From NCBI GenBank assembly GCA_019614645.1, contig JABWDB010000007.1, positions 5,035,501 through 5,099,500 of the forward strand: 64,000 nt of DNA, read 5' to 3'. This DNA comes from Stratiolaelaps scimitus. Taxonomy: Eukaryota; Arthropoda; Arachnida; Mesostigmata; Laelapidae. Position 1 is the stretch's first letter, and each line of letters starts with the position of its first letter. The notes beneath the pieces were generated by a model, which was given only the letters and a program-made list of their open reading frames with translations, searched no databases and was not told where the DNA came from. The translations under genes were made by a program, and so were the position numbers. Positions 1-64,000 of this stretch are shown piece after piece.

Positions 1-1099
1 GAGCTCAATCGCACACAGAGATTTCATAGGAGCCAATTGCATTATTTTTGACAGAATTTAATAATAGCTAACAAAATTCATTAGTCAGAGCTGAATCGTC
101 GTTAAACGCAGTGCTTATCTGACAACAATAATGAATATCATACACCTATATTCGAAGTCTAGCCTTCACACATTTCGACGAGCTCATCGCCACTTGCAGC
201 CGCTTATGTCCGATTAATGGATATCTGTTTCGTTCCGAGATAGTAACATGCATGTACTAGAGAGATTTTGCTTTATGGAAACACATTGATGCACGGAATA
301 ATTGCTAACGATCTGTTAAATGGTCGAAAATAATAAGTTGTTCTTGCGCTCGCCGATTTCACCCTGTTATTAACCAGCTGCTACAAAATCTCACGAGCTG
401 ATATGAAGAGTTGCCAAACAATGTTTGCGAAAACTGAGGTACTATTTAAAATCAAATAAGGTTCGCCTCGTTGAGAAATGTGTGGCACACTTTTTGGCAT
501 ACATTTTTTATAATTCACGTGGACGAGTTTAGTAGAGTCTAATCAATACCAAGCCCACTACCAAACATGTTGTTAAATTGCACGGCGGTGATAATCATGT
601 GCCTATGTGCAATCCTATTATCACTGTTTGATCTATCAAACAGTGGGATGGACTAGACTCCAATCCTGAGCTGCTCGACTTGCAAGCCTTGGTCTGAAAT
701 AATACAAAATCAGTACCTGATCAAGACCCAAGTTGACGTGGCCCAGGGCTTTAGTGGGTGAGAGTCGCACAGTACCAGACGAATACCTTAGTCGTGAAGT
801 CTGGTCTGCATAACTTTGCGTTTAAGCTCGTAGAAAAAAAGGGTATCCAGCCTAATTTTCGTACGAATATTAGGCACTTAACGTTAGAAGCCACGTGTCT
901 AGTTGAAGAAGCTATTTTGTGTAAAACTCAAACTTCCGAAGTTAAATCCTTTAACCTTCCTTTGTCTTGCAGGGCATGAGTCAACGTTCTAGCCGTGATT
1001 TCGTTCGTGCTCTATCTTCTGACGGTCAATTCCATAGAGCGTAAACCTCAATTTGATTGTGCTACCTCAAACGAAGAGATCACACCAGTCAACGGTCCA
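1..1099. other. Intergenic / possible 5' UTR of the first LOTUS-like gene
   Basis: I see no convincing gene here. A pyrimidine-rich stretch ending in CAG at 970-972 looks like a splice acceptor just upstream of the first paralogue. It is followed by an ATG at 976 that opens a 22-codon frame closing at TAA near 1042, out of frame with the main gene. This could be a short upstream ORF, or the true N-terminus if another base is missing. A short perfect hairpin (stem of 11 bp, loop of 2) lies at about 626-649. Confidence 0.4.
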
Positions 1100-3023
1100 A
1101 TGTCGCTAGCCCCAGACGCAAACGGCGACGTCATGGAGCGAAATGTTCGAGAATATATCGGCTCACTGGGAACATCATGCGCAAAAATGACTAGGATCCT
1201 GAAGCATTGCGAGATACAATTTGGAAACCATTTCTCGAAAGAGACTTTGATCTCAATGGTTGCGACTATGCCCAATGTCATCATGAGTGGGAGTAAGTCG
1301 AGAATACTAATCGACGTTGATCCGCAGTCAATAGCGACTCTAAAGATGAAAGTGAACAGTATTGGGGGTCCCTTTTCTAGGGAACAACTCGCGAGTCTCG
1401 TCCGTACACACCTTGGGATTGTGGCAGTAAAAGGGCCATTACTGAAATGCCTGGCGAAATTTCAAGTGTTCAACAAGCACAATGGTGCCCTATATCCAAA
1501 CAATATGCAGCTAAATCCTCAAAGGAACGTAGCCACCGACGCAAAGCCACACGGCGTAATTCCCAAGCAGCCTCCTCAGCAAGTGTCCGTGGGGTCAAAA
1601 TCAAACCGCGAGGTCGTTGAGCGAAATGTGATGCAGTTTCTCAACTCACTTGAGCCAAGTAACACTAAAGTCAGTGCTATCCTAAAGAAGTACAAGGCGA
1701 GATTCGAAGAAGATGTCCCATTAGAAACATTATTATCCGTAGCTGCGACAGCTCGCGACGTGATCATCACGGAAAATAAGAAAAGAATTATAGCAAACAC
1801 TGGCATCGATCTGGTATCAGTAGAAAATTTAAAAAAAGCTGTGGAAGGTATTGACGGTCCCTTCGATAGCGATCAGCTCGAGGATCTGATCCGCGTACAC
1901 ATGGGGGTCGCCATAATACAACCCTTACTGTTAAAGTGTCTGAGGCACCTACAAGTATACAGGAAACGCAAAGATCAGTTATACCCCTGCAACATGAGGC
2001 CATATTTTGGGGCAGCCACATCAGTCAACGATAAGCAACTCCAGAAGTCCACAGGTCCCTGCCATGTGGCTCCTTGTACATTAAATGCCATAGAAAGAGC
2101 AGACATGGAGAAAAATGTTAAGCTACTGTTAAACCGAAGTTCGCCAGTGAGCATGACAGTGAAATCAATCCTGAAGCTGTACAAAGCGAGATTCGGACAA
2201 GACATATCTCGAAGGGATTTGATCTCCACCGCTGCGACGATGCACAATGTGATACTGTCTACGAATGGGACGAGGATAATAGCAAACTCCGGACTCGACT
2301 GGCAATCCGTAGAGAGCTTCCAAAAAAAAGTTGAGCAGTATCGGGGGGCCCTTTTCTAAAGACGAACTCGATAGACTCATTCGTGGACACTTCACAAATT
2401 TTAAAGTAAAAACAGTATCACCAAAATATTTAAAGCACTTACAGGTGTACAAGCAGAAAAACCATATGCTGTATCCTTGCAAAACGACCCCAAACGTTAA
2501 TTATGGTACAAAAGTCGAATTTTCCAATCTAACTCTAAATACAGCAATTAGTTCGAGGGTTGAATGTTCACCCTTCAAGAAAGACTGCGCGTCTACAGAT
2601 GCAAGCGCAACGGCAGTAACAACGTGTGGTCAGAGGGTAAGCCATCTAATGGGATCAAAATCAGGAGATCATTTCCCAGTGACAAGAAGGACAGTTGCAG
2701 CTTCAAGTTATACACCCATGTTTGATTACGTTCAAGAACCGGCACAAGTCGATCGTTGTTCAACAGCTGATAAGACATTCGATGAGGGTGATGATCATAG
2801 CTTAATCGGTGATATTCTTCAAGTTATCAGCGCACATGAACGGCTCGCCTATCCGGTAGAGTTGCAGGCGCGGTTTAAGGAGATGACTGGTAACCCACTT
2901 GAGATTTCAGATCAACACAGTTTTATCATCAAATTGTTGGATTCCGCCCGTCTGACGGTTCAATGCGACGGGTATGGTGGAATGGCTTTGGTTGTTGAGA
3001 AGGAGTTAGTGGACGAATATTAA
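1100..3023 (+). CDS. Tandem-repeat protein with LOTUS-like domains, broken by a one-base frameshift
   Basis: Two overlapping frames form one gene. The first runs to a stop near 2357, the second continues to 3023. The product has three tandem units of about 160 residues, with equivalent glutamate codons at 1136, 1619 and 2108 (period 483-489 bases). Each unit has a first half (LLNS..., ILKkYkarFG, NVI..., kRIiaN) and a second half (IGGPFS, LIRxHlG, LLKcLxxLQVY, LYPcN). After an acidic/polar linker comes a C-terminal domain at 2795-3023 (RFKEMTG, LLDSARL, CDG). The pattern of helices followed by a basic strand resembles LOTUS/OST-HTH winged helices known from germline RNA regulators; this is inference. 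In the third unit, the second half is in frame only if one base near 2336-2345 (next to a G6C3 run) is ignored. Conservation on both sides suggests an assembly error or a very young lesion. Start at 1100 is the first in-frame ATG and uncertain. Confidence 0.65.
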
Positions 3024-4425
3024 TTACAACGACATAGATCAAGATGTAAAGCAGTGATTGTTGGAGTGAAATTTTCAATTATTTACTTTTGCCAAATCGG
3101 CAATAACGTTAATGAAATATAAAATCAAACAATCGGTAATGTTATAGACCTTTTGAGACACAGAAGCTCAAGTGTCCGAATAAATAAATTAATTAATAAA
3201 TAAGCAAATACGCTACGATGAAAAACGCCATTTTCAATGTTTTGTTTGAGAGCCTTGTTTTCTATATTTCACCCGTCAGGCCCGCAGTCCGTGAGTAGGC
3301 CAAATCTCATTCACATCTGCAGGGCCAGAAATATCTAAGACTGGATTGTGGGAGGGACTATTATCTCTTTCGCAACCGCCAGTGCGATTTAAGTAGAAAC
3401 GTGAACTTTCTGAACGAATGTGTTTCTAAGGTTAAGTTGCATTACCCGACAAATACACCAGAACCCAACAGAGCGGTAACTTCGCTCAAGTAGATTTTGG
3501 GACGCTGGGTATGGAAGTTCAGATACTAATTACATCGTATGTGTTCTGTTCGATAAATTCGACTTACTGTTGGCATTTTTTTGCTATACAATATAGCTTT
3601 CCCACCGAAACTGGGAACCGTAAATCACTATGTATTTATTAGATTCCTTGAAAATTTGCCCATCATCACCTGCTACGTGCCATTAGACATGCTTTAGAAA
3701 ATCTTTTTGCATCTTGCATTAGATGCTTACTTGGAAAATCTTTTTTTATATTACTATAAAATTAAAAAAAATCGCATGCTTAGGAAAATCCAAATAATTA
3801 AAATACAATGCACCGTATGTAGACTGCTGGCTTGATCTCAAAATCGTCGCCATGCAGTTTTTCTATCGCATGAGCTTTTTTGATGCAGAGCTAGTCTCAT
3901 GATATATCAACTCCTGTGGAAATTTCAAAATTCGTCAGTCAAAATTTCAGAATATCTATATCTTTAACATGTAACATAGATTGACTCACGATTCTCGCTG
4001 AAGATGTTATTAACCAGTAGGCGTTCCACGATAAAGAAAAAATATTTTCCAAAGTCTTTTTTCAAAGGCTCAATCACGAAGACTATTTCGGGACCATTAC
4101 ATGCCTTTCACGCTGTACGGACGCCCAAGGGATATCGTATGTTCAAGTGAAATTTGTAGTTAGACTATGCTGATAGGGTAGACGTTAGACACTAGTGAAA
4201 ATCACTAAAAAATACTTCGGAAGCGCTCCCTTGGTCGGGTTAAGGGATAATTACGAAGAAGTTGATTTGAAGCACCCACTCAACAATCGTTAGTCCCGCG
4301 GGGTCTCATTCACACAGCAGTTTACTCAGCTTCCGCTTCTTACACCCGCGCCAGCGGCGAGAAATAGCGCACTCTAGTAATTAAACATATTTATTGCGTG
4401 TTTTAATATATACAGTAATTAGTGA
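3024..4425. other. Intergenic stretch
   Basis: AT-rich sequence without a supported gene. It holds the poly(A) signal of the upstream gene and then nothing I recognise until a short repeat begins near 4427. Confidence 0.5.
3179..3184 (+). promoter_or_regulatory. Poly(A) signal AATAAA
   Basis: A canonical AATAAA lies 156 bases after the stop of the first LOTUS-like gene and is embedded in a run of TAAA repeats. It fits the 3' end of that transcript. Confidence 0.5.
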
Positions 4426-4426
4426 C

Positions 4427-4545
4427 GTATGGGGGGGGGCAGAGTGTCAGGGCGAGGCCTGAGGTCATGGTCGCCCCCCGGAGGGAGATGATGGCATTAC
4501 CTCTTTGCCTCACAGCAAGGGAAAAGCTCTGTAGAACGAAATACC
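4427..4545 (+). repeat. Interspersed repeat, family 3, copy 1
   Basis: This segment is similar to 46075-46262: both share the order 'tcaggcgaggcc', 'ggagggag', 'gatggcatt', 'cctcacagc-aggga' and 'gc-ctg-aga'. A third, inverted copy of the other end of the element is at about 11608-11705. The short frame at 4422-4721 runs through the repeat and is not taken as a gene. Confidence 0.6.
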
Positions 4546-6675
4546 CCGCACACTATAGTTCAGTAGTCATTGTCCTTTTCGCCGGCAGTCTTTCGTTTGC
4601 GGCTGAAAGGCTCCCAGTCCTTCTCCCATCGGACGACCTTGCTCGGAACTTGCCCGATTCTCTCTGGGATCTGCGATATGCTACATATCCTACCACCAAT
4701 GAATGCGTGCTACTAAAATAGCTCAAACATGCATGGTGGGGTACAAATCACATCCGATCTCGCCGAAAGGCTGTCACCCCAGAGATGTCGAGCCATAAAC
4801 AGAACGATAAATGTCAACGAACTCTAGGAAGTAGCAATCGCGATCTTCCAATAGATGGCCGAAGCCCCCTGAGGTATAGATACATTGTGCGTGATTGTAT
4901 CATAGTCGGTTTGAACAAGTACGCGGGGCCACCATCGAGGCTATAGTGAAACTTCGAACGCTCGAGGGCGGATCGCGTTCCAGTTCACGCAATGGAACGG
5001 GGCAAAGTCCAACTAGACATTTGTCTTTTCATCGTCATTGAACCAATCTCGGAAATGCATGGGACATCATTAGAAATTTATCAAAAATAGGTTAAATCCA
5101 CCTTTGAATTGTGACACGTGATGTAAAACTCTGCATATCCCTCAGTGAACGGAACTGTGGGTTAATACAGGGCAAGGCCAGCTGTAAATGCAGCAAAACG
5201 ATCTATATCCGCATTATCAGCGTTCATATGCAGAACAACTCCTGAGAGTTACCAGACTTATGAATCCGTAATAATTTTCCGAAATTTTTTTCACGTCCAT
5301 GGTACAACTGCTTTCGATATTGCTTTATAAGGCGGACCCTCACGAACACCTAAACCGATACAATCGTCTGCATAACTTGCAAGACAACGCATTGTCACGA
5401 TAGTCCACTCCAGAAATTTGCAAAGCAGACAAATCGCTTCCTCGCGTTAACATAATTTAGACTGTAGACTCTGTCACGAAGAAGGGCGATTAGAGCTTAT
5501 GTCCTCTTAGCAATAGAACATAGTGTTTGTAAAATATTGGCGATTTATGGAGCCTAGATCGTATATTAAAAACTATGCTAGCCGTTTATCTCAAGGGACA
5601 TGCAGACCTAACTAGGGGTTGGCCCTCTATATTTTGCAATGTAATTCAAAGGGATAAAAGGGAAGATAAAACACAGTACGCAGGGTGAAGTGGCCACCCT
5701 GGAGGTCAAACTTGGACTGACTTTTTATTCCTTACGACACAATGACAATTCTTCATTCTTGTCTGCATTATTGTACGCCCCCTGGGGGCAATTATCTAAA
5801 ATACACAAAAGGCAGCGGAGCACTGTTTAACATGGTAAAAATATAGACTAGACATGTTAGTCACAGTATTGTGCCTTAATATTTTGTCTCATAAGAATAT
5901 TATCAATATAAATATATCGCCCGCTCAATTACCATTGTAACACTATCCGCCTTAAGATTATGTAACAATCTCTAGAGCTCTCTTGTACTCTCTGTTGCGA
6001 CACGTAAACAAGGGTGGCCCCCAGTGCGGGGGCGGGTAGACATTCGATGCGCGCCACTTGTGTGGCCGCGCGAAGCCACGAGGGCCAGAAAGACAGAGGC
6101 CGGCTTTAATGTGTGTGTGTTAAGTGTCGCGTGTTTTGTGTTACAAGTATGTCCTGGGCTTGTCTTAAGGTGAGAACTTATAAAGGTAAGAATACACGTT
6201 GGGTCATAGGACCCTGTCCTGATTAGTTCATTATTACAAGCTACGATCATAGTATAACAAAATATATCATAATATATTTCACAGTGTTTACACCTAACAC
6301 AGGAGTCTGTGGCCGTCAATGAGTAAGTCTCCCACTACAGAATTTGACCGCTCAACTGCTGATAGATCTATGTTTGAGGTTATCGTCAGCCCGAAAAATG
6401 TACGCCTTGTATATGTATCCGTCTCGGTCAGACGACAAATGAACAAGTGAGAGGCATTTCCACCAAAGTATCATAGGACAAATACAAGATGGTGACAATA
6501 ATGATCCCATTAATGACAATAATGATCCCACGACTCGATTTTTTGCCGCTTGGCGTATCTGTAGAATCGGTTAAATGCAGTGGGGTGTGAGAACACACAA
6601 ATCTAGCCTCTCTTAAACGACTATAAACGTACTGTATAATATAATATACAATACTAAAATAACCTTGAATGTAAT
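4546..6675. other. Intergenic stretch
   Basis: No supported gene or repeat. The longest frame (5972-6319, minus, 115 codons) shows no recognisable domain and has low-complexity threonine/histidine content, so I leave it out. Confidence 0.4.
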
Positions 6676-7254
6676 TAAGTATGACTTGACATTCTGCTAA
6701 GTCCTATTGCGAGCGCCAGACAGTAATAAAGCACCGGGGAGATTATAGACGCGATGATCCCTGGGGTGGATGATCGTATAGCCATTCTATGCAGTTGGCG
6801 ATTATGGGAAGTGGGTGCTGACACTACCTGGCTCTTAAGACAGTACCTACGAAGCAACACACGGAGGGGGTAGAGGGGCGACCGTTACATCGGTGACCCT
6901 TGCGAGATCTGTTTATTTTGCGGCCGTGACAACATCTCAAGATGGCCGGTCACGAGCCCGCGGGCGGTGCAACGCCCGTGAGACGCGTATATTGAATAGA
7001 ATAAGATTCGACTTCATTATTATTGCTTTACAAACCATTGTGGGGTATTATTGATGTAAAAATAAGAAATTCTCCACACTATATGATAAAAGCCTTCGAT
7101 CTCCTTAGCAACACGGCTACATGACGACAAATAATATATATATATATATATATATAAAGAGAGAGAGAGAGAGAGAGAGAGAGAAGAAAGCGGACGTTGA
7201 AATGATTGTCTGGTGCTCACAATGGGACTTAGCAGAATGTCAAGTCATCACTTA
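6676..7254. repeat. Segment flanked by ~42-bp inverted repeats, possible MITE or foldback element
   Basis: The sequence 6676-6717 is the reverse complement of 7212-7254, with about 39 of 43 positions matching; the identical core is GACTTAGCAGAATGTCAAGTCA. The 494 bases between them contain no transposase, and include a GC-rich block and a (TA)n-(GA)n microsatellite at 7132-7185. This layout fits a non-autonomous DNA transposon with terminal inverted repeats, or two inverted copies of an older repeat. No clear target-site duplication is visible. Confidence 0.45.
7132..7185. repeat. (TA)n-(GA)n microsatellite
   Basis: About 25 bases of TA repeat pass directly into about 28 bases of GA repeat. 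The minus-strand frame through it codes only for Ser-Leu and Tyr-Ile repeats. Confidence 0.9.
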
Positions 7255-9539
7255 TTGACAAAACAAGGTAATCTACTGGCTAAAAGACGAAGATATTCGA
7301 TCTGTGAAGGTCAGCTCGACGGCCTGCTGTTTCGACAACGTTTCCAAATAAACAACACAGATGTATACGATACAGCAAAACTGAAGACGCCGCAAAACCT
7401 AAATGTGTTTAATATTCTCGGTAAACAGAGAAAGTCTGTTTATTTATAATTGCGGTTAATGCATAGACTGAATATAATTTGTGTGGGCGTTGCCCCTTTT
7501 ATACTGTTACTTTTATGATAATCAAAACATTGATGTAAATAATGCCGTTTCCAGAAATCGGTAGCATTTGAAATAATCCATGAGACGACACTTTTTTCGC
7601 TATTATTTTTACGAGAACTTAAGCGTTCGTGATAAGACCGCAGTTCCGTTAATAAACCAAACCTTGCATTGTATATTGTTCTTAGCGAAGAAGTTTACTC
7701 TGATGTATGCGAACGGGCAAGTCAGCACATCCTCCCTTTTTTCCATTGATACTTTGTTGCTTCTCATTGGAATAAAAGCCAGTTGGAGAGATCACTACTT
7801 CGGTCAACGCATGATCGACTCTCTGTTCTAGGTTCGTCGTAAGCCGATCACAAGGCCACTGACCTTCGTTGAAATAATCCACCATAATGTCAGCGATTTA
7901 CGACTACTAACCTAAATCCTTCATATTATAGAAGCTGCCTTGGACGTCTACTGGTTAAATGTGCCCATTTCGCTAAGGTCGCTACTCGCGGATCTGACAC
8001 ACACGCGCACCGACGTGGGACGATTCATTGGAACGTTACACCTTTAGCAATGCCACATTGCTTAGGGGTGAGTTCGGTGAGCTACTTATGTTTGTGATTT
8101 ACTTTCAATCGCATCGTAGTGATCGATGAAAGTCGTACCCTGTGGCTGTAGCCCATCAGTTTGTATTTTTTTGCCTTGGAATCGACACCGACAAGAAAAA
8201 ATAGTTATTGCATATCGGAGAAGGGCGCATATTCGTATACCCACCCACTGTAATGTTTGACTTGACTCTACTTTTTTTTTAGAAAAAGGTATAGATTATA
8301 TCTATTCTAACATACAATAATTAGGAATTATTTCTCTCCGGAGTTTCATGGCATTCGATCTTGATAATGTAAGCGGTGGTCCACTCAGTTTTGTTTGATA
8401 GGAAGCAATCCGTGGCAGCAACGTGGACGCTAAATGTTGGCTAAATATTCAGACTAAAAACATTTACTGACAGACAGTTCGAGTGTAGTATAGACGCAAA
8501 TCTCATTTGATCCGTCCCGCCGACCAAATAACGATAGCATCGATAAGGAACGCGACGACGTCGTCTCTCCCGTGTACGTTATTACGTCCTACGTTGCTGA
8601 ATCACGTGTCGTTACGTGACGTCGGAAATTGCATTCAAATTAATATGTAGCTCTAGTGGGGACTTTGTTTGTGCAACACTTTTCTCTCGAATGCTGTTCT
8701 ACGATGTGTAGCATCCAATTACTATTCTGTGATTATAAGTAATTGACTGTCAGTGCCTTCGTTGTTTGCTTCGAACAAAGGTATTATCGTTCGCCTGTAC
8801 CACATTAACATGTATGGTGTGCTCTGGTGGTCTGGCGGATTGAATGATTTACTCGAATGTGCATCCCTTTACTCTCGCTGTGGACAGTGGATGACGAACA
8901 GCTAATCGTATGATCACTGAGTGGGCGATGGATCGTTGGTGTCTCGGCGGAGAATACTGTGTGAATGTGTAATTAGGTCATTCGTGAATAGTGAGTACAA
9001 CAATATGTTGTGCTTTATTGTCCATAAAAATGAGATGCGGAGGCATAAACACTTGAGATATTAAGACGACCGCGAAATTTCTTTATTTTACAGTGCCTCC
9101 TTCCTACGAGCGCTTTGCTCTGCGGTAATTCGTCATTTATAGCTGGTATTAGATATGCGTTCGGGTGTGGCGAAGAAGGCATAGCTCAATGAAATCTACC
9201 TATCCTTATACAACATCGAACTATAAATCTGACATAAAGTAGATCTCCAAACAGGCGGCACTTATCTTTTCTCCAGATCAAGCCGATCAGTCAAGGGTGC
9301 TTACTCCGTACAGCTGGAAGGGGTACAGCTTCAGGGTAGCTACAGTAAATTCAACTCTACTAAGACGCTTACTAAACTGTTTCCAGGTAGTCAAGCGGTA
9401 CAGTGGTATGACATACCCTTCTATATGAGCCACATATTGAAAGCAACATGAGACGCAAACCAGCAGCTCACTCCAAGGTTTTCCCAAACCCTGCCACCCG
9501 ATTCAAAAGCTACTTTAATAACGCCAACTCCAACCCAGG
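7255..9539. other. Intergenic stretch
   Basis: No supported gene. Frames of up to 89 codons exist but none shows a domain, splice context or similarity to neighbours. I see no mobile element boundaries. Confidence 0.4.
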
Positions 9540-9910
9540 ACGACATAGACCTAAATGTTAAACGAATGTTAAACCCAGATAAATTGGTATGCTGTACTAT
9601 AAGAAAAATCCTTAGAAAGGACATGAAGGAATTCGGACACGATATTTCAAGGAAACCTTTTATTTCCACAGCCGCGAAAATACCCTTCACTCTTCAGGCT
9701 AAGAGGACAATTGCAAATATTGAACTAGATATACCATTGGCAGAGAATATAGAGAAGAACAGGTGAACAATAGTGGTGACCCGTTTTCTGACGGTGAATC
9801 CAAGCACTCCGTACAAGTTCAAGTGAGCCAAAAGCTACTAAGAAAACTGAAGCATCCAGAGGTATTCTGTTTTTTTTTATTTACGAGGAAAAACGGAATA
9901 TCTACCCTGC
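9540..9910 (+). pseudogene. Decayed repeat unit of the LOTUS-like family
   Basis: The plus-strand frame to 9766 reads as a first half-unit (DLNVKRMLNPD..., FGHDIS, FISTAAK, RTIAN). After a stop and frame change, 9763-9910 reads as the matching second half-unit (NNSGDPFSDGE, LLRKLKHPEVF, RKNG). It matches the units of the gene at 1100-3023 in order, but frames are broken and key stretches are eroded. It lies about 100 bases upstream of the intact paralogue at 10007 and may be a lost N-terminal unit of that gene. Confidence 0.6.
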
Positions 9911-10006
9911 TTTCCCCACGCCTCCCAAGTGAGAGGGAGCCCCCTGGAAAACCGCCGCGAACCAGAGGTATACAAGCAGTGCAACAGCGTGTTGTAGATC
10001 GTCAAT

Positions 10007-11167
10007 ATGAAGCCTCGCGACAGTAAAATACAAAGTAGCTCGGCTTGCGATCTTGTCCAGGAGCAAAAGCCAGCAGCTGGTTCAAGGCACGCATCTCGTC
10101 GACGTCGACGGTCGCATCCAAAGTCGTCCGAAGGCAATCGTCAATTGGCAACACCCCCAGCGCCGAACGACGTCCCGTTGGCTCATCTCACCGAACATAA
10201 CTGCAAAAAGCTTTTAAACAGCTTAGTGCCGGGTATCTATATTTTGAGTTACCTTCGAAATGAATACAAACTGATATTCCAGCAAGATATTTCAGACAAT
10301 GCTTTTACCTTTCTTACAAGGCATATGCCGAACGTCGTTTATAGTAGGAATGCCAGCAAGAAATGTGCCCTAGTGAATACAGAAATCACTACGCAGCTGA
10401 TAGATGACCTCGAGCGAAAGTTGAAAAGTGTCGATAAGCCTATTTTGAAGGATGAGCTTGACCACTTCATCCAACACTCACTCGGTAAAAAATCCCTGGA
10501 CCCGAACCTGCTGAAATACTTGGAGTATTTGGAAGTAATTAAAATCCATAACCTCGGGACACATTCGCCTTGGGTGTCATTGTTCAACACATCGGGTACT
10601 GCGAACAGCCACTGTGAGCGTTCCCCAAAGAAACATCTGGCAACTGGAATCGCAACTGCGAAGGATAATTTGCCAGTGAAAGTTGCAACTGGGGCAGCCT
10701 CAAGTTGTAAGGCACAATCGGCCTCCGTAGCAAAGCCATCACAGTTTGAGAGTTGCTCTTCCCACTCGAGCAACACCGTTGCCACGAAACAGCCGTTGTC
10801 TTCAGCTAGGGATCGGTACACAAAAGATCCACCAACGACTCTTGTTGACGTTCCGGAGATTCAAGCTTACACGGAGAGCACGCCAGAGGTCCCCGACGAA
10901 GAGCCCACAGACGAGGGCGACCATGATTTGGCCTTCGATGTTCTTAGCGTTCTCAACATACATGGACGACTTAGCTACCCGTTGGAGTTACAGGAGCGCT
11001 TTAAGGAAATGACTGGATACACGCTCGAGATTCCGGACAGAGATCGCTTTGTTATCACTCTATTGGACACTGTCTGTCTGAGGTTAGAATGCGACGGCAA
11101 GGGCGGGGTATTTTTAGTGGCTCAGAAGGAGGCAGTCGACTTAGATCAGGAACTCCACTCATGTTGA
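10007..11167 (+). CDS. LOTUS-like family protein, single unit plus C-terminal domain (386 aa)
   Basis: An uninterrupted 386-codon frame. The N-terminus holds a basic cluster (RRRRRSHPK at residues ~31-39), which could be a nuclear localisation signal. Residues ~65-190 match one full repeat unit of the gene at 1100-3023 (LLNSL, YLRNEYKLIFQQDIS, MPNVVYS, LLKYLEYLEV). A polar, Ser/Thr-rich linker follows, with an acidic stretch (EVPDEEPTDEGDHD). The C-terminal ~75 residues (YPLELQERFKEMTG, LLDTVCLRLECDGKGGVFLV) match the C-terminal domain of both paralogues and resemble a LOTUS/OST-HTH domain by eye. The start at 10007 is the first in-frame ATG after the decayed unit. Function is not known; a role in RNA or germline regulation would be inferred only from the domain resemblance. 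Confidence 0.75.
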   Translation: MKPRDSKIQSSSACDLVQEQKPAAGSRHASRRRRRSHPKSSEGNRQLATPPAPNDVPLAHLTEHNCKKLLNSLVPGIYILSYLRNEYKLIFQQDISDNAFTFLTRHMPNVVYSRNASKKCALVNTEITTQLIDDLERKLKSVDKPILKDELDHFIQHSLGKKSLDPNLLKYLEYLEVIKIHNLGTHSPWVSLFNTSGTANSHCERSPKKHLATGIATAKDNLPVKVATGAASSCKAQSASVAKPSQFESCSSHSSNTVATKQPLSSARDRYTKDPPTTLVDVPEIQAYTESTPEVPDEEPTDEGDHDLAFDVLSVLNIHGRLSYPLELQERFKEMTGYTLEIPDRDRFVITLLDTVCLRLECDGKGGVFLVAQKEAVDLDQELHSC

Positions 11168-11321
11168 CATGAAACAATGACGGAGCTCTTGAACGCGTGA
11201 AGTCGTCAATCATTTGCCTCTTGTATCTGATTGTGTACACAAAATTGCCATGTAAATCATACCCATGGTACACATACAAAATGATTGCGAAAATATAATG
11301 TGACGATGCACAATATCATGT

Positions 11322-11327
11322 AATAAA
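11322..11327 (+). promoter_or_regulatory. Poly(A) signal AATAAA
   Basis: AATAAA lies 155 bases after the stop of the gene at 10007-11167, nearly the same distance as in the first paralogue (156 bases). Confidence 0.5.
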
Positions 11328-11607
11328 GGTCAGGCCATGAATATGCGCTTACATATATTGCTGTGTACACATAGGTATATATAGTAAAAGTAAGCCTTCG
11401 AAGTATCTTTGCTTGCTTGTGATATCTTGTGCTGTTGCAATCGTGTCATTGCTATGATCTTATGTAGACAGAGATAATAGATCAATCGCCAACAGTGCAT
11501 TGATGTCTATAGAGAACAGGGTTCCAGTTGAGCTATAGTATAGTAATTCTACTAAATGCTGAAGCAGAGTCTCGCTGGATGATCCTATTTGGCATCTCAA
11601 TGTATAC

Positions 11608-11705
11608 GAAATGTTACATATTGTCACTGTTAACTTCCTTGAAGGGCCTATCACAGGCTGACCCGAGCCACCGGGGACAAGCGCGCAGGATCGTTCCTTT
11701 CCACA
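11608..11705 (-). repeat. Interspersed repeat, family 3, copy 2 (inverted, partial)
   Basis: Read on the minus strand this segment matches about 46160-46262 (GGAACGATCCTGCGCGCTTG..., GGTGGC, CAGCCTGTG, CCCTTC-AGGGA-GTT). It ends abruptly at a SINE tail on the opposite strand, so the two repeats are joined head to head. Confidence 0.6.
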
Positions 11706-11753
11706 GGTTCGAGCCCCGCTGTGTGACATATAAGAGAGCTTAAGCATTGTTTT
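11701..11753 (+). repeat. SINE family 1, internal fragment
   Basis: It contains the B-box-like CAGGTTCGAGCCCC and the family body (GTGACATATAAGAGAGCTTAAGCATTGT) seen in full copies at 17955 and 18923. The tRNA-like head and the TTTACC tail are missing. Confidence 0.7.
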
Positions 11754-11859
11754 TCCAGTACGTGAGCCACATGGACAACCTGAACTCAGCCCGCCTCGCA
11801 CCAGCTGTCGTGGCTGACACACGTACATAAGACAGCGAGTGTTTGTCCTCTCGCGGTAA

Positions 11860-13640
11860 CACACGGAAGGCTACTAATAGGTTTATCATGTTCAGCTTCC
11901 TGGACACTCCCTCAAACCGGCGCAAGGGGTCGTCCACCTCACCCCCTGAAATGACCACTCCAGCCACACATCGGGCAGTCATCGTTGCCCGCGCCGTTGG
12001 GTGTACATACTGTAATGGTGTCTATACCAAGACGTACGTTGCTTGTCACATCATATCGAACACCCCCTACTTATGCGTTCACTGTACCAGGGGAATCGAG
12101 CTTGAGCTGGAAGGAGCCTAATACTGCTACAGCTGCTGCTGACAGTGCTGGGACACAGATGTCACAGGTTGTGACAGCTGATCATAACCACTCAGCGGAC
12201 TGTCCACTCAACAAACTCCCATGCATAGAATGCTTCCATTAAAGTAATTCTTCATGTTGGTTTCAGTGACCTGACATCTACCAGTAACCCATCTCGTGCT
12301 AAAGACCGAATCGTGAGGCAGATCTTTTCCTTTGCCACGCTCTGTTCTAAAAAGGGAATCAGCCTCACCGTTTGCTCTATTTCAAAGCTTAGCCCCACCA
12401 AACGTAACAGTGTTCACCCCGTGCTGGTTGGCGAATGCAATCGCGAATTGCAATCAACTCGCCCGAAGTAGAAGCATGACTTTCCGATCCTGTCTGTTCG
12501 TAATGGCGGCCTTACGCCGGATATCATCCATACCTGCCACTCTTTCTCCTCTCGTTCATTCCTCACGCTGAGATATAGAAGATGACCTCATGATTCTAGT
12601 AGATGACCGTCCCTCGTCACCCATCGGCGCTAAACCCTGGTACTGTTCCATTACCAGAACCTCGTGAAATGCATGTTACACACCCACTCAACGATCGCTC
12701 ACTATGCGGTCCAGGCGAAATAGATGCGCTATTTGAATATGTGTCACACCACTATCCGGTTCAAGTCCTGCTCATTTCAGAAACGTCGCTGACTCCTGAC
12801 ACAAAAAAGATACCTAAGGCTATTTGACTATATTTGTGATTCCACTCTCCCGGTTGTCATTTTCGGCGATTTCAATCTTAAAAACATTGGAATTGGGATG
12901 GAATTGTCATCTCCGAACGAATCGGTCTTTGTAAACTCGTGTATCTCCAATGGTCTATTTCAGTTGGTCGGCTCGCCTACGCGCGTACAATCGATTCCAG
13001 ACCTACCTCTCACCACCGAGCCCGCCCTTATCGATGATCTTGAAATATGTGCTGCTCCAATCAACACGGATTACTCGGATGTTGGTTTTACAATACTGTT
13101 GTCAATCCAGAGCTCTCAAACGCGAGCACGTAGGTTACAATTTTAGGAGTGGCATGTACGACGACGACGACCAAACCAGACTTCTCAACGTTTTCCGGCG
13201 TGATGTCTTTCATTCGTGTCTCTCAGTAAATGAAATGTACGAATCATTTCTCAATATTATGCATGCTCTCACAGCGGAGTTCATACCAAAAGGGCATCCC
13301 TACTCAGTGCATAACAGAATACGGCTTTTAGGTCCAAAAACTGGAGGCTCTCGTGAAATCGGATCCAAGTCCGCATCTTGCCTCTCGCCTCAGGAAAGCT
13401 TAGACTCGCCTGCGTATCCTGCAAGAGTTAGCGCTGAATTTCAGAAACAGCAAAGAGATTCGTCAGATACGCAAACAAACGGATAAAAAGGTGCAGAGGG
13501 GCTTGGTACCATAAAAATTCATGTTGTTCTGGAGTCAGACGATTTGTTGAAAGCAGAAGCCTTTAAGTCCTTCTTCGGGTCAGTGTTCGTATCCGAGAGC
13601 ACAGCTACTAACCACTCGACTCGGCTTCAGTAAACGTGAA
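11860..13640 (+). mobile_element. Broken non-LTR retrotransposon (LINE), ORF1 and endonuclease parts
   Basis: Frames at 11843-12242 give an ORF1-like product with a zinc-finger pattern (CTYC ... ACH ... CVHC), like the PHD-type fingers of CR1/jockey ORF1 proteins. Frames at 12603-13150 give endonuclease/exonuclease/phosphatase pieces: ISET, VIFGDFNL, a QLV..PTR-like segment and a degraded SDH-like site (YSDV). Frames at 13150-13640 resemble the stretch between endonuclease and reverse transcriptase (FIP, KAEAFKSFFGSVF). The order ORF1-EN-linker is that of a LINE, but the frames are interrupted several times and no reverse transcriptase palm motif is present, so it is dead and 3' truncated. 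The next element begins near 13848. Confidence 0.65.
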
Positions 13641-13847
13641 AGCACACTGTCCAAGGCTGGATATTACGGATCATCTTATTCTACGAGAGAACAAAGAGTT
13701 ATCGTTAAAATGTAGTCAAACTCCTTGATGGCTTGCTGCCGATCCTATACAAGTGATTGAGTGATAGACCAGTTGCCCGGGGCTCCATAGCGTGCCTCAT
13801 TTTTGAAAAGATACTCGTAGATCACAGTTACTCATACCTCTTTATTA

Positions 13848-15146
13848 ATGATCTCCTTTGGTTGCCCAATAACAGACACATCAATAGATGCATTTAAACC
13901 ATTTATTGATGACGACGGTTTAGTTAGAGTGGGAGGCCGCCTTCAGTTTGCGGACGAGCCATTCAAAATCCGCCACCCCATTCTCTTGGCGGATGACCCG
14001 TTCACGAGGCTACTGATCATGGATTCCTATCAAAAGCGAACCATGCACCTCAAAACGGAATTGGTGATGAACGACCTTAGGAGAAAGTTTTGGATACTCC
14101 GGATGAGGCAGTTGGTAAAGTCTACCATCCGAAAATGCAATAAATGTCTCCGAGATAGTGCAAAATGCGCTGACGTGGCTGAAGCTCCTCTTCCCGCTCA
14201 TAGAATTGAGCTTTCCTTCAGACCGTTCAAAACCACTGGTCTAGATTATCTAGGACCTTTCATGGTTCGCGACCGAGATTCGGAGCATAAGGTCTGGGTA
14301 GCGCTCTTCACTTGCGCTACCATCAGAGCGATCCACCTTGAAGTAGTTGAAGGTTTGTCTGCAGCAGCATGCCTGTCAGCCATTCGACGCTTCGTCTTTA
14401 GATACGGGATGCCGGATCATATAATATCGGATAACGTCTTAAATTTCAAAAAGGCAGATCGCTGTTTATCAGCATTATGGAATTCTCTAAATCATGAAGT
14501 AACACAAGAATTCTTTAGTATGAACGGCATAAAATTCCAATTTAATTTACCCCGTTCCCCTTGGTGGGGGGGATTCTTCGAAAGAATGGTGAGAACAGTA
14601 AAGCGGTGCTTGCGGAAATCCATCGGCAAACAAAAATTGAGAATTTGGGATTTCGCTACTGTTCTGCATGAAGTGGCCGCAATCATTAACAACCGACCAC
14701 TCACTAGATATATTGATGAGGTGAATAATCCTATTTGCCGTTCTCCAGCCATGTTCATTCTACCTAACATTCCTAATATCCTCCCCGGGGGTAAATTGAA
14801 TGGTTTAAATGAAAAGCCCGACGAGCTTATAAAATTATGGTGACAGAAGGAGAGGATCCTGCAAAGTTTCTGGAGGCGTTGGAGGGACGAATATCTTCTC
14901 TTCGTGAGATCGGCGCTTCGGAAGGCCAGCGGAAGAGGAGCAGCCTTGGAGGAAGAAGACATCGTCATCATCAAGGACGACTCTACACCTCGCGCCTTTT
15001 GGAGATTAGGTAGAATAGATAAGATAATTCCTAGTAGAGATAGGTTATCTAGGTCGTATTCGGTCCACTTAGGTAATGGAACGCACATAAGCCGTGCAGG
15101 CAAGCATTTAGCCAAAGTACTGCAACTTGTAGAAAGCCACTACTAG
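13848..15146 (+). mobile_element. BEL/Pao LTR retrotransposon, integrase and C-terminal part (defective)
   Basis: The 331-codon frame 13848-14843 matches the 3' part of BEL/Pao pol: DGLVRVGGRL, a zinc-binding region (FWILRMRQL, CNKC) in which one histidine appears lost, and the integrase core with D (LDYLGP), D (ISDN) and E (SPWWGGFFERMVRTVK). A stop at 14843 and a frame change lead to the typical C-terminal domain of this group at about 14850-15143 (WRRWRDEYL, ALEEEDIVIIKDD, PRAFWRLGRI, GKHLAKV). Protease, RNase H and reverse transcriptase are absent, so the copy is 5' truncated and frameshifted. The DNA upstream belongs to a LINE. Confidence 0.85.
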
Positions 15147-15285
15147 TTAAGTGTGTAATATTTTGGCTGTTGATCCTGGGAGAGGTTTTCGGGGGTTTGT
15201 CCTCCCCGAAGAAGGCGAATGCCGGGATCGTTTTCTTCCACCATTGAGAAGCTACAACCAAGTGATATGGAGGTCTCAACACGCC

Positions 15286-15296
15286 AAAAGGGGGAG
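15286..15296 (+). promoter_or_regulatory. Polypurine tract of the BEL/Pao element
   Basis: AAAAGGGGGAG stands directly before the probable 3' LTR, where plus-strand priming occurs in LTR retrotransposons. Confidence 0.55.
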
Positions 15297-15298
15297 TA

Positions 15299-15631
15299 TG
15301 TTGCATATTTCTCAATTGTACTTTGAGTTTTGGCGCGTTGAGAGACAGTTGGCTGTTTTGTCAATCAGCTGTTCTCGCTGGCGGTCAAATTCAGTCTGTG
15401 ATAAGATTCAAGTCAAGTAAGTCGCACAGTCGGCCTTACTTGCTTTTGTCCTCAATTTAGTTACAAAGGTTAAACTAGAGGACGTTTAGGGAGCTGGAAC
15501 CACGCCTTGCCTAGTGACTCTGCCTCCCAGTAAGTTACACCTCACTTTTGGCTCTCCCATATTTTCTCATATCTAGTAATCAACGTTGGATTGAATAAAT
15601 ACCTGTCTCTTCGTTGGATTGCTTTCTCACA
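15299..15631 (+). repeat. Probable 3' LTR of the BEL/Pao element
   Basis: It begins with TG right after the polypurine tract, ends with CA, and contains an AATAAA near 15595 that would serve as the element's poly(A) signal. No second copy is in the window, so the limits are an estimate from motifs. Confidence 0.45.
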
Positions 15632-17203
15632 GAAAGCCCTGTTTTCATTATTTAGACAGCTTGCCTGGTTTTTGAGAAACGTAGTAGTATCTTACAGCTA
15701 GATTTACTATTTTCTCCATACCCCGTTATTATTTATAACAGCATCGATGAACACGGTCTGTCCTCACATCATTTCGTGGGGTACTTTAAATATAGATTCG
15801 AATGCACGCAATCCAACTCACGTATATGACATGTATTCTAGGGCGCTGCTGCAGCACCACCAGATATGGACGAAAAAAACAGTGGCGTAACGCAAATACG
15901 CTAATACGCTTTACGCAGCCGTCCCCTATTAAGTGCTAGCACTATTTCGAATAGAACCTGCCACCATTGTAGTGGCAGGTATTTATTTCTGCGCGATTTT
16001 CTACGACAAAAAGAATGTTTTATTCGCCATTGTCTCTAACGATCACTAGTTAACATACTGGGATGCCTGAGCCGTTCGCTCAGGCTTGTACACAGCCTCC
16101 TTCGTCTAAACGCCACGCGGCTGTAATATGGTCGATCCAGACGAAGTCATAGTTGGCTCGGTTGCTTCTGACACCCGAATTTCTTCGTCCCGATTCCTGG
16201 TACTCGCATGACCTCAGCCCAACTTGGAAATCGAACTCGGCCACGAGATTTCAATCGGGCCCAAACACCGTTCCGCTCTGACCGAACACACCTGCTCAAT
16301 TCACTGCTCTCTGCCGGTTGATGATAATGGTCATGATTAGCTCCTTTCAACACAACACGCATTTGCTGATAATTGTCGCCATCTGATTCAATATGTAGCT
16401 AGGCATTTTCGTGTATGAATCGATCGGCTTTGTTGGGTTTTAATGAGAGCTAGAAAGTGAATGCACAGCATCGCACCCCCGTATTTAGGCGTAGCTGAGA
16501 GTTTCACTCGGACTCAGCGATGGGGTGAGGCAATCAGTCAGCCAGTGAGTCAGTTGAGAGTCAGTTAACCAGTCAGTCAGTTGCGTTAGTAAGTGACGGT
16601 GCAAGGGTTGAGCTTTGTGTGCTAGCCTGTGATCGAATCAACTACTCTACCGGTGAATACAGGGTTCCACGTTGAACAAGTACGCCCCCAATTACTGTGA
16701 GTAGGCTATGGTATACGATAATAGTGCAATTGTAGTGCATAAATAATCATTTTTTTCTAATATAATATATATATATATATTTAACGGATGCCGACGAAGT
16801 TGCGTTTAGTTCAGCCTAGAAGTCAAGTTGAAATGTGTGCATCTATGTGTCTGTGGTAAACTGTAAATACGTTAGGCGTTCAGTAACATTGTACGGCTCA
16901 GCAAGAACTCTGCACACGATTAGGCCACCTCGACAACAACCATTAACCTTGCAGCTGTCATCTTATCATACTTATGTTGTTAAAATTCCGAAGTTCTGCG
17001 TTAAACTCATCTATACTAATTGTTTATTGCCAACTCGATAAAGGGCAGCCATAGACATATACTTGCTTACACAATTTTTGCGTATACTCTGTTGGATCTT
17101 TCATAGAATCTCTTCTCATCCGGTTCACGACGCGCGGTCTGTCTGGCACTACATACGCCGTCTGCGGTTACATTTTACATTTTGACACTAGCTCGAAGCA
17201 ACT
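15632..17203. other. Intergenic stretch
   Basis: No supported gene. It contains a perfect 9-bp GC-rich hairpin (15956-15980), a cluster of CAGTCAGTCAGT-like imperfect repeats at about 16528-16585, and a (TA)n tract near 16765. Confidence 0.4.
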
Positions 17204-17839
17204 ATGATTCAAATGGTCATTGGCATAACCATTCTGGTTTTTGTCAGGCTGGCCTCTTATTTTCTTCCTGAACTGTCCACACAACGTCGCCGGACAGTGT
17301 TGGACGGAGGAACCGAGGTAGGTTGGCGTAGCTGTCCACTGAATCAGGTTGCAGGTCGAACAGAAGATGAACTGACCTCAAGCGGGGAGTCGAATGAAGC
17401 TGTGGAACGTGCAACTGAAGTACAAAGCACATCGAGCGGTCGAGTCACTGGTCAAGCAGAACTGATAACCAGAGACGAGGATGACACCAGCTGTGCCAAC
17501 TTTGAGGAACAAGCTGCTGATGAGATTATCTGTGCGGACCAACTTGATGAGGACGAGTTGGACGATATTGTCCATTGTGTTGCCAGTATTCTAGAAGGAC
17601 TCGACCGGCTTGACTATCCTCGGGGACTCCAGAAGGCATTCGTTGAAATGACTGGGATTCGACTTCACATTGAAAGGCCTAAAGTCTTCCTGTTCCGACT
17701 GATGAGGTGCGTTCAACTCCGCGTGGAGTGTGATGGTAAGGGGAAAACTTTCCTAGCTTACTTCGGGGAGGTTGTCGATGAAGACCAAGCTGTGTTCGTG
17801 CCGACTCCCCCGTTCGAATGTGAGGCAGACATCGAGTAA
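17204..17839 (+). CDS. LOTUS-like family protein, short form with C-terminal domain only
   Basis: The C-terminal ~75 residues (DIVHCVASILEGLDRLDYP, FVEMTGIRLHIE, LMRCVQLRVECDGKGKTFLA) match the last domain of the paralogues at 1100-3023 and 10007-11167, including the CDGKG turn. The middle is acidic and Glu/Ser-rich, like the linkers of the paralogues. No repeat units are present. The first ~20 codons of the frame are hydrophobic and could be a signal anchor, but the DNA there (TTCTGGTTTTTGTCAG, ending at 17247) is a good splice acceptor. The real exon may therefore begin at 17248 and the hydrophobic stretch may be translated intron. Start is uncertain. Confidence 0.6.
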   Translation: MIQMVIGITILVFVRLASYFLPELSTQRRRTVLDGGTEVGWRSCPLNQVAGRTEDELTSSGESNEAVERATEVQSTSSGRVTGQAELITRDEDDTSCANFEEQAADEIICADQLDEDELDDIVHCVASILEGLDRLDYPRGLQKAFVEMTGIRLHIERPKVFLFRLMRCVQLRVECDGKGKTFLAYFGEVVDEDQAVFVPTPPFECEADIE

Positions 17840-17954
17840 GAGTGACAGCAACACAAAGATATACATCGGCTGTTCATTCCGTAGCTGTTCATACGAGAGC
17901 TGCATTCTGTAGTATGAAATAATATGTAAATAATATTGCACTATATTCCACTTC

Positions 17955-18095
17955 AGCGCGGTGGCTTGGACGGCTGAGTCTCTGGCTATAAAAAGCCAGA
18001 GGCCGCAGGTTCGAATCCCGTTGCATGACATATAAGAGAACTTAAGCATTCTATGCAGTTCCTTTAATAAATCAATGAAGCCTTACCTTACCTTA
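17955..18095 (+). repeat. SINE family 1, copy a
   Basis: A tRNA-derived SINE. It has an A-box-like head (GGTGGCTTGGACGGCTGAG), a B box (GGTTCGAATCCC), a conserved body (GACATATAAGAGAACTTAAGCATT), an AATAAA and a short CCTTACC tail. It lies about 115 bases after the stop of the gene at 17204-17839 and could supply its poly(A) signal. Confidence 0.85.
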
Positions 18096-18922
18096 TCGTC
18101 TTTAACCGGTGTTCAAGAACAAAAGGAAAAATCCAATAAAATGCGAAAAACAGAAGCGATCCTCAATAAAATTGATTTTTCCCCATGTTTGTCACAAATA
18201 GGGAATAGATTCGAAGGTAATAGATTCAAGGACCGATTCGGGGTGTCCCGAATAGCTAGATAGAGGAATAATTTGTTCCAAGCACAATAATGTGACAACA
18301 AAAATAAGCTAGACTAAATGACTAGAGCAATACAGTAGATTAATTGAAATACATTAATTGGAGACCGCAACGCGATAACATTACAACAGGACAACAATGA
18401 TAACTGTGGTAAGATAACAGGATTAACGTGGAAAAAGAAGAACGAATTTTCAAGATGCTTAACTAGGTCTGAACTCGATTTAGATTGAATCGGGATTGCT
18501 AACAGGGTAAGGTAAGGAAGGCGTATGATGTGGCTTGGTGTGGAGTATATTGCAAGAAGATGAGAACGTACTTGAACTTAGGTTAGGTTAGCGGTTCAGT
18601 CACACTACTTCAAGAATATATCAGGAAGAGAGGCTTATGCGAGGCCGGTTGTAGTGTTGGCCAGGAGTAGGGATCGTCTTCTTCCTTAATTTTTGGTCTT
18701 ATCCGGGCGGCCGGTCAGTCACGCGCGCGGTGGACAACTGCTCTTGCATGCACCATCTTGTCCTCATAGGACAGGCGGTCCGTGAAGAAATGCTATTACA
18801 AAGCGGTACCGAGGCCTTTCTGTCCCCGATGGAAGACAACTGAGAGTCAGCTACGTAAAAATAAAAGCTGTCCAGTGACACATTAGCAGAATGACACTGC
18901 GTTCATTCACAAGCGATCTGTC

Positions 18923-19067
18923 AGCACGGTGGCTTGGGCGGCTAAGCCTCTGGCTATCGGAAGCCAGAGGCCGCAGGTTCGAGCACCGCTGCGTGACATA
19001 TAAGAGAGCTTAAGCATTGTAAAATTGCAGCTCCTTTAATAAACCAATAAAACCTTTACCTTTACCT
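18923..19067 (+). repeat. SINE family 1, copy b
   Basis: A full-length copy with an intact A-box-like head, B box (GGTTCGAGCACC), body, AATAAA and a (TTTACC)n tail. With copy f (60563) it looks the youngest in the window. Confidence 0.9.
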
Positions 19068-21376
<2,309 letters not shown>

Positions 21377-21382
21377 TTTATT
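21377..21382 (-). promoter_or_regulatory. Poly(A) signal of the YEATS gene
   Basis: AATAAA on the minus strand, 36 bases after the proposed stop at 21419. This close spacing supports the choice of last exon. Confidence 0.5.
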
Positions 21383-21418
21383 AACACTCAGGGCATTGCA
21401 GCAACGACAGAAACTGAA

Positions 21419-24400
21419 TCACATTCTGATGGCGAGGAATGGGAAACACGTGAGTTTCTCGCGAGTCATTATACGAATGACGGCGCTGGAAAGTTTTTGC
21501 TTCGTCAGACGGCTTCCTTCAAATTGCAATTGCATTGCAAGAAGTTTCCGCAGGATGACTTCCCGCAAGGGGGCGCAGTCTGGGGGTTCCGCGGACTCAG
21601 ACGAGAGTAAACCCACGCCACCCCCCCTGACCGAATGGTCCCCACTGCTGCAATAAGACCGGAGGGAAACGGGAAAGGCCAAAAAGTTCCTCTCTCTCTC
21701 TCTCTCTCTATTTCTTTATACGATACGAGAAGCCGCGTTATGCCCAGTAACGTAATGGTGGGCTGGCCGCATTCCAAAGTGTATATATCACGTATGCCGC
21801 AGAGTGATGTTGGCTCTTGCCTCTCATAGGGTTACATGTGTAGCGATGCAGCCGGCTTGAATTGATTCTCACGGATCTCTATGGCACGTGTGCTCATCGA
21901 GTATAGACCATACGAGTGAGATGTTAGAGACGAGACGTTTATATTGGCAGGTTAAGAATGGCTAAGAACGAGAATACATTACGCGGTGAAGTATCGTCGA
22001 TACTGACCGAATCTGAGGGAAGCGGCGGTGATTAAGATCACGCCTAATCGGCTGAAATGCCATGTGTTGCTTAGCACAACCCAGAACGATCATGTTCATT
22101 GGGCTTGGAGGCGTAATTTCTAGGGGTGTTTTTTTTAATGTCGTATGAGAACACGGGCAAAATGTATATGAATGCTTGCTGTATTTAATTCTAAATAACT
22201 GATTGAAACACAAATTGATAACATAAGTTCTTGTAATAATAGAATAAATGGTTTCAAATGTAGTTCTCCGTTTGTGGGCGTCTACAATTTACACAATAAG
22301 CCCGAATTCGTAAAATCACTATTAATGTTAAACTTGTTTTGAGAACAGTTTGATATCGCATCGCAATATTGAAGCCACTAGTAAAACTCATCGCTCCGGC
22401 GATCCACATAAATTCACCATCATACATCGGTTATGCCTTATAATTTAACTACTCAGTCGGTTGCAGATCTGTCGCGTACCGAGAGTCCGCGCACATCTAG
22501 CCAATTGGGCCACATTGGTGTTCCTGCTTGACGTACTTCGGCTCTCTTCGTCGACTCTTGACGCACTTACTGGTAAGCGTGATCGTTATCAAGCATCGGT
22601 TCCATTTCGGCGACACGAGATCTTTTCGCGCAATGAGCTGAATCACCGCTAAGCTCCAACTCTCGAATGGTTTCAAAATTCTCCGAACAGAACTTGTACT
22701 CGTTTGCAGCGTCAACGTGGTTGTAATACTCTGCATTGGCTTTACTCATATCGGCCTCCAGAAGCTGCCGTCCGTCGTGTTCCTGAATTCGCTCAATACC
22801 TTTTTTAGGTCTTCCAGCGCGTTTCTTTGGTGTTTCGCCGCTTTTGACGTTGACGAAACTGATCCCTTGCAGCGCCGTTCCGTCAGTACACCCTTGATTG
22901 GCAATTAATCGGTCCTTCACATCGGCCAAGCGAGCAGCGATCACCTAGAGAACTCAGCATTTCATTTCATTAGAAAGCGATCTGAAATGCAAGTCTACAT
23001 AAGTTATAATACTTGCTCCGGGGTTCGCAGCTCATACCTGCGAAATCCGATCGGTGTCCCTAATCGTTTATAAGACAAGTTCGATTAATAACACGAGAAT
23101 AAATCGCACACCCTTCACGATAAGTTAATTAGGGAATAGGAATAATGGGTCATTTTGCCTAACATTTCATATACAGCACATCCAACAACGTAACTCGTTG
23201 ATGACTTAATGGGCAGTCCACGTGCTAGGTCACCCTAGGTTAGGATAGATCCGAATATATATATAGGTTAGGATAGATCCGAATATATATATAGGTCAGG
23301 ATAGATCCGAATATATATATAGGTTAGGATAGATCCGAATATATATATAGGTTAGGATAGATCCGAATATATATATAGGTTAGGATAGATCCGAATATAT
23401 ATATAGGTTAGGATAGATCCGAATATATATATAGTTTGTCAGAAGCCTAACCTTCTTGGCATGGAGTATCGTTTGGAGGGCTTTGGCTCTGGCCACCTCG
23501 TGCTGGCTAGGTTTACAATCGCCTCCGGGCCCTTCCTGTGTTGTGCCGTTGTTGGTCTTCGTTGCCGGATCCCCGACCCCGTCACCAAATAGTGCTCTCT
23601 GTCGAGGCGTCGGCCTGAAAATAACGACCTCATCGTAACTTTCTTCTCGGACAAATGGCACGTACGACCAGTCATCAGAGCTCTGCTGTCGACCACTGCG
23701 CTCGGGTTTGTGGTATGCCACGAGTCGCAGATCGTGCGATAGGACGAGAGGCTTTACGGCGAGCACGTCGTGGAAGTAGAGGCGAATCTTAACAGCGAAC
23801 TCGCCCCATCCCGTACGCGTCACCGTGAACGGTGGACTATCCACGCACTCGTTCCTGTAGTGAGGCTCCAACACGAACACTACCTGCGCACAACTCAAGT
23901 CGCCACCGAATAAATGTCACAATAAAGAGGGCTGTAGTTCGAACGAGTTAGCAGCTATATCGCATCTACGTAACCAATTAAAATAAATTCAGTATTGACA
24001 AGGGTTCCCCCGTGGGAGTTGCATTCGACCACCACAAACGATCGGGTGAACTGTAAATCGGGCGTTTCAGTTGTTCCTCCGAACGCTATTATGAACGTTG
24101 CACGCTACCTTGCGGACGATCTTGGCCAGGGCTCCTGCCTCATGATCATTGTACGCTCGCACGTAGACGGCCCATCTATGCGTGTGTCCCTCGGGCAGTT
24201 CGGGAATATGACTAGCATCTCCTACATACTGGGCCTCATTCCCGTATACGATCGACAGGCTGCACTCATCGCTCGCTTGTGGTTGTTGCTGTTGGATATC
24301 TGACGCAGTCGACGTGGGTGAGCCAGAAAGTGCACATTTGGACCTAGTCGAGTCCAGTGTTGGTTCGCTTTTTGGGCAATTCGGCTCGACGGAAGACATC

Positions 24401-24501
24401 GTCTGATTACTACAAGGCGATGCTGGTTGGCCATCATTAGACATTGCCACAATGGGATCAGGTGTCAATGGTTCCCGATGAGCCAGACATTGGGTGAACA
24501 T
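21419..24501 (-). CDS. YEATS-domain chromatin protein (YEATS2-like) with AT-hook-like motif
   Basis: Four exons on the minus strand: 24501-24109, 23883-23452, 22944-22571 and 21644-21419. All join in frame at GT-AG sites, giving about 474 residues. Exon 1 ends in the first YEATS strands (YGNEAQYV..., HRWAVYVRAYN). Exon 2 continues with VVFVLEPHY, then SPPFTVTRTGWGEFAVKI, the acyl-lysine reader core with its conserved tryptophan. This matches YEATS2 of the ATAC acetyltransferase complex best, as judged by eye. Exon 3 carries an AT-hook-like KKRAGRPKKG. The last exon follows a strong polypyrimidine tract and a CAGCAG double acceptor (start 21647 or 21644), and ends near a poly(A) signal. The last exon and the 5' end are less certain; earlier exons may exist upstream. 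Human YEATS2 is far longer (about 1400 residues). Confidence 0.75.
21691..21711. repeat. (TC)n microsatellite in a YEATS intron
   Basis: A short run of TC dinucleotides lies just upstream (on the gene strand) of the polypyrimidine tract of the last YEATS exon, where it reads as (GA)n. Confidence 0.8.
23237..23434. repeat. 28-bp minisatellite, seven copies, in a YEATS intron
   Basis: Seven head-to-tail copies of a 28-base unit (GGTTAGGATAGATCCG followed by a TA run). Six are near identical and one has a T-to-C change (third copy). It lies within the intron after the second YEATS exon, starting only 17 bases from the splice donor at 23451-23450. Spacers are absent, so it is not a CRISPR array. 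Confidence 0.95.
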
Positions 24502-24519
24502 CTGGTGGACACTGCACAC

Positions 24520-25973
24520 AAAATCTACGCCCGCTACAACGAGCTGCTGGAATTACCACAGCGGCTGAACACGAGCGGGCATTAGCAGACGACAACAATA
24601 TGCTCACAATGCATGCGAACTCGACGGACAGGGGAGAAAATAACGACGAAGTTACCAACTAGGAGATTGAGTACAAGCAAACAAATGCATTCATTCAGTT
24701 TGGTCATGCACACAATAACGACGACGACGCAGCAGCAGCAGCCGCTTGTCTTCTCTCTGTCTCAGAGAGAGAGACAATGAACATGGTAGATTGGTGGAGA
24801 AGGTAGAACAGTTAATTTCAAATAATAGAAAGCTCAGGAAGTGACTGGTACTTTTGAGACCATCCCTGATCTGGAATTCTGCGGCCGACAGGAACGGCGA
24901 TGGCGTGCTGAAATCTCCTGCTTCTTCCGGTGGCCTGATCCTGGCTATCTCTGGCGATTATTGGTTATCATGATGTGGGTGAATGTGGCGCCACTCGCTG
25001 AAGAAGCCCGATGGTGCATAGGACGTGTTATATTTGAGCAAGGGTATGAGATCGATCCTACTCGGTGCCTGGTGAACTTCAATCCTACCCGCACAGTTTG
25101 GTTGATCGCCTCAGGCTTCACGCCGTCCACGTAGCTACAATACGTTGAGCCCTCAGAAACAGAGCTTTTGTCCTGGCTGACTCACAACCAACATTTAACG
25201 TCCACGGTAGAATTGCTTTGTTGCTTTTTCTTTTTTTTTTCTTCTTCTTTCAATTATTGCTGATCCTAGAGGGGTTATTATTTGCGTCATGGTTCGGAAC
25301 TAATGTCGTATTCAAACATATGCGTCCTGCGAGGTTCGAACGGGAGACCCTAGGGTTTCAAGTCATCGGCTCCATCTGATTGGAGTTGCTATCCTGCTTG
25401 ACTTCACTCGTCGCGAGAGTACTCATCCTACAGCTTACTAACCTCAGAAATAAGCTGTTTTTATGCGCCATCATTAGCAAAATGCTACTGCCATTCGCAT
25501 TCTTGTGGATTCGAACTCAACCGATAATCAGAAGTGTTGCTTTTCTTTTTTCCACCTTGTTAAGAAGGAATTCATTTTTAAAAATATGCTGTGAAATTAT
25601 CTATCGCTACATGAAACTTCTGTGACTTTTCAAAGGCATAGCTCGAGGGCGAGGGAGAGTTATTTTCGTGTGCTTACTTCCCTCCGATTTTTGTTCACAA
25701 AGAGATCAAGACGAGCCGCGATAAGCAGCGTAGTCATATCTCAACCATGCATGAAGAGAATCAGCCCGTGCCGTGGTTGTCGGAGACGGGAAGCGAACGC
25801 GAAACTCGTACCACTTGAGTGATTTCCCCTGAGAATAGATATCATCTTGGTCGCTATTTATTCGGGAGATGATAATTTCCCATGATATATCCCACTCAGA
25901 GATCGGTATCGATTGAGCTGAACAGCCGCAGCTAAATTACCCTCCCGAAGAAAAACGTAACATATCGTAGATA

Positions 25974-26004
<31 letters not shown>

Positions 26005-26650
26005 CATATGATACAAATGCCCTAGATAATAGGGTCACAAATGATGGCTGAACCTCGACAGCTGTCAACTCCTAAATACGTACGAGTCTGTATAAAGCGA
26101 CCACTTGTGCATGAGGCTTACATATCATCACCTACCTAAAATTGCGTTCAAGCACGAAAATAAATCATTATCGCCTTAGGCAGAACCTAGGCAAAGTTCA
26201 CCTAGTCACCCGTGTGGCAGATAACCTAGCTAAGCATAACCCGTCTCGGCTCGAGAGGGGAGGCGACCATCCGCTATGTCAAGTGCGTACGCACATTGGC
26301 TTAGTATGCCGCTACCGGATAGCTTCGGTGAAACGCGAGTCTAATTAGAGACACGGAAGGATGTGAGGCCTTGAGCCATGCCTAACTGGCATTGCAGTGC
26401 CCAGAGGGACGTCAGGTTGACGAGGAGAGTGATAAAATAAGCGGCAATTGTAGGGCCTGTTCACATGTGCGTTGTCACAACATACTGTCAGGGACTTATC
26501 ACCCTGAGTGGTTTATCTTAGGCGCTCAGGTTGAGAATGCTTCAATTAGCTCACGTATTAAAATCATCATAGGCTAAATTGCTTTGCGTCGACAATAAGG
26601 TTAGTGTTTAGCGTAGCCTACATTGGTAACATAAATGAAGAACCATTGGT
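24520..26650. other. Intergenic or 5' region of the YEATS gene
   Basis: No coding exon that I can support. It contains a (CAG)n-rich stretch near 24728, a (TA)n tract at 25977-26004 and pyrimidine-rich runs. It may hold 5' exons of the YEATS gene. Confidence 0.35.
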
Positions 26651-26812
26651 CGATGTGGTGACTTGGACGGCTAAGTGTCTCGCTGCAAACAGTCGGATGC
26701 AGCAAGTTTGAGTCCCGCGACCTGGTGATGACATATAAGAGAACTTAGGCGTTGTAAAAATTGCAGTTCCTTCAAAAAATCAATAGAACTTTACATCACC
26801 GCACCTTACCTA
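26651..26812 (+). repeat. SINE family 1, copy c (diverged)
   Basis: It has the A-box-like GTGGTGACTTGGACGGCTAAG, a decayed B box (GTTTGAGTCCC) and the body GACATATAAGAGAACTTAGG with a CCTTACC tail. It is more diverged than copies b and f. Confidence 0.8.
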
Positions 26813-27184
26813 AATCTGTGAATTACGATAACGAACTATTTTCTTGTACTGATTGATTCTTGGAAAAAGAAATGCTTGTGTGCCTTTTGATAGATTATAG
26901 ATGTTATCTATTTCTCTATACAACCTTAAGCAAAATGGTACTTTCCTAATTTTTTCTTCTAGTGCCTCCTATCATATCTTACTCTGTTTACCTGTTTACA
27001 TAGCAATCACCGATGTTCTCCAAAGTTGACGCTAAGTTTTTTTTTTGCAATAGACCTGTGCTTCTCGTCTTCCACGTCGTACTATCATGGCTAGGGTTTC
27101 CTCATGGTGTATTCACTTCAAGACTTTTGAACATGTCGCCAAATTCTGGAGGTTATGTGCCCTATGTGATATGTACGAAATCCT

Positions 27185-27355
27185 GAGGGAACCTTGCTAC
27201 CTGTAATGGTTCCCGATGATAAAACAAACATGTCTCTGTTGAAATGTTCACCCAGTATTTGAACAAATGCACTCCAGCTAGAGACCTTGCCGTTCGAACC
27301 ATCACGCCGACAACCAACAATACTCTTCATTATCATATCTGCGACCTGGTAAAGG
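27185..27355 (-). other. Possible coding exon, unidentified
   Basis: On the minus strand, a good acceptor (CCCCTTTACCAG) precedes an open frame that reads VADMIMKSIVGCRRDG and later GEHFNRDMFVLSSG. A possible donor (TTACAG|GTAGCA) follows; without it the frame runs on to a stop at 27118. The composition looks coding, but I do not recognise the product. It could be a 5' exon of the YEATS gene or part of another transcript. Confidence 0.25.
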
Positions 27356-28020
27356 GGAATATTGTGAATATTTAACTTACATTATACATATACAAGTAGC
27401 TCATAGCGCGAACTCACCTACAAGGACAAAGAGAGACGCACCTATATCTCTGTTAGGGGAATCAACGAATGGAAATGAGATCGGCAAACGAGCGAAGGGA
27501 CCCAGGCAGTGGCTAGCGTCGGAACTTTACACAACACTACTCTAGACGATTGAGCACTCGTAGAAGTCCCAGTATCAGCAACGGCATTCCGAAACTGTCA
27601 GAGATTTTTCCGACCGTCGGTGTCAACATCAGTTGAACTCAATAGGAGTCCGCTGTTCACGCAGATTCACGTTGAAAATCTATTATATCCCTCCCCCCTC
27701 CCTCTTGCTGTGGAATGGATTTCCAACAAGCCGATGTCGAGTGTCAGGTCGTCTGACACATGCACCTCTTATATGGCCCTTTCAAAACCCGGCTAGTAAC
27801 AAACTGGTGACGCCGGAGATACGTAAGTTGCAGAGCAGAACGAAACGCTTAATCTAATCTCTTGCTTTGATTTTGCAATGATAACTGATACTATCAACCT
27901 TGCAGATACAACAAGGTTTAATATGAACATGCGTTATCTTTTAACAAATTAGCACGTGAACACCCGCCTTAGAAGGTGATTTGCTTGAAGGCGATCTGAT
28001 ATCATCGATATCTTCGTTCT

Positions 28021-28032
28021 GGGGGGGGGGGG
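28021..28032. repeat. Poly(G) tract of 12
   Basis: Twelve G in a row, followed by an AGTGTGTGTG stretch. Rare in this AT-rich window and a likely place for assembly errors. Confidence 0.8.
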
Positions 28033-28279
28033 GAGTGTGTGTCAATCTTTGACTTTCACAAGTCTTCCTCCTCGTCCTTTTTGTCCTAAAACCAAACCTG
28101 TGACCATGTCGGATTTGTATTTGCATACATATGACTCAAAGAGACAAATCCTGATATATAGAGAGACTATTTTTGAAGATCCCACTGTGCAACTAATCAC
28201 TTTCTCGCTAGTACTCGTGTAATAGGCACGCCCCACACCACTTTGTTCGAATTGTCAAAATCCACCATTGATTCATAAA

Positions 28280-28285
28280 TTTATT
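28280..28285 (-). promoter_or_regulatory. Poly(A) signal of JMJD7
   Basis: AATAAA on the minus strand, 167 bases after the JMJD7 stop. Confidence 0.4.
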
Positions 28286-28451
28286 TACTTTAATTGCATG
28301 TACACTTCCTTTCTCCCTAGCCGAGGCTCTTCGAACTAACGTTTCTTCATTTTGCAGCTTCATTGCTATTTGTATCGCCGCCATCTCCCGAACTATATAT
28401 AAAGGACAGGCAACAGGTGAACAATGTTTTCAGGTGTATGAGAGAGATACA

Positions 28452-31037
<2,586 letters not shown>

Positions 31038-34000
31038 CTCGCGCCGTAGCCAACGCCGTCACGAGAATTTGCAGCTGTGCGGGTTCTGGATCTTCCACTG
31101 GATTACCGTTTATTATTTTCTCCAAGTTCCGTAAGTCCCAGTTGAAGCTGTCACAGAGTAATGGCCTGGGTACAAAAGTAAGAAATCCGCAATGAAATCA
31201 TCAGTAAGTTCCTGTTGTCGGCTGAATTTGTTCACTAAATTTACATAAAATAATTTGGTGAACGTTAAAAAGCGCTATACAGATGCACGGCCTTGATGGG
31301 TAAGCTCCTCCACACAAAGTTATATTAACGGTTGTTTTAAATCTAATTAGTCACTTTTTGGGATTAATGGCAAATAGCAAAGATGAATATACTCTAGTTC
31401 AAGTGTGCTAACGAATGCAATCATATTGAGTCGATTCGCGGCAGCATATACATATGTATGCATATACTAAACATCACTTTATCTTGTTGTAATTCGTGTC
31501 CGAGACGATTGCTATAGTCGTTAAATCTTTGCATATCAGATGTCTGTCACACCCCTGTTGAATGCAACGATCATCACCAGGAGGCGGCCTCTCGCCGTCG
31601 TCTATAACGTCGTCGCGTACGTAACTAAGAAGCCATAAAAGGCCATAAAACTAAGAAAATGTTAGTTTTATGTAAAGCAAATCACTATAAATTGAAACAC
31701 AGCCAGTATGGCTATATTTCAATGATGCCTTCATCGGTAAACGCTGAGGCCGATGGCTCTTCCAAATCGGCCTGCGCCATCGAAGAGCTTGGGCTACCTT
31801 GGGGCTACTGATGCGCATTTAAATACACCTTAACCCTAGTCAACAAATAGCCTTCGAATCTTTCCTGTTGTCACGATGTGACCCCCTTAGGCGCGCCAGC
31901 AACAGCCGTAAGAGGGCGAAGTAGAGATGTTCTTCTCATTTGGATCAAAAAGGATCTGATTTCGCATGAATTCGTTTCTGCTGACATTAAATATATGTTG
32001 TTGATTAATTAGAATGGGCTGGACAGAAGCCCACGAAGTGATAATTGTCGTTTGAGCCAACAACTCATAACTGTATAAGCTTATTTTGCCATTCAGCAAG
32101 TGAGGGGATCACATACAGAAACATCTACTCCGAATAATAGCGTCTCATAGTATGGTGGAGCAAAATGAAGTAACCATGTACACATGTTCTGTTTAGGCAA
32201 GCATTTTGACTTTTCGATTGACCAAACTCGACATGGAAAAGTGACACCCGCTGCCACCATTGTTTCAGAATCAACTATGACATCGTTAAGATGAAGACTC
32301 GCTCACAAACAACCCTCAAAATCAAGAATGGTCCGGTCGAACTCGTAAGCGCCTCACTTAATATTTACAAGCAGAAAATCATACGCATTTCTAGAAAATT
32401 ATCCGGGTGTAATTATCGTCGATTGTTAATTCGAAAATTCTGTCCAGTCTTGCAAGCTCATAGTGTTTCTCGTGCAATACTTCACAGCAGCGTGATACGT
32501 CTGACCATTATAGTTTATTGATATTATCTACCTTGTAGACTTCACGTGTGCGACTGGTCAGCTTGGCCTTGAAAAATGGCGCCAAATCAACCAGAAAGTC
32601 ATTGCTCCCTTTCCTATTACTGCCTATGATCGCTGGCAACAGAAAACATCCGTGAATTTCCACCATAACAGCGGACTGGTTTTTGCACCGACGGGTTAAA
32701 CGACCCGGTTTGTTAGAGGCTGGTGAAAGTTATTCTGAAAACGAACTATCACCGAGATAATGAACGATTTCGTTCAGCGCCGATATGAGCAACACTCGAA
32801 TAATACATTAAGAGGCACCTACGTAATTATATATATATATATGTTGTTTTGATGATCTCACTGCCAGTTGGCGTTATTAAGGGTTCGCGTCCAGTAACTA
32901 AACGAAAAATCATATCTTATATATTCCCGAAGGCGATTCGTTCAGCACACTCCTCCTTTTGATTCGGACAGGCAGCCCGCAGCAGTTAGAGCAGATACCC
33001 TTTCCGATGCGGAAAAATGTGGATTTCTTGAACCTAAGGTAAGGCTTTGCATGTATTCGAGTGTAAGAAAAAATATTCCTTCTATAAAATATTCAATCAA
33101 CTTAGTGCTACAAATACCAACAGGTGGTTTTTACCAGATAGGCCGCATTGACAGTATGAAAAATTAACTAATAACTCTTTAGTTACTATTCATTAATTAT
33201 AATTAGTGAAATAAACCTGTGGGCATTGAATGCGAACAACTATTTCAAAGCACAATTGACTATGAGCATTTGCTCATAGTTAATTGTGCGGCAAAGCCGA
33301 CGCGTATTTCGTTTGCAATACGACAGTCATAAGAATGAAACATAAGTCATACGAACAGCTCATGTGGTGTGCAGAACATTGGAGTTGCGCTCGAGAATTG
33401 ATAATTCTAGATTCAAGACTTTTCAAGTACTCTCTGCCTCCCTCCCACTCTCACTAATAGGAATCTTGCTCTCGCCCGTGTTTTTCAATAGCGCTTTCAA
33501 CCTTGTGGTCTTTTTAAGACGTCGCTGTAATACATAGCAGCCTTTATGACCCTTGGTAGGATATTATTAGCGAGCCCTGTCGACAGCATCGTCCTGCGCT
33601 CCACTTGAGATATGGACTTGGTAGCATTTTCAATATTTTACAGTTATAATAGAATTAGTTTATTGCCAGTCCACTTAGCTACAATCGCATATTTATTAAG
33701 GCTTTATTGTTCACAGGCGGTCTTTTCGAAAACCGATGCGATCCGGTGAGTCTGGTCATATTATATCGACGTAAATTATGATATATGTATAAGGGGCATA
33801 AATAAACTCACACACTTGTTTCAAATAGTACAATCACAGTTTACTTCAACCAAATACAATATATGTTTTTAATTAAACACGATAATTAACATAAATATAT
33901 GGTTCGTTACTATTGGTGCTCCCAATATACACACACACACGCACACCCTATATTAGCCTCTCCACAACAGTTACGTCATTACATATATCATTGTTATTAT

Positions 34001-34540
34001 TGAGTCGTAAGGAATATAGCCGCCTGAGTTTCAATTTCTTCTTGGTTTATAAAAATCTCCCACTAAAAATAGAAGATTTACAGATTCGCGTGCGAAAGGT
34101 TCATCCCCCCCACACACACACACATATATATAATAGTCCATTTTCCTAAAACATTTTTCCTTCGAGCTCGCTAATCTATAGTATTTACTATACCAGTATT
34201 ATTTATCTCACCGCTCAAACGTATGCTAAAGACAACCGACCTGAGGGTAATCTATAACCACATGAACTATGTGTCCATTATTCTCGTACGTGGTCAAAAT
34301 TCAACTGTTCCCATTGAAATAGATCGGTTGAATAATTACTTCAAATCGTAGAAATGATGGAGTCGACTTATCAACAACTGTTGCCCGTCACTGATAGAGA
34401 TTTCTTCCAACCAATCGCCAAACGTTCATAACTGCTGTACAAAATATATTTCCTGTATATTGCATATATATATATATATATGCATATATGCTCATGGTGC
34501 TCAATTCATAGTCTCCCTTTGTCCACCTATTTCCTCATGT
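31038..34540. other. Intergenic stretch
   Basis: No gene I can support. Minus-strand sequence at about 31085-31170 has an open frame (LCDSFNWDLRNLEKII) that may be part of the JMJD7 5' region or another transcript. The rest is AT-rich, with (TA)n tracts near 32829 and 34462 and a strong hairpin at 33250-33289. Confidence 0.35.
33250..33289. repeat. Near-perfect 19-bp hairpin
   Basis: GCACAATTGACTATGAGCA and its complement are separated by only TT, with one mismatch in the stem. Such a structure can be a cruciform, the remnant of a foldback element, or a small-RNA precursor. Confidence 0.75.
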
Positions 34541-37500
34541 TCAGAGGATATTTAGAACATCTGCCCGGGTGAGCTCGTTCCTCTCTTGCTGGCCAAGAAT
34601 CTGTGCGAGATTTTCGAGTTGTCGCAACTTTTCCAATATGACAGGCGTTGGCAGGTTGACGAGTTCCGCAAGCATCATACTGCCCTCACGGTCCATGCGG
34701 CGTTTCTGACGCGGATCAGGCACAGGGTAGTTGATTAGACGTGCCCGGTCCATCAATTTTGCAGGGGACGCCCCTAATGTTTCCTCTGTAACAGTGACAG
34801 TAACCATATCGTGAGCAGGATGACGCACTTCTTTGAATAGTCGATGTTCCTTTATACGCTATGATATCAAAAATACTAAGCAGAACAAAATCAATCTTTG
34901 AGAACGCTCCACTAAGTACTTTGTGAAATAATATCGTCCTCTTCAAGATCGCCTACTAGTATAAATTGCATGAAAGCATTTACGCTGCTACCTGTTGAAA
35001 ACTGGCTTCCTATAACTGCTTGTTTTTATTTTTCTTTTTCATCACAGCAGATATTTCTAAACGACAGTAGGAATGGTAATCATACTTTGATTATGTTATG
35101 AGCAAAATGCATTTGTTACCGAACAACTACACAGATCCGTATAGAAAACGCGAGCTAAATTCACACAAAGTACACAAAACATCTACAACGAATCACCAAT
35201 TCAGCGCACATCAGTCAACTGACAATAGCCTATCTAGTTACAACGATACTTTAGCTCTCTATTCAAGACCTCCTTCACCCGATCGACAATACTCGTACTC
35301 TTGACGTTCGTCAAGAGGAAACCACTTCGGTGACAAAAAAACCTCCTTGTTCCTGTGCTAGTTCTTTCTATAGTATCATACGAGTCAATACGGCTAGTAT
35401 CGAAGCACTGCCGTAACGCCAAACAATGTCACTCACTGCCCTAATGATTCCACTCTAACTCAACCATTTCACGCCACCTCTCTCTTGCCCTCTCTTTCTC
35501 TTCTCCGGCAGCCTTGCCAACGACAGGCCCAAAGAGATGAGTTGATGACGGAGATGTTCACTCGAGCCGGGAAGCCTAAGGCGGTAAAACGCCACGGAAG
35601 CAGCAGTGTTCACCGAGAACAACTATTATACTTCATCAGTGTTGGAGACAAAGCATGGCCCGCTAGCGAGCGTGTCTTGCAGGACGGCGGTCGGCCGGTC
35701 ATTCTCAACTAGTGAGAATGACGTGACAGTCTATGTGGGTATCATATTCTACTCGTATCTGTTTGAGTCTTGCGCGTTGTAGCACACGCGATTTTGAAGC
35801 TTTTCGTATGCGTACAGCGTTCCGCATTAAATGGAAAGCTTATCGTATGAAGAGTCGCGAGCGCAGATGACTGAACGGTGAATATGATACTATCAATCGA
35901 AGTACACTCATGCAAATCAACAACAATAACAACAGCAAAAATGCAAATGACACCTTCGCGTGTAATGAGCTACCATTGTACACACGCCGGATAAGAAATC
36001 GTCGTTCTTCGTTGGCCAATGAGCGCTGTTTATTCTCTACGAGCAGCCTCGATTTGTTCGGCGCGAACTCAACTATGCGCTCAAACAAGCCTTGAGCTAA
36101 AGAAATCTAATAGGCCTTATTATAGTATATGCTCTCGAGCTGAGCAAGCTATTATTGAATTATTAATGAATACGCTTTCCGTGTTGGAGCAGACCCTCGA
36201 CCAAAATTTGACGTCGACGGTATGGCTTTTGTCATTGCTTCATAACGCAAACGACAAAAGTGCAAATGTGCAACGGTGGGGATCGAACCGGTGACAGTGC
36301 CTCCACATCGTATGTCGTCTTATCTCACTGTAAAAATATAATTTGAATTCAGCACGATATCGAGATACTCTCACTTGGGCCAACAGTAAATGGTGCGTAA
36401 GACGGCTATTGCGAACACACATTTTTCATTCACGTAAGTCTTATTCAAATCGTGCTGGTCGCAGGACAACATGCAAACGAACAATTCCCACCTCGCTGGC
36501 ACAATTGAGAGAAACACATCCGAGCCAGTACGACACTGAACATAAATGGCCCTGTATTAAATTGGTGCACCAGCTAATTTCGAGGCATATGCAACCTTCG
36601 GCTATGGATAAAGGCCAATAACCAGTGGAAGTTCAAAACCGGCGGCTTATGTATTGAGGTGGGCTTACATATGATATCGAGTCATCCCCTGGACACAAAT
36701 CCTGTGGAGTGTCAGGCAGGAGCCAACGAAAGGGAGAGCGAGGACTGAGTGCGCGTCGTTGGTTGAAATATTCTCTATTTAATATATTCCGTTGATAAAT
36801 TTGAAGTCAAATTGTATGGGTTCTTTTCAGATCTATCCACAATATAGCCAGCAGGAATCAGATAATATACATATAATAGTTAAGCGTTCTAATACTGTAG
36901 TTCCGTTATATATAGTGATTCATTAACGGAAGTACAGTTTTACAACGTATATATATATTCTATGGCTAAACGTGTTTTTAAATCTGAGGCCAATGTAGTG
37001 GATTTATCATTACAAAACATTTTCCATAATGTTGTGTGTTCAACCGAATGCGTTAAAAGTCCAGTGTTGCTGATGAAGCCAACGTTTACCGCATCAACCC
37101 TGAAGACGATACTATCAACAGAATGAAATCGCTAATGATTCCAGGATACGGCAGACGCACTTGAGAAAATTTTCCTTCGAAATAAAAAAAATCACTACAC
37201 GCCTCTTCATTAGACGGAATGTATGAGCTTACAATTACAAGCAACGACAGGAGCTTGCTCTCGATAACAAAAAAAAACCGTTACAGGCTGTGACTGAAAG
37301 CACTCACCACTGGCTGTAAATAGCCAGAGGCCCCAAGTTCGAGTCTCGCTCCGTGATGAGGACATACAAAAGAACTGCATTGTAACAATTGCAGTTCATT
37401 TAATAAACCAATAAAACTTTACATTTACCACTTGTGACCTAAATATACACCATCCAAAGTAAATGTTGTTACGATCCAAAAAACAAACTACACAGCCAAT

Positions 37501-37905
37501 GATCACCTTGCATTCCACGTTACCATAGACGGAACTGAATCGTTTCACTACGAAATGAAATATATTTTATACGGACTGTTCGATGACGACAATCGTGTCC
37601 TGCAACGGTCCTACACTGTCCTGCATACAGCAGGCATACCATGGCACCGTGCACTTCACCGAGTGACAACGGTTTCACCTACCTTCACATTCGAGGTTGA
37701 GGTCATCAACGGGCTCGGCGTTCATCTCCTTTAATATCTCCTGATGACAGTTATCTTCCTCCTCCTGAACACTGTCAGCGGCCTCGATATGAACGCCAGG
37801 CTCAGCCTCCTCGACATGCACCAGCTCTGTACCATCTTCACCTGGCTGTATGTCCTGCACCTGGTACTCTCCATCATGTGTTACAAAGACAATTTGTTGT
37901 TCCAT
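34541..37905 (-). CDS. Unidentified acidic protein, two-exon model (170 aa)
   Basis: Exon 1 (37905-37683) encodes 74 residues starting MEQQIVFVTHDGEYQVQDI. It is strongly acidic (many Glu/Asp) with almost no basic residues, as in transcription activators. It ends at GAAG|GTAGGT. The second exon joins in phase at 34830 (acceptor TATTCAAAG) and runs to TGA at 34541. It encodes a basic middle (PDPRQKRRMDREG) and a helical C-terminus (VILEKLRQLENLAQILG, ELTRADVLNIL). An alternative acceptor (ATATCATAG, exon start 34878) also keeps the C-terminal frame open but needs another upstream exon, so exons may be missing in the 2.9-kb intron. I do not recognise the family. The last ~70 residues could be a protein-interaction helix bundle. 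Confidence 0.45.
35512..35712 (+). other. Possible terminal coding exon, unidentified
   Basis: A long polypyrimidine tract (CTCTTTCTCTTCTCCGGCAG, ending 35511) precedes an open frame of 66 codons (RQAQRDELMTEMFTRAGKPK, then a stop). It lies in the intron of the minus-strand gene on the opposite strand. A small frame upstream (35098-35304, ending SRPPSPDRQYSYS) could be an earlier exon. No family is recognised. Confidence 0.25.
36230..36318 (-). repeat. SINE family 2, copy (inverted)
   Basis: The reverse complement reads GTCACCGGTTCGATCCCCACCGTTGCACATTTGCA, which matches the middle of the copies at 48509 and 54258. It includes a consensus B box (GGTTCGATCCC). It is a SINE and not a tRNA gene: no cloverleaf can be completed. 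Confidence 0.65.
36894..36938. repeat. 15-bp inverted repeat hairpin
   Basis: ACTGTAGTTCCGTTA pairs with TAACGGAAGTACAGT at 14 of 15 positions across a 15-base loop. It lies within the intron of the minus-strand two-exon gene. Confidence 0.7.
37285..37430 (+). repeat. SINE family 1, copy d (diverged)
   Basis: AGCCAGAGGCCCCAAGTTCGAGTCTCG, a decayed body (GACATACAAAAGAACTGCATTGT) and CAATAAAACTTTACATTTACC identify it. It lies in the intron of the two-exon gene. Confidence 0.8.
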
Positions 37906-39586
37906 TGTTCTTTTTTTGCTGATCGTGTGTACGACAGTAATAACGTTGAATTAATAATAGCAACGCTGCAAATTAAAGGCACCAGACAACAGATCGCAGA
38001 GGAGCACTCTCTATCTAACGGTCGATTGGGATATCGTGAATGAGAGCTGGCCCCGGTGTTTCACGTGCCGGGAGTCGATCGGCGGAGCTCCGCAGAGAAG
38101 GCGAAGCAACACTCAACGATCAACAGCCAATTCGAATTTAAACCTCATACACGCGCACACCACACACAGGAATATGCTGATACAAAAAAAATACCATCGG
38201 GAGAGGAGAACCCCTCTCCTCGCCAGGGCTGATTTAGCGGGATGGAACGCCACTGTGGTACGATTGTGATACGTGGTGGTGCATTGTCGATTGTATTTGT
38301 CCTCAGTCAATCGCGCAATCGCTAGGTGACGTTTGGATCCGCTCGTTCGAACGGTGCATAAAATGCCTGAGGATGGCGTATTATTAGTGTTCAGGCGGCC
38401 TAGATAGTGCTCAGGGAGCAGGTTAGGTTGTATTGTAATGTATAAGATTAGCTCTTCTTCGAAAGTCAGCGCCTGCACCTGCGGTGGTCTCTGTCATCTA
38501 ATCAGGTTGTCAAAATGGGCAAACAAATAACGTAGATAATCTACGTAGCGTCAACGGAACAGGCGTTATTGGCAAAAATGCCGATAGCGATAACTGCAAC
38601 ATTATTGATTAGTTTTATCTAATATCATATATATATACATATATATACGCCATGGATTTCGACTAGAACGATAATACGATTCGGCTAAAAAACACATTGA
38701 ACACGTCTGCTCGGCGACGAATGGATCGTGTTTAAGTACGCTGCTACTCCAATAATGCCGACGACACGTATCCAATTTTCATAACAGAGATTAGTAACAA
38801 GCTTCTCCGAACGTACGTAAGTAATATAATAATAAAAATTATATCCGCCGACTGTTTCATAGCTAATACAGCCTATTGAATAAATTAGGCGAACGGCTTC
38901 TTGAAACATAATCAATTCGCGCACACCGACATGATCACTTTATTCTATAACCTAATAAAGTCGAAGACGGGAGCAACACTACATACGAGTTTCTGCCCGG
39001 GACGCAAGAAATGCCACTTACTAATTTCCCGTTGCTTCACGCCGCTCGATACAACCGGAGCCAAATCACAAATACATCCAAGTTGGTCAAACTATTTGAG
39101 ATTTCACTGTACACAGTTTACGAAGTTACATTAGCACGTCATTGGATTAAGTCCGGCCATAGATACGATTTCCACACTATCACCTGCTTATTTATGATCA
39201 CATTTCGAACATCTCTTTGTCGCTGTTATTAGACTGGGGGGGGAAGCCGCGGCACGTGCGTGGTACAATTATGGTACCTCTCTCCGAACGTAAACAGACA
39301 CCTGCCGTTTAGCTGATATACAGACTGGCTCGAAACACAAGCTGCTGCTCTACCGATGGAACGGCAGATCCGTAAGGTCGCAAATTTCCCCGGTCTCGCT
39401 TGGCATTTTTGGGAAAGGCACTTAGCACGGTGATTCCACCCATGAAGCCGGCGAGTGTAAGCTGTCGCGGGTTGATCACAGTATGTATGCGAGCGTGAAG
39501 TAGCCCAAGCGTTATCTGAACATTCGTGGCAATCTTTGTGTTGTTCAGGTGCAAAGTGAAACCTGGCCACAAAGGAAAGCGGAAAA
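37906..39586. other. Divergent intergenic region, probable bidirectional promoter area
   Basis: The start of the minus-strand gene (37905) and that of cyclin H (39587) face away from each other across 1.7 kb. A CpG-richer patch at about 38040-38110 lies close to the minus-strand start. No other gene is supported. Confidence 0.4.
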
Positions 39587-42500
39587 ATGTTCTCGAACTC
39601 GACGCAGAAAAAGCATTGGATGTTTTCCAGTGAGCGGGAGCTAGCCAATCTGAGAGAGGCGTCGAACACAAACTACATCCAGAATACAATTGCCAGAGAT
39701 GGTGAGTTCCTCTAGAGAACTGCTGTAGGGATAGGTGAAGTTCCGGACATCCATTATAGATACCTGGACGTGTCTGTCCGCATTGTAACGTATCAATATA
39801 TGCACATACTTGTAATGGCAGCTCTCACCGTGCAGCAACAAAATCTAGCGCTTGCACCACCGAGTTGTTATTGGATAAGTGTGTCGATGTGATTCTAAGA
39901 TACCTTGAGAGTTTACGAGATGAGCGAATTACGTTGATTCCAATTCCCGTAGTTGCCTTCTTTGAGAGTTGCTACTAAAATGATTTTTTCGTTTTTTTTT
40001 CTATATATATTTGTGCAGGTCGGCCAACAACAGAAGATGTTTATGATACGTACCTTTTGCCCTCAGAGGAGCGGATGCTGTATCGACATTATGAATTTCT
40101 GCTTCGGGAGTTTTGCAAGAAATTTCAGCCGCCGGTACCCAAGTAAGATAGGTTTTTCACAGTTGTAGGGAAATGTAGCATTTCAGGGAAATACATAATG
40201 TTGATGTACGAGGTAGACCGATTATTGAAACATGATGTAATCTTTTGGTTCAACATTTTCGAATCCAGCCGATGAAGTGTATTCGGTGAGGAAGCACGTA
40301 TACTACTTGTACATATTTCCTTCTATGGCGCCGGCAGGATATCTACACCGAGCTTGATGGTGTGTTGGTTTTGCTCCAAACAGCAATGTAGTTTGAGCAT
40401 CGGGTTCTTAATTTCTTCGTGGACCAAATGAAGGTTCAATATGCTCTGTTCGTTATGAGAACCCTGTTACATACATTCTATTGGTGTACGGAACATGTCC
40501 TCACGATTTGAAGCATCGAACAACATTCACGATTTGTCGAAATGAGGGCAATGCTTTTGTTTGTTGTTGGACATAAACCAAACACATGGAGTCAGATGTT
40601 CTACGAGTGGGTACTACTGTCAGCTGCAATTCCGTTGAGACATTTCTGTCAGTGACTATTAATAATCTGCTCGTTATAATCCCTCTCATTTAACTGGGCA
40701 CATAATGTGGGTGAGCGTTCGTTCTACAATAGACAAAGGAAACGCAATAATGCCAAGCACAAATTCGCGCTATTCATTTGTGAAAATCAGCCTTGTTTCC
40801 GGAGGTAGGTCTGACGCTGCTGTTGAAAATTTGAAATGAAAGTATTGCACATGTCAGTAAACCGCTCAGCTTCTTTTGTCTTATCATAATCATAGACGCA
40901 TAACGTGTATAGGGTATTGGCATATATGGCATATGGTCAGTTAAATAACAATTGTTTTCTTCCCTTCAGAGCTGTCATGGGAACCTCTCTGGCTTACTTC
41001 AAACGCTTTTACCTGCGCAACTCTGTCATGGATCTTCATCCTAAGCACATGATCGTTACCTGCGTCTATCTCGCCTGCAAGGTCGAAGAGTTTAACGTGT
41101 CCATCACGCAGTTTGTCAACAATGTCAAAGGTGCGAACAAGGTGTCTTCACACACACACATATTGTTAATAATTGTGATAATATTTTTATAAGCGGTTTT
41201 ATTCATGCTGGCTGATTCCGGCAAATACGATCCCTTGCCCCCATTGTGGGGAAGGGAAGGCTTAATCTCGAACGCCACATTGTTCACCCGAAGGCTGGTG
41301 GCGTTCAATTGTAACTGAGGTGGCGAAGTGCCACGTCAAATTGATGAACGTGCTGTGAAGTGCGTCGTCCCCGAACTTCGAAGTGCTTCGAGGCTAACAT
41401 TGAGAGAGAGAAATAAATGGCCACCCGATGTCGCGGAAAATGACAGTTGCCAGAGCGCACTTGTAGTGGCTGTATGACCTACTCATACATTGTGTTTTTA
41501 ATATAGACCGTAATACCACAGAAAGGCAATTGGGTGACCCGGAACGGTACCAAGGAAATTTGTTCACTAACGATCATCTAGCTCGTATCACAACTTTCCT
41601 CACACATATATATATATATATATATAATGTTTACGTTTGTATTCGACTAATCGAATCTACTAGTACAGTTCAATTTGTTGGCCAAACCCCTGAAGCTTAC
41701 CTGGAACTGTTCTCCGGCCGACTGTTGTTTAGGTGACCGCGAGAAGGCGCAAGATGTCATCCTTTCAAATGAGCTATTGCTGATACAACATCTTCGCTAT
41801 CACCTGACTGTACACAACCCTTACCGCCCTATCGAGGGGCTGCTGATCGACACCAAGACCCGAATGCAACACATTATTCAGGTACCACGGACGACTACGC
41901 TCGCGACCATAGACTGCACGTTTGCCCTATCAAGAAACCAATTGTATAAATATACTATTTTATACAGACCGCTATTGCATACCCATTAGCTGCATCATTC
42001 TATATTAGCGGTTAGCTGCATTTCAGATGAGAGGTAGTCGATCGTAAAGTATCCGAATGTTCGCGAGCAAATCACAATCGTGCCTTATTCGACATTTGCT
42101 TGTTCGTTCTGGAATCGATTACAGGATGCGGAGAATCTCCGTCCACTCATGGACGATTTTCTCGACCGCAGCCTGCTGACGGACGCGAGCCTCTTATTCT
42201 CACCCAGCCAGATCGCCTTGGCCGGCGTCGTGTATGCAGTCAACAAGGCACAGTTTGACTGCAACGAATATCTCAATGTAAAGTTATCACCAAGCGTTTC
42301 ACTTGATTAGGTCACTTACGTACGGGACATCCTATGTGGCTTCGGTTCGGTTGATATTGAGGCGCAGATGTGACATGCTTTAGTTGTACGGGTGCCAACT
42401 AACAATTGTGTTGAATATGTGTCCCTTCCCACAGATCCTATTTCAGGATACGTTTCCAGAGAAGCTGGCCCATGCGCGCAGGATTTGCAAGGAGATGCAT

Positions 42501-43155
42501 CAGATGATAAAAGCAATAGACATGCCCGCCAAGGAGCAAGTGAAACGTATGTTGAATTTGGACCCTGTTGTATCTCCGGCTTTGCTGAAATGTTTGTCGT
42601 TTTGACCTTAATCCTGACGCGTTTCATAGATTAGAAGTCAATAGGCTAACGCTCAGTTTCGTATCAATGTCTGTTTTCCAAGAGTTGCAGTTTGTTTTGA
42701 CGTCAATAAGGCCAAAAGAAATGTTTTCGTTGCTACGCGGCACCGCAGTTTCGGTGCCACGTGGCAACGGAAGGATTTCTTCTACTGGATATTCTATTCT
42801 AAAATATATGCTTGCATAATATGTCTATGGATGAGACGTATTATAGAACTTATTCCGCTCGAGTATCTTGTGATTCTTCACACGTCTGAAGTTTTTGAAG
42901 GTTTATTTACCATAAATGAATTAGGCTGGTTGATTTATTGAAGCTTTTCTTTCGATTATACTATTACACAAGCTGTGTGAATATAATAATCGCAATTTCT
43001 AAATTCGTGCAATCTTTATTTTAGAAATCGAGAAAAAGCTGGAGAAGTGTCGAAACCAGGAAAATAATCCTGACTCGAACGTCTACAAACGAAAGATGGA
43101 GGCCGAAGAGGAGCGCCCTGGAAAACAAGGCCGTTTCGAGGATATGGACGAGTAA
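39587..43155 (+). CDS. CCNH: Cyclin H, regulatory subunit of the CDK-activating kinase and TFIIH
   Basis: Seven exons join in frame at GT-AG sites: 39587-39701, 40019-40142, 40970-41130, 41733-41881, 42125-42277, 42435-42546 and 43025-43155, giving 314 residues (human 323). Recognisable parts in order: the N-terminal helix ([19 protein letters not shown]), the linker to box 1 ([23 protein letters not shown]), cyclin box 1 ([39 protein letters not shown]), then [20 protein letters not shown] and the second cyclin fold ([15 protein letters not shown]). A charged C-terminus ends in GRFEDMDE. The protein pairs with CDK7 and MAT1 to phosphorylate cell-cycle CDKs and the RNA polymerase II tail. No defect is visible. 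Introns 1 to 6 are short to moderate; intron 3 holds a (TA)n tract. Confidence 0.96.
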
Positions 43156-43188
43156 CAAGATCTGCGGAGAATAGAGACACGCTTGATC

Positions 43189-43234
43189 CGCGCGCGCGCG
43201 GCCGCCGCCACGCGCGCGCCGCTTGCCGCGCGCA
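43189..43234. repeat. Alternating CG tract in the cyclin H 3' UTR
   Basis: CCGCGCGCGCGCGGCCGCCGCC and GCGCGCGCC with almost no A or T, followed directly by a TA run (43235-43260). The CG blocks are partly self-complementary. Alternating CG followed by TA is prone to Z-DNA and cruciform structure. Confidence 0.8.
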
Positions 43235-43290
43235 AGATATATATGTATATATATATCTATATTGTATTTATTATGAAGTACTGTTACATA

Positions 43291-43296
43291 AATAAA
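43291..43296 (+). promoter_or_regulatory. Poly(A) signal of cyclin H
   Basis: AATAAA 136 bases after the cyclin H stop. A further one-base variant (ATTAAA) lies downstream near 43505. Confidence 0.5.
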
Positions 43297-44244
43297 TTGA
43301 ATGTATTTATGGTAATACAGATAAGTGCGTATTTACTTACCAAACGATACATGTGTTTTTTAATTATTTTGTGGGCATAACATAGAGAGTGAAATCTGAG
43401 GCGAGTTCCTACGAATTGCTGTTACGCTTCAAGCGTGTCGTATAGAAGTGTGACTAGGGCTGCGAAAAATGTAAATGTGTAGAACAATTGTATTGAGAAA
43501 TTGTATTAAATATATGTATAAGAGTTCCAGCTAGATAAACAGAGTTTCTTTAATCCTCGATTTGACAGACGTAGCATATTACATGTTCTTTGCATCCACC
43601 TCTCCTAACTGCTCATAGTACTTCTAAAAGAATCTCGAGAATATGGAGGGAAGCTTAAGAGAGGCTGCTATGCTGAGACTTTCAGACCAATTGAAAACCT
43701 GGAGTTTGAGTCGGTAACGCCGGTAGTCTAGCTTGCCGTTAATTTATGGCGAGTCGGACGGTGTTCGGCCCATAGCTGAAGGTTGTGCTTGTTCGTGCGT
43801 AATGCATTTATTCCCTCTTTAATAAAAAAAACAAAACAGAATAGTCCCGTATTACAGCGCAACTAGCACTAATCTCAGTGTTGGACAACGTAATCGCGGG
43901 AGCATCGAACATATTGAGTTAGATTAAAAATACAAAATAGCTGTATGAGTCTAAGTAGTTGCCATGCGACATCCAGGAAATTTTAGCTCTTATATACAAT
44001 TTTGTCCTGAATAACTAGATACAGAAATTAAATGAATGTGTAATAGCTCGATTCAGCATCCAACAAAAGGTTTGTGTAAGTGCGGGCGTAATCGGAATCA
44101 TCTACCTCGTACCTAAAGGCTCGGATACGCGGTCTGTCACATAACATGGCGGACAGCTGAGACTGAGCTCAATTAATATATTTTGCGGTGGCGCCATGGT
44201 GGAGGTCAACTTGGAGTATTATATTATGAATAAAAAGTCTTAAG

Positions 44245-44283
<39 letters not shown>

Positions 44284-45717
44284 TAAACTGCCCTTCATTA
44301 TTATTTTGATATCCATGAAAACTTACGATTGTGTAGACACAATTATAGACACACATAAATACAATTATCGTTTACGTTTGTATAAATATAGAGATTACAT
44401 TTTGCTATCCTATTTAAGTAATTAATGTGTGTTTCTAAATAGACTAAATAGAAAGGCTAGAATCCTCGATTTTATACAACGGCTCAATCCAAAGGATTGA
44501 TATTGATGATAATTCTAATTCCTAATTATTGATGATAGGAACGCATATATATATAACAACAAATACTCGATTTTATTCGGGTAGTTGTTGCAAAATTAAA
44601 TGACAAGCGCATGCCCAAATGTTTCCTAATCAAGTTCGAGCCCATTCATTATCAGTTAGCCGTGTAAGTTTGATCTAGTAGCCCCCATGTTAATTCACTC
44701 GGTATATCACATCCGGGTGCATCGCTTATTACACTGTGCCCTCTCCTCGAAACGCGCGTGTCCTGAATAGTGCGGTTCTGGGTTTTTCCTCCCGGATAAC
44801 CGAGACTCCGACCATGGTAAGATATTCTTGAAAAACTTAGCATCAAAAAGGGCCGTTTTTAAGAAACAAAGGTGTGAACATAATCTACTGTGTACAGTTT
44901 CGTACATCGATGCGCAGTATATTGTGAATTGTCTGAAACAAACTGCTATCCACCGGTAGAGGTGACCTGCGTGACGTTCGAATCATGCACAACGCGTAAA
45001 ACAACAAGGCCGACAGATCAACTAGGTATAAATGATTCCACGATGCGTAGCGAAATTGTGTGGTCGGTAAATCCTTTATGCTAACTTCGAAGATGAAAAA
45101 ATGAGACAATTGGGCCACAATGTTTGGATTCGTTTGAGTAGAGCCAACGCCTGTCAATATACTCCGCCCGTTATCGAAGGACAAAAAGTAGACTACTGAC
45201 CGTCTACACGAAGGTGTCATGCAAGTGTCATGTAGCTCATATTTGTGCACCTTGGAAGTTTAAAGCTATATGCGCTGTTAACTAATTCACTTTTTGCTGT
45301 TTTTATGCACCAAGTGGTCATTTCTTATTTGGTAGAAGTTGGTATTTCAAGAATAGTCGAAAAAGACTAGAATAGTCGAGCAAATATATGTGAGTAGTTG
45401 CCCATCGTAGTCTATCGAAATACAAGGTTGAGATCGAATGACAGATACGGCATGGGCTTCCATTGGAAACTAATGAAACCAGCCTTCATGGATGTGCACA
45501 CCCAGAAAGTACAACAATGAGCTGTCTCATAAATTGTGTTTGACATTAATTTAGATGATGATAATGACTTCTACTTTGTGCGCGTTTTCTATTGGCTCAA
45601 CGAACACTATCATTGCTGAGTATCCAAGGGTGAATATTTGACACATCGACTTAGAGCATCACCGTGTAAATCATGTGACGAACGTATTGAGTACCTCACT
45701 GTGACGAATCATTTCAG
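43297..45717. other. Intergenic stretch upstream of the MIC26/27 gene
   Basis: No supported coding exon. It contains (TA)n at 44249-44279. A 5' noncoding exon of the MICOS gene is expected somewhere here, because its ATG stands directly at a splice acceptor. Confidence 0.4.
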
Positions 45718-45867
45718 ATGGCGTCGGCTCAGTGTGCGGAAGCTCCAAAGGCCGAGGCTCCAAAGACGGAGAAGAAATGCAAGCCTTGCTGCGTTGGAAA
45801 GAAGATGTTCAAGCCTCAAGAGGTGTGTTATGTTTCGGCTATTGCAACAGATAGATTAAAAAATAGT

Positions 45868-45957
<90 letters not shown>

Positions 45958-48900
45958 ATACATAATATATGTCTGAGGGGGTGTCAAAAAGACTTTCTCC
46001 GAGCAGGCTTATGTACAGCCATGCTCTTATTTTATCTGATTGTCTTTCTTAAAATATACACAATGATTAGAGAATCAGTTGGGGACAGGTTGTCAGGCCG
46101 AGGCCATCATAGCCCTGAGGGAGGCGATGGCATTGTCCCTCTACCTCACAGCGAGGGAAAGGCGTTGCAGAAGGAAGGATCCTGCACGCTTGTCCTCGGT
46201 GGCGCGGATCAGCCTGTGGTAGACCCCTTCGAGGGAGTTTACGATGAGGGGGCCGTGTCCGTCTAGGTTTTCGGAGGCAAAGGGTAAAAATAGGGGTTGT
46301 TCTTATCACTCGCAGTATCGTTGTAGTCTCCCTGTTGATTGCATGCGTATCAACAATGAAGCCATATGCGCTTCTGACTCCCCTGAATGTCTTGGTGTTA
46401 CCTTTTCGAACTATCTGAAGTGAAATGAGTATCTTAAGACATCGACGAAAAAAGAATAGCCTATTGCTAGGTTGAGACAATACGACCTTCATTTTTAGAA
46501 TTATCTCAACCCCCTGATATCATATGAGATAAAAAAAAGTTACGTTTAGTGTTGTACCAGTATCATTATGGCGTTATAATTTCTAATACATTTACAATGA
46601 GCTGACAGGGAACCCAAACCAAACTTCGTTTCGCATATGGAAATTCCAGCTTCGCAATGAGCACACACTGCAATCCCTCGTGTTGACCTTACGGCTTATT
46701 AATTAACCTAATTTCTTCTTCAGGCCAAAATTACTCAATGCAGTTGCTCACGTTATGTTGTTGTTTCTCTGTGTCTCCATCCACCGCCCCCCGTGGGAAC
46801 TAGCTCCCTCTGTACGGTTGTCCGGAGTGCCCCTCAAAATTTGAGGTGGTCGAAGCCACTCCGTGTCAACTCGAGGCCGCTGTCAAGGAGGTTCGAGTCG
46901 TTGTCACGCCTGCACTTCTCGCCGTTAAGGTAATGGCTAATACATGACACAAAATAGACTAGTCTACGGAAAGGTATATATATATATATACATACTACTT
47001 TTATATTTTGTCCTTTCCATTCGCCGTCGCTTATTTTGAGTCGTGTGTAGATGCTTGACAGATATTTGAATCGCTAGGTCTTGGTTGCTTATTTCCGTGA
47101 AGATATCACTAATTTTTCAATGAAAGTAAGTTTATTAACTTGATTTTGTGTAGCTGTCATTATGTTGTGTAGTTGTCATCCTTCGGGTGAGCTGTCCACT
47201 ATCGAATGTATTTCGCGTACGCCGTGTTGGGTAGTCAATGCTGGGTGAACAATTTCTGTGAGTTGTATTCATATACGAAGACAAGCGACGCCAGGAACCA
47301 CACGTTGTGTGTCCGACATCGACTTCCAATTACTTAAAAATCGGTCGCGTTCATAGCGCATGAGCAGTGCAAACCATCGATTTTGATTGGGAAAAACAGG
47401 CTAGACGAGCGAGTCATCTGTGATTTCAATGTGGCAATTTTTCGATTGAGTCCAGGATATTGATCTCCTGCATAAGCGTTTTTGACCACCCGCCCTTCGT
47501 CTCCCTATAACATTGGAAATCTGCTAACCTCAGAGCCCTAGAGCAGCAGTGAACGTTTCCAAATGTTAATGCTTGACTAATTAAGTACTAATTTCGGTCT
47601 GTTTATTGTCGCTTATCGTATCTCGGCGTGGTTACAGCACGTGAGCGATCGCGGAGTGCAGATCGTCGATACGGCCGTAGCTCATACGAAATCCTCCTGG
47701 GAATACGTCTCCAGCGAAGGCAACACCACCGTTCGAGGTACCCGTCAAGGCTAAATTCACAGCACAGTTATTCATATCTGTCCAGCTTACCTCATTCTGC
47801 CGAAAGCCACATTGGCTCCGATCTCTTATATGATTTTGTAAAGCGCCCTGTATTTTTTGCGTTTTTTCATTCTCGCAAATGGTTAGCCTCAAGGAAAAAG
47901 TATCTATCGATCTAAGCATCTATTGGCCTTTACGGGGGAGTATGTATTGATGCTGTTGGATAAAACATTTACCTGTATCAATGGATGTACGCGTTGACAT
48001 CTAGTGGAGTAGACAACATATTGGCCAATGACCAAGAGAGATTTTGCAAGGTTATCTTTATATTGGCATAAGCCTCCGAGAAATTTGACCAAATATTAGA
48101 TACTGATGGTTGCATCGGATTGATTGTCGATTTTTTGTTTACCGTTACATTCTTACATATATATATATATTATTTTGTTTTTAAAGAAATAAATGAATCT
48201 ATTTAATATTAACTCTCTTGTACCTGCTGCATTATATTGCTATTGTAAAGGAATTGCGATTGTAAGCGGCGGCCTGGTCGGTATGATCATCGCCCGTCGC
48301 GGTTTCTTCCGGAAGCTGATTTTCGGCACCGCTGGTGCTGGTATCGTCGGCGCCAATATATACCCCGAGGAGTTCAAGAAATACAAAAAAGAATCGAGAG
48401 ACGTCATATGCGGAACCGTCAAGAGCACCACTGGTGGGTACACAGCACTGTTTACACAGGTGATGTACGATTGGTGTACACATTGACTTCATTAGCAGTC
48501 TAAATACTTCGATCCCCACCGTTGCACATTTGCATTTTCAAACGGGTCCGTCTTATGAAGCAATGCCGAAAGCTGTACCGTGGATGTTAAATGTTGGCTG
48601 TGGGTCAGCCCGGAACAGTTATTTTTTTAGCAGTTTAAACAGATCAGGCAGCACGCCAGATTGGGAATAGAGTCACTCATACGCGCTCTGCATCGAAACG
48701 CGACCGTGCCGGTGGGGACTCCGATTCGGCGAGATCTCCGTAAAACACGTTGCTAAGAATAACCATGTGTTTCTACGGTAGCAATATAATACGTTTATAG
48801 ATGAGAAAATCCCGGTAGTAGGATATGCCCCAGGTCCAAATCCTCCCCAGGGAGGTGTCTGTGGACTTTCTTCCTGTCTTTTCTGGTAGTGATGCCACAT

Positions 48901-49436
48901 GGACAAGTAGCAAGAAAGTTCTTATGGGAGAAGAACTGGGGGTCCATCAGCAACAAACGGAAGTCCAAAGGGTTGATTTGAAAGCTCTTCGTGTCGAAAA
49001 CCCGCGCAGCGTTTTCAAATCTGATCACTTCCATCTGATTTGTCAACGACTGTGTGTTCTAGGATACGATCTGGATGCGACTCTTAACAAGATTGAGCTT
49101 CCCAAGCTGTCGAACTACATGCCGTCGGATCTATCATTTTCGTCGCTGTTTGGCGGTTCGGCACAGAAGGTTTGTGTATCATCCACAAAAAAAAACAATT
49201 TCAATTGTTCGAGTGAATATATGTCTACCTTAGTCTAAATGAATAAACACGCCGCGTTAATTTAACTGCCACCATAAACATTTTTTTGCCCGTTCGAGTA
49301 TATAGTTACTTTGACGTTGTTACGTTTTGCTAATGTGGTCTTTGCGTATGCTTACGCTAATTTTTAGTATTTAATTTACAAAACTAACGAATATCTGCTA
49401 TTTTTTTTTCAGAAGGAAGAGCCGAAGAAGGCCTAA
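45718..49436 (+). CDS. MICOS complex subunit of the MIC26/MIC27 (apolipoprotein O) family
   Basis: Six exons in frame: 45718-45822, 46804-46929, 47638-47737, 48251-48433, 49063-49169 and 49413-49436, giving 214 residues. The start ATG directly follows TTTCAG, so an upstream noncoding exon is likely. Parts in order: a Lys/Cys-rich N-terminus (EKKCKPCCVGKK), the family motif ELPLYGCPE, a helical region (VRVVVTPALLAVKHV...), a first membrane segment with glycine zipper (GIAIVSGGLVGMIIARRG), a second (LIFGTAGAGIVGANIYP), and a Lys-rich C-terminus. This order matches human MIC27 (KPEQLPIYTAP, then GVITVSGLAGLVSARKG). MIC26/MIC27 sit in the inner mitochondrial membrane and bind cardiolipin at cristae junctions. 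Intron 1 carries a long (TA)n array and a family 3 repeat. Confidence 0.9.
45870..45953. repeat. (TA)n array in MIC26/27 intron 1
   Basis: About 84 bases of uninterrupted TA repeat, 48 bases after the splice donor of exon 1. Confidence 0.95.
46075..46262 (+). repeat. Interspersed repeat, family 3, longest copy
   Basis: GGGGACAGGTTGTCAGGCCGAGGCC through AAGGAAGGATCCTGCACGCTTG to GGCGCGGATCAGCCTGTGGTAGACCCC. Parts recur at 4427-4545 (5' half) and inverted at 11608-11705 (3' half). No tRNA-like head or coding capacity is visible. Inserted in MIC26/27 intron 1. Confidence 0.65.
48509..48620 (+). repeat. SINE family 2, copy
   Basis: CGATCCCCACCGTTGCACATTTGCATTTTCAAA, then TACCGTGGATGTTAAATGTTGGCTGTGGGTCAGCCCGG. 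The A-box-like head is missing. It lies in MIC26/27 intron 4. Confidence 0.7.
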
Positions 49437-49499
49437 ATATTATATTGTAGTTTACCGTGAGGTGTTTTTAAAGTAAATTGTCCAAACAAACGTCATGCG

Positions 49500-49505
49500 A
49501 ATAAA
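49500..49505 (+). promoter_or_regulatory. Poly(A) signal of the MIC26/27 gene
   Basis: AATAAA 64 bases after the stop codon. Confidence 0.5.
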
Positions 49506-51723
49506 GCCGAATGTCAGAAACTATTTAGCGATGTTTTCTTTCCATGTGTCTTCATCGAACGTTGTAGTTGAGGAGTTGCTGGTTTTGCCCGCACCGTCGG
49601 TTTGGTTCAGTGACGATGCTTTAACACGTACAAACGTTGAAGACGTTCTACGAAGAGCTCATTATCGATGGCAACCACGCGAATGCCAAGGATTAGATCA
49701 AGGGTGGGCTAGTGTTAATAAAAAGCAACCCACTATAACTCATGTTGAATGCTTCAAGATAACGAAAGTCCATGCCAGCCTATTATAGGTGAAGTTCGTA
49801 ATTGCTGATGAGGCTATGATCAGTTCCATTTTGTGCGGACTTTGATGACGAATGTACCTTCTATTCGACATTCGCCTTTTATTCGAATCGGTTGTACAAT
49901 GACTCGTGGCCTCAGCAATATGGCTCGACTTAACGAACTCCGCAAGTTGTTGCTTAATGCGAAAAAATCCACGTGAATGTCTCCCTGAATCTTATCTATG
50001 GAAGTATGTCATTATCATTGCGTACGACAGAAATATTGTACAGATGAAACGAAGCGTGGTTCATCGATACACTCGTACGTCTACACGCGGCCAGCTCAAG
50101 TCCTCGTGTAGTTCTTGAGAGAAAAACGTTCGATCGCACTTTCCATTTGTCTGCACCTTCACGGCCTCAACGTGACCTGCTTCCCCTGCTGCGAGCTCAT
50201 GCGCCGACGGCGAAGCCCGACTATGGCTCACTCGTGTATTCGATGATAACATGGTGCATGCTATATACGGCGCTGCTACCGGGTAACTGACTATGCACAA
50301 ACCTCTTTGGAAAATATAGCAAACGCTGAATGTTCGTCATCGTTCCGGTGAATGCAACTTAATTAATTACTAAATGGCCAATTACGCCGTTTGTACGCTA
50401 TGTCACCATACCATCTCCCTAATTATAACCCTTCCTTTTTCTATAGAGCGCGGGTACTCCTTCTTGCAGCTACAGATGTTGCAAATTGTACAACATGATA
50501 ATACATTGGTTTATTCTCCCCCGCACAACCGGATATTTTCATCGGTGCAGGTTTCAGTCATCTTCGAGATACGCCTCATACGAAAAATAATATAAGTTAT
50601 TTTATAATACGTCCAATTTATTTCATTGCATTTATTTTCACACAGGTATTATATACGTGTGAATAAGATATTTACAAACCATATCATACATTGTGAACAA
50701 CGTCCATATTATCTGCCATTATGCAGTACATCAGACCTTATCATTATAATAATAATACTTTAGCACACTGAAATGAACAGCCGAACCTTGGCTCTCTGTT
50801 TCTAATATTCTGATTTCATTACATCATTTTCTTGACACAATACCACGGTGTGGACCAAATAAATAGCATGTGGCACCATTAAATATAGGTATGCTATTGT
50901 GGAATTAGAGGCAGTATGTTTCCACGCTATCCTCCTGTCCACAGGGAGAGTTAAGTGGGAAAAGAGATGGTGGTTGCTTTTTTTTTCATTACGACGCTGA
51001 GATGTGACTGAAGTGGCTGGCAACGTTTCTCGAAAAAACGGCACGTTTTATGGATATCGAGAGCAAGACATTTGATAAATAATACGTGCAACTGCCTAAT
51101 TTCCGTGCACCACTGACCGTGTTCGATACGGCACTACAATTGCTTCCCCGGCAATTTCCGCCTATGAATAGGCAATTCACGTGCGCAATCGTTCGATTTG
51201 TGCCCCTACAATCTCGGTTTGTGCAAGAAACTCCTATTAAAGGCACATTGGATACATGCACCGCCGAATTGATGTTAAACAATACAATTTTTCTCAACAT
51301 CGTTTGTACTTGCATAAATCGATAACCAGTCACCTATGGCTGTCTAAAACGTCAAATCGTTCGACGGCTGAAGCAGATCAACGTTCAGGCTGGGCACAGC
51401 ATGGCTAAGTTTAGCTTAAATGATATCCTGTCTATGGTAGATTGGTTCATCTTCAACGAGAGCAGCAATGTCGCCGTAAGCATAGTTCCGTGTCGACAGA
51501 TATACCGATAATTTATTTCTAAAAGTGCCTGATGTAATGGGACCGCTGGAGTTGTTTTGACGGATGCACTAGTCAAACGGCAGTAATCGGTCACGCGGAA
51601 GCTCCCGGAGTGACGACACAACATCCACTCGGATAATTTTGGTCCGAATGGGTACTCTGGTCAGCCGCATCCCCACTGAAAATAACCGCCTTATATATTT
51701 AGCGCTTCTATCTGCGGGGCAGA
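49506..51723. other. Intergenic stretch
   Basis: No gene supported. The frames at 49495-49788, 50989-51333 and 51086-51325 show no domain or splice context. Confidence 0.4.
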
Positions 51724-51828
51724 GTAAAGTTTTATTCGTTTATTAAAGAAAAAACTGCAATTTCACAATGCAGTTTAAGTTCTCTTATATGTCACCCAGA
51801 GGGATTCGAACCTGCGACCTTTGGCATT
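51724..51828 (-). repeat. SINE family 1, copy e (inverted, partial)
   Basis: The reverse complement gives GGTCGCAGGTTCGAATCCCTCT, GTGACATATAAGAGAACTTAAACTGCATTGT and TTAATAAACGAATAAAACTTTAC. The tRNA-like head is missing. Confidence 0.85.
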
Positions 51829-54257
51829 TTACCGTTTAGAGGGAACCGATATTGACGACGTGCGAAGAAAAAGTAGACCGTCAAACACGAAGTGTTCCTA
51901 CCACATGCTGAATCAAGAAATGGAACGGTAACCCCCGTCGATGTAGACGAAAGACCGTTTGAAGCGATATGATGATGACGTACCTCCTTGTCTCCCTCTC
52001 CTTTAGCGCTCTGTCACACTCTCTCACTCTAAGGGAGACTGTCAAATTCGCCCACTGGTCGGCGACGGCCTACTCATAATGAGCGTCGGATCAGAAACTT
52101 CGACATACCGATACGCTGACGAAAACATACGTCAAATGCAGAATTCGCTTGAGTGAAGCCTGGAAATCGACCATCGGTCAGGATGAACATGTGTAAACAA
52201 GCACGTGTCGGATTCAGCCTACCGGGATTTTTGGCCCGCAAAATCGTTGATTTGAGCCCGTCATGCTCCAAAGGCATAGCTCGAGTCAATGGCGGACAAA
52301 TTCATTATCGAGTCTAAGTACTTGAAGGACCGATTGCATTCAGCGCTGATTTGTATCTTAGCTCAAATCGTAGTCGCACGCTTCGACCCGCTCTAATCCA
52401 CAGTTAATCTGGTGATAAATTACAGGTATTTCTAAATAATCTTCGTGGACACTTCGTGAACATTGGACATTTTTAAATTACTAATTAAGGTGTGATTAGG
52501 ATGTGATTGATATAACGAATGTGGACGAGTATCACCGCATCCGTTTAGAGAAAGGGGCTCACGCAAAATTAATAGGAAACTGTGTCCATTGGCGTGAATG
52601 ATCTCGCGCAAAGCGAGAGTTATCGTGAAGACAGTGTGAACGAAAAAGTGCCTTATGAAGTCTACGACTGAAGCTCGCATGCTCAATGTATTACCATTAG
52701 TGTACTCGCCGAATCTGTCGAAGAAATGACACAGCAAAAACACTGTAGTGTTGTGACCATAAATACTCGTGAAGAGGTCAAGAATATCGCCAAACTGGAA
52801 GTTGAACAACGCAACAATGAACGAATGGGCAAAGATTTATCACGTTCTGAGGGCAAAGGGAACAGCTGGCGCGAAATAGCGGATCGTTTCGAATTCTATC
52901 TATGTGTTATCGTAACTAAAGTCCCTGCGTCACTAATTATTGTACATGTTAAGATACACAATAATATCGAAATAAACGCCCTCAGACTTGCCAACATATG
53001 CAGATGGCGATGCAGCAGTGACGTGACGGTTGCACTAGCTAGTCATATGGGTTAAGCTGGTTCTATATCTAATCGCGCGTATTCAATCAGCTGAAGATAC
53101 GTTAATGATTACGATTTTATTATATTATCAATATCAGCAATGATTATAATTAGTCGTAAGTTGGTTAACGGTTAGCACCCATCACAGGCGAAAAGAAAAT
53201 ATAAAGTATGCAGATCAGCGTTTCTAAATCTTTATAGAATAGGCATATTTAGGCGTGAGGTCGTGAATCAGTGATCGTGGTAGTGCGTCTCCGAAGAAGT
53301 GCTGGTGGGGTGTACAGCAGGTGGTAAATAATTAAAGTGTCTCAAACAGTGACTGCCTCTCCCTCTACGATTACCTTGATTTTTATTTGGTCATCCGATG
53401 TATACGATGTCAGTCCTTTCGGATGGCGTTGACACTGTTTTGGAAATCATCTGAACTTGTGTCAGTCCGACCATACCGAATAGAAAACCTCGTGCCTATC
53501 TATAACATTAAAGGAATTGGCTCATCTCGCTTCGGCCAAAGTCATAAATTATACAGGTCTCCTTCCAAGGGAGTCTTCTTAAATCTACCTTGTACCCCAT
53601 GTTCTTCATTGACATCGTGAATGCTTGCCGCCATTCGAATATGCTTGTCTGTTCGCAGATTGCATTGGTTCGCCGATATTTCACGACAGCCTCGTAAGGT
53701 CAATGACGCCCTAAGCTTCATTTCTAACTGAATTGCCAATTGTCAATTAACTCATCTAAGTCGACACTTCTGCGCCCGCTCTTAGTGCAGAGTACGTTGA
53801 TAATGCCACCCTTAATATTCATACTGGACCTAGTACTAGGCCAACCCGTTCTCGCTTCCTTAGCATTACGGTCGCAGGTTCACCGGCGATTCATTATACA
53901 TATCACTCAACTCAGGTCGAAGCTTGCGGGATTTATTGCTATTATTGTTATAATCAGATAGTATCTGATAGAGTCGAACTATTGTTTCATATTGTATCAT
54001 GCTTTTTTCAGTATTAGATTGCCGTGCATTCATCACCTTGAATATTTATTTCGACCAAGTAATGCTATCTATCATAGTCTTATCCTTCAATGACAAAAGC
54101 GGTACGTAATATACGTCTTTTCAGTGCCAGTTACGGCGTCATTGTTCAGCTACTCCAAAAGTGTACACGATTCAGTTCGTGTCGACTTCTTAGTCGGCAC
54201 TTCAGTTTACAAAATGATCCCTGGTTACTGCCTGTGTCTAACGCCAGTTGAGGAATA
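51829..54257. other. Intergenic stretch
   Basis: No gene supported. Frames of up to 125 codons (52432-52809, minus) show no recognisable domain. Confidence 0.4.
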
Positions 54258-54411
54258 CGTTGTGGCGTCTGCGAACGCTGCCTGTCGGTACGACACGTAG
54301 GTGCACGGGTTCGATCCCCACCGTTGGACAATTGCATTTAGGGGTCAGTTTTAAGACGTAATGCTAAAAGTAGTACCGTGGTCGTTAAATGTTGGCTGAG
54401 AGTCAGCCCAA
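54258..54411 (+). repeat. SINE family 2, most complete copy
   Basis: An A-box-like head (TTGTGGCGTCTGCGAACG), B box (GGTTCGATCCCC), CACCGTTGGACAATTGCATT, then TACCGTGGTCGTTAAATGTTGGCT and AGTCAGCCC. This order defines the family: a tRNA-derived 5' part followed by a tRNA-unrelated body. Confidence 0.75.
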
Positions 54412-55475
54412 AAACTTGAATACTACCCGTCGGGTGGGGGTCACGGCTCGTCTTGTCCACTGGCTCCGTGCGCGGAAGGATTCAGGGCGTCACAATACTC
54501 TTGGATTCCGTGGTTCCTTATTCTGAAATTCTCACCTGTCTCTGTCCGAAGGTGTAGCAGGCTGCTCGCGTAACGACTTGAAATTCATTCTAAAGCCTAC
54601 TTCCTTGATGGATATCTAACCGGGCTCGCTCTAACTAAGTACGTACAGCATAGTGTCTGTATTTCGAACTGTACGCATAACATTTAACTCGTGTGATCTC
54701 TCGTTAATTGAATTCGTCACAGTATAGTAGACGTCTGCGTAGGTGGCCATCGTCGCTATTGATCCAACTATCGTTGCAAATGTGTGTATAATATAAGTAA
54801 CCGTCCAAGTACATTTTGTTTAACTAATTTTGATGTTGAAAGTAATGTTGGAAAATAAAAAATGCCATTAGCTATAAAGTTAAAAAGAAAATCAAAATTT
54901 ATTTGGTAGAGTTGACGTTACCGATTCGCTTTCCTTCCTGCTAGGGACGAAACTTCAGTGAAGAAAAATGGGTCTGTGAGTGGATTGATGGAATAGCAAT
55001 ACTAATTGTATAACCGTTTGATTGGGCGCAAATATTGCCCGCTGATGGTGAATAAACATTAATTATAAAAGTCGAAGTTAACATAAGATTGTTTGTTATT
55101 AAAAAAAAACAAAGCAGATATCGTGTATTGTTATATATGGTACGTTAGAGATCGAACCACCATATAAATTCAGCCTAATCGAGTTGATTGTGTTGTAGCC
55201 GAGTGCGCAGAACTCAAAGCGACTCTTGTCGAGGCCAACCATAACGGAGATCAGCTCATGTTAGCAAGTTCGCGTAAACTGATTGTATTATAAATATGAG
55301 GCAGATCATATGAGTATCACAGTCCCATTGAAGCTGACTGCTTTCGGACGTTTCTGGGTAAAAATATTTCCCAGACCGTGCAAAAAAAAAGATATATATA
55401 TATATATATATTATATTTTTAAAAAACAACTATAATATGTATACATATGCAAAGGGACTTTCATATCAAGGAAAC

Positions 55476-55481
55476 TTTATT
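55476..55481 (-). promoter_or_regulatory. Poly(A) signal downstream of the 154-aa Cys-rich gene
   Basis: AATAAA on the minus strand, about 143 bases after the stop at 55624. Confidence 0.35.
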
Positions 55482-55623
55482 CCTAGTGTTCAACTAGACT
55501 CATTACCCCAATGGATTCCGTCGTGGTTCCCGTCCGTTCATCAGTGGTGCTCGTTAACTGTTTCATGCGCCGAGTGTAACAGGGCCGCCGCCTGTATTCG
55601 TCACGAAGGTCGGCTAAAATAAA

Positions 55624-57623
55624 TTACGGCCTGTGGCAATTACGTATCCTCTTTCCTCGGCGTGGCGGAACGTAACGAGGCACCCGTAGTGCTCGCGGAA
55701 CTCGACGCGAGCGTCGTTTGCGCCCACCTTCACCTTCGGCTTCATCTTCCTCGCCGAGTGGTGGAGATGACGTTGTCACCGCCGGAGGATTGCGGAGACA
55801 TTTACAGCTGTATTCCCCTGGGTGAAAAATAATGAATGGTGTTATCCGTGATGGCTTGGCGCTACGCCAATGTGAGCTCGAACCACGTAACTATTAATCT
55901 GCAGCAGGAAAAGGTGTCAAGGCACCTTGGGAGTACCGTAGCGTAGCAAGTTCGGGGTCAGCAAGGAAAAAAAAAAACAGTCGCAAGAGTTGGCCTATTC
56001 GACAGTGAACTTCAAGCCCCATTCTCGTTCTGGCCCATCAGTTCGCATGATTTATCATCGTTTATACGCCAGTCACAGGCTCTAGGCTTCAAAATTTGCC
56101 TACTGATAAGGCTTCGTTCGCAAATAGACCTTAGTTCAATACTCAACCTTTGGTCCGTATTTCGCATGCAGGTGAGCAGCGCTGCTGTCGCTACAGCAGA
56201 GTTCTCATCACAATTACTACAACACATATTACATGCACCTTTAGCTACGAGACGGGGACTTCTCTCTATTCGATGACAGACAATTTTTTATCAGTTCTAC
56301 GACGTTTTTCGAAACAACGAAGGCAAGAATCTTTTGAGCGGATACTCAAGTCAATTGCAAATCGAGAACACATCAAAAAGCCCAGTGAAAACAAAAAACC
56401 CGTTTTGAAGGTCTTCGAGGGAGTGGTATCAAACAACCGTGTAGCGATATTTCTTCACGAAAACCCAAGCGTTGTATACTTGCAATTCAGTTATTAAATC
56501 ACAATTGGATTGAATTGAATACCGTCGATTTCGTATACCAATGAAAGTCAAACGAGTTGCAGCCTTTTCGGGAGCACTTTTTCAAACGCACGAATAGAGA
56601 ACGAACCGCCACATCGATACAAAATGACCGGAGTAATGGTGGCCAGCACATTCGGGTCCTGTCAAAATTGCCGTGTCTCATACCAGAGGTGGTGATGCAA
56701 ATGACGACCAGAGAAATGTATTTACCTTCGTCGACATGGCAGAAGTGATATTGGCAGGGTCTGCAGGTTCCTTTGCAATGGCGGCGGCATTTCTCCAGTT
56801 CGCAAGAGTTGCACGGTCGGGCTGCAGGCAAGTGTTGTAAGGTTAACCAAGAGTGAAGTTAGTTACGAAACTGAATCCACGTAGGAACTCAAGTTCTCGT
56901 TCAAAGGAAACACGAACGTAAGTAACACACACTGAGCAGTACGCCTACTTTGTATTCTTTCAAATTGACATTTAGCGTAGAGCAACGATTAGAAAACGAA
57001 CCGGGCGTGTATCTGATTCGCGTTCGGTTAGGCTGCGCGCGACGGTCTCATTGAGACCGCGTAACAGGTATCTATAATTAGCTGTTGTCCAATGAAAAAT
57101 GATTATGTATGGTTATTGCGTGAGGATTGCAATGAATGGAATAACTAACCTCTATTTGCTTTGTGACTCTTACACAAGTTCGGGGATCAGTCTGTTGTTG
57201 ATCACAAGTTGTTGCTTCTAAGGTGGTCTATTATTATAAATATGAATGATGCTCAGGGTGATAATGATAGTATATATACATAGTGTTTAATGACACAATT
57301 GGCTAGTTCGACCTTAGCGCACCCCTGGTTCTTTTCAGTCGATTAAAGAATCAATTATAATATTATTATTGTTATTTCACTGAACAATTTCGCATTGTAT
57401 ACGATGGGTGCGTGTGCGATAGCGCTCCATCTGTCGAAGTGAGCTTACTTTTAGGTTCCTCCGTGGGGCCAGCTTTCATGGCATTGACCGTTCCATCACC
57501 AGTCGGTGACTCATGATCGCTAACCGAATCTAGACAATTAACTAGCACGCTTGGGTTATTAATGCACATCAAGGCAAAAATCACCACCGTCGTTAACCAT
57601 GCTTCTCCGGGGTGTCGCATCAT
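55624..57623 (-). CDS. Secreted cysteine-rich peptide with CSαβ-like spacing (154 aa)
   Basis: Three minus-strand exons join in phase at GT-AG sites: 57623-57449, 56821-56726 and 55817-55624. An in-frame stop precedes the ATG. Residues 1-31 form a signal peptide with a hydrophobic core (TTVVIFALMCI). An acidic linker follows to residue 58. The cysteine domain spans residues 62-97 with cysteines at 62, 65, 70, 74, 78, 81, 86, 95 and 97; spacing CxxC, C4C, C3C ... C8CxC recalls the CSαβ fold of defensins and scorpion-type peptides. The C-terminal tail is rich in Arg (GRKRRSRR, RRGKRIR) and ends with a tenth cysteine at 151. The gene at 63201-61067 is a paralogue with the same intron phase before the domain. 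Function is unknown: antimicrobial, salivary or venom-like, or signalling are possible. Dibasic-rich sites suggest processing. Confidence 0.7.
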
Positions 57624-60562
57624 TCACGCGGGGGCAATCCGATGCGGCGAGTCCAAGCTTTCCACACACCTGTATGACCCCAGCGAGTTTGTCGCGGTAC
57701 GCGGCTGTAGCGGAATTCTCCTCAACGTTGCTTGGTTACCGTACGACGACTCTTTTCATAGCAGGTCCAGCGTGTTCCTTGGCGAGAGGTAAGAGCTGTA
57801 TAGGCTCGCACGCCGCTTGGTCAGTCACTTGCGATCGATACAATGTATGAGTAGGAGGTTTAAGAATCGACGCTGGCTGCCTCTACTGGTCACACGCCAT
57901 AGAGTGAACGTTTTAGGTCGATAGGCTAGAACGAAGCGTACAAACCCTATTGATAATAACGTAGCCGTGAGAAGAACTTATTTGCTGGTCGTCCGAGTCG
58001 ATGTCGAATCGTGACCCTTTGCCGATAATCACAACGCGACACGTGGAAACAAGATGGGCCGCGTTCGTTTTACGTACAACAGGATACTTCCTAATTAGAC
58101 TGCAATACAAGTAGTACGGCGGAACTAAGGCTATGTTGTCGTGTCCCGAGTTCACTCAACCCACACAAACCCTGTGAATTCTATGTCTCTCTCTCTCTCT
58201 CTCTCTCCTTCTGTTTCTTTCTTTCTTATTGTCAAATTAGCTAATAAATAGCGTAAATTTCACAAAACATCATAAAAGTCTAATGCTTCGGGCGCACTTC
58301 CACCAGTGTCTCCCTGTGACTTCCACGGTACCGCTCGCGTTTGAATCGCCTTCAACGATGCAGCGGAACCGAGTGTGGTATTCCAAGTGATGGCCACGTG
58401 AAGGTCGCGTAACATCTTACAGTGTCTTGCTCTTAGTGGCTCCTTACAGAGGTCAGGTCTCCCTTTTATTGCCCTCACCGTATTGCACTAGCGGATGTAC
58501 AGACGTATATCCAGATAGAACAGCCAGCCGCTCTCAGTTCATTTACGTAATACCAAACGATCGCCCGCGCTCAAGCCAAACGCAGGCTGATAATGCGTGG
58601 CTAGTAGCTCACTGTACGTTGGAGTTCACTGGTGCACAGCAAGTCCCTGAGCAATAGGCGTTTGTTGACTCGAGGAAAAAGACCTTGGTCAATAGCGAAG
58701 CGAGCCACGAGAAAGGGTATGACAGGGATACTTATACGTAATGGGTAGTTGAGTTTAGTCGACAAGAAGACATGGGGTCCCTCATTTCGGTTTGGCGTGC
58801 AACGTGTTGTGGCTGCAAAATATGACTTTTTGAAGAATATGTCCACTTGGTTTGTGGCTTGATTGTGATTGATATCATGTGAGCTGGCACTATTCAAGGG
58901 CAATATTTTTGAAGAGATATGCGTTGTTTCCTTTTGAGGTTTGGATAGGATTTGGTAGAGCGTTCTGCTCACCCAGTTGTGAGGGCAGATGCTGAGGGCA
59001 GGTGGCGTGTTGGATAAAGGAGTAGTATTAGATTCAAGGGGAGTTGTGTAGGGTCAGAGGGTCAAATCTGAGAGGAGAATCTTCACAATTTTGAAAAAAA
59101 AATTGAAAAAAATCAGTAGTCGCAAGTAATGTGGTCTGCGGCACAGCTGGCACTGTGCAGAAACAAAGGCATACCCCGCATGACCCCTGTATACGTCATA
59201 AATACTGCATGTTTACATACACGGGGCTTTTTACAGACACCCTATTGACCACAGTAACCGTTAACGGACGGGAAGTGGATAGAGGTCCTAAATGGGAGGT
59301 CTGAGAGTCAGCTAACCACGTCATGTCCGTACGGCAAGGAGGATGTATACTTGTATACATCTCACCGCTCCCTAACTGAAGGAATACGCTAAGCTATACA
59401 GGGAAGGACCGTTCTGGTCGAAAATCGTCAACAGTAGTAGAATGGGGGACGGTCACGGTGTTGTTGTCATGCTTTGGCATGGCAACACCGCCCCTTTGGG
59501 AAAAGAAGTTGTGACTTTAGATCGAAGGTTGTTTTCAAATCGGGACAGACAGCATTTGATCATTTTAAAATTATATATACGCTAATTCTTGAGACGCACT
59601 ATAATAATGGAAAACCTAGCAAATGCTAGATCAGCTTAGGCGATTCCGATCAGATTTATTTGAGCCTAAGAATGACACCTGCATTTGAGTCCAACAGTTT
59701 TGTGCTGCAGGGCCAGGTCGACTTGCACTTTGTGATGACAGAAGACTATCTATAAATAAAACACAAACACTTTGGGGGTTATTCAATAACAAGTACTTGT
59801 TTTTATTATATTTATATCAAAAATGACCTTTAGCATATTGCATTGACATTTCAATGATTGGCTAGCCGAAATGTAGTAAATTACTTGAAACTTAATTCGA
59901 ATTCAGGTCATAGAGTTCGGCCCAGAACAGCCCAACTCGAATTTACAAGGTGATTTTTCTACTGTCCATTTTGTATCGTCGGAGAGATTGTCGATCTTCC
60001 ACAAGTTCTAATCGATGATAAGATACCAACAAAAGGACCCCTCCCAGGCCTACAATCTACGATACGATGACTTCTAGCCGGCGGAGTCCATTTCATACGG
60101 ATGATAAGGTTGATAATATAAGCGTTTATATTGCTTTATTAAACTGAACTGCGAACAGCCAGCCATCATGACAATGATTTTTCTAGTGGGAGCCTCTCAG
60201 CGATTTACCATAAGCAGCAAACGTGTACATGGGGCTAAGCTGTAGCGCTAGCATTGACTATGAAAATTTGAGGAGGATGGCATCGCCATTATCACATGCT
60301 ACTGTTTGCCCTTGTATCAATTTAGTGACTAGAAAATGGTTTCACATTGTACCACAAGGTTTGATCGGCAACACTGTTGCCACAGAGAGATGAATCGTTT
60401 GACATTGTCTATCTAATTTCTTTTTGTTGTAGTTGAACACTTGCTATTTTGCATCAAACCCATAATAAGAAATATCTATTGAAGGAATTCATTTGGGAAT
60501 TGACGAAATAGTTGATGTTACAATCACTTTTTACTAGATGACCTATGTACGTTGTACATAAG
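57624..60562. other. Intergenic stretch between the two Cys-rich genes
   Basis: No gene supported. It holds a (TC)n tract (58182-58208) and a perfect 9-bp hairpin at 59342-59361. A minus-strand frame at 58260-58478 shows no known domain. Confidence 0.4.
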
Positions 60563-60671
60563 GAAGCCAGAGGCCGCAGGTTCGGGCCCTGCCGTGTGAC
60601 ATATAAGAGAGCTTAAGCATTGTAAAATTGCAGCTCCTTCAATAAACCAATAAACCTTTACCTTTACCTTT
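60563..60671 (+). repeat. SINE family 1, copy f (5' truncated)
   Basis: Starts at GAAGCCAGAGGCCGCAGGTTCGGGCCC and keeps body, AATAAA and (CCTTTA)n tail. It is nearly identical to copy b over the shared part, so it is young. Confidence 0.85.
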
Positions 60672-60829
60672 TACACTGATATGCCAATGACCTGTTACAT
60701 AATGATTATTCTTCCCCTGTAAACCAAATACCTCATACACCTGAGCATCTCAACAAGCGAGATTAAGCAGGGGAACTTTTGAGCAGATTAGTCTTCCCGG
60801 GGAGTCGAACCCATGAAAGAACTAGCTAG

Positions 60830-60835
60830 TTTATT
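60830..60835 (-). promoter_or_regulatory. Poly(A) signal downstream of the mucin-like Cys-rich gene
   Basis: AATAAA on the minus strand about 230 bases after the stop at 61067. Several other AT-rich candidates exist, so this is tentative. Confidence 0.3.
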
Positions 60836-61066
60836 GAGGGGAGATTGGTGTTTGATCTAGACGGAATCTAGATACCACTGCAAACAGAACAACTTCCTTA
60901 GGCTTATTCTGGAATGATAGAAATGGCTACTGTAAACTTGAGCCTCGCAGAGGGAATATTATTCGTGTCGATGATTTCGATGTTATTAGAGTTCTCTCTC
61001 TACTGCTGCCTGACACCGGACAACGCTGATAGCGTCTGTGAGCGGCGGGAATAACGAGCTAGGACT

Positions 61067-63201
61067 TCATCCAAATTTACTACCGTCCTTATCGGTACAG
61101 CGGCGCACTCTTCGGGCCTTGGCGGGGACGAATCTCGCGGAGCGGGCCTGAAGCCGGACCCGGGTGCACATGCATTCGCGCTCCTCGCCATCAACCGTGC
61201 AGCGGGATATCAGCCCGTGGCTACAGCGACGGCGGCACAGCTCGATGTCGCAAGCTGAACACTCTGGGGAACGATTGTAGCACAGAAGAGATATGTGTGA
61301 ATGTTGGTTTCCCGTAAGCGATTCGTTTGCGTTCCTCAATGAGTTTCGATTGTCTCGTTAACGTCTACTTAGTGCTGACATCGAGAATAATATAGGTGTA
61401 TATGCAGACGTGATTAGGACACTCATGAAATAAGTTATCGTTCGGGGGTGTGGTGAATGACCTCATAATGACCGAATGATGTAGCATATCTGAAACGACT
61501 GGAACGAAGCTAAAATAATAATAATAATAAAAATTATTATTATAATAATATAATTTATAAACTAATAAAAGCTCTGGTAAATATCGCTTGTATGGGAGCG
61601 CCTACTATAACCACTGCTGCTGGGCGCTAGTGACAACGATGTTGCTCGCGTCACGTAAATACGTGCCACGAGCAACATCGGCTGGTGATTGAAACCTTCG
61701 GGAATTAAATGAAAATCATGCAGCAGTCTGATAGCGACAACTTTGCCATATGATAGCAATACCACATTGTAACAATATGCTCGAACCTGCTGTAAAAATG
61801 AATTTATTATAGAATAAGCCCAACATTTTGGACAAGTGATCTTGTGTGCACCTTTAGTCGCTCTTTTTTTTGTAGGCTTCTTGTATCTATACTGCTCTTT
61901 CACAAGGTCAATGGATCTAGTGAATGTATTAGGCAGCTGCACGCGTGGCTGGATAAATCAATGCATTTACGAACATGCCGAGTAATGAAGGGTAGGAATA
62001 ATGCATGTAACACATTTACCCACAAACTTTATCGGAAGAAAAATACCAACACCACAGCAACCTCTCTGTACGATCATCCCGTAGATTTCCGGCTCCAAGT
62101 ATAATAGGTGATTGATGGATGAAGACCGGTTGGCCAAGTGAATGTTTTACAAAGAACATTAAGTGAAAAGAGCATTGCCCAGCGGACTCCGGTCAGTTTC
62201 ACACTATAGGGCCCGCTGCTCGAGTGTATCGACTCTGCGTGCAAAACGGTGAAACCTAGCGAACGTGTTGTAAAGTACATGGAAAGTGATATTTTCGTGG
62301 ATATTGTACTTCCTTCACTAATCAGTATTGGAAAATGCACTCTGTGCCACGAATCGAGCAGTTGATTACCTTGGTTTTGTGTGTTAGTCGATGTTCACTG
62401 ATATCGAGCACAACAGCTGTTATCTATCGATCTGCCAATTTACTCACTATCGATTATAAGTGGATGATAAAGATCGATTCCATGCAGGGCAGGATGATCT
62501 GTCAGCCTCGTAGTTCTTTCAGCCGTTGCGTCCGCCGGCACGGAAGCCGAAGCAGGGGTACCTTTGGGAATAACAGTTGACACCGTGGTCGCCTTTGGGC
62601 TCGAGGTTATTTCGTCTGTTGACCGACCACCTCCAAACGTTGTCCGTGCCTGGGCCGTATTAACATCTTTCGGGCCAGCGGTGCTCGACTGGCCGATCGA
62701 TACCGTTCTCGGTGCAGACGTCATGCTTCTAGTGTTGCTCGAATCAGTCGTCAGTTTGTCTGTTGCAGTCGTTCCCCGTCGATTTCCGTCCGTCGAGCCC
62801 AAATCTTTGCCAGCCCCCTCCGCCGTGTGAGGTGCAGCGTCCTTCTCGTCATTTGTAATCTCACTCGTGGGCTGCTCCGCGGTAGTCCGTTCTCCTAGCG
62901 TTGTGGGTAGTTCTTTGCTGGGTTCTGGTTGCATTGATGCCGACCCATCGCCCACGCTATCATCGCCGGTATGCTGGGCAACAGTAGTTACAATTGGAAC
63001 TGCGACTGCAGGTGCACTTGGAGTTGTCTGATTGTGCTCGTCCTGTAACGGCGTTGTTGGCGACAGAGGACCACCATTCGTTTGTAGGCTTGCTGTCGTC
63101 GTTTCCGGATTTACCTGAGCCCGAGTCGTCAGAATGCCGGCGAAAATCAATGCCACAGACACGAAGTGTCTCAACATTTTGCACACGTTGCTGATGTCCA
63201 A
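61067..63201 (-). CDS. Secreted mucin-like protein with C-terminal cysteine-rich domain (316 aa)
   Basis: Two minus-strand exons: 63201-62448, ending at the strong donor GATA|GTGAGTAA, and 61263-61067. Phase 1 to 1 matches. Residues 9-29 (MLRHFVSVALIFAGILTTRAQ) are a signal peptide; the ATG at 63201 adds eight residues. Residues 30-250 are Thr/Ser/Pro/Ala-rich with few hydrophobics, typical of O-glycosylated mucin-like regions. The second exon has cysteines at 253, 256, 261, 265, 273, 282, 284 and 307. Spacing CxxC, C4C, C3C and C8CxC is identical to the paralogue at 57623-55624, which has one extra cysteine pair in the loop. The Arg-rich tail (FVPAKARRVRRC) also aligns with the paralogue. 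Likely secreted or cuticular/salivary, with the Cys domain possibly released at basic sites; this is inference. Confidence 0.7.
61637..61680. repeat. Two-step hairpin (12-bp outer, 5-bp inner stem)
   Basis: CGATGTTGCTCG at 61637-61648 pairs perfectly with 61669-61680. Inside, CACGT pairs with ACGTG around an AAAT loop, separated by a symmetric 3-base internal loop. It lies in the long intron of the mucin-like gene. Confidence 0.75.
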
Positions 63202-64000
63202 TCAACTGTTTGCCTTCCTTGCGACAATGAGTACTCCTTCACCCCTCGAAGGACTTAACGGAAGGCTAGCGCTGCTCTAAACAACAAAACAACCATGAAT
63301 TGCTACAGAAGTCATCCACCACCTCTGCATGCACACTACACTGCGCACCCTGTCGCAATGTGATAGCCCGTGACAGCGCTGTCCATGGCCTAGCCTATGG
63401 CCATTCGTGGGTTGCCAACCTTGCGGCACGCGCTCTGGTGAAGTCGGCGGCGTCAGACCCATAAAACCGCTGTCGTGCCCTCTGGGTCGTGAGCGTGCGG
63501 TCCGATGGGTCGCGGTCGGAGTCCAGCTAGACAGCTACGTTGTACGACCCTCTGCTGGTGGTACATGGCTCACGGCGCGAGGTCGGATGGGTCAGTCATC
63601 CGTAGGCGACAGCACACAGCAGGGCGCTGAACGGCAACGCCACCCGGCGGACCGCGGGGGAGCGGGGATCTTTGAGGGAGGCTGTTCGACGAGCCGACGC
63701 TATCTGCGTCGGCTCACGTACGACTGCTCGCAGGAGAGACACACATCGCATGCGCTGCGCCACGCTGGGCCACACCGAGCGCTGTCCCTACGGCCGCTGA
63801 ACATTCAAGGGATACCGTTCACCGTAGACATACAACATGAGCTGAGCAGGGCAGAGCGACGGAATCCGAGCTACGATGTTGAGTGTACAATAGCACGCAC
63901 AGCGAACTGGCTGAGAACGGCTGCCACATTGCAGCTACATTGTATCCAGAATGGGAAATGGCCGCTTAGAGTGGCTAACGCGGCCTCCTAATCTGACCGC
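63202..64000. other. GC-rich region upstream of the mucin-like gene
   Basis: GC content rises clearly beyond 63300. An open plus-strand frame runs from 63407 to 63991 (194 codons) but its composition (Arg-rich, no domain) fits GC-rich noncoding DNA or an old repeat; I give it as unassigned. A perfect 10-bp GC-rich hairpin (GAGCCGACGC, loop TATCT) is at 63691-63715. Confidence 0.35.

Follow-up and report, generated by a model that had tools for sequence, protein, structure and literature searches.

Two adjacent mite genes encoding secreted cysteine-rich proteins with a possible CS-alpha-beta domain and an Arg-rich tail

What fold and what function belong to a pair of adjacent genes for secreted, cysteine-rich proteins is the question raised by a 64 kb stretch of DNA from the mite Stratiolaelaps scimitus, the whole of which was analysed here and is called the window. 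The initial annotation had described the pair as sharing a CS-alpha-beta-like cysteine spacing and differing in their N-terminal halves, and had pointed to acarine genomes as the place to search. The CS-alpha-beta superfamily has been framed by ten cysteine positions (Tarr, PMC5116183), with a gamma-core of the form GxC or CxG that is usual but not obligatory in this array; array positions C1 and C10, together with a long C9–C10 extension, occur in long-chain scorpion toxins (PMC5116183). In the scorpion defensin genes of one study, exon 1 ends inside the signal peptide (PMC6435467), and eight putative defensins are expressed in the mite Dermanyssus gallinae (PMC10183022). These and the other literature comparisons below draw on excerpts of the cited papers.

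Organization of the gene pair

Both genes lie on the minus strand, 3443 bases apart (Table 1), and the predicted spliced models encode proteins of 308 (gene A) and 154 (gene B) residues, in the places and with the secreted, cysteine-rich character first assigned to them. All three introns have GT-AG borders and, as read off the joined frames, all are in phase 1. The two proteins share a layout of hydrophobic start, acidic region, cysteine-rich domain and Arg-rich tail with one final cysteine, as the annotation had held; in each, hydropathy predicts a signal peptide from a strongly hydrophobic N-terminal segment. The N-terminal halves do differ, with a linker of 223 aa in A and an acidic one of about 30 residues in B. 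The A linker is acidic and 28% Ser+Thr, close to the roughly 220 mucin-like residues first described, but no tandem repeats were found in it and 'mucin-like' holds for its composition only.

The cysteine spacings are 2, 4, 3, 7, 8, 1, 22 in A and 2, 4, 3, 3, 2, 4, 8, 1, 53 in B. The identical spacing originally claimed is thus true of C2C, C4C, C3C and C8CxC but not of the loop after CxxxC, which has 7 residues in A and 11 in B, the latter including two extra cysteines. A phase-1 intron does precede the domain in both genes, but a second phase-1 intron, between the seventh cysteine and CxC, had been overlooked; it interrupts the domain of B, that of A being uninterrupted. The even cysteine counts proposed, 8 and 10, apply only if the B signal peptide is cut after Cys30. 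In order along the protein, net charges run −11, +1, +8 in A and −4, +3, −6, +15 in B, the first value being that of the N-terminal region, the last that of the tail, and −6 that of the B acidic linker. The nearest AATAAA lies 232 (A) or 143 (B) bases past the stop codon, with more downstream.

Table 1. Predicted features of genes A and B (window coordinates)
Feature	Position	Strand	Basis
A exon 1: residues 1-20 or so, signal peptide; residues 21-243, acidic linker rich in Thr/Ser	62448..63177	minus	
A intron, 1184 bp, GT-AG, phase 1	61264..62447	minus	
A exon 2: entire Cys-rich domain, Arg-rich tail, stop codon	61067..61263	minus	
A domain, Cys 1 to Cys 7	61166..61261	minus	Cys-pattern scan
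A eighth (last) Cys, within Arg-rich tail	61097..61099	minus	position counted from tblastn frame
Candidate polyadenylation signal, nearest to A of the three AATAAA in the next 1.3 kb or so downstream	60830..60835	minus	short-motif match
B exon 1: residues 1-30 or so, signal peptide, then a short acidic linker; matches V. jacobsoni protein	57449..57623	minus	
B intron 1, 627 bp, GT-AG, phase 1, immediately before domain	56822..57448	minus	
B exon 2: domain Cys 1-7	56726..56821	minus	
B intron 2, 908 bp, GT-AG, phase 1, within domain between seventh Cys and CxC; not in A	55818..56725	minus	
B exon 3: from CxC through acidic linker and Arg-rich tail (last Cys) to stop codon	55624..55817	minus	
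Arg/Pro-rich tail of B (residues 122-154; net charge +15), furin-like RKRR at 123-126	55627..55725	minus	coordinates counted from tblastn frame
Candidate polyadenylation signal, nearest to B of the two AATAAA in the next 1 kb or so downstream	55476..55481	minus	short-motif match

A Varroa relative of gene B

With full-length B as the query, the only protein at E ≤ 10 among 35 candidates was the uncharacterized Varroa jacobsoni LOC111267931 (hereafter the Varroa protein), which matches at E 1.8e-50 with 60% identity and 99% coverage; the sole homologue found thus comes from a mite, in keeping with the acarine guess. Identity is 13/28 in the signal region, 20/29 in the linker, 36/41 in the domain, 6/14 in the acidic linker and 19/34 in the tail, which makes the domain the best-kept part. 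The Varroa protein retains the nine domain cysteines, the acidic linker, the furin-like site and the Arg-rich tail of B, but has 11 cysteines overall compared with the 10 past the signal region of B, a further departure from the even counts first proposed. Because the alignment runs gap-free across both B exon junctions, it supports them, the Varroa protein itself possibly being a gene prediction. The predicted B gene model is, through this spliced match, well supported; that of A rests on sequence signals, and no relative of it was detected outside the window.

The domain of A as a query gave no candidate (candidate lengths of about 36–114 aa), and full-length A, scored on residues 226–308, gave 46 candidates with none at E ≤ 10; these queries left out proteins of about 115–168 aa. 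A scan with the Varroa protein of prokaryote contigs (44 pattern matches) and viral contigs (7), where little was expected, confirmed none. Among the open-licence papers searched, none names the locus LOC111267931 and none matched an Acari or Varroa defensin with an arginine-rich C-terminal extension.

Likeness of A and B and the search for further copies

A six-frame scan of the window for the full cysteine-spacing pattern gave a single occurrence, in A exon 2, and 60 mononucleotide shuffles of the window gave none; the B copy is invisible to such a scan because an intron splits it. Aligned with each other, the two domains score 68, a value matched by 0/2000 free shuffles and 1/2000 Cys-fixed shuffles of B, and the score of the A domain against the Varroa protein is reached by 0/2000 free and 23/2000 Cys-fixed shuffles. 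For the tails, the A–B score is reached in 2 of 1000 shuffles and the A–Varroa score in 52 of 1000. By these alignment scores, the likeness of A and B goes further than their cysteines, and the A–Varroa likeness is weaker.

These comparisons also bear on whether gene A is non-functional as modelled, its mucin-like and domain exons coming from different transcripts or from a decaying copy. The failure to find an A homologue and the weak likeness of its tail to the Varroa protein speak for this reading. The 243-codon frame of its exon 1, which has a signal-like start, was nevertheless open in 0/5000 shuffles, its splice-site type and phase are the same as in B, and both its domain and its tail resemble those of B at the shuffle frequencies given above. 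We consider a non-functional gene A improbable.

No third gene copy was found in the window by tblastn with A, B and the Varroa protein, the window stopping 823 bases upstream of the A start codon, and no direct repeat of more than 28 bases linking A and B was found.

Other features of the window

Three plus-strand frames (2313-3023, 9998-11167 and 17192-17839) carry a motif like GRLSYPLELQERFKEMTG, are without a Pfam match at E ≤ 1 and form an apparent local gene family; beside the first, a frame at 980-2359 (plus strand) has internal repeats of a different motif. On the minus strand, two frames within 23380-24552 match the YEATS domain (E 4.4e-14 and, just below the cut-off, 2.5e-4) and are probably exons of a single chromatin-reader gene, and frames within 28452-30921 match Cupin_8 (E 8.4e-14 and, below the cut-off, 0.0091) and are probably exons of a single JmjC-type hydroxylase gene. 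The frame at 13821-14843 (plus strand) matches an integrase zinc-binding domain (E 5.1e-8) and is probably the remains of a retroelement. At 45691-45843 (plus strand), a short Cys-rich frame start with KKCKPCC has a sub-threshold match to Pfam Toxin_5 (E 0.0068; 17.3 bits compared with a cut-off of 25); it also resembles exon 1 of the copper chaperone Cox17, but a pattern search found no second exon.

Family matches and predicted fold

Neither A, B, the Varroa protein nor their domains have a significant Pfam or PDB sequence match, and NCBIfam gave no match for any of the four queries; as judged from these searches, no curated Pfam or NCBIfam model significantly recognises the domain. Sub-threshold matches of the Varroa domain to DUF6839 (Pfam, E 0.09), of full-length A to a nodavirus capsid (Pfam, E 0.22) and of A to ExsE and TNF receptor 6 (PDB, E 0.52 and 1.7) were taken as chance. 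The non-CS-alpha-beta families that the initial annotation had raised as possible matches, TIL and chitin-binding, are absent at E ≤ 10 from the Pfam results for the three proteins and their domains, in which HMMER filters discard weak matches, and no such chain is named among the structural matches listed.

The model of the Varroa protein has, in order, strand 61-63, helix 66-79 and strands 83-91 and 94-101 (block pLDDT 73–79), with the helix lying over CxxxC. That of A has helix 6-12 and strands 18-23, 26-36 and 51-57 at a mean pLDDT of 59, a low-confidence value. Structural matches of both are weak, and those of A were set aside because its model is poor; no CS-alpha-beta peptide appears among the listed 50 of 213 Foldseek and 12 VIA matches of A. 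Defensins account for only 2 of 22 Foldseek rows, and no row is significant. Of four structural rows that were realigned, three favour CS-alpha-beta.

In their cysteines, all three proteins have the CxxxC...CxC signature in relaxed spacing (CRRRC...CMC in A, CRRHC...CKC in B, CRLHC...CKC in the Varroa protein), with further cysteines available as array C2 and C6, that for C6 in B being our choice. By our mapping, A occupies the same eight positions, C1–C4, C6 and C8–C10, as drosomycin, plant defensins and long-chain scorpion toxins, and its long C9–C10 stretch resembles the extension of the last of these (PMC5116183). B, with ten cysteines, can fill the whole array, like macins such as theromacin, in a comparison of positions and not of spacing (PMC5116183); macins are not among the PDB sequence matches. 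A lacks the gamma-core; B and the Varroa protein have GTC (and CKG), at the fifth (fourth) cysteine and not at C6. Unlike CS-alpha-beta members with a C1–C10 bond, A and B have an Arg-rich extension of 22 (A) or 53 (B) residues and a C1 and C2 two residues apart, their bonds are predicted, and they have no significant sequence match. The CS-alpha-beta likeness first proposed nevertheless gains moderate support, short of proof, from the element order in the relative of B, the realigned rows and the fit to the ten-cysteine array (PMC5116183).

Within the superfamily, A and B resemble arthropod defensins (PMC6435467) in being secreted, in combining CxxxC with CxC and in having a phase-1 intron before the domain. 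The flanking of the mature-peptide exon by a phase-1 intron, as in those genes, is present in both, and an unsplit mature-peptide exon is found in A but not in B, where intron 2 divides it (PMC6435467). Neither A, B nor the Varroa protein contains the strict arthropod motif CX4-15CX2HCX6-9GX1CX4-9CX1C (PMC6435467). The scorpion defensins of that source have six cysteines, and the excerpt does not mention an Arg-rich tail with a cysteine, whereas A and B have more cysteines and such a tail. The mytilin pattern C-X3-C-X3-C-X4-C-X11-C-X-C-X-C-X2-C (PMC7168163) is likewise unlike the spacings of all three. Because the strict motif fails and the B domain exon is split, the pair should not be filed as canonical defensins; A and B are probably unusual defensin relatives.

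A different fold is suggested by the PDB chains that the B-type domain matches in sequence, which are EGF modules (factor X in 5/5 rows, E 3.5–4.3; fibrillin in 1/1, E 4.5); the matches centre on GEYxCxC. The C4C...C8CxC stretch would then be an EGF-like hairpin, followed by a Salp14-like basic tail that binds clotting or complement factors. BSAP1, a proposed Salp14 relative, has EGF-like topology, and the anticoagulant effect of Salp14 is governed by its basic tail (PMC8294578). The factor X and fibrillin matches are, however, not significant, neither of two EGF signature patterns that begin at CxC fits any of the three proteins, and the Varroa model has a helix at CxxxC. Tick basic-tail proteins (Salp14/BTSP) have six cysteines bonded C1–C3, C2–C5 and C4–C6 and a Lys-rich tail (PMC9779611); A and B are like them only in layout, a secreted disulfide-rich domain and then a basic tail (PMC9779611, PMC8294578), and have instead seven (A) or nine (B) domain cysteines with CxC, plus a tail cysteine, and an Arg-rich tail. 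An EGF-like protein of this kind seems to us a doubtful identification.

The CS-alpha-beta assignment could also hold in a protein delivered in feeding, a salivary or venom-like effector directed at host channels, haemostasis or immunity. The C9–C10 stretch of 22 (A) or 53 (B) residues is comparable with that of long-chain scorpion toxins (PMC5116183), some tick defensins have been proposed to act as toxins (PMC4085379) and a Varroa saliva protein is toxic to Apis cerana larvae (PMC5821841). Against this, no toxin is among the PDB or Pfam matches at E ≤ 10. Effectors often change fast, and the domain of B is identical to that of its Varroa relative at 36 of 41 positions, a figure that leaves out the background rate between the genomes. 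We regard an effector role as unlikely, although less so than an EGF-like protein.

Proposed mechanism

We propose, at about even confidence, that A and B are paralogous secreted mite proteins with a CS-alpha-beta (defensin-type) domain and a masked cationic tail, for which a role in defence is predicted. In this proposal, a short helix carrying CxxxC would be pinned to the CxC strand through bonds C3–C8 and C4–C9, with a C2–C6 bond completing the fold, and the first cysteine of CxxC would pair with the last tail cysteine (C1–C10), tying the cationic tail to the domain. From the charge order, acidic before and basic after, we infer the precursor of a masked cationic peptide: the acidic N-terminal region and, in B, the acidic linker would mask the basic tail before secretion. 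Furin may cut B at the RKRR at the start of its tail (RRRR in the Varroa relative), and the cut tail would stay attached if the first cysteine pairs with the tail cysteine. The cationic face and tail, once active, would bind anionic microbial surfaces and so serve defence. The long Thr/Ser-rich region of A may carry O-glycans and anchor the domain in mucus or saliva or on the cuticle.

The same cleavage site admits a regulatory-peptide precursor, in which furin cleavage at RKRR, together with a dibasic site preceded by Gly, would free an Arg-rich peptide with an amidated C-terminus and the cysteine domain would be a carrier. In B, RKRR stands at 123 and GKR at 145; its relative has RRRR and, at 141, GRR, with the Gly-dibasic triplets in corresponding places past a shared PPRR. 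Such triplets can arise by chance in Arg-rich tails, however, and a second Gly-basic-basic stands at 122 (B) and 118 (relative); the A tail is without a Gly-dibasic site, the tail is less conserved than the domain (19/34 compared with 36/41) and the freed peptide would lose the last cysteine. This precursor is the least probable of the alternatives. On these structural and sequence arguments, cationic defence appears the most likely reading, followed by a salivary effector and then by an EGF-like basic-tail protein or a regulatory-peptide precursor. In a bolder reading, to which we give a low probability, the core of one paralogue would later have been put on a long mucin-like stalk through a change of first exon.

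Significance

The pair is a small example of one domain joined to two very different first exons by way of an intron of the same phase. Varroa is a genus parasitic on honey bees. If the fold is right, a secreted defensin-type family missed by the curated models used here is present in this mite and in Varroa, which would extend knowledge of the immune or salivary repertoire of these mites.
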